IMG/VR virus record: IMGVR_UViG_3300031857_000015
Coordinates: 1 to 64,000 of that record
Length of the DNA: 64,000 bases
Reading direction: 5' to 3' (one strand)
Origin: a virus
The notes under the pieces were generated by a model that saw nothing but the letters and a program-made list of their open reading frames with translations, did not search any database and was not told the DNA's origin. Positions 1-64,000 of this stretch are shown in pieces. The position numbers and the translations under genes were made by a program. Positions within the stretch are counted from its first letter, which is position 1, and each line of letters opens with the position of its first letter.

Positions 1-268
1 CTTTCTTGCGTTGGTAGAAAGTAAAGCCGAGTCTAGACTAGGCGGCGATATTTATACCATTACAAGGAACACGTTGTTGACTGACGACTTCGCGCAAGCT
101 GTTAACCTAGGCTGCGCCGCTCTTTGGCACGTGAATAACGCGTGGCCTAATTTCGCGGAGATCGCTGGCGTAGCGCGGTTAAGCGAGCGTGTTGTCAAAG
201 CCGAGACGCCGATGGATGACGACTGGGCGGATGACTCCATCGGGCGAAGCTACTTTGGCGGTTACTAG
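1..268 (+). CDS. Partial gene of unknown function, 3' end only
   Basis: The reading frame is open from the first bases of the window and ends at TAG 266-268, so this is probably the C-terminal part of a gene that begins upstream. A TTG at 11 could serve as a start, but no convincing ribosome binding site can be seen within the available bases. The visible ~88 residues are soluble, with an acidic stretch (PMDDDWADD) near the end. I recognise no domain. It is one of only three plus-strand genes in the window and converges on the next minus-strand gene, the two stop codons overlapping within CTAG. That tight convergence supports both ends being real. Confidence 0.5.
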   Translation, partial: FLALVESKAESRLGGDIYTITRNTLLTDDFAQAVNLGCAALWHVNNAWPNFAEIAGVARLSERVVKAETPMDDDWADDSIGRSYFGGY

Positions 269-591
269 AAAAGCCGCCAGCAATAGTCTTCGATAAATTT
301 TTGCATCGGGCGGTGATCGCGAATCTTAGAGTTTTCGATAACGTCGATTACTTCGCGAGCCGCGTCAGCTAACGCCGCAGCAGCCTCCGTGCAATCCATA
401 GACGAATCGTACAACTCCCAACCGGCGCCTGATCGCGGGATCGACGGCTCTTTGCCGTCAAACGCGTCAGCAATCAACCGCTGAAATACGCCGTCTGGTT
501 CCGTGTCGAGCGCGCCAAACTTGCGATACTTCGTTTGCATGTGCTCAAACCTACGAACCGCTTCGCGAAGTTTCTCCACCGTCAGCGTCAT
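265..591 (-). CDS. Hypothetical small protein, ~108 aa
   Basis: Last gene of a tightly packed minus-strand run (2341 down to 265). The protein begins MTLTVEKLREAVRRFEHMQ, is mainly helical and charged, and contains an alanine-rich helix (EAAAALADAAREVIDVIEN). No family is recognised. The ATG at 591 is preferred by coding appearance but has no strong SD; a TTG at 615 in the same frame sits one base after GGAG and is the alternative. The 5' part overlaps the 3' end of the upstream gene by about 40 bases in another frame, suggesting translational coupling. Confidence 0.55.
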   Translation of the reverse strand: MTLTVEKLREAVRRFEHMQTKYRKFGALDTEPDGVFQRLIADAFDGKEPSIPRSGAGWELYDSSMDCTEAAAALADAAREVIDVIENSKIRDHRPMQKFIEDYCWRLF

Positions 592-1033
592 TGGAGTCGT
601 TAATAGAGTTGACAAGCTCCATTCCCTTTTCGGTTATTGAGAAATTGAAATCGTTTTTATCGCAGTCGTATTCTGCGTCTAGAAAACCGCGCTGCACGCC
701 AACACGCATAATGTTCGATATGACGCGCGCACCGAGCGCACGAAACAGTCGAAGCATTTTTGTCTTGTACTCTTCGAACGAGTTGGCGCCGATGCCATAC
801 GCGCCGTCAGCCTGCACGTCAGACAGTTCACGAACAATTTGTTCGACCTCCCAGACCTCCAAAAACTGTCGCTGATATTCGAGCGAGCATTCACTTTCAG
901 TCGGTTCTTCGTCCTGCAGCTTGGCGATAAAACCGGCGAACATCACTAGTACGTGATCGCGGAGATCTTCAATCGACCCGCAAATACGCCGAGCGGGCTG
1001 TTCTTCGTTTTCGTCTTCGTAGTCTTCGAACAT
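551..1033 (-). CDS. Hypothetical protein, 160 aa, acidic N-terminus
   Basis: Start chosen at ATG 1033, which follows GAGG at 5-base spacing; an in-frame upstream candidate at 1102 has no such signal. The N-terminus is strongly acidic (MFEDYEDENEEQ). The centre is helical and contains a motif like a small winged-helix region: IMRVGVQRGFLDAEYDC followed by FNFSITEKGMELVN resembles the wing and last helix of such domains. This is only a pattern impression; a DNA-binding role is possible but unproven. It sits 7 bases after the preceding gene in the same operon. Confidence 0.6.
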   Translation of the reverse strand: MFEDYEDENEEQPARRICGSIEDLRDHVLVMFAGFIAKLQDEEPTESECSLEYQRQFLEVWEVEQIVRELSDVQADGAYGIGANSFEEYKTKMLRLFRALGARVISNIMRVGVQRGFLDAEYDCDKNDFNFSITEKGMELVNSINDSNDADGGETSRSGS

Positions 1034-1040
1034 AACTACC

Positions 1041-1355
1041 TCAAGCCGTCTCTGCGGCAAGACGAGCCGTGGCGAGCGCGGCGTCGTAATTGCCACGCGC
1101 AATCATACGCGCGTGAGCGGCGTCACGGCACTGCCCCAGATAATCGGAGTAGTCGCTGTCGGTGTTGACGAGCGCTTCCGCCGAACTGAAGCTGTGCGGC
1201 TTGTTGGTCAGCGGGTTGTCGCCGCTTTTCATGATCCGCTCGACCGCAGCCATCTTGACAGAGATGCGGTTGTCTTCCAGCTCTGCCTCGCTGCGCACAG
1301 CGTCGGCAAGAACGGCGGCGGCGTGGGTAATGTTATCAGCAAAATTCTTGGCCAT
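1041..1355 (-). CDS. Hypothetical protein, 104 aa
   Basis: Start at ATG 1355 is supported by a GAGGAG site 5 bases upstream; a GTG two codons earlier lacks support. The protein begins MAKNFADNITHAAAVLADAV and ends with an alanine-rich helix (YDAALATARLAAETA). It is amphipathic and predicted helical, with no membrane segment and no recognised domain. The preceding gene stops two bases before this start, so the two are likely co-translated. Confidence 0.65.
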   Translation of the reverse strand: MAKNFADNITHAAAVLADAVRSEAELEDNRISVKMAAVERIMKSGDNPLTNKPHSFSSAEALVNTDSDYSDYLGQCRDAAHARMIARGNYDAALATARLAAETA

Positions 1356-1357
1356 GA

Positions 1358-1642
1358 TCACTCCTCAATTTTTTGCCAACCATCTATGGCGCGGCGAACA
1401 GTCAATATGTCGTCAAGCGCCCGGTCTAGCATGTGTACAGCCGATTCGAGATCGTCAGCGTCGGCTAATTCAAAGATAATAAACGCAAACAAGGTATCGC
1501 CGCATTCTCGAATACTCTGTTTGCCCACACGATTGATGTAATCGTGAAATGTTTCGTCGTTATTTGGCGGATCGACTGCGAGTAGGTCTGATCCCGGATA
1601 TGAATCGTAAATTGCTTTCGGAACCAGTTGGCTATTCGTCAT
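1358..1642 (-). CDS. Hypothetical acidic protein, 94 aa
   Basis: The start is placed at ATG 1642 (MTNSQLVPKAIYDSYPG), after a GGAG a few bases upstream. The frame stays open further upstream to 1822, but that extension is basic, unlike the rest, and overlaps another gene, so it is rejected. The body is acidic and helical (HDYINRVGKQSIRECGDTLF). No family is recognised. The gene overlaps the 3' end of the upstream cysteine-bearing gene by 11 bases. Confidence 0.6.
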   Translation of the reverse strand: MTNSQLVPKAIYDSYPGSDLLAVDPPNNDETFHDYINRVGKQSIRECGDTLFAFIIFELADADDLESAVHMLDRALDDILTVRRAIDGWQKIEE

Positions 1643-1886
1643 TTCTCCAGTTTTGTTTTTCTTGGCGCGTTGGCTGCCGTTTGGGATATTTCTCGGGATG
1701 ACAAACCTGACAACGTGCGCGCGTGCAACCACAACTGCGCAACGTTTTACGATACCGCCCGGCTTCGCTCGCGGTTTGCGCCGCGTTTTCAACCCAACTA
1801 CCAAACTCCAGCCACCCGGCATTAATTTGTCGGTGCTGCTTTACTCGGCGTTCGATGATGTGCTTTTCGCTGTGGTAACGTTTCAT
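1632..1886 (-). CDS. Small basic protein with a Cys cluster, 84 aa
   Basis: The protein is very basic (Lys/Arg/His-rich) and carries C-x-C-x5-C-x2-C (SCGCTRARCQVC) near residues 51-60, a spacing that could coordinate one zinc ion. This suggests a small nucleic-acid-binding protein, but no known family is matched. The SD upstream of ATG 1886 is weak. The gene lies two bases after the acetyltransferase gene and overlaps the next gene slightly, so it is probably translated by coupling. Confidence 0.5.
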   Translation of the reverse strand: MKRYHSEKHIIERRVKQHRQINAGWLEFGSWVENAAQTASEAGRYRKTLRSCGCTRARCQVCHPEKYPKRQPTRQEKQNWRNDE

Positions 1887-1888
1887 TG

Positions 1889-2341
1889 TTATCTGCCGTC
1901 TGTTTCACAGTAGATGACGATTTTGCAGCCGCACTGCTCTGCTAGTTTGACAACGTCGGGCGCGTACACCGCCACGATTTGGTCGCGTTTGACCGCGCCA
2001 GCGGTGATCAGGGACTGCAACCCAAGTTTAGCTATGCCGCGACGTCTATACGCAGGGTCGACGAAACACTCGACGGTTTGTGCGGTAACAGGCCGGCCCT
2101 TGAATTTTTCCGGCCACGGGCGCGAACCGACCCAGCCGGCTAGCGTCTCGTCTACCCACACCAGCGCTATGGCCATTTCTGGATACGGCTGCTCGTGGTT
2201 GACGTGCAGATAACGCTTGCTGAGTTCTTTTTGAATTGAACTGTCGCTGCCGGAATCAGGCCACGACAACCGCGTCAGGATGGCCGTCACATCGACCAGT
2301 CCGAGCTGGTTGATGTCTTTGATTTTGATATTAATATTCAT
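1889..2341 (-). CDS. GNAT-family N-acetyltransferase
   Basis: A 150-residue protein with the GNAT fold signature. A beta strand (AQTVECFVDPAYR) leads into the acetyl-CoA pyrophosphate-binding loop RRRGIA at about residues 99-104, the Q/R-x-x-G-x-G/A motif of the family, followed by a helix. The C-terminal strand-helix pattern also fits, with a C-terminal VYAPDVVKLAEQCGCKIV segment typical of the late beta strands. The substrate cannot be inferred; phage GNATs may modify proteins or small molecules. ATG 2341 follows GGAGG at 7 bases, with the leader TCACGGAGG. A TATACT element lies about 30 bases upstream, so this gene probably heads the operon that runs to 265. Confidence 0.8.
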   Translation of the reverse strand: MNINIKIKDINQLGLVDVTAILTRLSWPDSGSDSSIQKELSKRYLHVNHEQPYPEMAIALVWVDETLAGWVGSRPWPEKFKGRPVTAQTVECFVDPAYRRRGIAKLGLQSLITAGAVKRDQIVAVYAPDVVKLAEQCGCKIVIYCETDGR

Positions 2342-2359
2342 AGCTGGTCCTCCGTGACC

Positions 2360-2376
2360 AACTATGAAGTATACAA
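2360..2376 (-). promoter_or_regulatory. Putative promoter element (TATACT)
   Basis: On the minus strand the sequence TTTGTATACTTC lies between the tRNA 3' end and the acetyltransferase gene, with TATACT at 2373-2368, a -10-like hexamer. No -35 hexamer is visible because the upstream bases belong to the tRNA. The same TNTGTATACT word occurs upstream of the sheath gene and of the gene starting at 52482, which is the main reason to call it. Confidence 0.4.
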
Positions 2377-2449
2377 AGCCGGCGGTCGGATTCGAACCGA
2401 CGACAGGCAGTTTACAAAACTGCTACTCTACCAACTGAGTTACGCCGGC
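2377..2449 (-). tRNA. tRNA-Thr (anticodon UGU)
   Basis: Read on the minus strand this folds as a complete cloverleaf. The acceptor stem is GCCGGCG/CGCCGGC, the D-stem ACTC/GAGT, the anticodon stem GCAGT/ACTGC with loop TTTGTAA (anticodon TGT, decoding ACA), and the T-arm GTCGG-TTCGAAT-CCGAC. The discriminator would be U. The CCA end is not encoded, so it must be added by the host. No intron. It is the only tRNA I can find in the window. Confidence 0.96.
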
Positions 2450-2454
2450 AAGCG

Positions 2455-2922
2455 TTAAACAGGTTCAGTGATTAAACCAGTTGGCCAGTAGTATGGCATG
2501 TCGATCGGCTCCTGCCAACCAAACCGTGAGTAGTAGCGGAAATCTTTGCGGAGAAGATTGCTGCGATGACTGGCGTGAAATTGCTCGTCGCCAACCCACG
2601 GAGGATACACGTTGCGCTCAATGGTGTTGCGCAACGTGGTATAGCTGCCCATGAACTGCGGGCAGAGCGTGTCATTAAACCCGCGGCGTATCCACTCGCG
2701 GCACACGACTATGGCGTATACAGTTAGCGCTGTTTCATATCCCGCCCACATACGGACGGCAGGGTGATTGCGCCAGCTACTTGTTCCGGGCTCGTGTTGG
2801 CCAACCGGAACGCCAAGGCAGAGTAAGATCTGCTTACATTCAACCCTTTGTTTGCCTAACCTTTTGTTATCAAGGCAGGCAGCCGAGTGTTTGAATCTCG
2901 GCAGGGGCAAGAATGTTTGCAT
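2455..2922 (-). CDS. Pyrimidine-dimer DNA glycosylase-like protein (Pyr_excise family)
   Basis: The 155-residue protein matches the pattern of the bacterial and phage pyrimidine-dimer glycosylase family (Pfam Pyr_excise). It has an N-terminal MQTFLPLP, then LDNKRLGKQRVECKQIL, WRNHPAVRMWAGYE, VCREWIRRG, and a late HASHRSNLLRKDFRYYSRF block. T4 endonuclease V, the family's best-studied relative, excises UV-induced dimers and nicks the abasic site. A role in repairing UV-damaged phage DNA is therefore likely. The length is normal and no key block is missing. The SD is weak; the start lies four bases after the acidic gene's stop, implying coupling. Confidence 0.85.
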   Translation of the reverse strand: MQTFLPLPRFKHSAACLDNKRLGKQRVECKQILLCLGVPVGQHEPGTSSWRNHPAVRMWAGYETALTVYAIVVCREWIRRGFNDTLCPQFMGSYTTLRNTIERNVYPPWVGDEQFHASHRSNLLRKDFRYYSRFGWQEPIDMPYYWPTGLITEPV

Positions 2923-2926
2923 TTAA

Positions 2927-3244
2927 TCAGTCGTCAAACTCGTCGTCAAAGTCTTCTTCGTATGCGGGGTCTTCATCCTCTTCGTCCTTGTATTCTTCGT
3001 CCCAGTCTTCATCTTCTTCGTCGACCCACTCCTCTTCGTCATCGTCTTCGTCGTCGTCATCGTCGTCGGTAAATACGTAGTTCGGCTTGGGTAACTGAAT
3101 GTCACTGTCATCGTCTTCGTCGTCTTCGTCGTCATCGACAAACTGCCACTCCTCTTCGATGAAATCATCGTCGAGGCCGTCGTCATGACGGGCTGTGTTT
3201 TCGTTCGGCATGTCGCGAAACAACGGAGATTCAAAGTAGCGCAT
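2927..3244 (-). CDS. Extremely acidic small protein (possible DNA mimic)
   Basis: The start is ATG 3244 (MRYFESPLFRDMPNEN), two bases after the stop of the CHC2 protein. Of ~105 residues more than half are Asp or Glu, in long runs separated by aromatic residues (EEEWQFV, EEEWVDEE, WDEEYKDEE, PAYEEDFDDEFDD). There are almost no basic residues after the first 20. Such composition is known from DNA-mimic and histone-chaperone-like proteins and from acidic tails that bind basic partners, but no defined family is matched. Its coupling to the primase-like gene suggests the two act together. Confidence 0.65.
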   Translation of the reverse strand: MRYFESPLFRDMPNENTARHDDGLDDDFIEEEWQFVDDDEDDEDDDSDIQLPKPNYVFTDDDDDDEDDDEEEWVDEEDEDWDEEYKDEEDEDPAYEEDFDDEFDD

Positions 3245-3246
3245 AG

Positions 3247-5880
3247 TTATCCAGTTTCCCGGGCAAGGTCCGCAGCAGGTAACAAATACTGATCGCACCA
3301 GTTGCTATCGACAAGAATGCCCGGTAGGTTGCGCACAGCTTCCTCTCCACCGAAAACTCCGCGACGCGTCAATAGTTTAACAAGCCAAAGCCAGTTTGGG
3401 GGTAGTGCTTTTTTATCTGCAAAATAGCGGTTGACCGCCCGCTGGTTTAACCACCAGTGCGCCTTCTTACGCACGATGTAATTATTTGGCTGCCCGACTT
3501 TTCTGGGCCGGGGTAAAACTGCCAGCGCGCCTGTCTGTACGGCTGTCGTTAATTCCGTAAAAAACGCTATATCGGCTTCGTTTTGCGTAATTAAATGCGC
3601 ACGGGCATAGTCCAGTTGAAAAGCCGCGCCGTATGTTTCTTGCAGCCACGTGTGCATGTCCGCCAGAACGGCCGCCGTCGTGGACTGGTCGGTCAGGCTG
3701 ATCCGCATCCGCTGACGCAGCGCGCGCTGGATATACGCCGGTAAGATATATGTCAGCGGCGTAAAATCTGTGTTTGTGTTGGCGCTGCCGCTAATTACCT
3801 GCCAGTCGTACATGGGCGCCACGTTCGCTGCCGTGGCGGCTAAGCGCATGAGTATGGGGCGGTTGTGGCACCGCGGGATCGTCAGGCTTAAGCTCGACGC
3901 ATCAAACACGCTGGCGACTGTTGTTGGCCACGCCAATGAGTCGGTTCGTGCAGACACCGCCGCGCCGGCATTGCCGCGGTTCAAGATATCAATACGCAGA
4001 TGCTGGCACCCGAGCGTCGCCGCAATTTTTTGTACTATTTCAAAGTCGTCGCCGGCAAACCCTGTAGCCGTCGGATCTCGCCGAAAGACAGGGGCAATAA
4101 GATCGGCAATGACGGCCGCGACAACTGTCCACGTGAACGCGTTCTCCGGGCTTGGCGTCAGGAACTGCCGTATAGCTGGCGGCGCGACGGCGACCGGTTC
4201 AGGAAATATGGCGTGTTTATTTTTTTCGCTCGGCTGGTTCGGCGCGGATGGTGTACCGTCAGCAGCCAGTTCGTAGTTTGCAAAGCGAAACACGCTGGCT
4301 CGATCATCCCAACCCAGCCTGTTTGATATGCACACCAGTTCTGGTTTGCTGAGGCTGATCGCAATCAGATGGCTGCGCCCGTTCCACCGGCTGTCGTAGA
4401 GCATCACTTTTTTGTGTGCTGCGACAAGGCCCGCGGCGTAAGCCAGTAGACCGACACGTTCTATTTTGAACGCGCTGTCTGCAAAACTGATTTCTTCGCC
4501 GCGGAGATGGATGGTGCCTATGTATGTTTTTTCGCCGTCATCGGCTTGGGTGATTTTATTGATAACAATGTTTGCGTCACATATAGGCTGATTTGTCACG
4601 CTCCACCAACCGTCGGATCGCGGCACGACGGTGCGCTGCCACGGAAGGACTATGGCCGGGGTGATGTTTTTCGACGTTTTAACATGCGTCAGTACGCGGT
4701 CTGAAAAGCCGGGAGAAAAGTTCTTGTCAATCTTAGTCAGGAACGGCACCAGCTTGTCTGGCGGAATAGTGAGCCGCGTCGCAAACGAGTGCGCCGCGAT
4801 TTCGTTCATTTGCTCCATCGCGTTACCCAAGCGGCTCTGCCACGTCTCCGCGTTCTTTCGGATTGAGACGAGCCGGCTCATTGCGTCTGTCGCGAACCGG
4901 TTTTTCAGTCGTTGGTTCTGCGCAACGATCGCCACGTAGCCGCGTGCGTTAGCGGCGCGGCTGATTAGCTCTGGCGAGACGACGTGACTTTGAAAGATCC
5001 GCGGCACGGGTGTAAACGCACACCAGCTCCCGCCCCAGCTATTTGCTTCGACGCCGGTGTAACTCGCCATCACAGGCAATAACGACAACCCGTGGCGCAG
5101 CATTTCACATTGCATGCTTAGCGCCCACATCGGATCATCAACTACAAACTGCGTGCTTTTGAGCGTTTCTGTGGCGGGCAAAAGCGCGGCACGCAGCAAA
5201 AAGTAACCGGCTTCCGGGCGGTCGCGCCGGTACTGGTTCAAAGCGATAAAGTTTTGCTTGGCCGTAAACTGCTCATCGTACTGCACGACCAGAAAGCCTG
5301 TGATGCGCCCGGGGAGGTCGTAGTACGGGAACACAAGGCTCGCGCCGTTTTCGCGCACCGGGGTGATCGGCGGGCGGCGCACGAATTTCTGCAGCGCGTC
5401 TATTTGTTCCTTGTACGCGACACCGACTAACCCAGCGGCGTTAATCTCTGGATATACACCAAGCTCTCGGAGGCGGCAGGCGATGACGTCGTCGTGGTGC
5501 CCCCAAATCTGCGCCTCAGCGGCAAACCAGAACTGCTCGAATTTTTCGAAGCGTTCGATCGTGCGGGCGTATTCGGCAACGGCATTATCTTTTTCGGCCG
5601 GGTTTATGGCGTTTAATTCGATAAAACGGGCAATCGCCACGTCCGGGCTTGTATTCCATAACGCCGCGCTAAACGTTATGATATCTCCATGGGCAGAGCA
5701 CGAGTTACAGTGCAGCCAAATACCGTTAGTGCTTGCGTCGTCGAACAGGTGTAGCGTATTTTTTTGACATAGCGGACAACTAACGACGGCCGGGAAAACC
5801 AACTGGTCCGGTGCAATGCCCAACGCCGACAGGGCAATCGCGTGGTGTTGGCGGCCAATTAAACAGGTAGGAAATCCCAT
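3247..5880 (-). CDS. Large CHC2 zinc-finger primase-like protein
   Basis: The 877-residue protein carries a DNA-primase-type zinc finger near its N-terminus: C35-x2-C38, then C58-x2-C61 with HCNSCSAHGDIITF, matching the CHC2 pattern. LVFPYYDLPGRITGF at about 182-196 resembles the segment before the TOPRIM domain in DnaG-type primases. QFVVDDPMWALSM (about 244-256) looks like the first TOPRIM strand, but Asp replaces the catalytic Glu of the usual VVEG. The remaining ~550 residues are not recognised; I see no Walker A motif. It may be a diverged primase or a primase-derived DNA-binding protein. ATG 5880 shares two bases with the divergent plus-strand start. Confidence 0.6.
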   Translation of the reverse strand: MGFPTCLIGRQHHAIALSALGIAPDQLVFPAVVSCPLCQKNTLHLFDDASTNGIWLHCNSCSAHGDIITFSAALWNTSPDVAIARFIELNAINPAEKDNAVAEYARTIERFEKFEQFWFAAEAQIWGHHDDVIACRLRELGVYPEINAAGLVGVAYKEQIDALQKFVRRPPITPVRENGASLVFPYYDLPGRITGFLVVQYDEQFTAKQNFIALNQYRRDRPEAGYFLLRAALLPATETLKSTQFVVDDPMWALSMQCEMLRHGLSLLPVMASYTGVEANSWGGSWCAFTPVPRIFQSHVVSPELISRAANARGYVAIVAQNQRLKNRFATDAMSRLVSIRKNAETWQSRLGNAMEQMNEIAAHSFATRLTIPPDKLVPFLTKIDKNFSPGFSDRVLTHVKTSKNITPAIVLPWQRTVVPRSDGWWSVTNQPICDANIVINKITQADDGEKTYIGTIHLRGEEISFADSAFKIERVGLLAYAAGLVAAHKKVMLYDSRWNGRSHLIAISLSKPELVCISNRLGWDDRASVFRFANYELAADGTPSAPNQPSEKNKHAIFPEPVAVAPPAIRQFLTPSPENAFTWTVVAAVIADLIAPVFRRDPTATGFAGDDFEIVQKIAATLGCQHLRIDILNRGNAGAAVSARTDSLAWPTTVASVFDASSLSLTIPRCHNRPILMRLAATAANVAPMYDWQVISGSANTNTDFTPLTYILPAYIQRALRQRMRISLTDQSTTAAVLADMHTWLQETYGAAFQLDYARAHLITQNEADIAFFTELTTAVQTGALAVLPRPRKVGQPNNYIVRKKAHWWLNQRAVNRYFADKKALPPNWLWLVKLLTRRGVFGGEEAVRNLPGILVDSNWCDQYLLPAADLARETG

Positions 5881-7057
5881 GACAAATATCCCGCTCGATC
5901 AGGCGCATGACGTCAGTGGCCGCGAGACCCACAGGCTGACTACCCTGTACCCGCAACCTGACTTTGTAAAAAATGCCGCGCACGAAAAACTAAGCGGTGC
6001 CGCGGATTTACCACGCCATTTATACGCTGATCAGCGCCATAAACTTTATCCGTGCCATACTGCCCCTGCAACATGGATGTCGGCGCTTTTCTTTGCTGAC
6101 AAGCAAGCGCAGTTCGACGCCAAGGAGGCCGAGGCTATTCAATCTAGGATACACCAAGCCGCCGAGTATTTTGGTATTCGCGGGGCTGTGGCGGAACTAG
6201 AAGAGAAGATTGCGGCCAGCTCGGCGCAGGATATTAACAGCCTGCCGGACTCGGAGTTCGCCATCGTGTGGGTCAGCGACGTAGGCGGTAAAGAGCGCCA
6301 CTGGCCGCTGCGGAACGCCGAAGAAGTCAAGTTCGCTGCGGCGCATTTCAAGACATTCCGCGACAACTTTGTGTTCGACGACCGGCACGTGATCGCCACC
6401 AAGATCCTTGAAAAGGCCGCGCAATACGGCGCCGACGTTTCGGGCGCCGAGGGCTCGCTAGAGCTGGCGGCGGGTCTGGGTGCGTGCGCCGCCAAGGTCG
6501 CGAGCGACATGATCAAAGACCGCGTAGGGCTCACCCGCCGGCAGCATTCGCAGCTGGCAGGCGAGTTGTCCAAGTTAGCCGAGGTTATCGACCAGAACCC
6601 TGAAAGGGCTCGTGCGGTCGAAATGCGGTTAAAGTTGGCAAGCGCGGTCGATAATTTCGATAGAAGCACCAACCTCTATCGCATGTACGACGCCGGCGGC
6701 CTACCGCGGCCGGAAGAAGTCCTGTTCGCCATTACTGAAAAGGTGGCGCGCGACTTTTTAGATAGCAATGTCGAAACCACCACTGGCAACGTCTACGCCC
6801 TCACTGATTTAGAGAAACTAGCGGTTGAAGACGTACGCGAGTGGCTTGGCGACGACTTCGCAGACGCGGTAAGTGCCGGCGGCGTATACATGGATCGCGA
6901 CAAGCTGGCGGCGATTGTGCCCACGCTTGACCGCGGCATGGCTACTATGCTGGACCGGCTCATGCAGGACAAGTCTGCTGCGCCGGTTGTGAAGTCAGCG
7001 TCAGCGGACAATCTGCTTTCGCTCGACCGGCTTCGCGAGCTTGCGCAGCACGGTTAA
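5879..7057 (+). CDS. Hypothetical protein, 392 aa, plus strand
   Basis: The start is ATG 5879, preceded by AGGTAGGA at a suitable distance; the frame is open to 5816 but without a comparable site. The protein is mostly helical with Lys/Glu/Ala-rich segments. The repeated alanine-rich pattern (ILEKAAQYGADV, ELAAGLGACAAKVA) resembles the composition of several virion proteins at the other end of the window, such as those at 59-64 kb, but no domain is recognised. It is isolated on its strand. It overlaps the divergent CHC2 gene at the start codon and the convergent alpha-CTD gene by 57 bases at the 3' end. Confidence 0.7.
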   Translation: MTNIPLDQAHDVSGRETHRLTTLYPQPDFVKNAAHEKLSGAADLPRHLYADQRHKLYPCHTAPATWMSALFFADKQAQFDAKEAEAIQSRIHQAAEYFGIRGAVAELEEKIAASSAQDINSLPDSEFAIVWVSDVGGKERHWPLRNAEEVKFAAAHFKTFRDNFVFDDRHVIATKILEKAAQYGADVSGAEGSLELAAGLGACAAKVASDMIKDRVGLTRRQHSQLAGELSKLAEVIDQNPERARAVEMRLKLASAVDNFDRSTNLYRMYDAGGLPRPEEVLFAITEKVARDFLDSNVETTTGNVYALTDLEKLAVEDVREWLGDDFADAVSAGGVYMDRDKLAAIVPTLDRGMATMLDRLMQDKSAAPVVKSASADNLLSLDRLRELAQHG

Positions 7058-8128
7058 AGGGTTTTCGCCGCGTAGCGCAACACCGTAATTCGCTAATTGT
7101 TCTCGAACTTCGAAGAGCGTGGCGGCCCCGAAATTTTTATACTCTAGCAGATCAGCTGCGCGCATATTCGTTAGTTCGGCGACCGTTAGTATTCCCATCT
7201 TTGTCGTCACCTTCCTTGCGCGAACAGAGAGATTTAGTTCTGTGATCGATATGTCTGTGCTAAGATGCAGCCCGATTAGCGCAAGTTTTGTAACAATTTC
7301 GTCCACTGCAGAGTGGCTGCACTTTACGATATCGTACAAGTCACGGCGATCACGCGACACAAGCTCGCGCAGCGTAGAAATACCGGCAGCGTCAAGGAGT
7401 TGACTTGTTCGCTGTGAAAACCCTAGACGCGAAACTAGCTCGCCTAAAAGCTGGTCGTCTTCCATACCGAGCGCGAGCCCATGCGCGTTTAACAACTCTT
7501 CAATCTCAGCCAAACTTGTTTCCCCAAACCCTTTGGACGCGACCAGTTCTTCTTTCGTCATGCGGGACAAGTCGGCGAGAGTTTCGACGCCCATTTTTTT
7601 CAGCTCGTTACGACAGCGCACGGAAATTTCGACGTCGGCTATCGGGACGTGCGCGGCGGTCAGCAGCGCGTTCACCTGTGGCGGCGTTTTTGGTGCGCAC
7701 AATACATACAAGATTTCATCTAACACCGTTTCGCCGGAGTTTCGCGCAGTCAGCAAATCTTTGCGGCTGAGGCGTCCGAGGTCGCCGAGCGTAGCGATAT
7801 TGTTATTTTCAAGAACGCTTCGCGTGCGTAAAGAAAATCGCGCTACGTCTAACCGTATAGCGTCTAGCAGCGTTGTCTCCATTTCTGGCGTTGTAATCGG
7901 TTTTACACGAATGTACTCGGGTATCGTTGTGTAAAGCGAGAGTACCGACCACAGACAATCAAGCTGCGTTTTTAGCGTTACGGCTGTTTGTGCGTGCGTC
8001 GGGTCTTCCGCGCTTGCGTAAACACCTTTTTTGACCGCAATTATCGCGAGTTCTGTTTTTGTTCGTATCAATCCGCACAGCCTATCGACGACCCAATCGA
8101 GCGTTTCGTTTACGGTTGTTTTTGTCAT
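7001..8128 (-). CDS. Protein with four tandem RNA polymerase alpha-CTD-like domains
   Basis: The 375-residue protein has ~90 unrecognised N-terminal residues and then four copies of the helix-hairpin-helix fold of the RNA polymerase alpha subunit C-terminal domain, at about 94-144, 165-221, 234-290 and 297-354. Each follows the family pattern: S-x-R near the first helix, GI-x-T-l-x-eL, dLl and, in three copies, a G-containing turn before the last helix. Copy 2 is closest (ISVRCRNELKKMG ... GFGETSLAEIEELL). The Arg equivalent to E. coli alpha R265, which contacts UP-element DNA, is kept in all four (R101, R171, R240, R303). The N268 equivalent is kept only in copy 2, and copy 3 has lost the turn glycine. 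There is no alpha N-terminal domain, so it cannot replace alpha; binding DNA or sigma/activators is inferred. The SD is weak. Confidence 0.8.
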   Translation of the reverse strand: MTKTTVNETLDWVVDRLCGLIRTKTELAIIAVKKGVYASAEDPTHAQTAVTLKTQLDCLWSVLSLYTTIPEYIRVKPITTPEMETTLLDAIRLDVARFSLRTRSVLENNNIATLGDLGRLSRKDLLTARNSGETVLDEILYVLCAPKTPPQVNALLTAAHVPIADVEISVRCRNELKKMGVETLADLSRMTKEELVASKGFGETSLAEIEELLNAHGLALGMEDDQLLGELVSRLGFSQRTSQLLDAAGISTLRELVSRDRRDLYDIVKCSHSAVDEIVTKLALIGLHLSTDISITELNLSVRARKVTTKMGILTVAELTNMRAADLLEYKNFGAATLFEVREQLANYGVALRGENPLTVLRKLAKPVERKQIVR

Positions 8129-8143
8129 TGCGCTACCGTATTG

Positions 8144-8632
8144 TTATTTTTGTTTAACAGCTTTTTTTCGCTTGAACGCCTTCGCGAGCTTGCGAGGAGC
8201 TGGGGCTTTCTTTTTCTTCTTGCGCGGAGCCGGGCCAAACAACGACTTAATATGTCGGAGTACGGTCGCTTCGTTTGTACGTTTGTAGTTCACGTCGTCC
8301 CACGCTTGATCGGCGTGTTCGATTCCACGCCGCGCCGCCTCGACGTCGTGGATAAGGCTGTAGTCCGGGTTGTACCATTTGAACGCCCGCCCCTTGCCCT
8401 TGTTCCACTTAAAGTCTGCCACCGATATTTCATAGACGGTGTGCGTCATTGTATTGATAATTATTTGCGCTTGGCATTTAAACTCTTTGTTCGGCAGCCG
8501 GATTGTAGCCTCAAGTATCTGCGCGTTGTCGCCGTAACAAGACCAGCAGTACTTTTCGCTGTCGCTTATTAAAAACCGGCAGGCGTTTAAAAAGCGATTA
8601 ACACGCAGAGCACCGCAGTGATCAAATGTCAT
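8144..8632 (-). CDS. Hypothetical protein, 162 aa, with basic C-terminal tail
   Basis: The body contains several Cys and aromatic residues (EKYCWSCYGDNAQ, with C-x2-C) and a strand-rich middle (FKCQAQIIINTMTHTVYEISV). The last ~35 residues are Lys/Arg/Ala/Pro-rich (PAPRKKKKKAPAPRK), typical of a tail that binds nucleic acid. No family is recognised. Its ATG overlaps the upstream stop in an ATGA, so it is translationally coupled. It lies between csrA and the alpha-CTD protein. Confidence 0.65.
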   Translation of the reverse strand: MTFDHCGALRVNRFLNACRFLISDSEKYCWSCYGDNAQILEATIRLPNKEFKCQAQIIINTMTHTVYEISVADFKWNKGKGRAFKWYNPDYSLIHDVEAARRGIEHADQAWDDVNYKRTNEATVLRHIKSLFGPAPRKKKKKAPAPRKLAKAFKRKKAVKQK

Positions 8633-8871
8633 TTTGATATCAACTCCTTTAATGCGTGAAACAGCCGGCGCACCGACGGCATGAGCTGCCGCTTTCTTAG
8701 CGGTTCAGCACCCGGCTCAACGTTCTGAGAAGATAAGCCGCCAGTGTGTTCTTCTAGTTCACTGCGGCAGTAGTCGAGGTAGAGCTGCCAGTTGTCGTAG
8801 GCGTCTCTGTCTTCGGCTCGTTCGTATGGGATGTAGGGGGGTTCGTCAGGGACTCTGTCGTTCCAGCCCAT
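8629..8871 (-). CDS. Hypothetical protein, 80 aa, overlapping csrA
   Basis: An acidic N-terminal half rich in Tyr, Pro and Glu (MGWNDRVPDEPPYIPYERAE) is followed by a basic helical end (KRQLMPSVRRLFHALKELI). No domain is recognised. ATG 8871 follows AAGGA at about 9 bases. Its first 39 codons overlap the end of the csrA frame on the same strand, an unusually long overlap, and its stop overlaps the next start in ATGA. Confidence 0.6.
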   Translation of the reverse strand: MGWNDRVPDEPPYIPYERAEDRDAYDNWQLYLDYCRSELEEHTGGLSSQNVEPGAEPLRKRQLMPSVRRLFHALKELISK

Positions 8872-9044
8872 TGTTTGGTGTCCTTCTTTTTGCTCCCGTC
8901 AATTAATTCGCCACGCACGATTGATGTCGTTTGCGGCGCCGTTAGTCCAATCTTGACGCGATCGCCTGTGATTCCCAAAACCTTCACGACGATCCCATCG
9001 CCAATTACGACTTCCTGTTCTTTCTTCCTTGAGAGTACAAGCAT
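8754..9044 (-). CDS. csrA: CsrA/RsmA-family post-transcriptional regulator
   Basis: The first ~57 residues are a full CsrA: MLVLSRKKEQEVVIGDGIVV, then VLGITGDRVKIGLTAP and IVRGELIDG. The RNA-contacting residues L4, R6, R44 and E46 of E. coli CsrA are all present at the same positions. CsrA dimers bind GGA motifs, usually in hairpin loops or over SD sequences, and block or alter translation. Family members are normally 55-70 residues. Here an extra Thr/Ser/Pro-rich tail (to residue 96) is read out of frame across the start of the next gene and is probably unstructured. ATG 9044 has a GGTG-type SD without GGA, so self-repression is not obvious. Several structural-gene leaders in the window match the CsrA consensus. 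Confidence 0.93.
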   Translation of the reverse strand: MLVLSRKKEQEVVIGDGIVVKVLGITGDRVKIGLTAPQTTSIVRGELIDGSKKKDTKQWAGTTESLTNPPTSHTNEPKTETPTTTGSSTSTTAAVN

Positions 9045-9054
9045 TGTGTCACCA

Positions 9055-9726
9055 TCATGATGTGGCTGAACCTTGTAACATTTTTACGACATACTCCGTG
9101 TTGCCGTTTTTAAGGTCCAGTGCGGCCATTTGTTTAATAAGTAAATCTGTCTTTAATCGAATTGACTGGTTGATATCTTCTGTCTTTCCGGCTTCCAAGT
9201 CGTAGACCGCGTTAAACATCGCCGGGTCATCAGAGAAGTCTGTAATGTTGGGGCTGACCCGCGCGGCTCGGAGCGCGATGCGCAGGATGTCGGGGGCGTT
9301 GATGATCCCCTCGCTATCCAGCACGGCGCCAACGTAGCCGCGCACTTCGTCCGTAAACGGTTCTTTGTCGTCGTCTTCTGGCGGGCTGATGAGCAGGGCT
9401 TCGGTAATACCCCACGCGACCTCTTCGGCGTCCGCGGGGTCCCACATATCGGGGCGGTATGTGTCGCCGCCCAGCACGTTGCAGAACGTCACGAAGTCAG
9501 GCAGGCTTTTGAAAAACTTGTCGGTCGTGAGGATCTGAATCGCGACTAGCAGCTTGTCGAGCGCCAGTTGGGGTAGCTCGACGTCGAACTCCTCTTCGAT
9601 TTCGAGGGTGATCGTCGCCGGATCCCAGTCCAGCGCTTCAATGCCAAACTTATCCAGAAACAGGGTCAGTAGGACGCTCGCAAACGTCTCCCTGCTTTTC
9701 CAAGCTTCCTGCGCTATTGTCGACAT
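9055..9726 (-). CDS. Hypothetical protein, 223 aa
   Basis: The start is taken at ATG 9726 (MSTIAQEAWKSRETF), which has AGGA about 9 bases upstream; ATG 9735 is an alternative. The frame is open to 9945, but that stretch is Arg/Gly/Ser-rich shadow sequence opposite the body of another gene. The protein is acidic and helical, with a repeated pattern of strands and helices (DLEAGKTEDINQSIRLKTDL near the end). No domain is recognised. It lies 10 bases upstream of csrA and overlaps the preceding gene by 77 bases. Confidence 0.6.
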   Translation of the reverse strand: MSTIAQEAWKSRETFASVLLTLFLDKFGIEALDWDPATITLEIEEEFDVELPQLALDKLLVAIQILTTDKFFKSLPDFVTFCNVLGGDTYRPDMWDPADAEEVAWGITEALLISPPEDDDKEPFTDEVRGYVGAVLDSEGIINAPDILRIALRAARVSPNITDFSDDPAMFNAVYDLEAGKTEDINQSIRLKTDLLIKQMAALDLKNGNTEYVVKMLQGSATS

Positions 9727-10210
9727 TGAGGCCATTCCTGCTCTTGATGATCTGCACGCCCCGGCGGTACAGCTCGCATAGATTATACGCGATCGTCTCC
9801 AGTGGCGGCCTAGGTAGCTGGGCAAGAGGCTCGCCCGCGTCGAGCGACACCCAGCCGGGAGCCCCGGTCCACGTGGCGTACCGCCCGTCGGCAAAAGCGA
9901 GTGTCTGACCGCAGCCGCTTGTAATTGCGTCGGCGTCAAGCTCAAGCTCTTCTTGCGTTCGCCGCATCATTTCGCTGACCAGCAAGCGCTGCTCGCTGGA
10001 TAGGAACTGGAGATTTTCTAGCATGTCGGCGAGCAGCAGATAGAACACCGCCTCTTTGTCCACGTAGTCGCTGCCGGCGGCAAATCCGCGCTGTAAAACC
10101 GCGGTGAATACGCTGCGAATTTGCAACTTGCTAAGTTTTATGACGCGCATTACCATATCAAGCGTCAGGTCTGTTTCTTCCATGGAGGTATTTATGTCCG
10201 TTTCCATCAT
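9650..10210 (-). CDS. Hypothetical protein, ~186 aa
   Basis: The start is placed at the ATG-ATG pair at 10210/10207 (METDINTSMEETDLTLD), preceded by AAAGG at 7 bases. The N-terminal half is helical (VIKLSKLQIRSVFTAVLQRG, then LLLADMLENLQFLSSEQRLL). A middle segment (GCGQTLAFADGRYATWTGAPG) may form a beta hairpin. The family is unknown. The 5' end overlaps the divergent plus-strand gene by 17 bases, so any promoter for either gene must lie within the other's coding sequence or further away. Confidence 0.6.
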   Translation of the reverse strand: MMETDINTSMEETDLTLDMVMRVIKLSKLQIRSVFTAVLQRGFAAGSDYVDKEAVFYLLLADMLENLQFLSSEQRLLVSEMMRRTQEELELDADAITSGCGQTLAFADGRYATWTGAPGWVSLDAGEPLAQLPRPPLETIAYNLCELYRRGVQIIKSRNGLNVDNSAGSLEKQGDVCERPTDPVSG

Positions 10211-10472
10211 TGACAACCTTTCTAATATCACTCAGGGCCGCGCCGAGATCATCGTGAGCGCTGATGGTATCGAGGAACTGCTGGCTGCCGCAACCTCGAA
10301 CATGGTGCTGCAGAAGGCTGCGGAAGCTGGGTTGCATCGTCCGGGCGTGTCGAACGCCAGCGGCCCGTACCCGGTTGACGCCGACGGCAAAACAGACGAC
10401 GAGCTGATGATGGGCAAGCGCGGCCCCGTCGTCGGTTATCGCCGAGATTTTGTTATCTTGGCGTCGCTTTGA
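10194..10472 (+). CDS. Small hypothetical protein, 92 aa, plus strand
   Basis: ATG 10194 follows GGAGG at 5 bases, a strong site that decides the start (MSVSIIDNLSNITQGRAEI). The N-terminal half is helical, with an alanine-rich segment (EELLAAATSNMVLQKAAEAG). The C-terminal half contains GPYPVDADGKTDDELMMGKRG, a flexible acidic loop. No family is recognised. It ends exactly where the convergent minus-strand gene ends. Confidence 0.6.
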   Translation: MSVSIIDNLSNITQGRAEIIVSADGIEELLAAATSNMVLQKAAEAGLHRPGVSNASGPYPVDADGKTDDELMMGKRGPVVGYRRDFVILASL

Positions 10473-10802
10473 TCAGGCGTCGTCTGGTCGGCTGACAATA
10501 AGCATATTCGTGGGCTTTCCGTAATCAAATGAGATAACGGCAAAGCACACGGGCGTCCTGCAGTCGATATCGAGCTTCTTCGTCGCGGCGTATCCGACGC
10601 GGAAGCTCGTTGTCTTTGCCGCTTTGATCGCGGCTGCTTTTGTCTTGAATAAACCGACCGGCACGTCGTCCATCGTGTGGCGCCAGACGACAAGGTGACC
10701 GGTTAGGCCCGGCACGACCTCTGTGCCTTTTGGTTTGCGCAGCAGTTTATTCGCACCCGAGGCGCGCGGAGCGCGCCTCTTCTTTTGCGTTTTTGTTTTC
10801 AT
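10473..10802 (-). CDS. Basic hypothetical protein, 109 aa
   Basis: The N-terminus is highly basic (MKTKTQKKRRAPRASGANK). It is followed by an alpha/beta region (LTGHLVVWRHTMDDVPVGLF, KTKAAAIKAAKTTSF) and a beta-rich end (VCFAVISFDYG). It could bind nucleic acid, but no known family is matched. The start overlaps the upstream stop in ATGA and is preceded by GGAG at about 7 bases. Confidence 0.6.
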   Translation of the reverse strand: MKTKTQKKRRAPRASGANKLLRKPKGTEVVPGLTGHLVVWRHTMDDVPVGLFKTKAAAIKAAKTTSFRVGYAATKKLDIDCRTPVCFAVISFDYGKPTNMLIVSRPDDA

Positions 10803-11278
10803 TCCTCTACTCCAAACTTGTCGATATGCGCCAGTCTGGCGCAGTAGAACTCAGCCACAAGCCCGGCTACGTTGCCGAACCGTTTGACCATATCTGGAAC
10901 TACCTGCTCGTTAAACACGCGCAGGATAACTTTCCGAAACTTGGCGATGGCTTCTTTTGTGTAACCCTCTTCTCTCGCTTTTTCGGCGGCTTTGCGAATG
11001 TCTGCATTGCCGTCAAACTGCAGTTGAAGATAAGCCGGGTTTACAAACTCAATGATGTGACCATAGACCTGCCGAACCTCGTAGGTGCACGGCACGTCAA
11101 ATACACCGGGGCCGGGCCAGCGTTCACCGTTGACCGCGTCTTTTGACAGATACCGCAGCTTTCCCAGCGTCCAACCGAATGCCGCTGCATCATCATTCGG
11201 TTCAGCCATGACGAAGGCTGGTTTTGGCGCTGGCGGTTGTTTGTCAAGTTTTGTTGCAGATTTACTTTTACGCGCCAT
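10799..11278 (-). CDS. Hypothetical protein, 159 aa
   Basis: A Lys-rich, Pro-containing N-terminus (MARKSKSATKLDKQPPAPKP) precedes a globular part with aromatic-rich strands (VYGHIIEFVNPAYLQLQF) and a C-terminal helical part (KAAEKAREEGYTKEAIAKF). No recognisable family. The SD is poor. A strong ~73-base hairpin lies immediately upstream of the start (11317-11389) and would form the 5' untranslated leader of this transcript. Confidence 0.6.
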   Translation of the reverse strand: MARKSKSATKLDKQPPAPKPAFVMAEPNDDAAAFGWTLGKLRYLSKDAVNGERWPGPGVFDVPCTYEVRQVYGHIIEFVNPAYLQLQFDGNADIRKAAEKAREEGYTKEAIAKFRKVILRVFNEQVVPDMVKRFGNVAGLVAEFYCARLAHIDKFGVEE

Positions 11279-11316
11279 GATTCACAATAGCTAAGGAAAA
11301 TTGGGACAGTTTTAAA

Positions 11317-11389
11317 TTCTGACCGTGTAGCCGGGAGTCACATCAGCCGTCATAAGACGATTAGATGTGTCCCGACTACACAGTCAGAA
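11317..11389 (-). ncRNA. Long imperfect hairpin, candidate structured RNA or processing site
   Basis: Five paired blocks line up in one nested stem: TTCTGAC/GTCAGAA, GTGTAG/CTACAC, CGGGA/TCCCG, CACATC/GATGTG and CGTC/GACG around an ATAA loop, 28 base pairs in 73 bases with only single mismatches and small bulges. No T-run follows on either strand, so it is not a standard intrinsic terminator. It sits between two minus-strand genes, downstream of 11401-11775 and in the leader of 10799-11278. An RNase III-type processing signal, a stability element or a small RNA are possible. The strand is assigned from the neighbours only. Confidence 0.5.
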
Positions 11390-11400
11390 CACGCCGAAGA

Positions 11401-11775
11401 TCAATCTCCGGCGGTGCAAGCAAGGTACGCATGGTAGCGCGCTAATTCCTCAATGTTAGGATCAACCTCTCTAAAGATTGGCTCATCATCCATAGTAGCC
11501 AGCTCACCACGAAAGAGCGCGGTCGTATACTCGTGATACATCCGAGCCATATCACCGCGCAGTTTCTTCTTGGTGAATTTAAGCACGCGCTCCTTCAAAA
11601 AGGCGGCGCGTTCCCAGAAGTTCGGAATCACATCAAGCTGGTCCCGAAACTTCTCTGCAGTTCTCTCGAAAAGCTTATGCGCCTTATCAGGTACAATCTG
11701 AAATTGAGGCGCGGTCTTTTTGCATCGAGCGGTAACTGCAAGGCGGATCTGCTCCGCCGGGTCCGAAAGAAGCAT
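11401..11775 (-). CDS. Hypothetical helical protein, 124 aa
   Basis: The protein is charged and helical throughout (KLFERTAEKFRDQLDV, FWERAAFLKERVLKFTKKKL). No domain is recognised. ATG 11775 follows GGAG (ACAACGGAG) at about 8 bases. It is flanked on both sides by non-coding, hairpin-rich gaps, so it may be a small separate transcription unit. Confidence 0.6.
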   Translation of the reverse strand: MLLSDPAEQIRLAVTARCKKTAPQFQIVPDKAHKLFERTAEKFRDQLDVIPNFWERAAFLKERVLKFTKKKLRGDMARMYHEYTTALFRGELATMDDEPIFREVDPNIEELARYHAYLACTAGD

Positions 11776-11807
11776 GCGTTAACTCCGTTGTAACGCGGTA
11801 GAAAAGA

Positions 11808-12035
11808 GCTGCTGATACTGCACAGCAGCAACATTAAATATGCCGCGATTTTGGCAGAAATTTAGCTGCCGTTCGGCGTTCGCGAATTGCGAAAGTGCCT
11901 GTTATTACAGGACTTACGGCGCGGTATAGCGTGTTCTGGAAAATGGAAAATGCAACCGCCGCCCCGCGCTGCCTAAGAGCGTGAAGCCCGTGGGTTACGT
12001 GGCACGTAACCCGTCAGCAGACCGCAGGGCGGCGG
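11808..12035 (-). ncRNA. Non-coding gap with an array of hairpins, including a junction-like fold
   Basis: The 290-base gap 11776-12065 has no convincing gene. It holds a series of inverted repeats: GCTGCT/AGCAGC (11808-11829), GGCAG/CTGCC (11853-11870), TTCGC/GCGAA (11879-11893), CCTGT-TATT-ACAGG (11898-11911), and a larger element at 11956-12035. There a 9-bp outer stem CCGCCGCCC/GGGCGGCGG encloses a small CGCT/AGCG hairpin and a perfect 9-bp hairpin GGGTTACGT/ACGTAACCC (11992-12012). On the minus strand the large element follows gene 12066-12368 and is followed by TTGCATTTTCC, so it may act as a terminator or as a stable structured RNA. The strand is uncertain. Confidence 0.45.
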
Positions 12036-12065
12036 AAGATCGCAGCCTACGCGTGGCAGGTGCGG

Positions 12066-12368
12066 CTAGAAGGTCAGCTGCACAACTTGGCCGCCGGAGT
12101 TCACGTAGATCACGCGAACCGTTTTGGCGTCCAGCAGCGACTTGAGCTGTGTCTTTTTTTCACTGCTCATGCCGGCAAGACAAGATTTAATTTGCGCCAT
12201 GGCGTTGCGACGCTTTTCTTGTTTCTTTTGCGCGCACGCACTGCACCCGCCGCCCGAAGACTTGAGCACGTCCCGCTTGTTGTAAAAACAGGGGATGGAC
12301 TCGGCGTACGCCGGGTCGTTCAGTAATGATATTATTGTGCTGTCTTCTAGCACTACCATGTCGCGCAT
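12066..12368 (-). CDS. Small Cys-containing protein, 100 aa, end of fibre cluster
   Basis: The start is ATG 12368 (MRDMVVLEDSTIISLLND), with GAGG 5 bases upstream; the upstream open frame is Ser/Arg-rich shadow sequence. The protein has IPCFYNKRDVLKSSGGGC followed by ACAQKKQEKRR and another Cys. The C-x2-C within SGGGCSACAQKK could bind metal. The end (VIYVNSGGQVVQLTF) is a beta hairpin. It is the last gene of the fibre block, just before the hairpin-rich gap. Unknown function. Confidence 0.6.
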   Translation of the reverse strand: MRDMVVLEDSTIISLLNDPAYAESIPCFYNKRDVLKSSGGGCSACAQKKQEKRRNAMAQIKSCLAGMSSEKKTQLKSLLDAKTVRVIYVNSGGQVVQLTF

Positions 12369-12375
12369 ATAGACC

Positions 12376-12906
12376 TCACGGAGGCGGAGCTTGCACGGGC
12401 GGACTACCGATCCACATCTCGCCGCCCGGAAGCAGGTCGTCCGAGATGTCGAGCGTGTCTTTGAGACGCTGCACGTCTTCAACGACGTCTTCGATAAAAG
12501 CTTTGACTTCGGCCCGGGAGCGCAGCAGGACGTCGACATAGTTCAGACGAAACCACGCCGGCCGGTAATTCGGAATCGGGTCATCTTCTGGATACTCTTC
12601 TAAATCAGTCGGCGAGCATACGTGATCAAATGCGCCCACTCGTTCGTTTGCGCCGGGCTTTAGCGGCAACATTTGGTACGCAAAGATCTTGGTTGGCATT
12701 TGCGTCGCGTTGCTGGCCGTGATGCGCACCCGAATACCGTCAGTGGTCTCAAAGTTGTACCGGCTGACTTGCCACGTAAGTTTGACGTTACGGGCGCTAC
12801 CAGAGGGTGGCGGCGGGTCAACGTCGGGCAAATAGAAGTTTAAGCCCAGCGTATCCGGCAGCTCGATGATCCCTTCGTTTGGTCCGGGTGAGCAGCAGTC
12901 TGTCAT
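12376..12906 (-). CDS. Hypothetical virion-associated protein, 176 aa
   Basis: It begins MTDCCSPGPNEGIIELPDT and contains a beta-rich middle (KLTWQVSRYNFETTDGIRVR, ITASNATQMPTKIFAYQML) resembling an Ig-like or sandwich domain. A helical acidic region (FIEDVVEDVQRLKDTLDI) and a proline-rich end follow. Its place between adhesin-type genes suggests a fibre or fibre-attachment role, but no family match is claimed. It is packed tightly, with its start two bases after the Big_1 gene's stop. Confidence 0.55.
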   Translation of the reverse strand: MTDCCSPGPNEGIIELPDTLGLNFYLPDVDPPPPSGSARNVKLTWQVSRYNFETTDGIRVRITASNATQMPTKIFAYQMLPLKPGANERVGAFDHVCSPTDLEEYPEDDPIPNYRPAWFRLNYVDVLLRSRAEVKAFIEDVVEDVQRLKDTLDISDDLLPGGEMWIGSPPVQAPPP

Positions 12907-12907
12907 G

Positions 12908-13186
12908 TTATTCTTGCTCCGGTAATACGCGGCCTGTGATGTTGACGGGGCCGGGTGTAGTCGAGCGCACGTAAGCCAGCGCTAAACCGTCGTTATCCGT
13001 CGGGCCGGGTTGTGTAATTTCTACGGTTTCTACGTCGGCCATAATCTCGACCTGTCGTCCGGCAACGGGCCGATCGCAGGCGTCGCGGAGCCGAATTTTG
13101 ACGACCGCTGCTTTTGAGCCGTCCGCGAGAACCTGCGGCTTGGACCCGTACAGCAGTTTTGAATGTTCAGGGCTGACGTAACTCAT
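12908..13186 (-). CDS. Bacterial Ig-like (Big_1 type) domain protein
   Basis: Nearly the whole 92-residue protein is one invasin/intimin-type Ig-like domain: PQVLADGSKAAVVKIRLRD, then DRPVAGRQVEIMADV, then TDNDGLALAYVRSTTPGPVN. The D-G-x-(A/T)-V opening, the D-x-P-V-(A/P)-G turn and the T-(D/N)-x-(D/N)-G-x-A-x-(A/V) block are diagnostic of Big_1 domains. In phages such domains decorate tail or capsid proteins and bind surfaces weakly. The single domain with almost nothing else suggests an accessory decoration of the fibre complex. The start overlaps the upstream gene's neighbour in the same compact operon. Confidence 0.75.
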   Translation of the reverse strand: MSYVSPEHSKLLYGSKPQVLADGSKAAVVKIRLRDACDRPVAGRQVEIMADVETVEITQPGPTDNDGLALAYVRSTTPGPVNITGRVLPEQE

Positions 13187-13551
13187 GGATACGCGTATCT
13201 CTGCGGCGTGTCACCATTCGGCGGTGCGTAATATATTGTAACCCCGGTCGTCTCAATATTCGGCGTCTTGGCGACAAACTGAATAAACTGGCGCATTACA
13301 TCGCCGTCACTCTCTTTTGACGCGTTTAAACTATCAACAAACGCCTGCACGCACGGCGACAGCACATTGTTATCAGCCCGGCACCGGCACCCACGCTCTT
13401 TGGCCGATTTTTCATAGGCGTCGTGGCAGGCGTTAAACTGCTCTTTCAGTGGCAGCATTCCGGGGACGGCGTTAAAAAAGTCATCCTGCCGGCCAAACTG
13501 CATTATGTTATCTCGGCTGATCGAGATCATGCGCGTAATGCGCTGCGTCAT
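13183..13551 (-). CDS. Hypothetical Cys-containing protein, 122 aa
   Basis: A helical protein with a C-x-C pair and further Cys residues (ERGCRCRADNNVLSPC). The last part (TTGVTIYYAPPNGDTPQ) looks like a beta turn. It overlaps the Big_1 gene by four bases (ATGA-type). No domain is recognised. The 53-base gap to the collagen-like gene contains nothing clear. Confidence 0.6.
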   Translation of the reverse strand: MTQRITRMISISRDNIMQFGRQDDFFNAVPGMLPLKEQFNACHDAYEKSAKERGCRCRADNNVLSPCVQAFVDSLNASKESDGDVMRQFIQFVAKTPNIETTGVTIYYAPPNGDTPQRYAYP

Positions 13552-13604
13552 AGCAATACCCTCACGAGTTACGGTCGAATTCTAATCGGCGTAACGAGAT
13601 TGCG

Positions 13605-14507
13605 CTACGATTGCGCAGCCGCTTTTACCGCGGCACGTAATGTTGCGTTTGTTTGCAGCTCAGAGAGAAGCTGTGCGAGCGTTAATTCACCCTGCGGCCC
13701 GGTTGGTCCGGTAGCGCCCATGTTGCCGCACGGCCCTGTGGCGCCCGCCACGCCGACGCCTGTAGCGCCTGTGGCGCCGCGGGCGCCTGACGGACCTGTT
13801 ACTCCGCGCGGCCCTGTGGCGCCCTGTGGTCCTGTAGCGCCCGTATCGCCTCTGGCGCCACGGGCACCAGCCGGCCCCGTTTGCCCGGCCGGCCCCTGAG
13901 CGCCTTGCGACCCGGCCGAGCCTTGCGGTCCGGCTGGGCCGGGAGGTCCGCCTAAGCCTTGCGGCCCCTGCACGCCTTGTGCTCCGCGATCACCTTTTGG
14001 TCCGGTCGCGCCGCGGGGTCCGGTAGGACCTGTAATCCCCGTAGCCCCTGTAGAGCCCCTAGCGCCGTTTGTGCCGTTTATACCGGAGGGACCTGTGGGT
14101 CCGGTGGCCCCGCGCAAACCAGTGGGTCCTGTGGGCCCTGTGGGCCCCGTAGGGCCTGTAGGACCCGACGCGCCAGTAGGGCCTGTGGTTCCGGTTGCGC
14201 CTCGTGCGCCGGTTACACCTGTCGGCCCGGTTATCCCTGTGGCCCCGCGCGGGCCGGTCGCGCCTGCGCGGCCAACTGGGCCTGTAGAGCCTGTGGCGCC
14301 TTTATCCCCTTTGTCTCCTTTAGCTCCCTGCGGACCGGCAGGGCCGCGGGCACCGGCAGGCCCTTGTGGTCCAACCGGCCCGGGGTTTCCTTGTGGTCCG
14401 GCGGGTCCGGGCGGACAGACACCGCAGCCGCCGCCACCCTGCGCCATCGTAGCGCCGTCATACGGGACGAATTCGATGTTGTCGTCGGTGTTTTCTGTGT
14501 CTGTCAT
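13605..14507 (-). CDS. Collagen-like fibre protein, 300 aa
   Basis: After an acidic N-terminus and a glycine/cysteine linker ([12 protein letters not shown]), residues ~31-270 are uninterrupted Gly-X-Y triplets, many GPTG, GATG and GARG, with KGDKGDKG early on. Such repeats form collagen triple helices in bacterial and phage fibres. The repeat ends with [16 protein letters not shown] and a ~30-residue helical cap ([20 protein letters not shown]). That cap resembles the end of the next, larger collagen-like protein and is probably the trimerisation element. A trimeric fibre shaft is inferred. The repetitive Gly/Pro codons also generate long false frames on the other strand. Confidence 0.9.
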
Positions 14508-14509
14508 GT

Positions 14510-17500
14510 TTAACTATCTAAAATGGCGCGAATGGTGTTGCGCAAATTTGTGTTGTTATTCAACTGCGCAATTAATTCGTTGAGGAATGCGCCAGATTTT
14601 ACAATTTCAGCCACGTTGATTGTTATGCTGCCGTCAATGGTTGAGGTCGTGGCGGTAATTGTCCCGCTTCCGACGGCGGCGGGCGTAAACGTAATTATAC
14701 CGCCAGCGGGTATAACTCCGGTGGCGCCTTGCGGTCCGGTCGCGCCTGTAGCGCCTGTGTTGCCGCACGGCCCTGTAGCGCCCACGGGACCTGTTTGACC
14801 GACAGCGCCGGTCTGGCCTGTAACACCGGTCGGGCCTCTGGCGCCGGTTGCTCCCACTGGGCCAACAAGTCCTGTCGCGCCAGTCGCGCCGCGCGGACCA
14901 ACTTGCCCTTGCGGGCCTGTCTGTCCGATTAAACCAGCCGGGCCTGTGACGCCCGTCGCGCCGCGTGGTCCCACCGCGCCGGCTTGTCCAGTAGCGCCTG
15001 CTGGTCCAATTGGTCCGGTCGCGCCTGTGGCGCCCTTGTCGCCTTTGACGCCAGAAACGCCGCGGGGTCCCGCTGCGCCCGCCGGTCCGACTGGACCCGT
15101 GGCGCCGGTCGCGCCTGTAACGCCCGTAGCGCCCGTTGCGCCTTTCGCTCCGGTTGAGCCGGTCACGCCAGTCGCGCCGCGCGGACCAACCGGGCCAGTA
15201 GCGCCGGTCGCTCCTGTTGCGCCAGTAGCACCTGTTGCGCCAGTGACACCTGTTGCGCCGCGCGGTCCGGTCGGACCTGTCGGACCTGTTACACCAATCG
15301 GTCCGCTAGGTCCTGTAACGCCGCGATCACCTTTATCGCCTTTTGCGCCGTTGGCGCCGGCAGTACCTGCGACGCCGGTCGCGCCGCGCAAGCCGGTTAC
15401 ACCTTGGTCACCTTTGTCGCCCTTGTCGCCCTTGTCGCCCTTGTCGCCAGTGCAGCCGGTCGGGCCCATTTCGCCCTGTGGGCCAATAATGCTGAAACCG
15501 GGGAGACCCTGAATACCCTGATCGCCTTTATCGCCCTTGTCTCCCTTGTCGCCCTTGTCGCCTTTAAGTCCGCGCTCGCCGGGTAAACCCGGGAGGCCCA
15601 TAAAGCCTTGTGGTCCGCGGGCGCCGGGAACCCCCTGATCTCCTTTATCGCCCTTGTCTCCCTTGTCGCCCTTGTCGCCTTTATCGCCTTTAGCTCCTTG
15701 ATTGCCCGTGTCGCCTTTATCGCCTTTAGCTCCTTGAGCGCCCGGTCCGCCGGTTGGGCCTTGCGGCCCCGGCGGACCGGGTACGCAACTACCACCACCA
15801 CCACCGGCGCCACTGCCAGACGGGCATGTAGTGGTGTTTAAATTGATATCAATGTTGAGCTGGTCGCCATCGACAGTAACTGTACCGCTACCCAAACCAG
15901 ACGGGTAAATGGTCACCGTGCCGCCGGCAATTTCGCATCTGGGAATCCACAGGTATGGTTCGAGTTTAAATTTGCAATCGCCGAGATCTGTAACCAAGAT
16001 CTCCGCTCGCGGCTCCTCATCACACCCGACAATCAACGCGCGACCTACGCTACCCTCGATTTGCGTCTGGCAAACCGGTACGCCAATGCTGATGTTCAGG
16101 TCATAAGAACACTGTGGCGGCTCATCTGGCGAGCCGCCGGGAGTAACGGTCGGCGTGACGTAACCGTTACCGTACAGATACGATGACTGCACAACGTCTA
16201 CGTTTAACGTAATAGTCGGGCAGGGCGGCGGGGGGCATTTTGGAATCCACAAATACGGCGTTAATTTAAACTCGCAAAGATCTAGCTGCTCGACCAAAAT
16301 CTCGGCGCGGGGCTCAATGCCGCAACCGGTTAATACCATGCCTTCGCCGCCCTGAATTTTTGTCAGACACGGTTTCGGTATCCCGAGGTATAGCGGCAGT
16401 ACAACTTCGCAGTAATAGCCGGGATCAAAGTTAAAGATTGGCGCGCCGGAGAACGCATACGGGTCTGCTTGCGGCGGCAGAGTCTGCATATCAACAATTA
16501 GTGAAACTATTGTGCATGGTGGTTTCGGAATTTGAATGAATAGGTCAAACTCAACTTCGTAGCAACAGACTGGTGGCTCGTTGGTGCCGCGTTTTTCGTC
16601 ATACTCGGGGCACTTTTTGATCTCAAACGAAAATTTTGGTGCAACGTCATAACCAACTTCGTGGTCTGTGCGTTTAACGCGTACTTCGGTGCACGGCGGC
16701 CGAGGCGTCGGAATGTCGATGTGGATGTCGAATAAAAAGTTGCATGAGCCCGGGTCGTTACATGTTGCCGGCGTTGACACGGCAAGCAAGTTAAAAAAGC
16801 TGGGCGTATTATTGAGCCGACCAGCCGGGCCGTCTTTATAGTGGCTGTTGACCGTTAAAAAGCGCGAGAGAATCGGGCAGCGCGGCCGAGGAATCGGGAC
16901 GAAGATTTCAATTTCAATTTCAAAGTCGCAGCGTTCCGGCTGATCGCACCCGGCTGCGGGTGTGATTGTTTTGATAATCTCAAACCGCGACTGCCCGTCT
17001 GCGCAACCGGTACCAGCAAAACCGGTTTTGACAGTAAACAGTTTTTTAGTTAGGTCGATGCACGGCGGCGGCGGGATTGGGATAACAATCTCTAACTCGA
17101 TATCAAAATCACACGTGTCTGGTGTGGTGCAGTCGCCCGGCGTCACGCGCGGTGTAATTTCAAACCGATTTGACTTGCCTTGTACGCACGGAGAATCACT
17201 AAAACCTGTGGATACTTCAAATTTTGTGACGTTAAGGTTTGGACACGGCGGCTTGGGAATAGGAATATCGATCGTCAAATCGATATTGAATTCGCACTGA
17301 TCTGGGTTGTTGCAGTCGCCGGGGACATGGCTTGTGGTGATTTCAAACTTGGATGTGCCCGTAGAGCAATTTTGCTCGTCGTAATGTACGGATACTTCAA
17401 ACGTCCGCGCGTTGATGATCGGGCATGGTGTGCGCGGAATCGGCACGACGATTGTGAGATCTAGGTCAAACTCACATGTGTCGGGTGTGGTGCAGTCGCC

Positions 17501-19042
17501 GGGCGTTCGGCGGGATGTGATTTCAAACGTAGAACCACCTTGCACGCACGATGAGTCACTAAACCCGGTTTTAACTTCAAACGTTTTACGGTTGATGATC
17601 GGGCATGGTGTGCGCGGAATCGGTACGATGATTTCTAGTTCGATATCAAATATGCACTGGTCGGCGTTGTTACAGTCGCCGGGTGTGTGGTTTGGCGTAA
17701 TTTTGAATGAAGACGAACCCTGCACGCACGACGAGTCACTAAACCCAGTTTTTACTTCGAGCGTCGGCGCGTTAATAATCGGGCACGGTGGACGCGGAAT
17801 CGGTACGACAATCTCTAATTCAAAGTTAAACTCGCACTGGTCAGCGTTGTTGCAGTCGCCCGGCGTGTGGTTTGTTGTGATCTCAAAGCGGTTGGCGCCG
17901 GTTAGGCAATCAGAATCTGAAAACCCAGATGTGACGCTAAACTTTGTTGCGTTGATGAGCGGGCACGGCGTCCGCGGAATCGGTACGACAATCTCAAGCT
18001 CAAAGTTAAACTCACACTGATCGGCGTTGTTACAGTCGCCGGGAGTATGATTCGTCGTGATCTCAAAACGGTTGTCGCCGGTTAGGCAGTCAGAATCTGA
18101 AAAACCAGATGTGACGCTAAACTTTGTTGCGTTGATTGCTGGACATGGTGTACGCGGGATCGGAACGACAATCTCAAGCTCAAAGTTAAACTCGCACGTA
18201 TCTGGCGTGTCGCAGTTGCCGGGTATATGCGCCGTTGTGATTTCAAAGCGATTTGTACCCTCGACGCAATCGGAATCGGCAAACCCGGACGAGACGCTAA
18301 AATTTGGCGGGTTTAGCGTGGGGCACGGCGTGCGCGGGATCGGAATATTGATTTCTAGGTCAACGTCAAACGAGCACTGATCGGCTGTGTCGCAGTCGCC
18401 GGGGGTATGTGTCGGCGTGATTCGGAACTCCGACACGCCCTGTCCGCAGCTATCGCCTGCAGGCTCGGCGCCGGCAAGTGTAGACGTGGTTAAGCCGGAG
18501 CTGACAACAAACGTTGTTGTGTTGATGATCGGACACGGCGTTTTGGGTACCGGGATTTTGAGATCTAAATCGATGACAAATTCGCAGTCGTCGGGACGAT
18601 TGCAGTCGCCCGGCGTGATGATTGGGGTAATGCGAATTTCGCTGCGGGGTGTAACGCAGTCTTGATATCCAACCTCTAAACCAAACTCACCCGCAGTTAA
18701 CGTCGGGCACGGAATGCGCGGCACTGGCACATTGATATCTAAGGTGACATCGTACCGGCACGGGTCGATATCTTGCCGCGTAATCGTCAGTTCGTTTTTT
18801 GGCGGCGGGCAACCGTCATCACCCTCGTTGACAAAGTTAACGCCAATGGATGTCAGCGTGGAAAAATCGGGGCACTGCAGCCCGACCTCTGTAGGCGGCT
18901 CGCGCGGGATGATTGGCGACTGGCAGCCGAAAATTGGTGGCGGCAGCGGCTCTATTTCGCATACATCGGAAATGAAGTCAAAATCCGCCTTGGGGACGGA
19001 TTCAATCGGGCACTGCGAGTCTTTAAAAAGATTTTCAGCCAT
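14510..19042 (-). CDS. Giant fibre protein: ~17 Cys-rich repeats plus collagen-like stalk
   Basis: The protein has 1,510 residues. About residues 55-1050 are ~17 tandem units, most 60 residues long. A unit typically reads TPCP-x-(I/L)N, then SGFSDSxC, FEIT, HTPGDCxxxDxCEF and ends in a strand (VVPIPR). Each typical unit has four conserved cysteines. The last few units are shorter (PYLWIPKC type). A glycine linker (GAGGGGGSC) leads to ~357 residues of Gly-X-Y (about 1087-1444) rich in KGD triplets, then a C-terminal domain with a helical cap. The repeats probably stack as beta modules and the collagen part trimerises. Signal peptide and membrane segments are absent, as expected for virion assembly in the cytoplasm. 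It is the longest gene of the fibre block, three bases before the next gene. Confidence 0.88.
16860..18720 (-). repeat. Tandem ~180-bp coding repeats
   Basis: Within the giant fibre gene the DNA itself is repetitive. The segment encoding CP-x-(I/L)-N recurs at about 17238, 17418, 17598, 17778, 17958, 18138 and 18318, exactly 180 bases apart, and with more drift on both sides. The two units between about 17780 and 18140 are almost identical in both DNA and protein, pointing to recent duplication. The repeats are in frame and uninterrupted, so this is a coding expansion and not a CRISPR-like array. Confidence 0.85.
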
Positions 19043-19043
19043 G

Positions 19044-20306
19044 TTATGTGCAGTTGACTTGCGCGTTCGGTTTTTTCTGGACTGTAATTTGACCGTCGTC
19101 GAGCAGGATATTTACGCCCGCTCCGCCGATTAGATTAACATTTGTACCGCCAACGCCGTTGATAGATGAAATTGTTTCGCAGCAGCGCGGGCCGCCGCTA
19201 AAAAATGCCAACACAGACTGAACGTCCGGCGGCATGTCTTTTGGAAAATCTTCAAACTCGCCAGTGGGTTGAATCGACACTTCGCCCGTACCGCTGATGA
19301 CCTCTTCATAAAGTGGGGTAAAAATCACCTTTGCCGAGCGTACCCACGTTTTATTGTTCCACGTGTAGTAATAAGCCTCGTAGTATGGCGGCGGTGGCGG
19401 ATCACCGGGCAGCTGTATTAGATCTGATTTCCAGCCATACGTATCGCCGATTTTGTTACCGGCGCACACTGCCGGTAACAAGGCGAGAAGCTGAGTTGCA
19501 GTGGGCGGGTTTTCTCCGTGAATATCGAACGCCTCGACAAAGGTTGTCGGTTTAACTAGCCCGAGCGGTAGAGTTTCGTCGGGAAATAGCGGCAATTCTC
19601 CGGCGTACTCGCAAAGCTCGGCGCTTGTTTCTCCGACACCCGCGCCTTTAAACGCGGTAACGGTCAGTTCGTTTGCGCGGTCTGTTTGTGTAATTAAACA
19701 GTTGTAGCCTTCTTTTAAGCGAATATCACCTTTCATACATCGCGCGTTTACAACAATCGGGCGATTGTCGTTTGTGCTGGGCTCGTCACATTCGGGTACA
19801 CGCACGCGCGCGTAGTTACCGACACTGATTGACCGCAGATACGCTTTGTTTAGGTTTTGAATGCGACTGGGCTCGATTTGGTAATCGTTTGGTTGCAGCG
19901 CCCATACGCCGCCAGAAGATGCCGCCGTAAATGCCGCAGTGAGAGCATCGAGCGGACCAGTAACTAAAAACCCAGACCAAATCGGCTCGGTGGCGCATTC
20001 GTTTTCTGTGTCGGCGGCTGACTCACCGTGTTCGAGCGCCCATTCGCCGTCGTCGTCGTGCCGTGTGAACGATATTGTTTCCGTACTAGCGTCTGTACTG
20101 AATACGAATTCAAAAATGCTGCCCGTTTTTTTAATTGCCGAGAGCCACACTGTATGTTGCGTTTCGTCATAGTGTGCGTCGAGCCCCATGATAAAACCAG
20201 CGTCTAAGACGGCACTGGTTGGCAGTGCGGGCAGCGTCATTGGCTTATTGTAAATAAACGGATACGCGCGGTATTCGTTATCGTTGTAAAATCCGGGACG
20301 AGGCAT
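19044..20306 (-). CDS. Fibre-complex protein, paralogue 1 (YRAYPF type), 420 aa
   Basis: The N-terminus ([20 protein letters not shown]) shares the R-x-YP motif with three other proteins in this block. After ~380 beta-rich residues the C-terminal part has [16 protein letters not shown]. This is the INGV-x(n)-G-x-(V/I/F)-x-L type motif that in many tail fibres (VNGxxGxVxL) forms a short beta element before the receptor-binding or trimer part. Two Cys (PRCCETI) precede it. A tail-fibre or baseplate adhesin role is inferred. The start overlaps the upstream stop as TAATG. Confidence 0.65.
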
Positions 20307-21112
20307 TAGACAACACTCCTGCCAACCGTATCAATAACGATTGTCTCGCCGTCGGCGTAAACGCGCAACACATTGTTATTGACAGGCGGTATTTCGCGGC
20401 CTGCAACATTCGGCTGGTCGGTCGCGGTAAATGTGAAATTACCAAACTCGTCTGGTCCGCAGCCGTTAATCGTTTTCAGATATTGTTTGTTAGGGAAGTC
20501 TGCCCCTTGTTGCGGCTCGCACAGAAACCGACGAAATAGGGGCACGCCGATGATATCAATACGAATGACACTTGGACCGTCTTGACGCAACACCACACCC
20601 TGATCGCCCACGAGCCATATGTCCCCAGTTAAAAACTGTTTTGTCTCTGGGCGAATCGCCCGTACACCCGGCTCATTCGCTGGAATAACAACGCTGCTTA
20701 CAAACTCAGTTTGGTCGATGTCGAACGGGTACGAGCCGTTGCCCCAGCCAGAAAACCTCGCGAGCGCCGTCGGGGATGACAGCAGCATCCCGGCCGGGCG
20801 GCCGTACTGATCTGCAAATAACAGCAACCCGTCGGCCGGCGGGCTCAGCGGGTTATACGTCGACGTAACGCGGACGCTTAATTCTTCGTCGCCCACGTTG
20901 ATTGTGACGCTTTGCGGCGCTATTACGATGGACGAAATGTATACGCGCTGATAACCACCAATAATAAAAAACGACGCGTCAATAAACGTGTCAGGCGCAA
21001 TTTGAATATTTTCTGCTGCGTCGCTTTGAAGCCCAGCGGAGTCGGCAAACGGGTAACGCGACGCCTCTTGCTCGTCACGAAACTCTGGAAATAGGATACG
21101 TGTGCCGGCCAT
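20306..21112 (-). CDS. Fibre-complex protein, paralogue 2 (SRYPFAD type), 268 aa
   Basis: It begins MAGTRILFPEFRDEQEASRYPF, carrying the same R-YP motif, and continues with a beta-rich N-terminal domain (IDASFFIIGGYQRVYISSIV) that resembles the corresponding region of the neighbours. Near the C-terminus KTINGCGPDEFGNFTF is the shared ING motif. It is shorter than its paralogues, mainly because the C-terminal region is reduced. Start and stop both overlap neighbours as TAATG, so five genes of this family are probably translated as a coupled series. Confidence 0.65.
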   Translation of the reverse strand: MAGTRILFPEFRDEQEASRYPFADSAGLQSDAAENIQIAPDTFIDASFFIIGGYQRVYISSIVIAPQSVTINVGDEELSVRVTSTYNPLSPPADGLLLFADQYGRPAGMLLSSPTALARFSGWGNGSYPFDIDQTEFVSSVVIPANEPGVRAIRPETKQFLTGDIWLVGDQGVVLRQDGPSVIRIDIIGVPLFRRFLCEPQQGADFPNKQYLKTINGCGPDEFGNFTFTATDQPNVAGREIPPVNNNVLRVYADGETIVIDTVGRSVV

Positions 21113-22842
21113 TACTGCACCACAAATTTGTTAAAGAATGTTGATGCTTGGTTTGTAAACAGACCAATTGTTCCGGTGACGTCGCCGGGATTGTTGAGGC
21201 TAGCTGTTCCGCTTACTGGGTGCGCGCCGTCAAGTTCTGCAACGGAAAACGACACCGCAAGATTGCTACCGTCTAACGAAAGACTGGCATACATGCGATA
21301 CCACGTGTTTACCTTTGCGTTGTAATTAACTGACAGTTCGTCAACAAAAACACTGCCGTTGTATCGAAGCACGCGTACTTTTCCGCGCGTGCTGTCAATG
21401 AGCACCACAACGTATCGTGTTACAACTTGCCCAAGCTCTAGCGTTTGCACATAGTTCAGTACGAGCCCGCCGTTTCGCGCAGCGCCATTTGTGCCAAGTT
21501 TAAATTCCCCCATGACCGACTTGTTGAGCGCCCAGTCGGTGGCGCAATTTTTTAACACGGCGACATTGGTGCCGCCGATACCCGTTGCGACGTATGTGCC
21601 GTGGTTTGTCAGCGTGGCTCCAATCTCCGGCGAGAATTCGCCCGGCGAGCAGTTACCGCAGATAGGCGGCGCCATCGTCTCTTGCGGCGCAAACGCACCT
21701 GTTTTGGTAACAAAATGCGCGCTGGGCTGGCACGACCCGAAATCAATACACAGCGGTAGCGGCATGCACGCGTATTCTGGCGGATCCAATGTTTCGTCAA
21801 CGACGATGTCTATCGCGTCAGTTGGGTCTGGCCAGCAGTACTCATCAAGAACGATATCGGTGTCGGCGTAGTTGGAGCCATCCCACCTATAGACGTTGTT
21901 TGTGTCAAACGCCAGATAAAGTTGATTGAGTTCGCCGGCCGGCGGAAACGAGGCGCGGTTTGCGTACACAGTAATGTTTTCGCCGGTTAGCTCGCAGCAA
22001 AGGTCTTTAAACTCTTGTGGCGGCTTTGGTTTGTTTGCGTCACATACCGCGTCAAGCTCAGTAGTTGTGACAATGTTTGCGCCGCCGCAGTTCTCAAAGT
22101 TGAGCGCGGTGAACCCGTCAAAAATAATATTGATGTTGCCGTCACAGTTTGGTGCGACACCGTTGATTGTTTCAATCGGTGTTTTCGGGCACGTTCCGCT
22201 TTCGGGCCGCTGCGCGCACGAGCCGAGAAACGTTGACAGCGGGTTGTAATCACCTGTAACCAGTGCGCTATCAAGCCGGAAAACAATTGCGGGATACTCA
22301 ACCGAGTCATACTGAATGGTTTCGTATTTAGCGGTTACAGGCGACGTGCCGATAACGTTGACCACGCCCTGCAACGACGTGCCAAGATTGATCTTGCCGA
22401 TTGTCGGGATCGGAAGCGGGCGGTATGGGCGCGCGCTGCGCGGCTGTACAAGTGTTTGGCGCGCCGTGCTGTACCTGCCGACAAAAGGAGTGTCTACGCC
22501 GGGCCCGAATACCACCCAGCCCGACACAGCCTCAGCAAGCGGCGTGATCGGGTAGTTCACATATGGCGCCGCGGGCTGCGGAACAGAAACTGCGCATACG
22601 GTTTGTCCGGCGTCGTCAATGTTGTTTACAGCGCCAAACACCACAGTGACAATTCCAGCAGAGACCGTGATTCCTTGCACGTATAAATATTCGCCCAAGC
22701 TGCGTGGAAAACGAATATGGCAATCAACAATGATATCTTCACGGATAAACGCACCGCGGTCGTCAACACCCGTTGAAATATCATCAAGCGGGTATCGTCG
22801 CGTGGATTGGAGGTTGTACCAGTTCTGGTTGCGAATAGACAT
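21112..22842 (-). CDS. Fibre-complex protein, paralogue 3 with C-terminal lectin-like domain, 576 aa
   Basis: The N-terminus (MSIRNQNWYNLQSTRRYPLD) has the R-YP motif and the same N-domain pattern (DCHIRFPRSLGEYLYVQGI). In the middle, ETINGVAPNCDGNINIIF is the shared ING motif with a cysteine. The C-terminal ~150 residues (MGEFKLGTNGAARNGGLVLN ... VRVLRYNGSVFVDELSV ... NTWYRMYASLSLDG) have the strand pattern of concanavalin/LamG-type jelly rolls, which often bind carbohydrate. This makes it a good candidate for the receptor-binding subunit. The domain assignment is from pattern only. Confidence 0.6.
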   Translation of the reverse strand: MSIRNQNWYNLQSTRRYPLDDISTGVDDRGAFIREDIIVDCHIRFPRSLGEYLYVQGITVSAGIVTVVFGAVNNIDDAGQTVCAVSVPQPAAPYVNYPITPLAEAVSGWVVFGPGVDTPFVGRYSTARQTLVQPRSARPYRPLPIPTIGKINLGTSLQGVVNVIGTSPVTAKYETIQYDSVEYPAIVFRLDSALVTGDYNPLSTFLGSCAQRPESGTCPKTPIETINGVAPNCDGNINIIFDGFTALNFENCGGANIVTTTELDAVCDANKPKPPQEFKDLCCELTGENITVYANRASFPPAGELNQLYLAFDTNNVYRWDGSNYADTDIVLDEYCWPDPTDAIDIVVDETLDPPEYACMPLPLCIDFGSCQPSAHFVTKTGAFAPQETMAPPICGNCSPGEFSPEIGATLTNHGTYVATGIGGTNVAVLKNCATDWALNKSVMGEFKLGTNGAARNGGLVLNYVQTLELGQVVTRYVVVLIDSTRGKVRVLRYNGSVFVDELSVNYNAKVNTWYRMYASLSLDGSNLAVSFSVAELDGAHPVSGTASLNNPGDVTGTIGLFTNQASTFFNKFVVQ

Positions 22843-22845
22843 TGT

Positions 22846-24456
22846 TTAACACGGCGCCTCTGTTTTACCTTCCGCGTTGCAGTGCAGCGTTTGAACCGTT
22901 TCTGTGATAGCGGGGAGCGGCGGTAAGTCGTCGTCTAAGTTGTTTCCGCAGTTTGTCAGGATGGGTTGAGTAGTACCCAAGTATGTGCCAGTTAGCGTGC
23001 CAGTCACGACATACGGTCCGCGCGCGCGTGTGTTTACGGCGGTAAGCGCCGCGGGATCGTATTGGTTAAATTTCACGCGAAATTGTACGTAGGCTGAGTC
23101 GCCGGGTTTTAACTGAGGAAACACGGCCGAATACTGAAAACCATCGCCAGCTACGGCGATACCCACAGCGCTGCCGCGAATACCCGGCGCGTACATTGCC
23201 GTGTATCCGCACTCTAATTCTGGTCGAATTGCCACCGACGTCTGTGTTTCTGGATCGGCGACTACGAGATCGCCGCTAATAGACAGGTTTAGCGTCAAGC
23301 GCGTCGGCTCTACGCACGTTTGGCAGGGGTTGCACAACATCATAACGATGTCAAGATACGGGCAACGTTGCGGCACCATAAGCAGCCGCAACGGTCGCTG
23401 TACGCTACATGAGCGCTGGTCTAACCACCGCGCAATATTGTTTTCGTGCTCTGTGCGTACCTTCTCTGCGCGCTGCCCGATAAGTTTGTACCGGTAACTC
23501 GTCTCGTTCATGTATTTCGCGGTACTGGCATAATCATCGCAACCGCAGCACGGATCGCAATCCGCGCCGATTTGTTGATGCGCAGTTGTGGACGGGTTTA
23601 CAGGGTATGGCGCAGCAATGCCGACAGTCACGGGCCGGCGGACCCACAAGCAATCCGTCGCGCTGAGCCTAAAGTCTCCGCCGGTACCAGCTACGCCATT
23701 AATTTTTGTGATCGGTACGGCTGCGCCTTCCGGGCACGCGCCGTACCGGCCCAGACCAGTCCCGGCTACAGCGCTAAAATTAACTTTTGTGATGTTACGA
23801 AAATTGTTTGTTTCAGCCGGCGTGTTTGTAATTTGTGTGCTGTAACCGTTTTCAAACGTAAACGCGCCTGAATACCGCGGCGATGTTGTCTGCCCGTTAC
23901 GCACGCGCATCGACAATAGGCGCCGCGGCATTTTGTACACGGCGCGCTCATCTAATCGCGCGTTGGTCGGCGCAAGAAATTTGTCGTAGTTGCGCCGCGT
24001 GTCATCGTCTGTTTCTCCGCTGTCGTCGTCTGGCCATGTCGTGTGCGTGACGAGGCGGCATACCACGCGCGCGGTCTTCCACTCATAAATGCGATAATCG
24101 CTGCTCCACGCTTGGGCGTTAAACGCAGTCGGCTGTGTCGTGGTGTCTAGGATGACGCGATTATTTGCATCGACAACGACAATGTCAGCCGTATGAACAG
24201 GCGTAGGAAACCCGGTCGGCGGCGTGTTTTCAACGCATCCAACGCCGTATAGATATTTAATCCGCAACGGGTGGGCGGCCGGCGTTAACGCTGTGTTGTA
24301 TTCGCCGTCATCGTCGTAGGCTAGATGCAGGTCGGCCAACAAGTATCGAATGTCGGCAGACGGCGCGACGAGCGGATAATCTAAGCCGCTCTGCGGTTGA
24401 ACTACGCCGATGCCGGCGCGGCCGTTTTTTGATGTCTGAAAGTCGGGGCATGTCAT
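22846..24456 (-). CDS. Fibre-complex protein, paralogue 4 with Cys-rich centre, 536 aa
   Basis: It lacks the R-YP opening (begins MTCPDFQTSKNGRAGIGVVQ) but has TKINGVAGTGGDFRLSATDC, the shared ING motif, at mid-length. A Cys-rich stretch follows (IGADCDPCCGCDDYASTAKY, then MMLCNPCQTCVEP), which may bind metal or form disulfides. The last third is beta-rich with an Ig-like look (LSISGDLVVADPETQTS). It sits in the same coupled gene series, so it is counted as a member of the set, though diverged at the N-terminus. Confidence 0.6.
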   Translation of the reverse strand: MTCPDFQTSKNGRAGIGVVQPQSGLDYPLVAPSADIRYLLADLHLAYDDDGEYNTALTPAAHPLRIKYLYGVGCVENTPPTGFPTPVHTADIVVVDANNRVILDTTTQPTAFNAQAWSSDYRIYEWKTARVVCRLVTHTTWPDDDSGETDDDTRRNYDKFLAPTNARLDERAVYKMPRRLLSMRVRNGQTTSPRYSGAFTFENGYSTQITNTPAETNNFRNITKVNFSAVAGTGLGRYGACPEGAAVPITKINGVAGTGGDFRLSATDCLWVRRPVTVGIAAPYPVNPSTTAHQQIGADCDPCCGCDDYASTAKYMNETSYRYKLIGQRAEKVRTEHENNIARWLDQRSCSVQRPLRLLMVPQRCPYLDIVMMLCNPCQTCVEPTRLTLNLSISGDLVVADPETQTSVAIRPELECGYTAMYAPGIRGSAVGIAVAGDGFQYSAVFPQLKPGDSAYVQFRVKFNQYDPAALTAVNTRARGPYVVTGTLTGTYLGTTQPILTNCGNNLDDDLPPLPAITETVQTLHCNAEGKTEAPC

Positions 24457-24459
24457 ACG

Positions 24460-25401
24460 TCACCCCGTTGAGCAGCCGGAGTCGCCGAGCTGGCTGCCCA
24501 ACACGACCAGACTCATCTGGGTTACTTCAGACCCGAGACGTGTAATGAAATTTTGTAATGTCATAACGCCGTCACCAAAACGATTAATCTGATCGACAAT
24601 GGCGTCAAGCTCAGTACACCCGCAGCACGGCTGCGCGCACGTATCAGCAAACTTTAAACCGTTACTCATCGGCGTAATTTGCACGCAGTCATCGGGCGCA
24701 AGAATAAAGTTGCCGTCCGTGCTACACACCCCGTTAATGCAGCGAATGCAGTCGCCGATTTCGGGCGTTTCGCAATAGCACTCTTCGTTGAGGTTTGTGC
24801 CGGAGATTGCGTCAAAAATGATTTCTGTTTCTGTGGCGAACGCTACTGCCGTGATCCGCACATTGTTGCCGGCGACCAGCGTCACATCTCCGTAAATCGG
24901 CGCGCTCAGTTCACCGTTGTTCGACACGCGGAGCCGTGTTACGGCGCGCAGCATCGGCCGGATAGTGTCGGGCTCTAACTCGCCGTCGGTAAAAGTAAAT
25001 TCATACTGGCCGGGCGGCAGCTGATCGACCTCGTCAAGATTGCCGAGTACAACGCGGCCAACACAGTCGTCAAAGTTATCTACGCCGCCAAGCGCATATG
25101 ACCGGTTTGGCTGATAATTGCTGCGAATAACGTTTGCTGACGCGACGTCGACCGCGGTGCCGTTGTCGTCGTACCCAATAGTGATGTTAAACCCGGTCGG
25201 GGCAATTAGCAGGCTTTTGATAAAAAAACGGTTCGGCGCAAAAGCCAGACCAGAATGAATCGGCAGGTAGAGCGCGACAATAAAGCTGTCGGGCAGCCGA
25301 ATAGTTCCAGTCGTATCTGTTTTGGTGGCGCGCTCTGTCAGCGGATATGACCGCTGAGAGTTATGGTTGAGCCACTGTAGATTCCAATTTCCGATGGGCA
25401 T
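24460..25401 (-). CDS. Fibre-complex protein, paralogue 5 (QRSYPLTE type), 313 aa
   Basis: The N-terminus (MPIGNWNLQWLNHNSQRSYP) shows the R-x-YP motif most clearly and continues IRLPDSFIVALYLPIHSGLA, like paralogues 2 and 3. RCINGVCSTDGNFILAPDDC is the shared ING motif with two cysteines, followed by PCCGCTELDAIVDQINRFG, a CC-x-C cluster also seen in paralogue 4. The C-terminal ~50 residues are helical and may trimerise. It is the first of the five to be translated. Confidence 0.65.
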   Translation of the reverse strand: MPIGNWNLQWLNHNSQRSYPLTERATKTDTTGTIRLPDSFIVALYLPIHSGLAFAPNRFFIKSLLIAPTGFNITIGYDDNGTAVDVASANVIRSNYQPNRSYALGGVDNFDDCVGRVVLGNLDEVDQLPPGQYEFTFTDGELEPDTIRPMLRAVTRLRVSNNGELSAPIYGDVTLVAGNNVRITAVAFATETEIIFDAISGTNLNEECYCETPEIGDCIRCINGVCSTDGNFILAPDDCVQITPMSNGLKFADTCAQPCCGCTELDAIVDQINRFGDGVMTLQNFITRLGSEVTQMSLVVLGSQLGDSGCSTG

Positions 25402-25417
25402 GGCGGCTCACCTAGTT

Positions 25418-27280
25418 TTATGTCGCGCTATAAACGATTCCCGTAACGCGCAATACGCCGATTTCGCCGTAGACGTTATCCTCGTTTCGACCGATGGTTA
25501 CCAACACTGTGTCGCCCTCTTCAACGACAATTGGCGCACTCTCGCGCGTGATGACGTGATCAATAAACAAATTGGCGCTGGAATTAAACGTTAGCGGATT
25601 GTCTGCTGTTATAAGCTGTTCTCCGTCAATCGCCGTCAGCGCGGGCGCAGTTAAAACGCGCCGCGTCATATACAACGACGGCATTACCTTTCGATTTCCG
25701 TTTGGAAAAGCTCCGCCGTCGCGCCCGAACAGCTGCACACGAATTTTCATTTCAAGATTGTCGCCAAGGTTGCTTCCGGGGACATTAAAACGCATACGTA
25801 GTAGCGCCGCCTGCCCGCCCGGAAAACCAAGGTAAGGAATATCCATGTACAACCGCTCGACGGTATCGCTTAGCCGAATGATTTGCGGCGCGATCTCGCG
25901 TTCGACGAGCTGATCGGTGTAGTCAATTTTCAGGATACCCTGATGCAGCGTAATTGGGCTTGTCGTGGTGAGATTGAACTGTTGTTTTTCTTGTGTCGTC
26001 AGCGTACGCGGGCTGGCACGCGAGCCAGTGATCGCTAGTTGGTTAGACGTTGTAAACGCGCCTTCTGCCAACCAGCCTCTCGTTAACTGGTGGCGGTTAA
26101 TTACGCTTTTAAACGCCTGCCCGCCCATAGCCTCAGCCGCTGCAATCTGCAGGTCTAGATTAAGCTGAAGATCGCCCGTAGACGCCGGGTCATCAGCGCA
26201 GTTCGATATCGCGATCGGGCTGTTGATGGTCTGAGCCGCTGGCGTGGGTTGTGTTTCGGCCGCCGTGCCGTCTACGTCTTTTACAAGACTCGTGACGACG
26301 TTGCGGTCATTGCCGACGAGCATACGCAAATACACAACTGATACGCGCATGTTCTCGTAGCGGGGACACTCGCCTGTCTCGCTCGGGTGTTCTGTCGGAG
26401 CTGCAAACGGAACGTCGTCTTCGCAGTCACTCATCCACCAAATGCCGTTTGTGTCGCAGACCGCCAAGCCAGTAGAACCGAGCGGGATTTCTGTAGCGCC
26501 GACATGATCGACGCCCTTGTCCCACAGCATTGCGACAGACTGAATCGGTAGCGGGGGCCACACGTTCGAGAGCGCCGAATGCTGACTTAAGTTGTAGCCA
26601 AACGCTGCGCCTGTCGGCGCTTTGCCGTTAAAGGTTGGATGACTTGCGGGCAGCCAGCCGGGATCATTTGCGGTCGCAGCCTGTAGCGGAACAAGATCAA
26701 AGCGGTAGTGCGTGTGCTCGTCGATAAAGTCGCGAATGTGCGGCATGACTACCACACGCGGTACAGTCGTGCAGCTATCCTTCGGGCCCTGTACGTGGCA
26801 CACTGTTACTGTGACAGGCGGCTTTTGTTTAACAAGTTTGCCGGCGTCGGTAGCTGATAAGTAATAGCGGCCCGGCGTGATCGACCCCGCGATCGCGTTT
26901 GCTAAGTCAGGAATCTCGACGATGCCGCGCAGCACAATGTCGCCAAGCGTCTCGGAGCGCTTTCGCAAACAGATGCCAACGCAATCTGACGACGGCTGCA
27001 CAAGCAGCACTTGCGTTTCAGGATCAGACGCAACAGCGGCAAGCGCGGGCTCGTAGCGCTTTTCTACCCAGTTCCAGTACACAGGCTGACCGGGCAGCAC
27101 TGAGCTGCAGATCGTCGCGTCGCTGTCGACAAGTACGCGGCCGAGGGCAGCAGCGTCAAGTCGGTCTTTTAGATAGTCAGTGCGGTCTTCGAGCGTGCGG
27201 TCAGGGCGTGAAACGACCCCGGCCTGTACAGGCTCTCCCGGATTGACATGTTTAAGGTTATGCAGCCAGTTACCGGACAT
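25418..27280 (-). CDS. Large fibre/adhesin-type virion protein, 620 aa
   Basis: The protein opens MSGNWLHNLKHVNPGEPVQA and contains RPDRTLEDRTDYLKDRLDAA, a helical register segment reminiscent of fibre N-termini that attach to a baseplate. The middle is beta-rich, with a Thr/Pro linker. The C-terminal part (LRMRFNVPGSNLGDNLEMKI ... VVEEGDTVLVTIGRN) looks like a jelly-roll or beta-sandwich head. No family is named with confidence. ATG 27280 has GGAGG upstream (GCCGGAGG), without the ACA seen in the capsid leaders. It lies between the baseplate block and the paralogue series. Confidence 0.55.
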   Translation of the reverse strand: MSGNWLHNLKHVNPGEPVQAGVVSRPDRTLEDRTDYLKDRLDAAALGRVLVDSDATICSSVLPGQPVYWNWVEKRYEPALAAVASDPETQVLLVQPSSDCVGICLRKRSETLGDIVLRGIVEIPDLANAIAGSITPGRYYLSATDAGKLVKQKPPVTVTVCHVQGPKDSCTTVPRVVVMPHIRDFIDEHTHYRFDLVPLQAATANDPGWLPASHPTFNGKAPTGAAFGYNLSQHSALSNVWPPLPIQSVAMLWDKGVDHVGATEIPLGSTGLAVCDTNGIWWMSDCEDDVPFAAPTEHPSETGECPRYENMRVSVVYLRMLVGNDRNVVTSLVKDVDGTAAETQPTPAAQTINSPIAISNCADDPASTGDLQLNLDLQIAAAEAMGGQAFKSVINRHQLTRGWLAEGAFTTSNQLAITGSRASPRTLTTQEKQQFNLTTTSPITLHQGILKIDYTDQLVEREIAPQIIRLSDTVERLYMDIPYLGFPGGQAALLRMRFNVPGSNLGDNLEMKIRVQLFGRDGGAFPNGNRKVMPSLYMTRRVLTAPALTAIDGEQLITADNPLTFNSSANLFIDHVITRESAPIVVEEGDTVLVTIGRNEDNVYGEIGVLRVTGIVYSAT

Positions 27281-27304
27281 CCTTGTCCTCCGGCAGTTAG
27301 TTGA

Positions 27305-27937
27305 TTACAGGAATGCGACATCCCACGTGATGCCGATCTGAGATGACGCTTCCTTGGTCACCTGATGCTCGCTATCAAATACTGTGCGCGCAAATACAAC
27401 GTCCTTAGACCGGTCGTTAATCGCCGGCGCAGCCACGAGGGCGGCGGCATATACGCGGCTGTTCGTCACGTTGCTGAAACGCCGCTCCTCGCCGCCATAG
27501 ACCACTCGCGCTTCTGCGGTCTGCGCAAAAAATGTTAATTGATTGCCCGACTGATTGACGGGCAGATTTGCTTCATACCCCGACGACACGCTTAGCGCCG
27601 GTTCAATAGTGAGCGGCACCCGAATGAAATTACGCGACGACGAATCGGCGAGCGAGTTGTAGTACGTGATGTCTACGTTGCGACTAAACGTCGGCGTGGA
27701 AATTTGAATCCCCGGGTCGACATTCTCGTATTCGATGTACATGGCTGAGATGTGGTAATCCAGCCGGTCGGGCTGGCGGCGGTACCCGAGTTGTTTCGCG
27801 GCGATAAAACCCCAGCCGTACTGGATCTGGTTGGACTGCGAAAACAGCGGCAACTTCAAACCAGTCTTCTCGTCGACGCGCCACACCGACACGTGTCCGC
27901 GTACGCCAAAAGCTGGGGTAATGTTATCGGCAGCCAT
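27305..27937 (-). CDS. Hypothetical virion protein, 210 aa
   Basis: It begins MAADNITPAFGVRGHVSVWR, and a beta-strand pattern runs through the whole protein (AMYIEYENVDPGIQISTPTF, FIRVPLTIEPALSVSSG). It ends SQIGITWDVAFL. The all-beta look and the location between baseplate and fibre genes suggest a baseplate-fibre connector, but I recognise no family. GGAC at about 6 bases precedes the start. Confidence 0.55.
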   Translation of the reverse strand: MAADNITPAFGVRGHVSVWRVDEKTGLKLPLFSQSNQIQYGWGFIAAKQLGYRRQPDRLDYHISAMYIEYENVDPGIQISTPTFSRNVDITYYNSLADSSSRNFIRVPLTIEPALSVSSGYEANLPVNQSGNQLTFFAQTAEARVVYGGEERRFSNVTNSRVYAAALVAAPAINDRSKDVVFARTVFDSEHQVTKEASSQIGITWDVAFL

Positions 27938-27946
27938 GTGTTGTCC

Positions 27947-29674
27947 TTATTGGCATGTTCCAGATACAAGTCGCGCCGTCGCGCCCAGATCACTGACTAA
28001 TGATACCGGCACGGTGTCGGTTTGGGGGTCCATACCGGTGAAACGCTGCACGGTCTCCGCCGTCAAGTGTTCGGGGTTTATGCTATCTTTATCGGCCGTC
28101 AGCTCAAAAATCGCAATCATGGCCGTGTGTGGCGGCAATAATTGACGTAGATGCCTAATATTGTACAGTCCCAGCTGATTTAACCCTAGCGCGTTCACAT
28201 AAATTCGTACTACAAACACGTTGTTTCGTAGCACGTTTTCCACGAGAAAACGCAGCGGATTAATAGTCTTCGGCAACTGCGACGCGGTCGGTTCCGTGCC
28301 GGCGTTTACGCGCTTGTCTAGCAGGTGCGCAAGCGTGCCGATTTTTAACTTTGGCGCGCAATCGGGCTGCGATTTGCGTAGCTCCGCTGCCTGCACGCCC
28401 CGGGCATGTACCTCGTCAAAAAACTGCTCAATGTCCGCCGGGTACCCGCCGAGCCGAAATTTTACATACGTGTAACCACTTGGATGTGTCGTGTTTACTT
28501 CGAGCGGAACGAGTTTGTTTTCAAACACGATGTCGCCATAAAAGCACGACGCCAAAAATCCGCTATCGACAGCAATGGCGGCGATTGTTTTTCTAACCGG
28601 TTGACACTGCTCGTCGTTTGGATCTACAAGCAGCTCTTCTTCGCTTTCGGTTGTGAGCGCGTCCCACGCGTTGCTCGACAAGATGTTATTCGGCGGAGGG
28701 CAGCACAATACGCTTTGCTCTGGCGCCCGCGCATAAGAGTTACCGACAAAAAACTCGTGCACGTCGACGCCGTACACAAGAGGCGTGCCGGCCGTTACGC
28801 GCTGTTCGACCGCTACGCGCGGTACCGCGGTCTCTGGAAAGCGATAGACCGCTTTGTCGGTAACTATTAATAATCCTCGTGCGTCGTTGTCTACGCGCTC
28901 GACAACCTCTTCTGGTTCGACGCTAATTGGGACGCCGCAGATAGCTGCAATAGCGGCGTCAAGAATTGCCGCCGTCGCGCCGCCTTCTACCAGACCAGAG
29001 ATGACAGCGTTGGTGAGATCCTTGTAGCCCTGACTTGTTCGGAGCTTTATACCGACGGCGTATGCAAATTGGTTGAAAATGTTGTTGTAGTCAAACTTAC
29101 CGCAGAACGCCCACAACGTAAGTTCTTCGTCGTCCGCCGTGTCTGCAGCCGGTCGTTTCGTGAACACCGGGTTTTCAAACGGGTCTTTGGCAAAAATCAA
29201 AGCGCCGCGCTCGACGTCGATAAGAAAGTCGAGGTTTTTGCTGAGGACGCCTGTCGGAAACGTGATGCGATTAAACAGTTGCGCGGCGTCTACAAGCCCG
29301 GCCGGCAGCGGGAAAGAAAAGAACGGGGCGTTTACATTCGCGGCGTCAAACTGTAAGCCGCCATCAAACACAGCGGACGGGTCGCGATCAAACCGCGCGA
29401 TTGTTGTCCGCGCGGAGTTGCGCTCGGATTTTTTCAAAACAACAGGGGTAAGCTTCTCCGTGTGAAATAACGGAATATCAAATCGGCTTAGCGCTTCGAT
29501 GGTCTCGATCAGGTTTTGATACGTCTGGTTTACGACGTGTGCTGTCGCGTCGGCATACGAATGCACTTGATCAACGCCGGTGTAGAGGCGTGACCAGAAG
29601 CTACCAAGCGCCGCAATTAAATTGCGACTGCGGTCAAAGTCTGATCCGGGATATACAAACTCAGGCTTTTTCAT
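27947..29674 (-). CDS. Baseplate-region protein, 575 aa
   Basis: The N-terminal ~100 residues are helical (SRNLIAALGSFWSRLYTGVD ... VVNQTYQNLIETIEALSRFD) and resemble the start of baseplate wedge proteins that follow the J-like gene. The rest is mixed alpha/beta with EPEEVVERVDNDARGLLIV and a long C-terminal region. Coming directly after the J-like gene (three-base gap), it is in the place where myophages encode the next wedge protein. No direct family match is claimed. Confidence 0.5.
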   Translation of the reverse strand: MKKPEFVYPGSDFDRSRNLIAALGSFWSRLYTGVDQVHSYADATAHVVNQTYQNLIETIEALSRFDIPLFHTEKLTPVVLKKSERNSARTTIARFDRDPSAVFDGGLQFDAANVNAPFFSFPLPAGLVDAAQLFNRITFPTGVLSKNLDFLIDVERGALIFAKDPFENPVFTKRPAADTADDEELTLWAFCGKFDYNNIFNQFAYAVGIKLRTSQGYKDLTNAVISGLVEGGATAAILDAAIAAICGVPISVEPEEVVERVDNDARGLLIVTDKAVYRFPETAVPRVAVEQRVTAGTPLVYGVDVHEFFVGNSYARAPEQSVLCCPPPNNILSSNAWDALTTESEEELLVDPNDEQCQPVRKTIAAIAVDSGFLASCFYGDIVFENKLVPLEVNTTHPSGYTYVKFRLGGYPADIEQFFDEVHARGVQAAELRKSQPDCAPKLKIGTLAHLLDKRVNAGTEPTASQLPKTINPLRFLVENVLRNNVFVVRIYVNALGLNQLGLYNIRHLRQLLPPHTAMIAIFELTADKDSINPEHLTAETVQRFTGMDPQTDTVPVSLVSDLGATARLVSGTCQ

Positions 29675-29676
29675 AA

Positions 29677-31392
29677 TCAGCGCGTCCAGCCGGCGGAGAC
29701 TACGGATACCGATACATCTTGCGGGCTTGTTAAGAACGCGGTGGTGCGTCCGGTGACGAGCCGCGCAACGTCGTCGGGGATTTGCAGAATCGTGTTATCA
29801 CGCACAAAAGCCGTGCTGCCGTCTGGCCGGCGAATACGGCCAAACATATCAATACCCCCGAGCGCTTGCTGCGCTGTGAGGTACTGGTGCGCTGCCGTAC
29901 CGATAAGCGACGCGTGCAGCTGGCCAGAGAAACCAACACCGGCGACAGCCTTACTTACGGCCGCCTTGATCGCTTCAATATCTGGCGTCGGGTCAGCCGC
30001 GTTCTTACGAATTTCAAACGCAATTTTTGTAAAGCACGGGATCGGAGCTTTGACCAGTACGTCTGCGGCGCGGGAGCGCGTTTCGCGGGACGCCATGTAA
30101 TCTTGAAGCTCCGCGATCAGCGGGAGCCCGGCCGTAGTGATTGAGTACAGCCGTTTTGTTTGTCCCGGCGTCAGCGTCGGGTTTGGCTGGATGTCCGTGT
30201 TTACAAACCGGATCGTGGCTGTCTGGTAGCGTGTATATGCGCTTTCAGTTAGATACAGGATGTCAGGAATGAAGTCGAAATCAGAGAAGTCAACATTCCG
30301 CTCGTCGCTTAGCACAGAGTAATTGACTGGTAATGCCGCCGCGGGATTTACGATGCCGACAACTTCATAAAAACCGGGCGCAAGGTCACGACCGATTGAT
30401 ACCTGCCAGATGGTTCCTGTCGGTGTGCCGCCCACCAAGTCGCGCTCGTCGCACGGACCGGTCGCGTTTTGCTGGGGCGAATACGGCCCGATATACGTCG
30501 CTTCTAACAGGTGCTCGCGTTCTTGCGCATACGCGTTGGTGTGCGCATAGATATCCACTTTGCCGCCACCGGAGATCGGAAAGAGGGAGTGCTGATCGCG
30601 CTGCTGCTCCGCGTCTCCGCAGCCGAGCACAGACAGGTGCAGCGTATTAGCAAAAACGGGTTGCGTTTTAATGGCCGCCATGTAGCTCTGCCGGCTGCCG
30701 ATCGTTTTTGCGGCTAAACCGGTAGACAGGCGCGTAAGGTATTCGGCGTTGGTCGCCGGGTCGCGCCCGTCGATAAAGTCGGCACTGGCATAAAGATCTA
30801 CAACGTTGCTGATCGAGCCGCGGCTGTTTAGCCGTGTGCGGCGGCGGATGTTACCGGCATCACCCACGACGCTAGCAATGACAGTAATTGTCGCGGCGTA
30901 CGTGCCGTCACCGACAGCCACCATTTTGCGCTGATCTGGTTCCGTGGCCGGCAGCAGCGGGTCTGTTGGGAACACCACAAAGTTTTGTGTCGGACTAAAA
31001 GTAATGTCGCCGTCCTCGATACCAAAAATCGCCGCGGTTGTGATCTCCGTGCGAATGTCAGAGTTGAAGACAACTGTGACATAACCCACCGCGGGGGAAC
31101 CGTTGTCGCGCGCTACATTGAAATTAGACAGTACCTGATCGACGATATCGGTGTCGGCGAGATCTGGATTCTGTGTGATGCTCAGCAAGCTCTGACTCTG
31201 CAGCACGCGATCAACGTTTTCTTGAATTGCCGCGTTTAACAGTCCGTCAAAGTACAGTACGAGATCGTGGAACACACCACGCGACAGCTCGACCTCGGGA
31301 TGACGTTCGGCCATCAGCTGCGATAACGTCGCAACCATCGCCTGTACTTTTTCAGGGTTAAGCTGTTTGAGGCTGGAAATGGCAATCGGCAT
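29677..31392 (-). CDS. Baseplate J-like wedge protein
   Basis: The 571-residue protein has the organisation of the P2 gpJ / T4 gp6 family. An N-terminal helical part (VQAMVATLSQLMAERHPEVE) is followed by a strand region with GDAGN at 178-182 and the typical block FIDGRDPATNAEYLTRL at about 206-222, then AAKTIGSRQSYMAAI. In this family the signature reads GGxDxE(T/S)DexxRxR. J-like proteins form the wedge that rings the hub and transmits the contraction signal. Neighbours on both sides fit a baseplate operon. GGTG serves as SD. No anomaly seen. Confidence 0.85.
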   Translation of the reverse strand: MPIAISSLKQLNPEKVQAMVATLSQLMAERHPEVELSRGVFHDLVLYFDGLLNAAIQENVDRVLQSQSLLSITQNPDLADTDIVDQVLSNFNVARDNGSPAVGYVTVVFNSDIRTEITTAAIFGIEDGDITFSPTQNFVVFPTDPLLPATEPDQRKMVAVGDGTYAATITVIASVVGDAGNIRRRTRLNSRGSISNVVDLYASADFIDGRDPATNAEYLTRLSTGLAAKTIGSRQSYMAAIKTQPVFANTLHLSVLGCGDAEQQRDQHSLFPISGGGKVDIYAHTNAYAQEREHLLEATYIGPYSPQQNATGPCDERDLVGGTPTGTIWQVSIGRDLAPGFYEVVGIVNPAAALPVNYSVLSDERNVDFSDFDFIPDILYLTESAYTRYQTATIRFVNTDIQPNPTLTPGQTKRLYSITTAGLPLIAELQDYMASRETRSRAADVLVKAPIPCFTKIAFEIRKNAADPTPDIEAIKAAVSKAVAGVGFSGQLHASLIGTAAHQYLTAQQALGGIDMFGRIRRPDGSTAFVRDNTILQIPDDVARLVTGRTTAFLTSPQDVSVSVVSAGWTR

Positions 31393-31399
31393 GCTACAC

Positions 31400-31876
31400 C
31401 TACGGTAAAGTTGCGATGGGGACTAGTATTTCGCGGGAATCACCGGCGCGGCTAGTGATAGCGATGCTGAGATTCATGTAACCCGGCAGCAAGCCGACAG
31501 ATATAAGTTCCGCGTCATCAAGCCGTTCGTCGTCTGGCATTCCTTCGTATTCTTCGTTTTGCAAAGTAACGCGAATACGCATGTTCGAGGCGTGAAATGT
31601 TTGCGTCACGTTTAGCTGCGTTTTAATGCTGCCCTGTCGGACAAACGTCATGAAATCGCAGCCGCGTTCTGGCAAGCCGGGCATTGACCCCTTTTCAGTC
31701 AAAAACTCTAACAGCCACCGTTGGGCGAGCTTTTGCGGCCCGGCGCATATTTTTCCCGGGTTGTCTTCGGAGTATAGAACGAGATCGAGCCGGCTGTTGC
31801 GTGCGTCACCGCTTCGCTGCAGCGCGAGAAAGTCGTACTTTCGATTTGCAAAATCGGCGATGCTCATAACGCTCAC
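31400..31876 (-). CDS. gp25-like (W-type) baseplate wedge protein
   Basis: The 158-residue protein has the core of the gp25/W family: a first strand with LDLVLYSEDNPGKI, then QKLAQRWLLEFLTEKGSMPG, where the helix and following turn (LLT-x-x-G-x-x-P-x-x-P-x-x-G) are typical, and a final strand region. T4 gp25 nucleates sheath assembly on the baseplate. It starts at a GTG that overlaps the upstream stop as GTGA; ATG 31867 is an alternative. The place next to the J-like gene supports the call. Confidence 0.65.
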   Translation of the reverse strand: MSVMSIADFANRKYDFLALQRSGDARNSRLDLVLYSEDNPGKICAGPQKLAQRWLLEFLTEKGSMPGLPERGCDFMTFVRQGSIKTQLNVTQTFHASNMRIRVTLQNEEYEGMPDDERLDDAELISVGLLPGYMNLSIAITSRAGDSREILVPIATLP

Positions 31877-32340
31877 TTACCGGCATTGATGTGCGATTGC
31901 ACGCCGTCTTTCAAAAATGAAAACACGCTTTTCTTCGGAAGCCCGTGGCCGTCGAGGCGCCCGTGCATAAAGCAGGCGCAGCGAATCATACTGGCGTGCC
32001 GCAGCCGCCAGCCCCGTTCTTCAGTCGCCATAAAGTCAGCCTGCCATTTCATAGCTACAAGATCGCCAGTGGTGCCGCCTTGGCTGCCCGGCCCGGCCAG
32101 TACGCTCATTGAGTACGTCTGATTAATGCCGTCCCGGTTCCAGCTCGGCTCGTGGAGGTTTGGTACGTCGAGCAGTTCTTTTTGCTTCATTTCGTCGGGG
32201 GTGTGCCACGGCCGCCAGTTGTTTTGCTGACGAAACGTTTCTGACATCTTTTTTGCGCGCTCTTCCAACTGGTTAATGCGCGCTTCAAACTTGCCGTCGA
32301 CCTGCCCTTTAGTTGTGCCAATTCCTTGCGGTTTATCCAT
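31873..32340 (-). CDS. Hypothetical protein in the baseplate operon, 155 aa
   Basis: The N-terminus is a charged helix (FEARINQLEERAKKMSETFR) that could form a coiled coil. A central aromatic-rich part (NNWRPWHTPDEMK) and a C-terminal part with IRCACFMHGRLDGHGLP follow. I do not recognise it. GGTG precedes ATG 32340. Its place between the sigma-like gene and gp25 suggests a baseplate assembly role. Confidence 0.55.
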   Translation of the reverse strand: MDKPQGIGTTKGQVDGKFEARINQLEERAKKMSETFRQQNNWRPWHTPDEMKQKELLDVPNLHEPSWNRDGINQTYSMSVLAGPGSQGGTTGDLVAMKWQADFMATEERGWRLRHASMIRCACFMHGRLDGHGLPKKSVFSFLKDGVQSHINAGK

Positions 32341-32347
32341 GTGTCAC

Positions 32348-33169
32348 CTAAAAAGTGCTTTGTGTGTATTGCTTGTCTAACATCGCTTGAATTTTTGCTG
32401 CGCGTTGGCTTACGGCGCCGGGCGTAATGTTTAATCGGCGAGCAATCTCTTGCGTGCTCGTTTTGCGCCGGCCGTTGCGCCCCAGCGTCATGTCAGCAAC
32501 AAGCTTGTCGATCGGACTCAGATCTTCGTAGACAAACTTAAACCACGCGTCCGCCGCTCGCGTGCTGTTCGGAATTGTGCTCGCGACGTCGCCGCCGTAG
32601 CTTTCTTCGTCCATAACTTCGCGTGTTGTCATGCCTTCAGATACAGGCTGATTGAACGCACGAATCTTTTGAATACGGCGCGTAGACAACCCGGTGGCGT
32701 CCGCGACTTCATCGTCGGTCGGCTCGCGGCCAAGCTGGTCACGCAGTTCGTTTTCGCTCTCGTTGAGTCGCGTGTAATCTAACCCTACTTGTTCCGGGAT
32801 AGCGATAATGTTTTGATTCTGGGCCGATACCCGCCGGAGACTCTGCAGCTGCGACAGAAGATGTGTGCGCACATTCCCGCGGTTGGGGTCGTACGTGTCG
32901 AGCGCTTTTAACGCCATAAGCTTGGCTCGCGACCGGATTGTCGGGCTGGCGGCTTGCCCGGCGTAACTCATCACCGCGGTGTCGATTACAGGCTGAAGTG
33001 TCTGCAGCAGCGCCGAGCTGGTCTCGGGGGTTTTGTGGGCGGCCCACTGCGGGTACAGACTGTCAAACTCCGGGCTGACGCCGGCTGGTTTTTTAGCTGA
33101 AAACGGTGGCGGGGTGTCGCCCAGTATGGACGGCATGCCTTGCTGCTTTTTGTTATTTATATCGGTCAT
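32348..33169 (-). CDS. Sigma-70-like transcription factor
   Basis: The 273-residue protein has a region-2-like helix pair at about 79-113 (ALKALDTYDPNRGNVRTHL), a clear region 3 at 137-172 (LNESENELRDQLGREPTDDE, VADATGLSTRRIQKI) and a C-terminal HTH of region-4 type at about 236-266 (TSTQEIARRLNITPGAVSQR). The N-terminal ~70 residues are not conserved. Compared with housekeeping sigmas, region 2 is short and lacks the full -10 melting motif I would expect, so promoter recognition could differ. It starts at ATG 33169, overlapping the upstream hub stop in ATGA, and is therefore co-expressed with structural genes, unlike most early phage sigmas. Candidate late-gene or middle-gene specificity factor. 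Confidence 0.75.
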   Translation of the reverse strand: MTDINNKKQQGMPSILGDTPPPFSAKKPAGVSPEFDSLYPQWAAHKTPETSSALLQTLQPVIDTAVMSYAGQAASPTIRSRAKLMALKALDTYDPNRGNVRTHLLSQLQSLRRVSAQNQNIIAIPEQVGLDYTRLNESENELRDQLGREPTDDEVADATGLSTRRIQKIRAFNQPVSEGMTTREVMDEESYGGDVASTIPNSTRAADAWFKFVYEDLSPIDKLVADMTLGRNGRRKTSTQEIARRLNITPGAVSQRAAKIQAMLDKQYTQSTF

Positions 33170-34788
33170 TTCAGCGTATATCCCGACCATTTTTGGCCTT
33201 TGTACAGCGGCGCAGTTTCTTGCGTAATTTTATTGGTTCTGAGATCTTCTAACTCGGTGCGAATGTACGACAAATCAAGCGACGTGCCGGCGAGGGCGCG
33301 TTCGGCGTTAATCGCGTAAGACACCTTCGTGACTGCCGCAATTAAATGCCCGCCGCCCTTACCAACGTCGCCGTCAGGGAGTTTAATTTTAACGATACTG
33401 CCCGGCGCAATATCAAAACGCAGTTTACCAGACAGTTCGCCGTATCTTTGGCTTAAAAACTCGGTGTGGTAAAAGTGTTTTGCAAAACGTGTGCATACCT
33501 CGTTGTACATGGCATCGGCGAGTTCGGCTGGCTTTTTCCAGCCGGCCGGTAACGACGATTCACCTGTCTGTGGCGCAAGGCAGTCGCCCGGCCGTTTGCC
33601 GCCCTCGCCGGTCGTCGGCCCGCACATGATCGGCCACGGCGACGTGTTCGCCAACCACGATGGTAAGTCTTTAAATAGCTTTAAACCTTGCTGCGGTTTT
33701 TGCGCCGTAGCAGCGTCGGGCCACTGACCGGACGGCGTCGAAAACTTATCGCTGCTCTGCATGTCACCGCCGAGATGCAGCATAGGATCCATTTGCGCCG
33801 GCCAGAACACCGTCACGTTCTCGATCAGCTGGTGCATGGTCGAGTTAAAGTTGGCGTAGCTATAGTCGTCCGCGTGGATAGTGAGTTTGTCGCTACCGCT
33901 AAATTTAAGCCCGCCAAAAAAAGGAATGACGTACGCTTTGTCGATACACGGCGACACGGCAAAGAAAAACTGCGACGCATAATCACCGACGAGCGTGCTC
34001 CAAAATGTTGTATACGCAAACGATTCAACCGCGTCTTTGGTGAGCGCCTGCCGGACAGACATCTCGGCATTCAAACCGACGCCACTAATATCTAAACTCA
34101 ATTTTGCCGGACCACTAAAACTAGGCGCTTCGTCGGGCATGCGCGCGAGGGCTTTGAGCGCGGCGTCATTTGGATCGTTTGACGACGTCTTCCACCCGGC
34201 CATGGTTTTAAAAATTGGTTTAATAACGTCGCCCCACAAATTCTGACTGATATTTGACTCAGTGATAATTTTTTCGTTGGCGTCGATAATCGGGACAGGT
34301 GACCAAACGTTTCCGTCGCTCGTTTGCAGCGCTTCGAAAGCTGCGTTCTGCGCCATCAAAAACGGCGCGTTTGGCGCCCACTTGCCATTAAGCGCAGACG
34401 AGTTATTCAGGTCGTCGAGCCAGTGCACGACGTTGATGACGTAATTGGCGCTATTGTGCGAACGCTGATACCCGACGCTGACCAAAAAACCTTCAAATAT
34501 CTTTATCTCGCCGCTTTCCATTTTGTCTGTCTTACCGGCTGACGGTGTAATGGTTAAAAACACTTCAACCGGCGCGCGGGGCTGCAGCGCCACTTTTGCC
34601 ATATGAATAGTCGCCGGTGCTCCGCCGCGGGCGTTTTGACCAACGGCGACAGTGATACTCGCGGTCGGTATTGTGTTCAGCGGAAACGACGCCGAAATCG
34701 CAACAATCTCATTACTAAAATCAAACCCAGCTATCTTTGCGCGGAGTTTAAATTTTGTGTGTACGTAATTCGGGTTCAGCTCGGTCAT
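33166..34788 (-). CDS. Baseplate hub protein (gp27 / late control D-like)
   Basis: The 540-residue protein begins with a beta-barrel pattern (FKLRAKIAGFDFSNEIVAIS, FPLNTIPTASITVAVG) like the first barrel of tail hub proteins (T4 gp27, P2 gpD). There, short strands are followed by a region with FEGFLVSVGYQRSHNSANYV, another conserved hub-like feature. Hub trimers connect the tube to the spike. The C-terminal third has RFDIAPGSIVKIKLPDGDVG, another barrel. Similarity is at pattern level, but order and neighbours support it. The next gene overlaps by ATGA. Confidence 0.6.
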   Translation of the reverse strand: MTELNPNYVHTKFKLRAKIAGFDFSNEIVAISASFPLNTIPTASITVAVGQNARGGAPATIHMAKVALQPRAPVEVFLTITPSAGKTDKMESGEIKIFEGFLVSVGYQRSHNSANYVINVVHWLDDLNNSSALNGKWAPNAPFLMAQNAAFEALQTSDGNVWSPVPIIDANEKIITESNISQNLWGDVIKPIFKTMAGWKTSSNDPNDAALKALARMPDEAPSFSGPAKLSLDISGVGLNAEMSVRQALTKDAVESFAYTTFWSTLVGDYASQFFFAVSPCIDKAYVIPFFGGLKFSGSDKLTIHADDYSYANFNSTMHQLIENVTVFWPAQMDPMLHLGGDMQSSDKFSTPSGQWPDAATAQKPQQGLKLFKDLPSWLANTSPWPIMCGPTTGEGGKRPGDCLAPQTGESSLPAGWKKPAELADAMYNEVCTRFAKHFYHTEFLSQRYGELSGKLRFDIAPGSIVKIKLPDGDVGKGGGHLIAAVTKVSYAINAERALAGTSLDLSYIRTELEDLRTNKITQETAPLYKGQKWSGYTLK

Positions 34789-35672
34789 CGATGTAATCTC
34801 ACTTGTTCTGTGCGGTAGATAAGCGCCATGACGAGTCCGGCCAGTCTATAGGCTGGTAACGGGTGGTCAAACCACACATTTTTAAACGTTGCGTACGGTT
34901 CTTCAGGCGCAACGCCAAATAGATCAAGAAACAGCGGCTCACCGAGAATTTCAAGCGTCGGCAGCAATGACGTGATTGCGGGCACTGGATTAGCGAGCAA
35001 GTTGATGTACCAACGCCCTTCGTACGTTGACGGGTCGGTGCTGAGTGCGCTGAGCTTTACGCGTACCTCAGTTTCAGGCAGTACGAGCGTCGGGAGCCCG
35101 TCTGCAACGGTCTGGCGTGTTTCTTGACGCTGGTCGTTAAGCGTCTCGGCACTGACTGTAAGAAACTCAGACTTTAACTCTTGCAGCATCAGTCCTTCGC
35201 CGGATTCCAGCGTCAACACGGAACCTTCTTGTTCGCTAAGCACTGGGGTGTCGAGCGGGTCAACAAACGTGAGCGTGTATTGCCGATGCGCCCGCCCGGA
35301 GCCGTTGGCCGCGATAAACTCGCCCCCAACCGCGACGGCGCGCGACGGCCCGCGAATTTGTTTAATCCAGATACCTGTCGGAAACTGAAAAGACGTCGCC
35401 GACGCTTCGGGCCAGTATGTCACCCGGGGGTCGAGCTTGTATATGTATTCCGATAGTTCAGTTTGGTGTACGTAGCTCAGTAGTTCGCGGGCGCGCAGAT
35501 TTAAAAACCGTTGGTCCGGCAGCGAGCCAAATAACACGCGGCGCAACGTCTTCAAAGTCTGCGGCAACACAAGCGGCCGGTATTCTACAGGAATGTACTC
35601 GTATCCGGCCAGCTGCTTGTCGGCGCTCTGGGCGAAGATATTCAACAAAAGTGTGCGGGCGTGATTAATCAT
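34785..35672 (-). CDS. Hypothetical baseplate-region protein, 295 aa
   Basis: It contains a helical N-terminal third (TLKTLRRVLFGSLPDQRFLN) and a beta-rich middle and end (FPTGIWIKQIRGPSRAVAVG, ALSTDPSTYEGRWYINLLAN). I do not recognise a family. The start is five bases after the preceding gene, and the stop overlaps the hub start in ATGA. A role in the hub or its attachment is inferred from location only. Confidence 0.55.
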   Translation of the reverse strand: MINHARTLLLNIFAQSADKQLAGYEYIPVEYRPLVLPQTLKTLRRVLFGSLPDQRFLNLRARELLSYVHQTELSEYIYKLDPRVTYWPEASATSFQFPTGIWIKQIRGPSRAVAVGGEFIAANGSGRAHRQYTLTFVDPLDTPVLSEQEGSVLTLESGEGLMLQELKSEFLTVSAETLNDQRQETRQTVADGLPTLVLPETEVRVKLSALSTDPSTYEGRWYINLLANPVPAITSLLPTLEILGEPLFLDLFGVAPEEPYATFKNVWFDHPLPAYRLAGLVMALIYRTEQVRLHR

Positions 35673-35677
35673 GACGT

Positions 35678-36130
35678 CTACTTCTTTGGCAACACGTTAA
35701 ACCGAAGAGACCACTGCGCAATTGCTGTTTGCGGGTCTTGCACCTCGACGCGCATACCGGTGAGGAACGCCCAGAAATTTGCGTTTGCGCACTCCCCGAT
35801 ATGGACCGAAAGATTGCCTTTTTCTTTAATGCGGTTTTGCGTATAGAAATCAAACAGGTTGCAGATCTTAGCTGACGAAGCGTTACCACATGTCTGCGAG
35901 AACCCGAAGCCCGACACCGTCAGCTCGCCGATTCGGTCACCGAACGCGTACACGTAAATAAAATCGTTTACGGTATGTAGAAACTGGTAATTGCCGTTTA
36001 GCTCTAGCGCGAAGCCAGATATCGGCATGGTGAACTCGCCGCCGCTGATATCAACTTTAAATACGGCATCGCCAGAGCAGCCGGGAATTTTAGCGACGGC
36101 GCCAACGCAGGGACTAAAGACAGCAGCCAT
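35678..36130 (-). CDS. Small beta-rich tail protein, 150 aa
   Basis: The protein is almost entirely beta strands (FALELNGNYQFLHTVNDFIY, FGDRIGELTVSGFGFS), with a short helix (KICNLFDFYTQNRIK), a layout compatible with the tail-tube/hub fold. It is about the size of the tube protein at 45482-45913, but I cannot show homology by eye. Position between the tape measure and the hub suggests a distal tail or tube-cap protein. GGTG SD. Confidence 0.5.
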   Translation of the reverse strand: MAAVFSPCVGAVAKIPGCSGDAVFKVDISGGEFTMPISGFALELNGNYQFLHTVNDFIYVYAFGDRIGELTVSGFGFSQTCGNASSAKICNLFDFYTQNRIKEKGNLSVHIGECANANFWAFLTGMRVEVQDPQTAIAQWSLRFNVLPKK

Positions 36131-36137
36131 ATATCAC

Positions 36138-39100
36138 CTATCTGTGGTAAGAACCGGTTCCGCCCGCCATGTCGACTGGCGTACCGTCTGGCGTCTGTTC
36201 CATGTGGCGCCCGCTGGCCTGCATTACGGCCTCTGACAGGCCCTTTAATACAAGTGTGCCGGTAAGCTGCATGTCTCTCCCGCGCTCGTTGTCTTGAACG
36301 CCGCGCTGGGCACGCAACGCTTGCTCGGCGTTTTGCTGCGCAACACTCGTCGCCTCGCGACCAGATGACACAAACGCTGCTTGTGTCTGCCGGATCGCTG
36401 TTACACCGGTAGACGCGCCGCTAGCCCACGGCGGCTCGCCGCCAGCGCTTGGAGCGTCGCCGCCTATGCTCGCCATCGGATCAATTTGTTGCTGCGCCGG
36501 ATCAAGCGTTTTGATTTCGTCGCGCCGCTGGCGCAAGAAATCGTATTGCTTTTTGTCGTCACTAGACAGTTGCAGTTCGCTTGTAAACCAACCGGACTTT
36601 CCGCGCGATGCAATCTCTTCCATCTGCTTGGTAACAGTTCCAAGCGGATCGCCTGATTCGAGTTCTTTGCGTCGCTGACTCAGCGCGTCATATTTTTTGC
36701 GGTCTTCTTTTCCTAGCTGCAGTTCGCTAGTAAACCAGCCAGACTTACCGCGAGACGCAATCTCTTCCATCTGCTTGGTAACAGTTCCAAGCGGATCGCC
36801 GGATGTAATCTCGTCTTTGCGGCGCTGCAACGACGTGTATTTTTCTTTGTCTTCGTCGGATAGCTGTATTTCGCTGGTGAACCACCCCGGTTTGCCGCGC
36901 GACGCAATATCCTCCATCTGCTGCGTAACAAGCTGCAGCTGCTCTTGCTGCGACGGTTGACCCTGCGCACCGCCGCCGCCAGATAGCAAATCCATCATCT
37001 GCTGCAGCCCGCTCGAATGCAGGGCTGCAGCTTGTTTAGGATCAAGATTTTGTGAAGTAAGTCCGCCGGCCGCGGGCGCTGGCGCGCCAGACTTTACGCG
37101 TTCCATTACTTTGGTCGCTTGATGTTCGGCCAACGTTTTGTGCAGGCGCGAGACGTTCGCGCGCTCTTCTTTCGACAAGAACATGCTGGTGCGCGCGCCG
37201 TCCAGCCCGTCTAAGCCCTTTTGCTGATCTTCTGGCGAGAACTTATCAAATAGCTTGCGCGCTTCGCCGCCGGGGAGCGACAGCAGCTGCTTTCGCTTAT
37301 CCGTGTCGTACATCGCCGACGTAAAGTTATCCGCGGTTGGATCTTTACTAATTTCGTCGACAACTTTTTGCTGCGCGTCTGTTAGTTTAGCGTCATCTGC
37401 GGCAGACGGTGTTGCCAGCTCTTTCTTTCTTTTCTGGAGTTCTTCCCACCGCTGCTGGTCCTCGTCGTTGCTGAATCGCATGTCAGTAGCCATCCAGCCG
37501 CGGTCTGTACCGCGTTTGCGCAGCGCCTCAATTTGAGCGTCGACGCTAGCGGGGTCGTCCATGTTGGTCTGCTTGGAACGAAACGTTTCCAACCCCTGCT
37601 CTTTGGCCGTTTCACGTGCTTTTGCGTAAACGTTGTTAAGCTGCTGCACGCCACGGTCGCCAGAGCCAAATACTGCTTCCAAGTGTTTTTTGGCTTTCTC
37701 TTCGGCGCGGGCTGGGACCGAACCCTCGCTTTCAAAGTGCTTGATCATTTCTTCCTTCAAGCGCTTTGACATAAACTGCGCGCGATCTTCCGGTGTGTCG
37801 TCAACTTGGTTACCCATTTCGTTGATTGCAACGCCGGCGGCGACATCGGCCGTTTTGCGCATAAGATCTTTACGTCGGGCGTCGAACTGTTCGGCAGTTA
37901 CGTTTTCCGGTTTAAGCGCAGCATACGCACGCTTATCGTAATTTTGTTCGAGCTGGTCGAACGTCTGCTTGCTAACGTCACGCGTAACCTCGTTGGTCTT
38001 GGCTAACGGTCGTTCTTGCGCCTCTGTGACTGTTTGCGCCGTTTGATTTAATCCGGCCGCAGCTAGCCCGCCGAACTCTTGCGACGCGCGTAATGCTTTT
38101 GACATAGCGCGGGCTTCTTCTTGTTTTGCGTCACTGAGTTTGCCGCCGAAGAAACCGCCCTGCATTTTCTTTTCAAATGCCGTTGTATCTTTATCCAGCG
38201 CAGCTTGAGCGAAAGCATCGATTTGCTTCTGGTCAGCTTTCGGACCCAACACAGACTCGGCCATAGCGCGCGCGCCAGCCGTGACGTCTTCTTTTTTGCC
38301 GGTGTTATACGCTTTGATGACCGCTGTAGACCGCCGGCGTTGCGCTTCGTTTTGTTCTTTTTGCGCAGGCGTATCACCCGCAGCCGTGTTACCGACCGCC
38401 ATTTGAGCGCGGGCGTAGAGCGTCTGCTGCTGCTCGGCAGTCAATTCTTCGTCCGGCTTGAACCCTGCCATTGTCTTTAGTTTTTTCGCTTCCGGGCCAG
38501 TCGGATTTTTTTGCGCCTCTTCGTGCAGCTTTTGAATCTGCTCGGGTGTGATAGTAGCAGACGTATACATCTTGGCGGCTGCTACTAAACCTTCCTGCAT
38601 GTCGGGCGCATACTTCTGCAGCATCTCGTCTTCCGACATGACGTTTAAGACGTGCTTTAATGATTCCGCGCGCGTACGCGTATTGTCCGACGAAATGTTA
38701 TTTAATTCGTCGCCGACCCGTTGCGAGAACGTAGACTCGGTTCCCAGCGCGGCCTTATTGAAACGCTCGGCGCGACGCTCGTCGACCTTTTGCTTCGCAT
38801 CAGCGTTCGCGAGTGCGCCGCGATCGCGGATTTGCTTCTGCCCCTCAATATTAACGCCCGTGCGCTCTTGCAGGATCGCGCTGGATTCCGTGTAGAGTGC
38901 GCGCATGTTTTCTTTGCGCGTTTCCGGGTCGGCGCCGTAAAGGGCGTTGAAGTATTTTTCAGCCCGGGCGTCGGCTGCGCGTTTGCCGAGATTACCACCG
39001 TCTTTACTCTGGAAGTAATTCGACAGCTCTTCTTTGCCGCGCTTTTCGAGCGTCGCGTCAACCTCTTCGCTGCTCATGTCTTTCGTCTCGTTCATCACGA

Positions 39101-41024
39101 CATCGAGCATGCGATTAGCGAGGTTAGGCGCAATCGTCTTTTTCTGTTCGGCAAACTCCTCGTCTGACATACCAGCCGGCTTAATCTTGTTGAAGTCTTC
39201 GCTGGCCATGGTGCCTTGCATAACCGCAGATTGGCGCTGCGCCAGCCGGCGCTGGTGCATGTAGGTTTGACCCTTGTAGGCATAGCCCTCCTGCACGAAC
39301 GGCTGTAACCCCTGCCGATCCATCTGGTACGCGCGGAAGAGGCGGTCCGACGCGCCGGATTCTTTTGCGAGTTGGTACATAGAGCCTACGCCGCCCTCGC
39401 CAACCATTTGCGCAAGATTAAATTTTTGTCCCTTATACTCGAACTCTTCTTGATTGTTTCGGTATGCCTGTACGGCGGCTTCCATTTTGGTGCCGCGGTA
39501 CTTGTCCGGGTTTTCTGTCACGAGCCTATTCAGCACAGCAATACTCTGCCCGCCGGCGCTCGCATCACCGCGGCGAGAGAAGTTAGCCATCACTTCATCG
39601 GCTTCTGCTTTTTGGAGCTTACCCGGGAGCATCTTGTTATACGCCCCGGAGTCGTGCATTGCTTGGCTACGCAGCATGTTTGTGTGCGCGCGCTCCAAAC
39701 CGCTTTCGCGCGAGAGGCCCATCTGCACGCCCATCTCCTGCTCGTCACGCACGATCTTGTTTAATTCGGTCAGGCTGGTGTTAGAGTCTCGGGCCGCCAT
39801 GCGCACTTGCCGCACCAGCTTTTCGAGTTTGCCCGGGGCTAGCGACGACGCGCCACCAGTTAAATGCTCAAGGCTTTTAATAAGCGCTTGAACCGGCGCG
39901 TTCTCTTGGCCATTGTCGCCAAAGATCTCGCGAATCGCGGCGATACTGCCCGTGTAGTCTTTAAGCGCTTTCGTGGTTCGCTGGGCGTCAACGGCGTTCG
40001 CGGCGGTGCTAAAACCGTCCATCTGCTCAATTTCAGAGACCGACTTGGCGCGCGGATCTTTGGCGGTGTGCCTGTCGATTTCTTGGAACGTCGAGCTGAT
40101 GCGCTTCTTGTAGTCGCCCATCTTGTCGGCGAGCATGATCTTTTGTTCTTCTTCGGTGGCGTTCGCATAGTCGAAATTGCGCGACATTAAATCGTCATGC
40201 CCAAACTGCTCGGCAAGTCGGGTGATTGTCTTGTCGTCGCGCTTCGACGCGCTCATGGCTTTAACGCGCTCTGCCGGCGTGAGCGCGCCCAGCGCTTGCG
40301 GCAGCTGCCCCTTCTGGAACAGGTGCTCCATCATTTCGCCGCTCGCTACGGCACCAAACCCGCGCATCTCGTTGAGGTTGGCGTCGGGGCCGTACATGTT
40401 TTGATATACATTCTGCGAAAACTGCCGCGTCGAGTTTTCGGACATCCGGCTGTCGCCTGTCGCGGCGTCGGCCCGGTAAAAGCCGATCCTGTTCGCGGCT
40501 GCGGCAGTAGCTGACGGGTCGCCGCGACGGCCGAACATAAGTCCTTCGTATGTTTCGGCGCCGATCTGGCTGGCGGCAAATTGTTTAAAAATTGGATTGT
40601 TTAATACGCGCGCCCCTGTGTTAGCCTGCTCGCGATCAAGCTGTGTGATTGGTTTGCCGCCGTTTGCGATCTGCTGCGCGGCTAGTATTTTTTTGGCGAC
40701 CTCTTCGTTGCCGGCCATGTGCGCGGCGTTAATAACCTGCGCGCCACCGCGCTGATACTGCGCAGCCGTGTGTTGGTCCATCACGTTCTGGCCGGGCATC
40801 TGGTGCATTAAAAACGCATCTGGGCCGAAGGCGCCCTGCACCAGCTGCGGGCCGTACATGTTGGCCAGATAGCCAAACGCGTCGTCTACGTTTCTAGGAT
40901 TCGTAAACGGCGAATAGGTCGGCGGGGCGTAGCGCAGAGCGTCTATAGACTGCGCCGCCGCCATGTCGTACTCGGACGGCGCGTTGCCAAAAAAGCCCGG
41001 ATGAATGTACTGCGAAGCCTGCAT
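36138..41024 (-). CDS. Putative tape-measure protein, 1,628 aa
   Basis: The largest open frame of the tail module. It is overwhelmingly helical and Gln/Ala/Lys/Glu-rich, with Gly/Ala segments and no obvious lysozyme motif. The C-terminal half carries four copies of a ~50-residue unit, three in tandem near the end. Place and length fit a tape measure that sets tail length: at 0.15 nm per residue it would predict a tail near 240 nm. Hydrophobic segments typical of many tape measures are weak here. The alternative is a large internal virion protein. The leader has no GGA-type SD (CACGGCGGCGGCAC), so translation may depend on coupling to the chaperone genes. Confidence 0.65.
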   Translation of the reverse strand: MQASQYIHPGFFGNAPSEYDMAAAQSIDALRYAPPTYSPFTNPRNVDDAFGYLANMYGPQLVQGAFGPDAFLMHQMPGQNVMDQHTAAQYQRGGAQVINAAHMAGNEEVAKKILAAQQIANGGKPITQLDREQANTGARVLNNPIFKQFAASQIGAETYEGLMFGRRGDPSATAAAANRIGFYRADAATGDSRMSENSTRQFSQNVYQNMYGPDANLNEMRGFGAVASGEMMEHLFQKGQLPQALGALTPAERVKAMSASKRDDKTITRLAEQFGHDDLMSRNFDYANATEEEQKIMLADKMGDYKKRISSTFQEIDRHTAKDPRAKSVSEIEQMDGFSTAANAVDAQRTTKALKDYTGSIAAIREIFGDNGQENAPVQALIKSLEHLTGGASSLAPGKLEKLVRQVRMAARDSNTSLTELNKIVRDEQEMGVQMGLSRESGLERAHTNMLRSQAMHDSGAYNKMLPGKLQKAEADEVMANFSRRGDASAGGQSIAVLNRLVTENPDKYRGTKMEAAVQAYRNNQEEFEYKGQKFNLAQMVGEGGVGSMYQLAKESGASDRLFRAYQMDRQGLQPFVQEGYAYKGQTYMHQRRLAQRQSAVMQGTMASEDFNKIKPAGMSDEEFAEQKKTIAPNLANRMLDVVMNETKDMSSEEVDATLEKRGKEELSNYFQSKDGGNLGKRAADARAEKYFNALYGADPETRKENMRALYTESSAILQERTGVNIEGQKQIRDRGALANADAKQKVDERRAERFNKAALGTESTFSQRVGDELNNISSDNTRTRAESLKHVLNVMSEDEMLQKYAPDMQEGLVAAAKMYTSATITPEQIQKLHEEAQKNPTGPEAKKLKTMAGFKPDEELTAEQQQTLYARAQMAVGNTAAGDTPAQKEQNEAQRRRSTAVIKAYNTGKKEDVTAGARAMAESVLGPKADQKQIDAFAQAALDKDTTAFEKKMQGGFFGGKLSDAKQEEARAMSKALRASQEFGGLAAAGLNQTAQTVTEAQERPLAKTNEVTRDVSKQTFDQLEQNYDKRAYAALKPENVTAEQFDARRKDLMRKTADVAAGVAINEMGNQVDDTPEDRAQFMSKRLKEEMIKHFESEGSVPARAEEKAKKHLEAVFGSGDRGVQQLNNVYAKARETAKEQGLETFRSKQTNMDDPASVDAQIEALRKRGTDRGWMATDMRFSNDEDQQRWEELQKRKKELATPSAADDAKLTDAQQKVVDEISKDPTADNFTSAMYDTDKRKQLLSLPGGEARKLFDKFSPEDQQKGLDGLDGARTSMFLSKEERANVSRLHKTLAEHQATKVMERVKSGAPAPAAGGLTSQNLDPKQAAALHSSGLQQMMDLLSGGGGAQGQPSQQEQLQLVTQQMEDIASRGKPGWFTSEIQLSDEDKEKYTSLQRRKDEITSGDPLGTVTKQMEEIASRGKSGWFTSELQLGKEDRKKYDALSQRRKELESGDPLGTVTKQMEEIASRGKSGWFTSELQLSSDDKKQYDFLRQRRDEIKTLDPAQQQIDPMASIGGDAPSAGGEPPWASGASTGVTAIRQTQAAFVSSGREATSVAQQNAEQALRAQRGVQDNERGRDMQLTGTLVLKGLSEAVMQASGRHMEQTPDGTPVDMAGGTGSYHR
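36580..36960 (-). repeat. In-frame 150-bp repeats in the tape-measure gene
   Basis: Three consecutive units of 150 bases encode QMEEIASRGKSGWFTSELQL followed by a coiled-coil segment (KKYDALSQRRKELESGDPLG). The second and third share long identical DNA stretches (for example 36597-36652 with 36747-36802). A diverged fourth unit lies further upstream in the gene. Recent duplication of the last units is likely. Confidence 0.8.
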
Positions 41025-41039
41025 GTGCCGCCGCCGTGT

Positions 41040-41441
41040 TTATTTTTCGTTGTTTAGCGTTTTATATCGCTCCAACATGTCGCTCAGGTCTTTGCTTAAC
41101 ATTGTATCTTTTTTGGGCTCTTCGCCGCGCGGCTCTGACGGTTTTACGTCTTCCGGGGTGATCCACGGAAAAACAGTTTTTTGGATATCGCTTAGCAGTG
41201 CGTTTGAGCGCTTTTTGATATCAGCAAAACTCTCTTCTGTCAGATTGCCGTGAGCCAACAGCGCCAACCAGTGCCGCTGCGCCGTAACTAGTAATTCGTA
41301 ATCTTCTCGGCGCTCTACCTCGTTTAGTAACAACCGGTGCTTAATTCTCCACTGACGATTTCTGGGATCGGCGCCGGCGTAGTTTATTGCGCCGGACACG
41401 GCAGCCCGCACCATTAGGGCTGCTACCCGATCCCGTTCCAA
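41040..41441 (-). CDS. Tail assembly chaperone-like ORF (possible frameshift product)
   Basis: This 133-residue, helix-rich protein (MERDRVAALMVRAAVSGAIN) lies between the tape measure and gene 41423-42460, in the -1 frame relative to the latter. The only starts are a TTG at 41441 without SD, or ATG 41414. Its frame is open well upstream through the end of the preceding gene. This is the arrangement of gpG/gpGT tail chaperones, where a programmed -1 shift makes a fused product. Candidate slip site: a T5 run, AAGTTTTTGG. Function as a chaperone is inferred. Confidence 0.55.
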   Translation of the reverse strand: MERDRVAALMVRAAVSGAINYAGADPRNRQWRIKHRLLLNEVERREDYELLVTAQRHWLALLAHGNLTEESFADIKKRSNALLSDIQKTVFPWITPEDVKPSEPRGEEPKKDTMLSKDLSDMLERYKTLNNEK

Positions 41442-42460
41442 AAACTTGGTTCGAGCGCCATGGCCTCTAGCGCCTCCACCAGCCGCTGAAACCTCCGTAA
41501 GTGCGTACTGATCAGGCGGCGAGTAACTTCGTGCGCCAGCGCCTTTGTGTTAATGAACTGGCGCGCTGTTGGAAGAGCCGTCTGGTTCGGCTGATCCTCC
41601 GGCGGTGTAAACTTCACGTCGGCGAGGACGGGGTTTAACATCGTCGGCTTGCCGCTACTGTCGATGATGGCTTCAAGCGAGCACACCAACCGATATTCCG
41701 CAAGCCGCAGAAACCACTCCGCCTCCGAGAAAATCTCCCCGGCGTTCTGGTCAAGAAGCAGCTGCCGCTGAATTAAAAAGTTCTCGTCGGCAAGCAGGCT
41801 GCGGAGCCGCACAACCATACGGCCGCCGGCCAGCTCGTAGTCGCGCGTGAAGCGGTTGCCACCAAGCAGCGTGGCCAAAAAATCTTCTTTATCTGCGTCA
41901 GATACATCAACGTCAAATTTCTGCTGCATGTTCCACCCGCACCGCGGGCAGAACGGCAGAATCGCCATCGGGCCTTCAACGTCGCCTGCTGGCGGTGGCA
42001 GCACTTCGTCAGCGGGCGCGGTCGGCGACTCGGCGGGCTTGTCGGCGTCGGCCGTTTGCACAATAACAACGTCGGGCTGGGTCGCTGGCGGCGTCTGCGG
42101 CACAAACTCAGCCGCGTCTGCGCGATCGTCTACGATTTGCGTCTCCATCATCTTCTTGTACGCCTCGGCCACGCTAGGCGCCATGTCTGCCGTCGCTTCT
42201 TTAAGCTTTTCGGCTGCTTCTTTCTTTTTACCTGCGTCCTTCGCGACCTTGAGGCTGTTCTTTACTTTTTCAACGTCCTCTTCCGTCATCAGCTCGGCGT
42301 CGATAAGTACGTCGATGCGCTTAGACGGCGGCAGCTTATCGCGAATTTGCAGCAGCAGCTCGCCAAGATCGGCCGGGATCGGGTCGTTTACTTTCCAACC
42401 AAACTGCTCCAGCGTGGCTTTGGTAAAGTCCGACACGTAGGGGTTTTCAACTAGCTCCAT
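41423..42460 (-). CDS. Tail assembly chaperone-like protein, 345 aa, with single CxxC
   Basis: The start is ATG 42460 (MELVENPYVSDFTKATLEQF) after AAAGGAG at 6 bases. Residues ~70-115 are Lys/Glu-rich helix, followed by a Pro/Ala linker (TPPATQPDVVIV). A PFCPRCGW motif could bind half of a zinc site. The C-terminal part is helical. The position before the tape measure suggests a gpG-like role, although it is longer than usual chaperones. Its 3' end overlaps the next frame by 19 bases. Confidence 0.55.
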   Translation of the reverse strand: MELVENPYVSDFTKATLEQFGWKVNDPIPADLGELLLQIRDKLPPSKRIDVLIDAELMTEEDVEKVKNSLKVAKDAGKKKEAAEKLKEATADMAPSVAEAYKKMMETQIVDDRADAAEFVPQTPPATQPDVVIVQTADADKPAESPTAPADEVLPPPAGDVEGPMAILPFCPRCGWNMQQKFDVDVSDADKEDFLATLLGGNRFTRDYELAGGRMVVRLRSLLADENFLIQRQLLLDQNAGEIFSEAEWFLRLAEYRLVCSLEAIIDSSGKPTMLNPVLADVKFTPPEDQPNQTALPTARQFINTKALAHEVTRRLISTHLRRFQRLVEALEAMALEPSFWNGIG

Positions 42461-42471
42461 GACCAACTCCT

Positions 42472-45357
42472 TTAGGTACGCGGAATGACGGGGTAGTTAC
42501 CGTTGATAATCTTTGGCGTATTGGGTTTAAACTCTGGCTCTTTGTATTCGCCGGCCAAACCGGGGGCCGGGTTGCGTTTCTTGTCGATATAGCCGCCCTC
42601 GTTTTGCACGATCTTGAAATCTTGCTCGACGTACGCGGGTTCGGAGTTGAGCCATTTATCGCCGGGGAACGGGAACGTCTTTCCGCACGCGGCAGCCGTG
42701 ACTGGCCGCTCTGTCCACTTGTCGGGGCTCTTGCCGCCGATACGGGCCATCTGCTGCCAACGGTCCTCGTAAAGCATGAAGTCGGGAATCTTGTAGTCCT
42801 CGTCACGTCGGAACGAAAACTCCATAATCGTCATCACGCGGTCGTTGCCGGCGCGTTTTTCCTCGTACCACATCTGTTGAATTTTTTGCGTATCAATCAG
42901 GTCGCCGACTTTTGGAATTTCAACGTCGATGAGTTCTTTAAACAGCTCCACTGCCGCCCGTACTTGCGCCTGACAATCACCGTCACACGGACCTACGAAA
43001 ATAGCGCCGCGAGCCGCCATCTCGGTAAGAATATGGCCCTTTGATACGAGCACGCTTCCGTCGCACAGAACGTTGCCGTCAACAAAAAGATCCTTGTCTG
43101 TGCCGACCGGGCCGCAAAGCAATGTTAACGACTGTTTAAATAGGTTGGCCTTGTTTGTGCCGCCGACCTTTTGACCGCCAAAGAAGTGATAAACTGAACC
43201 CGATTCTTTGAGGTAGTTATACAGGTTCTCAGACTTGGTAATGATATCTTTGCTGCCCTGTGCGGCGTCGAGCATGATGTCGCCCGGCTTTATGTTGCCG
43301 CCGCCTGTGCGCATGTAAATCTGATGCGCCAGCCCCACCACGTTCGAGTAAGGGGCGCGCGCAACGACACCGGCAAACTTAATCTGGTCGCCGCACTGCT
43401 CGAAGTCGTACTCGATGGTCTTTCCGCGCGACTCCAACAGAATGCCGCCTTCACGGTCAGACGTCTCGTTACCGGCAAACACCAAGACGTTGCGCTCGGC
43501 TTTAATGCGGACGTTCTTTTCGGTGGCGGAGATATCGACTGTCTTGTTGCCGCGCAGAATGACGTCGTTACCACCCCACGCTTGAACGTCGCGGCCGCCT
43601 TTGAGCCACACGTCACCCGGCGCCGAGATAATCACGCACCCAGCCACCATTCGGATCTCGCCGCCGTATCCGTCACCAATGACTACGCCGCCATCCTCCA
43701 GCAACGAGATATACGATTCTTGCTCATAGAACTTTTGCTGGTTGTAGCGGTGGTCGATTTTCCACTCTTTTGGCGTCGGCTCTTTGAGATACATCGAGCC
43801 CTTGAGCTGGCTGAACTCAGGAATCTTTTGGTTAACGTCAGCGTAGCCTTCGGTTTTTAGATCCTGTTCTTCCCACGTCTTGTAGTCTTTCTCGTGCCAG
43901 TAGAACGGGTGCAGGCCGGCGTAGTTAAACAGATAACCGTGGAGATCGAGGACAGCCGTGGCGCGCTGCATGTTTGGCCACTTGGAGTCTGTCGTCTTGA
44001 TGTCGCCTGTAATCTTGTGATCGGGGCCGCTACCGTACTTGCTGGCGGCCTTGTAGTTCCGCTCGGTGTCGTCGCCCTTGCCGGACTCAGGGCGCTTTAG
44101 GCGCTGCGGGAAGGGCAGCAGAATGCGTTTAGATAACACAATGCCCTTGGACGACGTGATAAACCGCCGACCGTCCATGGCCACGTTATCTTCTTGCAGG
44201 CCATATACGGGCTTTTCTTCGTGATCGGGGCTTTTGCTCCCGCCACCACAGTCCGGGGGGAAACTGTGTTTGCTGACGAGCGGCGATTCGAACGGCGGGC
44301 CCGGCTGGCCTTCTGGGTCGGGCTTGTACGTCCATTTCTGCTGGCCCGGTGGCGGCGCGTGGACAATCGTCCTCGTTCCCTGCCCGAGATAGCCGTAGAA
44401 CTTCTGTGTGCGGTGGTACGGCTGCGCAAAGTCGTCTTTGTTTTCCCAGTGCGAGTAATACGGCACGCCCTTGGGGCACTGATAGTCTTTCGGCTGGAAG
44501 TCTTTAACAATATCCTGCCCGGGCTGCAGTAACCCCATCGCTTCCCACGGGTACGGCGCATAACCGTTGGTGTCGTTGCACTCGGCCTGATCCATGTAGG
44601 CGTCGCGCTCGCTGCCGGCCGTCCAGACCTGCATGTTGTAACCGGCCACGCGGAGCATCTGGTCGTGATAGAAGCCGTATACGCCGCAGAACTCGTTTAC
44701 GGACGCGCGGAACATGAAGTCATCGACCGTGACGCCAATGCCGGTTGTCGAGATCGCGCCCCACTCGCTGGCTAGCGTGGCGTCCCATGGCCGCCAACCG
44801 CTCCAGTCGACCATCTGGCCGTTGAGCTTTTCTTTGATGTACTTCTTGTGGCAGTCGTCTACGCGCTTGCGGCTAGCCTGCGAAATGTAGTCGTGATAGG
44901 CCCGCGTACCGATATCTAAAACACCCGGGGCGGCGCCAAGAATGAAACCCTGCCCGAGCCGGTCGTGCACCATGACGATGACAGGCGTACCGGGGGCGTA
45001 CGTATTGATAGCAGAAGCGCCAAAGCACACCTGACTCGTATGACTCAGGGCCGACGCGATAATTGGCGCACGCGACTTCTCGACAAACACTTTATAGCAA
45101 TTTGCGATAGCCGTGCCGTCGGCGATCGTGCCCATACAGATCCGCCCAGTATCCTGAAACCCGGCTTTAAAGCCGTGTAACTTACTGTTGGGATCTGCTA
45201 CTGCTTGTGTTTGTGCCCCCCACGCCGCGGTTGCTGTACGACTTGAAAACTGCGTATTACTTTGAACTCGTCGCGCAGTTTGAGTTGTGTCGTATGTGTG
45301 TTGCTGTCCGGTGGCTGGAGAAATACTAACTGGTTTGGGGAGCGGTTGCTCGCTCAT
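42472..45357 (-). CDS. Tail spike / VgrG-gp5-like baseplate spike protein, 961 aa
   Basis: The N-terminal third contains an OB-fold-type region (FGASAINTYAPGTPVIVMVH, DRLGQGFILGAAPG) typical of gpV/gp5/VgrG proteins. The middle (EIRMVAGCVIISAPGDVWLK, GNKTVDISATEKNVRIKAER) has the repeating short strands of a triple-stranded beta-helix needle. The rest is unique, with no lysozyme signature. In myophages this trimer caps the tube and punctures the envelope. The SD is poor; the gene follows a terminator-like hairpin. C-terminal aromatic/Pro-rich segments may carry effectors or a tip cap. Confidence 0.7.
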   Translation of the reverse strand: MSEQPLPKPVSISPATGQQHTYDTTQTARRVQSNTQFSSRTATAAWGAQTQAVADPNSKLHGFKAGFQDTGRICMGTIADGTAIANCYKVFVEKSRAPIIASALSHTSQVCFGASAINTYAPGTPVIVMVHDRLGQGFILGAAPGVLDIGTRAYHDYISQASRKRVDDCHKKYIKEKLNGQMVDWSGWRPWDATLASEWGAISTTGIGVTVDDFMFRASVNEFCGVYGFYHDQMLRVAGYNMQVWTAGSERDAYMDQAECNDTNGYAPYPWEAMGLLQPGQDIVKDFQPKDYQCPKGVPYYSHWENKDDFAQPYHRTQKFYGYLGQGTRTIVHAPPPGQQKWTYKPDPEGQPGPPFESPLVSKHSFPPDCGGGSKSPDHEEKPVYGLQEDNVAMDGRRFITSSKGIVLSKRILLPFPQRLKRPESGKGDDTERNYKAASKYGSGPDHKITGDIKTTDSKWPNMQRATAVLDLHGYLFNYAGLHPFYWHEKDYKTWEEQDLKTEGYADVNQKIPEFSQLKGSMYLKEPTPKEWKIDHRYNQQKFYEQESYISLLEDGGVVIGDGYGGEIRMVAGCVIISAPGDVWLKGGRDVQAWGGNDVILRGNKTVDISATEKNVRIKAERNVLVFAGNETSDREGGILLESRGKTIEYDFEQCGDQIKFAGVVARAPYSNVVGLAHQIYMRTGGGNIKPGDIMLDAAQGSKDIITKSENLYNYLKESGSVYHFFGGQKVGGTNKANLFKQSLTLLCGPVGTDKDLFVDGNVLCDGSVLVSKGHILTEMAARGAIFVGPCDGDCQAQVRAAVELFKELIDVEIPKVGDLIDTQKIQQMWYEEKRAGNDRVMTIMEFSFRRDEDYKIPDFMLYEDRWQQMARIGGKSPDKWTERPVTAAACGKTFPFPGDKWLNSEPAYVEQDFKIVQNEGGYIDKKRNPAPGLAGEYKEPEFKPNTPKIINGNYPVIPRT

Positions 45358-45383
45358 TTTTAATCACCAAGTTGGCGTGTTAC

Positions 45384-45397
45384 GGGCGCGAACGCCC
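45384..45397 (-). other. Small stable hairpin in the tube-spike gap
   Basis: On the minus strand GGGCG-TTCG-CGCCC makes a 5-bp stem with a TTCG loop, 20 bases downstream of the terminator and just before the spike start. It may stabilise the spike mRNA end or influence its translation. No other function can be read. Confidence 0.4.
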
Positions 45398-45416
45398 CGG
45401 GCGGCTGCCCAATACA

Positions 45417-45453
45417 ATAAACGGCGGCTGCGAAAACCGCAACCGCCGTTTAT
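45417..45453 (-). terminator. Intrinsic terminator after the tail tube gene
   Basis: An 11-bp perfect stem ATAAACGGCGG/CCGCCGTTTAT with an inner TGCG/CGCA pairing and AAAA-type loop. On the minus strand it is followed by a short T-rich stretch (TTTATTGTATT). It lies between the tube gene and the spike, and would reduce spike expression relative to tube. It is nearly symmetrical, so it could work on both strands. Confidence 0.65.
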
Positions 45454-45481
45454 GTTTGTTCCATCACATCAACGTGCCGTA

Positions 45482-45913
45482 TCAAGACACGTCAATATCA
45501 CTGCAAATAAAGCTCAGATTCTCGTTGATTACGACGTCTTGCGCCGTGACGCTGGCGCCGATCGACGTCAGTGTCGCGTCTTTTACGTCGTAATTTACAG
45601 AGCCACCGCCCTTGCACGCGATGCCTTGCAGCATCATGTTCTTGGGTTGGCACATGTTGCCGTAGGTTTGAATCAACGTCTGGAAATCTCCGTTACCGGC
45701 CATCACGCGCGTAAGCTGGCACTGCCCCTGCCGACGGTTACCAACGTAATACACGTTGTTGCTGCCGATCTCGTACAGGAAGTTTACGGTACGGTTCACC
45801 GTAAACTGGAACTGCTGCACGAGTACGGCCTTAGATCCGAGCGTTAAAACAACATCTTCTGCGCGCACGGCGCCAGTATGTGTTTGCGCTGCACTCTGCC
45901 ACGGTACTGCCAT
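45482..45913 (-). CDS. Tail tube protein
   Basis: The 143-residue protein lies directly after the sheath gene, the standard position for the tube. It is all-beta with one helix (NGDFQTLIQTYGNMCQ) and an N-terminal flexible loop, as in the gp19-type tube fold: VLTLGSKAVLVQQFQFTVNR, NFLYEIGSNNVYYVGNRRQG. It polymerises in hexameric rings inside the sheath. Its size is typical. GGTG SD. A terminator follows, which fits a need for large amounts of tube and sheath. Confidence 0.75.
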   Translation of the reverse strand: MAVPWQSAAQTHTGAVRAEDVVLTLGSKAVLVQQFQFTVNRTVNFLYEIGSNNVYYVGNRRQGQCQLTRVMAGNGDFQTLIQTYGNMCQPKNMMLQGIACKGGGSVNYDVKDATLTSIGASVTAQDVVINENLSFICSDIDVS

Positions 45914-45955
45914 AATTCACCTGCTGTTGTTGGGTTGGTACTTACAATTACGCGA

Positions 45956-48900
45956 TTAGACAACTAAGTGCAGCTCAATGTTGTTGAGCGGCGCCGGGAC
46001 AGTCAGATCAAGCACAATCTCGATACGATCCTTAAGCAGCGGATGAATCTGCAGCTTACGAATCGCGCCGTCGATGAGTTGCGAACCCAGCTCCTCGGTA
46101 TTACCGTTGCCCTTGAGGAAATCGATAATCGCCGTGACCTCGTAACGTAACCGACGTACCATGCCCGGCTGCGCGTTCGTGCGGCCGATGAACGGCTTCA
46201 GACGGCGGTAGAACAGGTACGACATGCTGTCGACGTTACGACGAATCATCTCTTCGCGGCGGTTCAGATCGAGGTTGTCGGTCGTCAAGGCGTGACGCGT
46301 GTGCGGCGTGCCGTCCTTGTCTTCCGTCACGATCCAGACGCCGGCCTCAGCCATGCGGTTAAGCTGGGTTTCGTTGAGGTACTTGTAGGAGCGCGAGAAG
46401 TCGTCGAACCCGGCGACCTCGACGTTCGTCAGCGGCTGGTGGGGCACCACACCGGAGACGAGACCGGCCAGAGCGGCCGCGAGGTAGTAACCGGGCTGAA
46501 TCGTGCCGGCTTCGCCGACCTGATCCGGCCACACGGCGCACACGCGACGGTTCGAAAGCGAACCGCCTTGTTGTGCAACGTCTTCAACGATCTCGTTGCG
46601 GTTGCGGTTATGCCAGACCTCGACACGCTGCGGAACTGTAACAGCGGCGTCAGCGCCGGAGTACAGCAGCAGGGTCGATTCCGAGATAACCTGATCAACC
46701 ACGTACTCTTCGTACTGCTCCTCGCCGAACCCGTCGACCGAGTAGTTGTAGCGCACGATATCGCCGGGACGTACGTCATTCGTGATGAAGTAGCCGTTGC
46801 CCGACGTGACCGTCAGCTTCGTGTACTGCGTGTTGGTGGCGTTCGGGTCGTCGGAGAGCGTGGCAAGAACCGGATCGTCGACCGTCTCGCCAAGCACACC
46901 TTCGATGTTAACGCCTTCACCAACAACCTTCACGACCGGAACCGCCTTGAGGGCGAAGAAGCCAGCCTTCCAGTTGTTTGCGTACTCGTTCGACTCGCCG
47001 CCAATGTGCGCAGCCCACAGGTTTTGAATCCTGCGGTCGAACGTCATCGGAACGAGGTTATACATGTCGTCGCGACCCTTGATGCGCTCAAGCACCTGCA
47101 CCCACTTGTCCATGTCGACACCGAGCGAACGACCCTCTTGGTCGTACTTCTCGGGGTCGGCCACGGCGGTGTACTTCACTACGGTGCCGTTGCTGTTAGA
47201 GAGCGCCTTGTAAACGCCCCACTTCAGCGGGTTATCAGGATCGAGCTGGCCCTTGATTTGATCAAGGTCAGCCACGTCGCTGATCGAGTTGACCTGATCG
47301 GCCAGCTCAGACAGCCACTCGCGGTACTCGACGTACACCTTGCCGGAGATAACCGGCAGGGGCTGCTCGGCGCCAGCGCTTGTCCACTCGGGGTGGTAAG
47401 CGACGATGCCTTCCTGTACGCAGATCTGGGTGTCTTCGTACCAGAAGTTGGTCATCGGGGCGAATCCGATCCGATTCTTCGAGATCTGGATGTTGTCCTT
47501 GATGAACAGCTTAAGGTCCATGTCTTCGCCGCTGATCAGCTGGCAAGTTGCCGTAGCTGTCACCGCGCCGGGGCCGGACGGCGGCGCCGAAAGCGTGACA
47601 GTCGGGGCGCTGGTGTAGCCGGCGCCACGATCCGTCACAACAACGCCGACAACCATGTCGTCGTTTTCGCCTTGGATGCTGCCGAGCACGGCATAACCGA
47701 CGGCAGTACGAGCCTGCACAAGGTTGCCTGTCGGAGCCGAGAACGTCACAGTCGGGGCGGCGCCGTAACCCGAGCCAGCATTCGTGATGCTGACCGGACC
47801 CACCTTGTCGACCGGCGCGCCGTCCTGCGTGAGCAGTACGGTCGGGAGGTCGTCGCGGAGGATAAGCTGGCGGACCGGGCCGGCCTTGCTGGAGTTAACA
47901 GTGATGTACCACTTGTCACCCTTGCGGAGACCAGCAACAGCGAAGTTGTCCTCTTGGTCGGTGGCGCCAAGGAAACGAACCTTTACGCCATTCGTGCCGA
48001 TCGCTACGGAGATGGCGTTGCCGCCAGCGCCGTCGCCGACAACTTCGGTCGGGCCGGAGAAGTCGAGGCCCTTGACCGTGCGGACAGTGATCTCAGGAAG
48101 CTGAGCCCACGTGCCGCCCTTGGTGCACTCGATGACGTAGGTGTCGTTCTTGGTGCCAGCGTACTTGCCAAGGATGTCAACCGCACCCTGCACGCCGTTT
48201 ACCGACTCTTCAGTCTGGTACACGCCGTCAGCGTCCGAAACAGCCTTGACCTTTTCGTACGTCTGCTTGACGTCGAACTTCCACTTCTGACCGACAACAA
48301 AGTTATCAAGACCAGTTGTCGTGAAGCGCACCGAGAGGCCGCGCGTGCCGATGAACGTCACGCCGTCGTTGTCGTCAAAGTCGTTCGGCTGAATTTCAGC
48401 CTGATCGTCTGTGCCGGTTCCCGACACAACGCGCAGACGCGCGGCGTTGCAGCCGGCAATCGTGCTCTTGATGACTTCGACGTAATACTCTTCTTCAACT
48501 GCACCGGAGACAAGACCGTCGTAATCATTGGCGCCTTCGTCTTGGGCGCCAAGAACGGTCACTGCAACTGCGTTATCAACACCCTCGATCTGCGTAACAG
48601 TTACGTCAACGCCGTTGGCGCTTTCGGCTGTGTAGCTGTCTTGGTTGTTAACGTCAGCAGTGGCGGGCAGAATGCGCGACGGAACAAGGTCGCTGGCAAA
48701 GCCGGTTACATATGTCTCAAGCACAGTCTCGATGCAGTCGTTGTCGGCGCTCACAGTGCGGAGCTGAACAACGTCGCCGAGCTGAACGTCACGATCGAAG
48801 AACACGCTCGAACGCGGGTACGCAGCGCCGTTCGACTTGAACGACAGTGTGCTGGACTGCACCCAGTTGGTCTTGCCGGGAACGGCTGTAATCGTCGTGT

Positions 48901-49192
48901 CGCTCTCGCCCATGTTGTGCTGGTAGTAGCGCAGCATGGCGTCGTCAACATAAAGCTTGACGTAAGGAAGATCGACAACAGAGCCGGGCAGACGTTGCGG
49001 CCACGTGTAGCACGTATCGTTAAGACGATCGTACTGACCGAGAAGGCTGAACCGCTTCTCGTCCGTGTTGCTATAGCGGTGAAGAATGCCGTGCGGACCA
49101 GCGATGTGGGCGCGCAGCGGTTCCGTGATCTCCGTGGGGACGATACGGAACTCTTGGAAAACGAGTACTTGTGGTTTTACGTAGCTCGACAT
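45956..49192 (-). CDS. Tail sheath protein
   Basis: The 1,078-residue protein has the diagnostic C-terminal half of contractile sheaths: PGYYLAAALAGLVSGVVPHQ, then FSRSYKYLNETQLNRMAEAG with VWIVTEDKDG and HALTTDN, ending FIGRTNAQPGMVRRLRYEVT and VPAPLNNIELHLVV. This is the family's conserved core. The protein is much longer than T4 gp18 (659 residues). The additional N-terminal part contains beta-rich insertions, including two copies of a GxGYxxAPTVTxS motif, probably surface domains. ATG 49192 follows GGAGG (leader GCACGGAGG). A TATACT element lies upstream. The antisense strand holds a long false frame. Confidence 0.92.
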   Translation of the reverse strand: MSSYVKPQVLVFQEFRIVPTEITEPLRAHIAGPHGILHRYSNTDEKRFSLLGQYDRLNDTCYTWPQRLPGSVVDLPYVKLYVDDAMLRYYQHNMGESDTTITAVPGKTNWVQSSTLSFKSNGAAYPRSSVFFDRDVQLGDVVQLRTVSADNDCIETVLETYVTGFASDLVPSRILPATADVNNQDSYTAESANGVDVTVTQIEGVDNAVAVTVLGAQDEGANDYDGLVSGAVEEEYYVEVIKSTIAGCNAARLRVVSGTGTDDQAEIQPNDFDDNDGVTFIGTRGLSVRFTTTGLDNFVVGQKWKFDVKQTYEKVKAVSDADGVYQTEESVNGVQGAVDILGKYAGTKNDTYVIECTKGGTWAQLPEITVRTVKGLDFSGPTEVVGDGAGGNAISVAIGTNGVKVRFLGATDQEDNFAVAGLRKGDKWYITVNSSKAGPVRQLILRDDLPTVLLTQDGAPVDKVGPVSITNAGSGYGAAPTVTFSAPTGNLVQARTAVGYAVLGSIQGENDDMVVGVVVTDRGAGYTSAPTVTLSAPPSGPGAVTATATCQLISGEDMDLKLFIKDNIQISKNRIGFAPMTNFWYEDTQICVQEGIVAYHPEWTSAGAEQPLPVISGKVYVEYREWLSELADQVNSISDVADLDQIKGQLDPDNPLKWGVYKALSNSNGTVVKYTAVADPEKYDQEGRSLGVDMDKWVQVLERIKGRDDMYNLVPMTFDRRIQNLWAAHIGGESNEYANNWKAGFFALKAVPVVKVVGEGVNIEGVLGETVDDPVLATLSDDPNATNTQYTKLTVTSGNGYFITNDVRPGDIVRYNYSVDGFGEEQYEEYVVDQVISESTLLLYSGADAAVTVPQRVEVWHNRNRNEIVEDVAQQGGSLSNRRVCAVWPDQVGEAGTIQPGYYLAAALAGLVSGVVPHQPLTNVEVAGFDDFSRSYKYLNETQLNRMAEAGVWIVTEDKDGTPHTRHALTTDNLDLNRREEMIRRNVDSMSYLFYRRLKPFIGRTNAQPGMVRRLRYEVTAIIDFLKGNGNTEELGSQLIDGAIRKLQIHPLLKDRIEIVLDLTVPAPLNNIELHLVV

Positions 49193-49242
49193 ACGTCTCG
49201 GCCTCCGTGCCTAAAATTTACGTGTGTGCGGTAGGGCGTTCA

Positions 49243-49264
49243 GGTCGTAGTATACACAACTACG
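49243..49264 (-). promoter_or_regulatory. Putative sheath promoter with overlapping inverted repeat
   Basis: On the minus strand TTGTGTATACTAC contains TATACT (49254-49249), ~57 bases before the sheath ATG. It lies inside an inverted repeat CGTAGT-ATACACA-ACTACG (49246-49264), which could be an operator or a hairpin. No clear -35. The preceding gene's end shows a T8 run after CACGGGGTG, at most a weak terminator. Confidence 0.4.
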
Positions 49265-49295
49265 CGTTTGCAAAAAAAACACCCCGTGAAAATTC

Positions 49296-50006
49296 TTAAC
49301 AAGACAATAGATCCGATGCCTTGAAGACAATCCGCTTTAGGCGCGGCGCATACGGCTGGAGCAACCAAGCTTCCTCGGCAACGTATGCAACAGTCACAGG
49401 GACGGCATATCCCTGAGCGACCTCTTGAACTTCTCCTATGCCGCCAACCTCGGCGACGTAAAAACGAAACAAATCCATTTGATCTCGGATTAGGGGCGAG
49501 AAGTTGATTAAAAACTTCAGCACCTCGGTCGCGAGAAATTCGGTTTCTGCGCCGGCGGAACTAAGGCAGTATATCGTATGACTACCTTCCCACAGTCCGG
49601 CGTAACTTACTTCTCCAGTATAATCACTGGAGCTTGCAATGTCACCAATAGTTTGTTTTTGCCAGCGCCAGCCATTTCGCTTAATAAGTATAGCCGGCCG
49701 TTTATCTGCCGTATTGGGCGACCAGCGGGTAATACTTTCTATCAAAATGCCGCCTTTGTTATCGCCTGCGTCGGACGGGCGCCACGCGCCAAGCGTTTCA
49801 ACGTGCCGGCGAATACGCGGTTCCTCTATATTTTCAGGGTCAGCAAAGTGGCCCATTAACAACTGCCGTAAAAAACCGGTCATTACGTGAGGGCGCGTGC
49901 CGTAAGAGCACAGCGCGCTCACCTTATCGACGCGGTTTTCTGGCGCACTGCCGGCCGGGAACTGCGCTTCAATTTCCGGCGGATTCGGATCGTCGCAGGT
50001 ACTCAC
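49296..50006 (-). CDS. Neck/tail-completion candidate, 236 aa
   Basis: A GTG start at 50006 follows AAAGGA at 8 bases. The protein is mixed alpha/beta (AILIKRNGWRWQKQTIGDIA, VLKFLINFSPLIRDQMDLFR) and ends with beta strands. Its position immediately before the sheath is where myophages encode tail terminator or sheath-stabiliser proteins, and its size fits. No family match by eye. Confidence 0.5.
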   Translation of the reverse strand: MSTCDDPNPPEIEAQFPAGSAPENRVDKVSALCSYGTRPHVMTGFLRQLLMGHFADPENIEEPRIRRHVETLGAWRPSDAGDNKGGILIESITRWSPNTADKRPAILIKRNGWRWQKQTIGDIASSSDYTGEVSYAGLWEGSHTIYCLSSAGAETEFLATEVLKFLINFSPLIRDQMDLFRFYVAEVGGIGEVQEVAQGYAVPVTVAYVAEEAWLLQPYAPRLKRIVFKASDLLSC

Positions 50007-50121
50007 TGAATTGTTCCTTTAACTTTTGATCGTGCGCCGCGGTTGGCGCCAGCAGGCTTATTTTTTTGGGTAGGATGCGAATTTTGTCGAGGCGCGGTTC
50101 AGACGGGTTTTTGTTTGACAT
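49969..50121 (-). CDS. Small basic protein, 50 aa
   Basis: A short reading frame, MSNKNPSEPRLDKIRILPKK onwards, starting one base inside the preceding stop (TGATG) and ending inside the first codons of the next gene. It is basic and partly helical, with QKLKEQFSEYLRRSESAGN at the end. Coupling at both ends makes it likely to be real. Function unknown; perhaps a neck or assembly factor. Confidence 0.5.
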   Translation of the reverse strand: MSNKNPSEPRLDKIRILPKKISLLAPTAAHDQKLKEQFSEYLRRSESAGN

Positions 50122-51437
50122 CAGATATCCCAAAAATCTTCTGGGGTGCTTTGCGGCGCCGGGTCATTTTCGCACAGTTTAAATTCGTCGGCTGTCGTTA
50201 ATGTTTTGCCGTCCTCAGTCGTGAGCGGAAAAACGTCGCCGTCTTCTTCTGTGGCCGTAAGCGGCAGTGTTGGCACCCACGTGCATAATTGCGGCGCGCC
50301 AATATTGACTACGTTAACAAAGTCGACGTCGGGGCCGTATTCGCCAAGCTTTTCGTATACGATAGCATAATCGCCCGGGTCAAGCGCGATTGATTGCGCC
50401 CAGCGCCCGTTGGCGGTTGTCGAAGTTACACCCAACGCTAAGTTTTTTGGTGTTTCAAACCCGCTGACGTCAAATACGTCTTTAGCGTAGATATAAATAG
50501 CCGCGCCGTGAATCGGGCAGCCGGTTTCGGTTTTGTAAACAAATCGATCGTTACCGCCGTAATTCTGGTCGACCGGTACATCGCCGCAGCCCTCGACCGG
50601 TAGCGTGGGCCCAACCCGCTCCGCCGGCTCGCCGCCGATCTCGATGGCGTAGGCGGTATTGCTGAACGGCAGTAAGCCCATCTTGATTTGATAGATAATT
50701 GGGACGTTGCGGATGGCAGCCTCGATTTTGATGGTTTCTACTAACCACCGTTCGTCGCTGGAGCCGTTGACCCAGATGTCGCTTTTGTTAATCGCGGGAA
50801 AGCCGATGACCCGCGCTGTGATATACGGATTGTGGCGCGTCATACCCTTAAACTGCGCGTCGACGTCTTCCTGAATAGTCTGGGTCGATAAGTCCCAACA
50901 TTGCAAAGACAGCGGCGGGTGATAACCAACCTCGAAGCCGGTGCCGTTGCAAACCGGGCAGTCCGAGTCCAGTACTTCTTGCGTCAGCTGATCGCGGCAC
51001 CTACGGCAGGGCTTCCCGAACCGAAACGGCTTTAACAGGTAGCCCGGCACGGCGACATATTTAAACCGCAGCTGCTCTTTACGGATAATCTCGCGCGCAA
51101 TTAGCCAATCTTTCTCGGGTAAGTCGCCGTAGCAGTTGGCCGCCTGCGAAACGTAAACACTGGTCGGCGTGGTCAGTACGACGCGGTAATGGTCGAGCAG
51201 GTCGTAACCGGCTTTGCGCCATGCCGGGTCATACGCGTTATAGCCGTTTAATACCGGCTGGCCGATATTTACCCAGTCGGTTGCGTCGCGTAAGCCGGTC
51301 TTACCCAGCTGCAATTGAAAAACGTACGGCCCGGGCTCGTTAAACGTCTGCTCTAGCTGCCACCAAACACGGGTAGTTCCGCGGACCATGTGATCTACGG
51401 AAACCCGGCGGAACGGAAAGATGCGCGACTGTGGCAT
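50121..51437 (-). CDS. Neck-region protein with DnaJ-like zinc motif and Ig-like end, 438 aa
   Basis: Residues C144-x2-C147 and C160-x2-C163-x-G-x-G (PCRRCRDQL ... DCPVCNGTGFEVG) form a DnaJ-type zinc-finger module. The C-terminal part (GCPIHGAAIYIYAKDVF ... ANGRWAQSIALDPGDYAIVY) has the strand plan of carboxypeptidase regulatory-like domains. The N-terminal part is beta-rich. It is found between capsid and tail genes, so a connector or neck protein with a structural zinc site is likely. Confidence 0.55.
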   Translation of the reverse strand: MPQSRIFPFRRVSVDHMVRGTTRVWWQLEQTFNEPGPYVFQLQLGKTGLRDATDWVNIGQPVLNGYNAYDPAWRKAGYDLLDHYRVVLTTPTSVYVSQAANCYGDLPEKDWLIAREIIRKEQLRFKYVAVPGYLLKPFRFGKPCRRCRDQLTQEVLDSDCPVCNGTGFEVGYHPPLSLQCWDLSTQTIQEDVDAQFKGMTRHNPYITARVIGFPAINKSDIWVNGSSDERWLVETIKIEAAIRNVPIIYQIKMGLLPFSNTAYAIEIGGEPAERVGPTLPVEGCGDVPVDQNYGGNDRFVYKTETGCPIHGAAIYIYAKDVFDVSGFETPKNLALGVTSTTANGRWAQSIALDPGDYAIVYEKLGEYGPDVDFVNVVNIGAPQLCTWVPTLPLTATEEDGDVFPLTTEDGKTLTTADEFKLCENDPAPQSTPEDFWDI

Positions 51438-51489
51438 TGAGCTTTTGAGCGGTTAAGCCTAAAAAACTTGTGTAATTCCCAACATATTA

Positions 51490-52482
51490 TCAATAACGAA
51501 TCCGAATCGCGTCGGTGTAGGCCGAGTACTTATATGTCGAAGAAACCTCGCCGTAGCCGCCCTCTAAGTTGATGCTGGCTTTCGTCGCGCGCACCCATTC
51601 GCGATACGCCTGCCACCGAGCCTGACCCGCACGCTCATAGCTAGCTTCTTTATTCTGGTCGTTTACCGCCAGTCCCGCAGCCGAGTAGTCAAACTGATTG
51701 CGCCGGAACTGCTCCGCCACCATCATGAACAGGTTGGCGCAGATACCTTCCAGCCAGTGATATCTAAATGGAAACGACTGTGTGTTGTATACGGCGTCGA
51801 TCGGCGGAGGCACTTCATTCCAGTACATAACTGGGCGCGCAATAGCTAGGGCAATCTCCGCGTCGTCAAACATTAAGCTATCGAGCAGAAAGCTTTCGCC
51901 CGGGGCCGAGTCGCGCAGGTGTAAGCGGATCTCAGCGATACTCGGAGGCCCGCCCGGCTGATTTACGCTCGAAAACGTGCTGCGGGCGATTACCACCGAG
52001 AACGTGTTCGAGAAGATCACGCAGGGTTGATTGCTGGTCTGCGCCGGGATGCTCACTAGCGCCATCTCGCCGTAGTACACGCCGGGAACACTGGTGGCGT
52101 TACTGGAAAGCGCGACAGACACCTTGCCGGTTTCTGGCTCGACAATTGTGGCCTGAACCTCGACCGGCTCGTTCTGGTTGCCTAGCGACAGCTGCTCTTT
52201 TAACCGCAGCACGACTTTAAAATCTTGCGCATTGGTGCAGGCGGTCAGGCTCACTGGGCGGCCTTCGCGGTCGTGCATCGTCCACTCAATCGTGGCGCAG
52301 TGACCCTGCGTGAGCGTAATGGCGCGCATGCGTGTTAACAGCGGCTGGCCGTTAACACCGGAAATCGGCGCGCTGATGACGTTCTGCCCGATACACGAAA
52401 CCGGCGTAATGGCTTGGCCGTTTGTGTTGCCGTTGCAGCACGGAACAATGGGATGCTCAGCGGGTGTGGCGATAACGACCAT
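51490..52482 (-). CDS. Neck-region virion protein, 330 aa
   Basis: It has a beta-rich N-terminal half (RAITLTQGHCATIEWTMHDR, VEVQATIVEPETGKVSVALS), Ig-like in appearance, and a helical C-terminal half (FMMVAEQFRRNQFDYSAAGL, ARWQAYREWVRATKASINLE). No family recognised. ATG 52482 has the leader AACACGGAGG, a match to the CsrA consensus. A TATACT element and a terminator precede it, so it begins a transcription unit. Confidence 0.55.
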   Translation of the reverse strand: MVVIATPAEHPIVPCCNGNTNGQAITPVSCIGQNVISAPISGVNGQPLLTRMRAITLTQGHCATIEWTMHDREGRPVSLTACTNAQDFKVVLRLKEQLSLGNQNEPVEVQATIVEPETGKVSVALSSNATSVPGVYYGEMALVSIPAQTSNQPCVIFSNTFSVVIARSTFSSVNQPGGPPSIAEIRLHLRDSAPGESFLLDSLMFDDAEIALAIARPVMYWNEVPPPIDAVYNTQSFPFRYHWLEGICANLFMMVAEQFRRNQFDYSAAGLAVNDQNKEASYERAGQARWQAYREWVRATKASINLEGGYGEVSSTYKYSAYTDAIRIRY

Positions 52483-52487
52483 GCGAA

Positions 52488-52496
52488 CCTCCGTGT
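52488..52496 (-). promoter_or_regulatory. CsrA-consensus-like SD leader (ACACGGAGG)
   Basis: The minus-strand bases ACACGGAGG include the SD of gene 52482 and match ACANGGANG, the CsrA/RsmE binding consensus. The ACAC is not complementary to the anti-SD, so its conservation needs another explanation. Confidence 0.4.
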
Positions 52497-52502
52497 TACA
52501 CC

Positions 52503-52515
52503 GTAAGTATACAAA
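52503..52515 (-). promoter_or_regulatory. Putative promoter element (TATACT)
   Basis: TTTGTATACTTAC on the minus strand, with TATACT at 52511-52506, 24 bases upstream of ATG 52482 and directly after the terminator. Same word as at 2368 and 49249. A terminator followed at once by a promoter is a common compact phage layout. Confidence 0.45.
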
Positions 52516-52550
52516 TAAAAACGGCTGGCCGCTTACGCAGCCAGCCGTTT
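52516..52550 (-). terminator. Intrinsic terminator ending the head operon
   Basis: A perfect 11-bp stem AAACGGCTGGC/GCCAGCCGTTT around a 10-base loop. On the minus strand it is followed by TTATTTG after a run of T from the stem, a standard rho-independent terminator. It lies 25 bases after the stop of 52575-52901 and ends the unit that carries the capsid genes. Confidence 0.85.
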
Positions 52551-52574
52551 AGAAGAGATTGACTAGATCGACGC

Positions 52575-52901
52575 TCAGTTGCTGTCCCAACCTTCGGGGG
52601 TTGTGGTGCCCAGCGTGTCTTCGTCGAGGTTAACCTGATCGACGCTTCCGTCGTCCGCGTCGGTGAGGTAAACGGCCGGCGACTTGGTGATCTGCAGCGC
52701 GCCGTTCTCCAGCGCCTTTTCAAGCGCCTTGAACTGCCGCTGACCGCCGCGACCGCCCTTACCCACGGTCGAGACTAGATCGCCCGGGACCGTGTAGGTC
52801 TCGTTGTTGGCGAGCCGCTTGCCGTGCGCACCGAGGAAGCCGAACACGCGGGCAGCGCCCGACGTGTTCTTAACTGTCGTGTATAAACCGGGAACTGCCA
52901 T
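52575..52901 (-). CDS. Small virion protein, 108 aa
   Basis: Starts MAVPGLYTTVKNTSGAARVF with GGAG upstream. A beta-rich protein with a glycine-rich stretch (GKGGRGGQRQFKALEKALEN) and an acidic end. It could be a head-closure or decoration protein; no family recognised. It is the last gene before a strong terminator. Confidence 0.55.
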   Translation of the reverse strand: MAVPGLYTTVKNTSGAARVFGFLGAHGKRLANNETYTVPGDLVSTVGKGGRGGQRQFKALEKALENGALQITKSPAVYLTDADDGSVDQVNLDEDTLGTTTPEGWDSN

Positions 52902-52920
52902 TGTTATTTACTCCATTTCT

Positions 52921-53310
52921 TCAGGATGCGCTTTGCAGAGCCGCGGCGGCGGCAGCCTGCAGCGTCAGAACAGCCTGCGCAATCGCAGGTTGCTCCGCCG
53001 CTACGCTCGCCACGTCGCCGTAAGCAGCCGCCTTTTCACCAGTGCCGCCAAGGCCCGCGGCGGCAAGCATCTCGTCCAGCTGCTGGTTGGCAGCCGAGAG
53101 CGAGGAAGCTTGCGCAGCCGCGACCTTTTCTTGCTCCGCCGTGTAGAGCACATGAAGCTTGGAGGCAGCAGCCCACATCTCTGCGGCTTCGCCTTCCGTA
53201 CGCGGCTGGATGCCGTGCGCGGCAAGCTTCTCGAAGAAATACGGTGCGGCAAGTTCCGACACGATTGTGGCGTATGCTTGCTCAGCCGCTTCTTTAACAT
53301 TATCAGACAT
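52921..53310 (-). CDS. Alanine-rich helical protein, 129 aa
   Basis: Nearly all-helical (EAAEQAYATIVSELAAPYFF, VLTLQAAAAAALQS), Ala-rich, no recognised domain. AAAGGAG precedes ATG 53310. The composition is similar to the helical segments of the other capsid-region proteins. A head-associated or scaffold-like protein is plausible by position, directly after the major capsid gene. Confidence 0.55.
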   Translation of the reverse strand: MSDNVKEAAEQAYATIVSELAAPYFFEKLAAHGIQPRTEGEAAEMWAAASKLHVLYTAEQEKVAAAQASSLSAANQQLDEMLAAAGLGGTGEKAAAYGDVASVAAEQPAIAQAVLTLQAAAAAALQSAS

Positions 53311-53344
53311 AACGTGCTCCTTTGGGTTTAATTCCTACACGGCA

Positions 53345-54271
53345 TCACTTGAAGTCAACGCGAGCCAGACCGTTGGTGTGGCCGAACGAGCCACCCGAAG
53401 TCTGGTAAGCGAAGTACTCAAGCATGTAAGCCTCACGACGGATGTACATCGTGGTGGGCTCCAGCTCGTAGTTCTTGCCGATGAACTTCGGCGAGGCGAA
53501 CATGAACATGGCGTCATCGGGGACAAGATCGCGCTTGATCGTAACGATCCAGCGGCAGTTGAGGAAGTTAGTCTCCGCCCAACCGTTCTTGATGATGTCC
53601 TGCGAGAAGTCGCCACCCATCTCGTCACGGCCGAACTTGAGGAGTTCCTTGATCGTGATGTTATTCACGAGGCAGGTTTCAACCTCAAAGTGCGACGGCG
53701 TCCGGGGCATGACCTTCAGCGCGTCGACAAGGGTCTCACGCGTGATGCCGCCCGAGATCTCTTCGTACTGCACAGCGCCGCTGGCGACGTTGGCAACACC
53801 CGGAGTCGGGAGCACGGCGTTGAAGGCGGCAATAAACTTGCCGTCCTCTTCAGCCAGCATGTCCTTGATCATGTTGTCGCTGAGGACCTGACGGATGTCG
53901 ATCACGTACGTACGCAGCTCGTCGACGTCCTTCACAGCGCGGGGCGACACGATCCGGTCAAACATGACGCGGTAGCGCGGGCCACGGATGTAGAAGTTAA
54001 TCGGGAGCGTCGCAAACGGGAGCGACACAGCCGCCGGGGAATCGGGCTCCTTGTCCACCACCTTGACGGGCTTGTCAGTGTCAACCTGACGGTCAAGCTC
54101 GTCGTTGGTGATGGTCAGCGGCGGCATAATCCGCCGGTAGAACCCGTCTTCACGCATCTTGGTGCGCGTGAAGTCGTTAACCGCGTCGATGGCCTGCTTC
54201 TGCATGCCGGGGGTATCGAGCTGCTCAAAAAGCGTTTCGTTGAGCAGTTGGATCTCTTGCTGAGTGGGCAT
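53345..54271 (-). CDS. Major capsid protein candidate
   Basis: The ~308-residue protein has the order expected of an HK97-type capsid subunit: an N-terminal helical arm (IQLLNETLFEQLDTPGMQKQ), a strand-rich P-domain-like region, a long spine-like helix (DVDELRTYVIDIRQVLSDNM) and beta-rich end (MFMFASPKFIGKNYELEPTT). Its place after protease and decoration genes also fits. ATG 54271 is preferred because GGAGG lies 8 bases before it; ATG 54286 would sit inside that signal. No cleavage site can be defined by eye. Confidence 0.7.
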   Translation of the reverse strand: MPTQQEIQLLNETLFEQLDTPGMQKQAIDAVNDFTRTKMREDGFYRRIMPPLTITNDELDRQVDTDKPVKVVDKEPDSPAAVSLPFATLPINFYIRGPRYRVMFDRIVSPRAVKDVDELRTYVIDIRQVLSDNMIKDMLAEEDGKFIAAFNAVLPTPGVANVASGAVQYEEISGGITRETLVDALKVMPRTPSHFEVETCLVNNITIKELLKFGRDEMGGDFSQDIIKNGWAETNFLNCRWIVTIKRDLVPDDAMFMFASPKFIGKNYELEPTTMYIRREAYMLEYFAYQTSGGSFGHTNGLARVDFK

Positions 54272-54275
54272 TTTG

Positions 54276-54291
54276 GGAACCTCCATGTTCC
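54276..54291 (-). promoter_or_regulatory. GGA-loop hairpin over the capsid SD (CsrA-type site)
   Basis: On the minus strand GGAAC-ATGGAG-GTTCC forms a 5-bp hairpin whose six-base loop contains GGA, and the loop plus stem carry the SD GGAGG. ACATGGAGG matches ACANGGANG. GGA in a small hairpin loop at the SD is the classical CsrA target layout. Binding by the phage CsrA is inferred, not shown. Confidence 0.45.
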
Positions 54292-54310
54292 TTAATTAGT
54301 TAGGGATAGG

Positions 54311-54889
54311 TCAGTCGATTGTGGCCGCAGTACCCGCCGGGAGGTACACGCACCAGAAGGAAAGCGTGTCCACACCGTTGTGGTTCTTCGACGCACCACT
54401 CGAAACAACACCGCAAACCGGGTTTACGTACTGCACGGCGTTGGCCTTCGTCAGCACACCCTCAACGGCAGCGCCGCCAGTGGTGGGAGCAGTCAGAAGG
54501 TCACCCGGAGCATACGTCACCGCGCTACCGCCGGACGTCTTCACGTACTCGGTGGTGGCGATTTCATAACCACCGGTCGCAACAAGACCCGACAGCTTGC
54601 CCGAGGGCGACACTGCTTGGTGCATGAAGTTACCGGCCGCTGTGGTACCCGGATTGCTGACGTCAGCATCCGTCGAACCGTTCAGCAAGAAAATCGCGAC
54701 GCCCGTAGCGCTGACACCCGGAACGAACACGTCCTTGCCGCCCTCTTTCGAGAGATGCACGACGCGACCGCGCGGGACGTCATAAGCGACCGTGCTCAGC
54801 AGCTTGGCCGAGTAGTCGAGGGACGCCATATCGAACCAGCCCTTTTTGACGTCAAGGCCGTGTTCAAACATAAGATCAGGAGCAGGCAT
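54311..54889 (-). CDS. Capsid decoration-type protein candidate, 192 aa
   Basis: A beta-rich protein of Gly/Thr/Val/Ala composition (TVAYDVPRGRVVHLSKEGG, GVAIFLLNGSTDADVS) encoded just before the major capsid gene, the usual position of gpD-like cement proteins. No signature of a particular family. Leader ACACGGAGG 7 bases before ATG 54889, i.e. strong translation and a CsrA-consensus match. Confidence 0.55.
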   Translation of the reverse strand: MPAPDLMFEHGLDVKKGWFDMASLDYSAKLLSTVAYDVPRGRVVHLSKEGGKDVFVPGVSATGVAIFLLNGSTDADVSNPGTTAAGNFMHQAVSPSGKLSGLVATGGYEIATTEYVKTSGGSAVTYAPGDLLTAPTTGGAAVEGVLTKANAVQYVNPVCGVVSSGASKNHNGVDTLSFWCVYLPAGTAATID

Positions 54890-54896
54890 TGTTAGA

Positions 54897-54905
54897 CCTC
54901 CGTGT
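54897..54905 (-). promoter_or_regulatory. CsrA-consensus-like SD leader (ACACGGAGG)
   Basis: Minus-strand ACACGGAGG overlaps the SD of gene 54889 and fits ACANGGANG exactly. Same nine bases as at 52488 and 55376. Confidence 0.4.
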
Positions 54906-54944
54906 CTTTCTCAATTGGAAACGTGTTCCGTAAAGGGGACGAAC

Positions 54945-55370
54945 TCAGGTAGTGGGCGGGTTAAGACCAAGGCCCGTAAACAGCTTTACGTCGGAAGCCT
55001 TGAGGCGACCATCGCGGGCACCCACATACCCGCTCGTCAGGCTGGCCGTCGGGTCGTAGCTGGCGGACTTTGTGGCCACCGGCGTACCAAGACGAGCCAG
55101 TTCAGCCGCGTTTTTGTGCGCGGCTAATTTGATAACAAGTTCCATCGCGCGCACCGGATCTTGAAGGGCGGCGGCAAGCGCTTCCTTCTGGTGGGCCTCG
55201 ATCCGCTCGTTCTCCACGCACGCCTTGACGGCTTCGGGGATCAGGTGAGCCAGCTTTTCGCTGGTTTCAACCTGCGCCTTTTCGGCGGCGGCGGCTTTGG
55301 TCATCGCAGCATCGGAGTAACCGATGTAGTCGATGATCTTCTGTACGAGCGCGTTATTTTCGGTAGACAT
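54945..55370 (-). CDS. Helical capsid-region protein, 141 aa
   Basis: Helices with Ala/Glu/Lys (MTKAAAAEKAQVETSEKLAH, AALQDPVRAMELVIKLAAHK) and a Gly/Tyr-containing end. No recognised domain. ATG 55370 has the leader ACACGGAGG. Its position between a scaffold-like and a decoration-like gene suggests a head-assembly role. Confidence 0.55.
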   Translation of the reverse strand: MSTENNALVQKIIDYIGYSDAAMTKAAAAEKAQVETSEKLAHLIPEAVKACVENERIEAHQKEALAAALQDPVRAMELVIKLAAHKNAAELARLGTPVATKSASYDPTASLTSGYVGARDGRLKASDVKLFTGLGLNPPTT

Positions 55371-55375
55371 TAAAA

Positions 55376-55384
55376 CCTCCGTGT
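55376..55384 (-). promoter_or_regulatory. CsrA-consensus-like SD leader (ACACGGAGG)
   Basis: Minus-strand ACACGGAGG, the SD of gene 55370, is identical to the leaders at 54897 and 52488 and matches the CsrA consensus ACANGGANG. Confidence 0.4.
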
Positions 55385-55386
55385 GA

Positions 55387-56730
55387 TCAACGATTCACGA
55401 GTTCGAGAACGTGCTGCTTCATCATGTCCCGCAGCTGGCGCGAACGCTTTGTGCGAGCTTCTTTGACTTGAAACCGACCAGCACGCTTAAAGTTTACAAC
55501 AGCGCGACCGATGGCGTCTAAATCTTTAGCAGCAGCCATCTTCGGTTCTTCCATCGGCGGCATACCCGCGTCAGGCGCAGCGCCAGCTTCGGGCGGCATA
55601 CCGCCTTCTGCGCCAGCACCACCGGCCCCGGACAGAGCTTGCAGCAACGCTTCCGGCGGAATGCCGAGTTCTTCAAGCGCCATAGCCAGCTCTTGAACAG
55701 CCTCGTCTTCCGACGGCTCGCCGCCGGCAGCTTCAGGAGCCGGGCCACCCTCAGCGCCCATCATGGCTTCAAGACCAGCGGGTGCGCCGCCAGCAGCAGC
55801 GTCATCAGCCGGGGCGTCGCTCATACCAGAAGCAGCGTCTTCCGGCGCGGAGTGATCCTCGCCTTCAGCCGCCTCTTCGGTCGGATCGGCGGCCGCGGCC
55901 TTGGAGTTTACAAAACCGATAAACAGGTCGGCCATTTCGTCGGCTTCGCGGATCGTGTTAGCGCACACTTCGCGAACGGAAGCTTCGGCAGCAGCCTTGT
56001 CCATACCGAGATGCGCGGCAAGCTCGTAACCCGCTTTGAACGCGGCAGCTTTGTCGCTGCGAAGCGCGGCAAGATCAGAACCTTCAATCTTGCCATCGTT
56101 GTCGGTGTCGAGTTTGTGCTGGTCGCCTTTTAGCTCGCCGGTCGACTCGCTTTTTTCTTCGGACTTCTCTTCAGTCTTTTTCTTTAAAAAAGCCGGCATC
56201 TCGGCCGCCTTCTCGTTGGTCAGCTTACTGGCGCCAAAGTTGATAAGGTTGGCAAGAATGTCGTTACCAAGTGTGCCGGCACGATCGCGAGCTTCCTTGA
56301 ACGTAACCGAGCTGTACTTCTCGCCGTCGTTAGCCTTGACCGGCGACGAAGTGCCCGGGTCATCCTTATCGCCCTTGAAATCTTTCTCGTTGGACGGATC
56401 TTCGCCAGTGGCCTTGGCCGAGACGCCGATGTTCGTTTGAACTTCGTCTTGGCGACCTTCTTGCGACATCTCCGGTGTGTTGTCTACAGCAAGAGCACCC
56501 TGCTGCTTCTTGACGTCAGCTTCGTACTCGCTGGCGCGCGCACCAGTGCTGGCGTTTTGCACGCCGTTGTCAGCGCTGGTCGTCGGATGCGATGAGGCAC
56601 CCTGATAGCCACCCGGATCAGCGGGCACGGGACCGGCCGACTTTTCAGCCGCAGTCTTAACCGGGCTCTGCGCAATCTCAGCGGCGAGAGCGTTAAGTTG
56701 ATCGAACAGTGAACGTTGCATCCGTGCCAT
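55387..56730 (-). CDS. Scaffold/prohead-core candidate with EF-hand loop, 447 aa
   Basis: Low-complexity, acidic, Ala/Gly/Pro/Glu-rich protein with helical segments, as many scaffolds are. Residues 208-219 (DTDNDGKIEGSD) match a canonical EF-hand/dockerin calcium loop: D at 1, 3, 5, G6, I8, D12. A stretch rich in Gly/Ala/Met/Pro (about 300-410) precedes a basic C-terminal helix (KEARTKRSRQLRDMMKQHV). Basic ends of scaffolds often bind the capsid protein. Position next to the protease candidate supports a prohead core protein. The calcium site is unusual for this class. Confidence 0.55.
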   Translation of the reverse strand: MARMQRSLFDQLNALAAEIAQSPVKTAAEKSAGPVPADPGGYQGASSHPTTSADNGVQNASTGARASEYEADVKKQQGALAVDNTPEMSQEGRQDEVQTNIGVSAKATGEDPSNEKDFKGDKDDPGTSSPVKANDGEKYSSVTFKEARDRAGTLGNDILANLINFGASKLTNEKAAEMPAFLKKKTEEKSEEKSESTGELKGDQHKLDTDNDGKIEGSDLAALRSDKAAAFKAGYELAAHLGMDKAAAEASVREVCANTIREADEMADLFIGFVNSKAAAADPTEEAAEGEDHSAPEDAASGMSDAPADDAAAGGAPAGLEAMMGAEGGPAPEAAGGEPSEDEAVQELAMALEELGIPPEALLQALSGAGGAGAEGGMPPEAGAAPDAGMPPMEEPKMAAAKDLDAIGRAVVNFKRAGRFQVKEARTKRSRQLRDMMKQHVLELVNR

Positions 56731-56773
56731 GACTTTCTCCTTTGGGGTCTAACCGTTACCGATTAGCTTCCGT

Positions 56774-58231
56774 TCATGTGACATAATTTTGCATTACACA
56801 GTGGTTTGCTGTCAACCAATTGTTTCCATATTTCTCGCAGATGGCGGCGTAAGCAGCGATCTTATACAACGCGTAATGTTGCGCAAGAGCTGTTTCTGCT
56901 TTTCCACTCGCTTGCTTGTCGGACGGAAACTCAACTGCCCGGGCGTTACGAAGCGCGGCTAAGTAAGCACGCTTCTCAACACTGACGGGTAATACGCTAT
57001 GTGTGTGTGCTACCTTTTCAGCCCACACGCGCACGTTTTGCGGCGCCGCGTCAGCTGGAAAGTATACGTTATTCTCAAGCAACGTGACGACATCTGCGTC
57101 GTTCGCTAACTTTGAAAACACGTTAGGCAGCGCATACGCAACTGCACTAACAAGTGTGGCGTTAGCTGACTTAACTGTCAACGCTAAAAAATCTCGCAGC
57201 GGCAAGATTACTCCAGCGTCGGCTAGTCCGCGTAACACCTCAGACATTTTAACAGAAGGAGCGTTATTTGCATCAATAGCCGGTTGTACTTCGCCGGCGC
57301 TGGCAAGTGCTGTCTGCGCCCAGTTACCACCCGCGCCTGCATCCTTCTCCGCCTGCGCAAGCTGTGTTAACGCCTCTAGCTGCAGCTGAACACGGGCGGC
57401 AGGTGTGCGCCCTAAGTCGAACCCAAGCGGCGCGGTAATACCCAGCTGTTCGGCTAGTTCGGCGCCGGAAACACAGCTATTTGACGCGGCTTTCTGCAGC
57501 TGGCCGGATACGTAAGCAATGCGGTCTGCCGGGCGAAACACGTGGCTGATATCAAAAAACGTCGGGTTGGGGTTGTCGGCGTGGAGTACGTGGCCGTCTT
57601 CCAGTACCCGCCCCATATTGTGCTTTAACCCGCCCGCCTTGCAGTGGCCGCCGTTTTCTACAGAGTCGCAGTACTCGGCGCGGGTCTTGGCCGTGTTACC
57701 GCAGGACGAGCACTTGTCGAACGGGATCTTACATGCCATCGACACGGCGATCTCTTTGTCGTTGGCCAGCTTTTCCAGCTCTTTGTCTGCAATCAGGCCG
57801 CCGTTCCGGTCAGCCGCCTCTTTCGAGCCGTTTAGCGCCACGACCAGCTCGATACGTTTCATGGGCTCGTGGTAGGCGCTGGCCTTTACGATGCCGAAAC
57901 TTTTAGCGGGGTTCTTGTTGGCGTGGTCGCGATAGAAGCGGGCAAACTTCTCGAACGTCTGATGGTAGTTCCGACAGCAGTCGCGAGTAAAGCCGTCGCC
58001 GTTACGGTTCGGGCCGTAATCTTCTGTGGCGCCGATCGCGATCATGTGAACCGGCACTTCGTCTTTGGCAAACTTGATATTTTCAAGCTTGTGTGCAAAC
58101 TCGGCACCGGCGCGCTTTACAAGTTCCTGCTTGTCTACGCCGATGATCCCGCGGCTAGATACTTTGATAAGCGCAGCGACTGGCTCACTAAAGTCTTGAG
58201 CGTGCGGCTGGATGACCTTAATCATGCTCAT
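56774..58231 (-). CDS. Prohead protease candidate, 485 aa
   Basis: The N-terminal ~200 residues look like a herpesvirus/T4 gp21-type capsid protease. GPNRNGDGFTRD is like the family's N-x-N-G-(D)-x-F. H103 in YRDHANKNP and S164 in IAVSMACKIP are candidate catalytic residues. FGIVKASAY with IELVVALN between them fits the fold. Four Cys (C174, C177, C188, C197) after the active-site strand may bind zinc. The ~285-residue C-terminal part is helical and may be a scaffold-like extension that is removed on maturation. Catalytic residues are inferred from pattern only. Confidence 0.65.
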   Translation of the reverse strand: MSMIKVIQPHAQDFSEPVAALIKVSSRGIIGVDKQELVKRAGAEFAHKLENIKFAKDEVPVHMIAIGATEDYGPNRNGDGFTRDCCRNYHQTFEKFARFYRDHANKNPAKSFGIVKASAYHEPMKRIELVVALNGSKEAADRNGGLIADKELEKLANDKEIAVSMACKIPFDKCSSCGNTAKTRAEYCDSVENGGHCKAGGLKHNMGRVLEDGHVLHADNPNPTFFDISHVFRPADRIAYVSGQLQKAASNSCVSGAELAEQLGITAPLGFDLGRTPAARVQLQLEALTQLAQAEKDAGAGGNWAQTALASAGEVQPAIDANNAPSVKMSEVLRGLADAGVILPLRDFLALTVKSANATLVSAVAYALPNVFSKLANDADVVTLLENNVYFPADAAPQNVRVWAEKVAHTHSVLPVSVEKRAYLAALRNARAVEFPSDKQASGKAETALAQHYALYKIAAYAAICEKYGNNWLTANHCVMQNYVT

Positions 58232-58233
58232 GT

Positions 58234-59217
58234 TTACTCTCCCGCGGACGAGCCGCCCAAGCTGTTAAGAAGCGCCGGGACGCTAAGTGCGCCAAGGACC
58301 GGAAGACCAATACCAGCCATCCGTCCGCCAAAACGCGGTAACCGACGCAGCGCCTGTTGCAGCTGCGCGCCAGTCAAACGGCGGCCAGCCTTACCAACAC
58401 CAGACGCCGGCTCTGACGCAACTGCGGCAAGGACGTTAGCTGTGTCGTCAGCGCCGTGGCCAAATAAGCCGCCTAAGAAGTTACCGCGCGCGGCGTTCGT
58501 CGCGCCGCGTACACGCGGGCCGACCGATGACGGCGTCGTCATACCAGCAGATTCAAGCGGCAGGCTAACGTCACGCGGCACGTAATCCGCGCCGCGGAGT
58601 CGGCGGATGCTGTTGAGCATTTGCTGTGTGAACGACGGGTCGTGTGTGGCGTCGGGAAGGCCGCGTACATGCTTTGTGAGGTTTTCTGTAACACGTGACG
58701 GACCGGTATTTGCGCGCAGCTGTTCGATAGTGGGGCGAAGTTGCTTGGCGACGTCGTCACCGGACGCAAGAAACCGATCCATCTTGCCGTACGCGTCAAT
58801 GGAGTTTGCTATTTGCCGCCCGCCGTAGCCGCCGACGCCAGCGCCCGCCAGATTAAGCAACGCGCCGCCAGAAGAGCCATCTTGGCCTTTTGCGGCAGCG
58901 ATGGCGGGCGGCGGGTCAGTCTTGGTCAGCAGCATGTTCTTAGCCGCTGTCGCGCCAAGGCCGCCGATGCCGCCCATCAGCGCATAGTCGAGCATGGCGC
59001 GCCGTTTCTTTTTCCCCTGCAGCGCGCCGATTAAACCACCGGCGCCGGCACCGAGGGCGGCGTTCTGCAGATACGGGTTGCTCAGGATCTGAGACAGGTC
59101 AGCTTGCTTGCCGAGTGCCGCAGTTACTGTGGCTACTTTTTCAATTGCCGGATCGGGCGTGCGTGTAGCAATCGCCGACAAACCGCGGGCAAGCTCTTGT
59201 ACGTCTGTTGTTTTCAT
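58234..59217 (-). CDS. Glycine-zipper protein, 327 aa
   Basis: Gly/Ala-rich segments (ALGAGAGGLIGALQG, ALMGGIGGLGATAA, LAGAGVGGYGG) look like glycine-zipper, membrane-inserting helices, separated by basic loops (KKKRRAM). The C-terminal end (GIGLPVLGALSVPALLNSLG) is another hydrophobic helix. Similar segments occur in ejected internal or pore-forming virion proteins, so a DNA-delivery role is possible. No family recognised. Confidence 0.5.
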   Translation of the reverse strand: MKTTDVQELARGLSAIATRTPDPAIEKVATVTAALGKQADLSQILSNPYLQNAALGAGAGGLIGALQGKKKRRAMLDYALMGGIGGLGATAAKNMLLTKTDPPPAIAAAKGQDGSSGGALLNLAGAGVGGYGGRQIANSIDAYGKMDRFLASGDDVAKQLRPTIEQLRANTGPSRVTENLTKHVRGLPDATHDPSFTQQMLNSIRRLRGADYVPRDVSLPLESAGMTTPSSVGPRVRGATNAARGNFLGGLFGHGADDTANVLAAVASEPASGVGKAGRRLTGAQLQQALRRLPRFGGRMAGIGLPVLGALSVPALLNSLGGSSAGE

Positions 59218-59219
59218 AA

Positions 59220-60593
59220 TTACAGTAACTCGCGGGCCTTCTGCTGCGCTTCGAGATTACTCTTCAAACTCTCAGCGCGGATCTTCTCCATTTCAATCAG
59301 CTGTTTGATATCAAAATCAGCGAGCTGACCGGCCTCTAGCCGTTTGCGCAAAAGAGCCTGCATAGCTGCACCTGAACCAGTAAAGTTAGGAGCAATTTCG
59401 GCAATTTGGTTGTACGCGGAAGCTACCTCGTGCGGGTCATAACCGGAGATAACCGGATCGTTCAGGATAAGGTCGTTTAGTACGCCGCGCGATTTGATTT
59501 GCTGCAGTTTGTTTTCGTGCTCGGCGTCGGACATCTGCGCAAACGCTTTTTGCTTTTGTTTGGTCGGGTCGGTCGATTTCCCGGCGTTGGCGTCCATTTC
59601 CGCTGCAAAACCAGACGGGCTCATGATCTTACCGAGATAACCCATCGTTCCGCTGTATGATGTCAGCGGGGGTGTTGTATCTGGTTTTTTTTTAACGGCT
59701 GCCACCTTAAGGGCGAGCGGGGCCGTTCTCGGATCGTGCAGAATTGAGCCCGTAACGGGGGTCGGCGTCACTTTCTGCGCCACGGCGGGCTGCGTTAACG
59801 CCGCGAGCTTGCTCGCTGCATTGTTGTGCAACTCCACCGCTTTGATCACGTTCTCGACCAGCGTTACCACCGGAAGCGCGCCGAAAAAGTTTTCGCTGCT
59901 AGCGGCCTGCTTTGTGAAGTGCGGGTAAACAGCCGCAACCTTGTTTAGCGTCGAAACACCGAGGTCGCCGAGCCGCAGACCAACTTCGCGCAGCGCGTCC
60001 GGGAACGCCATGTTGCCGGGTACACGAAAATACTGCGCCAACTCTTCCATAGCTGACGCCGCTTTGTGATGCGTCAGTGTGGCTAGCCGGCGGACTTCGT
60101 CGGCGTGGCGGGCGGCGGCCTGTTTTTCGCTATAGGCGCGTCGCGCGGCGGAGTGCTCGTCACGCGGCGGCGGTACATATGTGGGCGCCGGGAGCACGCT
60201 CTTGGCGGCGGCTGCTTTATTCAAGCTCGCGTTGCGCCGATTAATGAAACCTGTCGGCGCAACAGCGTACTCTGTCGAGATGATGCTGTTGTTTGTTAAC
60301 TCAGCCGATGTTTTAACGTGCTTGGGATATAGCGCGTCCATAACCACGTTTACGTCGGCAAGCTGGAAGTCTGCCGCTTTCTCTAACGTGTTTGCGCCAA
60401 GTTCGCGTTGCTTGTTGGTGCGTCCAGTGTTGTACGCATGCACCATAAGATTAATATGCCCGGACGGGATGCCCGCATCACTCGCGCTTTTAATAATCGC
60501 GTTGTTCGGGGTGGCGCCTTCGTTGACCAACGTGGCCGCACGCTCAATTGCGCTCAGCAATTTTTGCTCAGCTTCTTTACTTAATGCCCGCAT
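59220..60593 (-). CDS. Alanine-rich helical virion protein candidate, 457 aa
   Basis: Helical protein with several conserved Lys-Ala-Ala segments (LEKAADFQL, LNKAAAAKSV, TKQAASSENF) in the style of phage internal proteins. The end is a long charged helix (IKQLIEMEKIRAESLKSNLE). GGAG precedes ATG 60593. No domain recognised; it overlaps the previous gene by 17 bases. Confidence 0.5.
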   Translation of the reverse strand: MRALSKEAEQKLLSAIERAATLVNEGATPNNAIIKSASDAGIPSGHINLMVHAYNTGRTNKQRELGANTLEKAADFQLADVNVVMDALYPKHVKTSAELTNNSIISTEYAVAPTGFINRRNASLNKAAAAKSVLPAPTYVPPPRDEHSAARRAYSEKQAAARHADEVRRLATLTHHKAASAMEELAQYFRVPGNMAFPDALREVGLRLGDLGVSTLNKVAAVYPHFTKQAASSENFFGALPVVTLVENVIKAVELHNNAASKLAALTQPAVAQKVTPTPVTGSILHDPRTAPLALKVAAVKKKPDTTPPLTSYSGTMGYLGKIMSPSGFAAEMDANAGKSTDPTKQKQKAFAQMSDAEHENKLQQIKSRGVLNDLILNDPVISGYDPHEVASAYNQIAEIAPNFTGSGAAMQALLRKRLEAGQLADFDIKQLIEMEKIRAESLKSNLEAQQKARELL

Positions 60594-61524
60594 CGGTTTT
60601 CTCCGGGTAGTGCAGTTCTTGGATCAGACCTTGATTCTGTAAAGAACCGCCAGCCGCAATAATCATCATTTCATCGTTGCGTAATTCTGCAGCGCCGTCA
60701 TCAAAGGGTAACATTTTTATAGCTGCGGAATCCAGTTTAGTCCCCACTTTGAACGGCAGCGTGGCCAGCATCGCGCCAATATTCTCGACGATTGTGGCCT
60801 GCGATTTCGTGGCGTTGTCGCTGTTTTTCTCGATCTCTACATATTTTACAAAAGAATCGATCAGCGGTAACTGGGTATGGCTATTTACCGGCACCGTGAG
60901 GCTGGCAATCGCGGCCTTGTACTTCATCGAGTGAATAGCGAAGTCTTGGAAAAACGCCGAAACACCCCCCGCGCCATCCGGTTTGGGAATCTCTAGACAA
61001 CGATTAATTGCGGCGTCCAGTACGTATTGCCCGCCGCGAAAACCAAGTAGTTTCCACAGAAGGTCGTAGTGGCGCTCTTGGAGCCCGCGGGTCACAGCGT
61101 CAGCCATCACAACGTTTACGATATAGTCGGTGTTGGGCAGCTTATTCCGAACGTCAAAAAAGGTATTGGCATACGCCTCAATTGTTTCGACTTCGGTGCC
61201 CAGTTTGTCGGCGATTTCTTGATCTGACTCGCCAGCCAGAATGCGCGCTTCAATAGCCCAGCGCGTCGGTTGCTTATCGGCGGCCCAGAGCGAGTGGGCC
61301 CAGAACATCGCGCCGTCCCGCAGCATGGCGCCGTACGTGGCTGTTGGGTCGTTGTTAGCTTGCTCGAAGTGCCGCTTGAGCCGCAGTGCCCGCCTGATCC
61401 ACACAAAGCCTTCTGGGCCGTCTAACGCGCGGGACGCATTTCGACCGCCGCTGTCGATTTGGACAGCCCGCAGCCAACGCCAGTTTGGCGGGCGCAACGG
61501 GTTGGTGCGGAACGCATTTAACAT
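60577..61524 (-). CDS. Helix-turn-helix-containing protein, 315 aa
   Basis: A segment at about residues 90-125 (ARILAGESDQEIADKLGTEV then ETIEAYANTFFDVRNKL) has the shape of a sigma-region-4/LuxR-type HTH. The rest is mixed helical. It sits at the start of the capsid cluster, where small terminase subunits are often found, but it is larger than those. Terminase small-subunit-like or regulatory function are alternatives. Starts by TAATG coupling. Confidence 0.5.
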   Translation of the reverse strand: MLNAFRTNPLRPPNWRWLRAVQIDSGGRNASRALDGPEGFVWIRRALRLKRHFEQANNDPTATYGAMLRDGAMFWAHSLWAADKQPTRWAIEARILAGESDQEIADKLGTEVETIEAYANTFFDVRNKLPNTDYIVNVVMADAVTRGLQERHYDLLWKLLGFRGGQYVLDAAINRCLEIPKPDGAGGVSAFFQDFAIHSMKYKAAIASLTVPVNSHTQLPLIDSFVKYVEIEKNSDNATKSQATIVENIGAMLATLPFKVGTKLDSAAIKMLPFDDGAAELRNDEMMIIAAGGSLQNQGLIQELHYPEKTDAGIK

Positions 61525-61907
61525 TAGCGCAACGTCGGCGTATCGACGGTAACAGAAAAGACCAGCGTCTTGTTGGCCGACGGCGTGATCTTGAGATAAA
61601 GATATCTTTGCGGGTTTGACGGCGAACCGTCGCGATTAAGATACGACACGTTTAAGTCGTTTTTAAACGCGGTTGTCTGATCAAACGCCAGCACTTTAAA
61701 CGTGTCTGCAGGCAGCGTGTTATTTGGCGCTTTGTCCTGTTTGCTTGAGTACAGGGTCGCCGTAAAGTTACCAGTCGCGCCGCCAGCGGCTTCAGCAAGG
61801 CTGTAGCCCTTTAAAACGCCGCGGTGCGGCATGGGAACGGCGACCGTAGTCGCTTCGCCGCTGTTGGCTGTAAACGTGACGCTACCGGACCATACTGTGC
61901 TGGGCAT
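61524..61907 (-). CDS. Small beta-sandwich virion protein, 127 aa
   Basis: An all-beta pattern (VWSGSVTFTANSGEATTVAV, GNFTATLYSSKQDK, YLYLKITPSANKTLVFSVTV), with a size and composition like small phage capsid or head-fibre decorations. No family recognised. GGTG precedes ATG 61907, and the stop overlaps the next start. Confidence 0.55.
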   Translation of the reverse strand: MPSTVWSGSVTFTANSGEATTVAVPMPHRGVLKGYSLAEAAGGATGNFTATLYSSKQDKAPNNTLPADTFKVLAFDQTTAFKNDLNVSYLNRDGSPSNPQRYLYLKITPSANKTLVFSVTVDTPTLR

Positions 61908-61916
61908 ATTTCACCT

Positions 61917-64000
61917 TTACGCGTTAGCGATGGCGCCAAGATCAATATCCTGCGCGGCTTCTTCGGGATACGGCTCGATGGTCTTTTGCTTGAGGAACAG
62001 AATGACGTCGCCAAGCATTTCAAATGCGTTGCGCAGCGAGTCTTCCAGTTCCGGCATGTCGGCTTTACCGTAACGTTCGGCAAACCGGTCACCGTGCCAG
62101 TAGAACATGAACAGGATGCGGCCCAACTTGTCGAGGCCCTTGGTTAGTTCGCCCATGTACCGGTCGACGAGCGAGTCGTCGCGCACGGCGCGCAGCATGG
62201 CGCCCACCATCGCGGTGTCGAACACTTCGCGCTGGCCGCTTTGCGCGGCGTCGATCACGGAGCGCACGTCCCGCTGGTCGAGGAGCGTGTTCGGGTTGTA
62301 AACGCTGCGGTCGGTTTGACTGGCACTCATACCCGGTACTTGCACCGCGGTATCAATGCCGAGCTGCGTTGGGATACTTGTACCCATGATACTCTCACCG
62401 CCCATCACGGGGCCCGGATCGGTCGGAGCGGAGGGTGCGCCGTTGATCATCATCGGGCCGCCGTACGGATCAGCATACTTAACGCGGCACTCAAACTTGC
62501 GCTTGGCGGCCGCTTGTTTCAGGATCTCGCGAGCAGCTTGCTCGCGCAGACCGTGGTGCTCCACCAGCGTAACGAGCGCCTTGATGGGGCTCAGGTTAGC
62601 CTCTTTGTTAATCGTTACCGACGAGCCGTTGTGATAAACAGTCAGAGCAGCGGTCTTTTGCATGAGCGCCAACTGGGCGTCAACAAGGTTGCCGGGCATC
62701 AGGGCCGGCGGATCACTCTCACCACAACCACATGCGCCCTGATCTTCCGCGATCTCGTCATCATCTTCGCCTTTGCTCACCTTGAGCAGCTTGAAACCTT
62801 CCGGCACAAAGATGTCGCCCATGCTCGCGCGCAGGCTGGCACCTTTCTTACCGTTGAGGTGAATACGGACACCGTCGCGCCACTTGTCGTAGTTCAGCGG
62901 GTCGGTATAGCAGCTGCCGCAAATGCTGCCCTTGGGCGGATACTTCGAGTGATCCTCAAGGTGCACTTCATAAACAGTGCTGCCGTTGCTGTCGCCGTAT
63001 TCTTTGATCACGCGGAACGGCGCTGTTGTGTCGCCGCGCTTGCTGAGCGCAATGTAGCGGGCGTCTTTACTCGGGACGCTGTTGGCTTCCGGCAGGCCGT
63101 TAAACCACGTATCAAACTCTTCGCCCTCGATCCGGGCCAGCGCAAAGACTTGGTCGGCGCGTGTATTGAGCCAGTTGCGCGCACCGTCAACGCGCACGAC
63201 CGTGATGAAGTTTTCACGCTTAGCGGCGCCTTGCGGATGTACAGCCACGTAGCAGCGCTCAATGTTGCCCGGCTTGACCAAAATTTCATACAAACCGCTT
63301 TCGGTCGGATTGAACAGCTTCTTTTCGACCTGAATGTGATACGGGATCGAGACGTTGTCGCGGTCACGCTCGTCTTGAATCAGCACGCCGTCGCGCAGCA
63401 GCTTTTCTTGATCGTCTTCGCTGTAACCAACGGGCGCCTTGGTCTGCACCGTGACGTCGTATGTGATAATTGTCAGGCCCTTAGCGGCGGCCGGCTCTTT
63501 GGGAGCCTCAGACAGCACACTGGCAATCTTTGTGTTTGCGGCAACTTCGCGCGCAGAGGCTTCAGCAATAGCCTGCTTGACGATATCTAAACCGTGAAAC
63601 TCGTCGACGGCGGCGGCTAGTTGCGGCGCGTGTTTGCACGTGTTAATAAGCGTGCCAATCACTTCGCGCCCGGCCTGCTTCAAAAACGTCTGCAGGTCTA
63701 GCGCTTCGCCCATCTCCTTAAACGCCTGCGCTGTGTTTAACGTAGCGCTCTTGGCGAGAGCCGGCATCGCAGCCGTCATCATCTCTTTGAGTGTGGGCTG
63801 CGCAGAGCCAAACTTAGCCGGGCTGCGCGAAAGCTGCGTAAAGTCGGGCTGACGTTGGCCCATGCCCGACAGGTTGCGCTGTACGCCGCTACCCAGAATG
63901 TTGGGCTTGCGGTTGATCAGGTAGTTAATCCAGTTTTCCTTAAGCGGTACGAACATGTCCTGATTTTTGATATACAGGAGTTCGTGGCCTTTGAGGTCGC
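61917..64000 (-). CDS. Large virion-type protein, 5' end beyond the window
   Basis: The frame is open to the window's end with protein-like sequence (DLKGHELLYIKNQDMFVPLK), so the ATG at 63956 is probably internal and the gene continues past 64000. At least ~693 residues: an N-terminal helical part, a beta-rich middle (TIITYDVTVQTKAPVGYSED) with ICGSCYTDP and GACGCGESD Cys motifs, and a helical end (LGRILFMFYWHGDRFAERYG). Its place beside capsid genes makes it structural. A portal is not supported by any motif I see. Confidence 0.5.
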   Translation of the reverse strand, partial: DLKGHELLYIKNQDMFVPLKENWINYLINRKPNILGSGVQRNLSGMGQRQPDFTQLSRSPAKFGSAQPTLKEMMTAAMPALAKSATLNTAQAFKEMGEALDLQTFLKQAGREVIGTLINTCKHAPQLAAAVDEFHGLDIVKQAIAEASAREVAANTKIASVLSEAPKEPAAAKGLTIITYDVTVQTKAPVGYSEDDQEKLLRDGVLIQDERDRDNVSIPYHIQVEKKLFNPTESGLYEILVKPGNIERCYVAVHPQGAAKRENFITVVRVDGARNWLNTRADQVFALARIEGEEFDTWFNGLPEANSVPSKDARYIALSKRGDTTAPFRVIKEYGDSNGSTVYEVHLEDHSKYPPKGSICGSCYTDPLNYDKWRDGVRIHLNGKKGASLRASMGDIFVPEGFKLLKVSKGEDDDEIAEDQGACGCGESDPPALMPGNLVDAQLALMQKTAALTVYHNGSSVTINKEANLSPIKALVTLVEHHGLREQAAREILKQAAAKRKFECRVKYADPYGGPMMINGAPSAPTDPGPVMGGESIMGTSIPTQLGIDTAVQVPGMSASQTDRSVYNPNTLLDQRDVRSVIDAAQSGQREVFDTAMVGAMLRAVRDDSLVDRYMGELTKGLDKLGRILFMFYWHGDRFAERYGKADMPELEDSLRNAFEMLGDVILFLKQKTIEPYPEEAAQDIDLGAIANA

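Follow-up and report, generated by a model that had tools for sequence, protein, structure and literature searches.

A phage protein with four tandem RNA polymerase alpha-CTD domains and its probable relationship to a planctomycete TPR protein family

We describe a phage gene, here called the tetra gene, whose product carries four tandem domains of the RNA polymerase (RNAP) alpha-CTD type and no alpha-NTD. The gene lies in a 64,000-nucleotide stretch of DNA (the window), which comprises positions 1 to 64,000 of the IMG/VR virus record IMGVR_UViG_3300031857_000015, and its location and those of its domains and neighbours are given in Table 1. At least two of its repeats descend from a planctomycete protein that combines a TPR region with two alpha-CTDs (TPR-alpha-CTD2), so that the phage protein is probably a copy or a blocker of a transcription factor of its host and not an unprecedented invention. 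A role in transcription, as proposed in an earlier note made from the DNA letters, is the natural reading of this domain content.

Table 1. Tetra gene, its domains and surroundings, and other phage genes mentioned in the text. Positions are those of the window unless preceded by G000 or an L number.
Feature	Position	Strand	Remarks
Tetra-alpha-CTD ORF, 375 aa	7001–8128	−	ATG start; PF03118 E 1.4e-46
N-terminal segment, residues 1–90	7859–8128	−	predicted helices, low confidence; occupies place of host TPR repeats
D1, residues 91–146	7691–7858	−	PF03118 33.2 bits; diverged, CTD-a-related
D2, residues 157–222	7463–7660	−	PF03118 57.9 bits; best-preserved copy, CTD-a-related
D3, residues 225–292	7253–7456	−	PF03118 32.3 bits; most diverged copy
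D4, residues 293–355	7064–7252	−	PF03118 54.1 bits; CTD-b-related, carries K268 of CTD-b
Left direct repeat	7017–7045	.	26/29 identical to right repeat; also codes 3′ end of 413-aa plus-strand gene
Right direct repeat	8166–8194	.	29 bp; also codes 3′ end of 162-aa minus-strand gene
Convergent conserved phage gene, 413 aa	5816–7057	+	3′ end overlaps 3′ end of tetra gene
162-aa ORF directly upstream of tetra gene	8144–8632	−	kept in relatives; no Pfam match
CsrA homologue, upstream on same strand	8754–9044	−	PF02599 E 1.2e-19
Sigma-70-like protein, regions 3 and 4, 280 aa	32348–33190	−	Sigma70_r3 E 4.6e-10; PDB matches SigA/RpoD
Beta + N-terminal beta′ fusion, 1467 aa	G000 67240–71643 (L005:3240–7643)	−	
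Separate C-terminal beta′, 626 aa	G000 64380–66260 (L005:380–2260)	−	
DNA polymerase A with uracil-DNA-glycosylase-like domain in front	G000 160008–163175 (L010:6008–9175)	−	
GNAT acetyltransferase	1889–2341	−	
Collagen-like repeat proteins beside tail genes	13605–14507; L008:59–2599		

The Pfam family RNA_pol_A_CTD (PF03118) matches the whole protein in four stretches with 156.5 bits against a curated cut-off of 23.8, and each of the four domains singly exceeds that cut-off (32–58 bits). A six-frame search of the whole virus record (198,101 bases) gave no PF03118 matches other than these four. In the PDB, the nearest sequences are RNAP alpha without exception. The AlphaFold2 model used here was built from a 43-row alignment, the single-sequence model being poor, and has block-mean pLDDT values of ∼79–95 for D1, 76–96 for D2, 62–82 for most of D3 and 91–96 for most of D4. 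Foldseek places only RNAP alpha or alpha-CTD structures among its top PDB matches, and the best single-domain ones have an rmsd of 0.7–1.2 Å over 62–67 columns. The four alpha-CTD repeats recognized in the earlier note are thus borne out by both profile and predicted fold. Another helix-hairpin-helix family, such as the DNA repair proteins that the note had named as the alternative, does leave a trace in the protein (HHH_5, 31 bits), but PF03118 reaches 156 bits in four stretches and the top structural matches are all RNAP alpha, so that this assignment was rejected and has practically no probability.

Pfam returned PF03118 and helix-hairpin-helix-type matches only, with neither alpha-NTD nor TPR among them, and no sigma family match was obtained from Pfam or NCBIfam. 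The NCBIfam rpoA models cover the CTD part of the protein alone, with scores below their cut-off. The equivalents of E. coli Arg265 are separated by 69 residues between D2 and D3 and by 63 between D3 and D4, leaving almost no linker. The N-terminal segment has pLDDT values of ∼41–66 over residues 1–80, and searches with this segment alone found no viral relative.

Cellular relatives were sought with alignments of D2 or D4 and alpha-CTD-like sequences, some of them composed as bait, which steered the search patterns towards alpha-CTD-like sequences; the matches were confirmed independently of the bait, in tblastn runs that used the phage domain as query, after which the unmodified phage protein was searched as well. 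The search covered 84,980 bacterial and archaeal species. The best 80 of the 468 confirmed genome loci are by title all Planctomycetota or planctomycete-like MAGs, one being titled only 'bacterium'. An ORF with two C-terminal alpha-CTDs (CTD-a and CTD-b) is present at 79 of these loci, and the one remaining locus is truncated where its contig stops. Scanned examples have a TPR-like N-terminal part and lack an alpha-NTD. The unmodified phage protein matches 385 of 392 planctomycete genomes, with best identities of 37–61% and frames typically of 430–500 residues, and the alpha-CTD proteins that a PF03118 search showed in 12 planctomycete genomes were mostly of three kinds: RpoA, the TPR protein with two CTDs, and a stand-alone form of ∼95 residues. 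On this census, the TPR + two-alpha-CTD protein without an alpha-NTD is near-universal in Planctomycetota. No NCBIfam equivalog model reaches its cut-off on these proteins, the neighbourhoods of their genes gave no functional hint, and no published description of the family was found in a literature limited largely to open-access articles. The TPR-alpha-CTD2 loci analysed are L109–L188 and L219–L248, and the stand-alone proteins are L249–L256 and L265. In many TPR-alpha-CTD2 proteins (L219–L229, L231–L233, L236, L237, L239–L241, L243 and L245) the second CTD is strongly diverged, and such diverged CTD-b domains in the tree have at times lost R265 (L221 and L245).

D2 and D4, together with D1 by grouping, descend from host CTD-a and CTD-b or from earlier phage captures of these domains. 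A blastp alignment with one host protein (L120) extends over 206 columns at 40% identity (E 4e-36), pairing D2 with CTD-a and D4 with CTD-b and leaving D3 as an insert. Against a profile built from 96 host proteins, D1 aligns with CTD-a, D2–D3 with CTD-a–CTD-b and D4 with CTD-b, the a, b order being kept. Phage residues 1–97 find no match in this profile, and the TPR region is therefore gone or replaced. In a tree of 83 domains and 65 columns, where the long branches of D1 and D3 are flagged, D1 and D2 are found with host CTD-a and D4 inside the CTD-b clade (support 98/85). D2 is 62% identical to the CTD-a of L177, and D4 is 62% identical to the CTD-b of L132.

Alternative topologies were compared by AU tests. 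Pure internal duplication, with one clade for all four repeats, was rejected (p 0.0047), as was grouping with RpoA CTDs for D2 (p 3e-7), D4 (p 2e-5) and D1 (p 0.007). Compatible topologies include D2 and D4 as one clade (p 0.08), D3 with planctomycete RpoA, and D4 with the one-domain CTDs found elsewhere in the phage family (p 0.64). Since the last of these was not rejected, D4 may derive from an earlier phage capture. D3 may have come from a divergent host CTD-b or from an RpoA CTD.

Contact residues were read from an 83-row alignment and are given in E. coli numbering; phage positions count Met as 1. The Arg equivalent to R265, said in the earlier note to be retained throughout, is indeed present in all four copies (R101, R171, R240 and R303), as is the equivalent of E302. 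The remaining contacts vary between copies, again as had been observed: N268 is kept in D2 alone (D4 has Lys there), G296 in D1, D2 and D4 but not in D3, S299 in one copy with Thr in one further copy, and K298 in none. Yet much of this agrees with the host proteins. All 22 rows of planctomycete CTD-a have R265, N268, C269, N294, G296, T298, S299 and E302, all 17 rows of CTD-b have K268, and position 298 is mostly Thr in planctomycete RpoA, Thr298 being normal in RpoA, CTD-a and CTD-b alike. The Lys-to-Thr change at position 298 in D1 and D2 and the Lys at position 268 in D4 are thus inherited and not phage novelties. Judged by these positions, D2 is the copy with the best preservation and D3 the one with the worst. 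As N268 is confined to D2 and G296 is lost from D3, some copies may not bind DNA.

The tetra gene was inserted in this lineage specifically, without damage to either neighbouring gene, as indicated by joined flanks in a relative and by bounding direct repeats. In this relative (G028), whose beta-beta′ is 98% identical, the two flanks of the tetra gene are adjacent: window positions 6700–7046 and 8157–8900 map onto G028 10181–11227 with a 39-bp overlap. Both 29-bp repeats align to a single site in G028, which is the common 3′ end of the two convergent neighbours. The convergent 413-aa gene is found in 19 of 37 relatives (42–97% identical).

A scan for the uracil-DNA-glycosylase–DNA polymerase A arrangement yielded at least 42 related IMG/VR loci, with several records near 200 kb. 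The four-domain gene is absent from all 37 related records, many of which are fragments. PF03118 occurs in two of the 37, each time as one single domain elsewhere in the genome. By exact 8-mers, no close homologue of the whole protein was found in viral or genome contigs, and the same holds for D3 or the N-terminus alone; phage and plasmid records gave partial matches only, with less than 60% identity and mostly in unannotated records. A single CTD-b-like gene is carried by the L105/L106 and L107/G014 branches of the family, at a shared place further along the genome, and by G023 at yet another place. From this distribution, the acquisition of alpha-CTDs in the phage family looks recurrent.

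The earlier note had seen in the tetra gene, together with a sigma-like gene and CsrA, part of an extensive take-over of host expression. The two companion genes are both real, but a place for the tetra gene in a core programme of this kind is not supported, since it is a lineage-specific insertion absent from relatives whose RNAP is 97–98% identical. Any take-over model must also reckon with the phage's own beta-beta′ RNAP, which lay outside the reach of the note. The beta-beta′ fusion keeps the DFDGD catalytic motif, matches bacterial beta with an E value of about 2e-68, and is present in 15 of 17 relatives tested. No alpha-NTD Pfam family was found among the phage ORFs scanned, in line with the note's reading of the tetra protein, although a strongly diverged one could escape. 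The sigma-70-like gene sits inside an apparent structural gene block. RNAP-bearing group 1 jumbo phages are stated to lack sigma factors (review, PMC7824862), whereas the present phage family has RNAP plus a sigma-like protein.

This large phage probably infects a member of Planctomycetota, to judge mainly by the descent of its captured domains from CTD-a and CTD-b. A phage tRNA-Thr shares 87% identity over 84 bases with a planctomycete tRNA; this likeness is weak host evidence, because tRNAs are conserved and planctomycetes were the sole phylum compared. When 392 planctomycete genomes were searched at the DNA level for spacers or common sequence, those among the matches listed were tRNA, acidic low-complexity and collagen sequences only.

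We propose tentatively, at somewhat less than an even chance, that the tetra protein acts as a TPR-less copy and competes for DNA or partner proteins with RpoA as well as with the TPR-alpha-CTD2 factor of the host. The phage would infect a planctomycete and make a free alpha-CTD array outside RNA polymerase. Every copy has the DNA-facing Arg, and D2, D3 and D4 follow one another almost without linker; such an array would bind UP-element-like AT-rich DNA and/or the surfaces of partners, which may be sigma region 4, activators, or proteins with which the host TPR-alpha-CTD2 factor associates. Having no TPR arm, it would be a competitor of this factor and also of the CTD of RpoA. As a result, alpha-CTD-dependent host transcription would fall, and the phage beta-beta′ RNAP would meanwhile read the phage genes. 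An antagonist is favoured over an orthologous replacement because capture is recurrent, R265 and E302 are present in all copies, and the TPR arm is lost. However, inhibition of host promoters might be superfluous for a phage that encodes an RNAP itself. In its broadest form the proposal states that planctomycete phages with host-like RNAP repeatedly capture the CTDs of TPR-alpha-CTD2 and that one lineage built a TPR-less, four-domain trans antagonist of alpha-CTD-dependent transcription; this we regard as possible, with limited confidence.

The same inventory of phage genes could be read in the opposite sense, with the array as a positive cofactor that gives the phage beta-beta′ RNAP alpha-CTD-like upstream DNA contacts in trans, perhaps via the sigma-like protein. 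The phage has the beta-beta′N fusion, beta′C and a sigma-like protein and no recognisable alpha-NTD, and alpha-CTD touches sigma region 4 in solved complexes (for example, PDB 3n97). Such a cofactor is nevertheless unlikely, since the absence of the tetra gene from relatives with 97–98% identical beta-beta′ means that the enzyme works without the tetra protein, and no RNAP-tethering domain was recognised in the latter. A singleton insertion between direct repeats, with D1 and D3 on long branches, is also what a recent and decaying gene capture without selected function might leave behind. Its 375-codon frame is intact, however, with GC by codon position following the pattern of coding genes, and R265 and E302 are kept in all four copies, the diverged ones included; recurrent alpha-CTD capture in the phage family likewise argues for use, and we consider neutral capture improbable.

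It is rather more doubtful that the four short-linked modules bridge or coat DNA, sitting on adjacent or distant AT-rich minor grooves so as to organise or silence it while making no specific contact with the transcription machinery. The presence of R265 in every one of the four copies and the R265 spacings, which leave little linker, are consistent with bridging, but N268, G296 and K298 vary, D1 and D3 seem degraded, and the host relatives carry a TPR protein-interaction region, which is not a bridging design. Very improbable, finally, is a counter-defence decoy in which the array would compete with the alpha-CTD-like domain of the BREX kinase PglW. D4 does match positions 796–862 of the NCBIfam PglW model (E 4.5e-8), and an alpha-CTD-like domain also lies inside a kinase-like protein of a planctomycete (L263, G044:C43), which recalls BREX PglW; the PglW match, however, is far below the family cut-off and reflects the shared domain only, and TPR-alpha-CTD2 is much closer.

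Among known systems, the tetra protein resembles TPR-alpha-CTD2 in having several alpha-CTDs without an alpha-NTD and in its relatedness to CTD-a and CTD-b. The host protein, in contrast, is ∼440–500 residues long and has a TPR region and two CTDs ∼88 residues apart, whereas the phage protein has no TPR and four CTDs 63–70 residues apart, with several contact residues lost. The single alpha-CTD genes of the same phage family (L066/L108 in G014, L067 in G023, and L105–L107) are also NTD-less, accessory and CTD-b-like, as D4 is, but each has one domain and lies elsewhere in the genome. Viral sigma-region-4-like proteins with three alpha-CTDs (L015, L017 and L018) or one (L019 and L021) lack the NTD as well; they differ in that their CTDs are fused to a sigma-4-like helix-turn-helix and belong to other lineages of the tree. 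The three-CTD protein (L015:4933–6177, the same in L017 and L018) has two sigma-region-4-like segments, and a second alpha-CTD ORF lies just upstream of it in L015 (4358–4882). RpoA shares the CTD fold and R265 with the tetra protein, but the latter has no NTD, and its D1, D2 and D4 are not of RpoA-CTD descent. The planctomycete stand-alone proteins of ∼95 residues are likewise NTD-less alpha-CTDs, although they form a separate starred clade (100/100).

The view in the earlier note that no phage protein of this design had been described is not supported for the design at large: the alpha-CTD domain is known, NTD-less proteins with two alpha-CTDs are near-universal in planctomycetes, and sigma-4-like proteins with up to three alpha-CTDs are encoded in other viral contigs. 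For a phage protein with four alpha-CTD domains, no published description was found in a literature limited largely to open-access articles. If the proposed antagonism is true, the tetra protein would represent a class of effectors with which phages imitate a portion of RNA polymerase. T4 Alt and Mod chemically modify alpha-CTD. A protein that copies alpha-CTD would take another route than such modification or the Rac-triggered cleavage of alpha (PMC7552054). The analysis also draws attention to two families: a near-universal and apparently undescribed planctomycete one, in which TPR and two alpha-CTDs occur without an alpha-NTD, and a phage one that encodes a host-like beta-beta′ polymerase along with a sigma-like protein. 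Together, the two families would make planctomycete transcription testable through its phages.

Several other phage genes were recorded. A GNAT acetyltransferase gene is present in the window; Rac, through which Pseudomonas phages bring about the cleavage of RNAP alpha, is also a GNAT (PMC7552054). Pfam matches of G000 ORFs in L005–L008 include Volactin-like (E 1.7e-62), PhoH, thymidine kinase, matrixin-like peptidase, arylsulfotransferase-like and ferritin-like proteins. The collagen-like repeat proteins encoded beside the tail genes are probably fibres.
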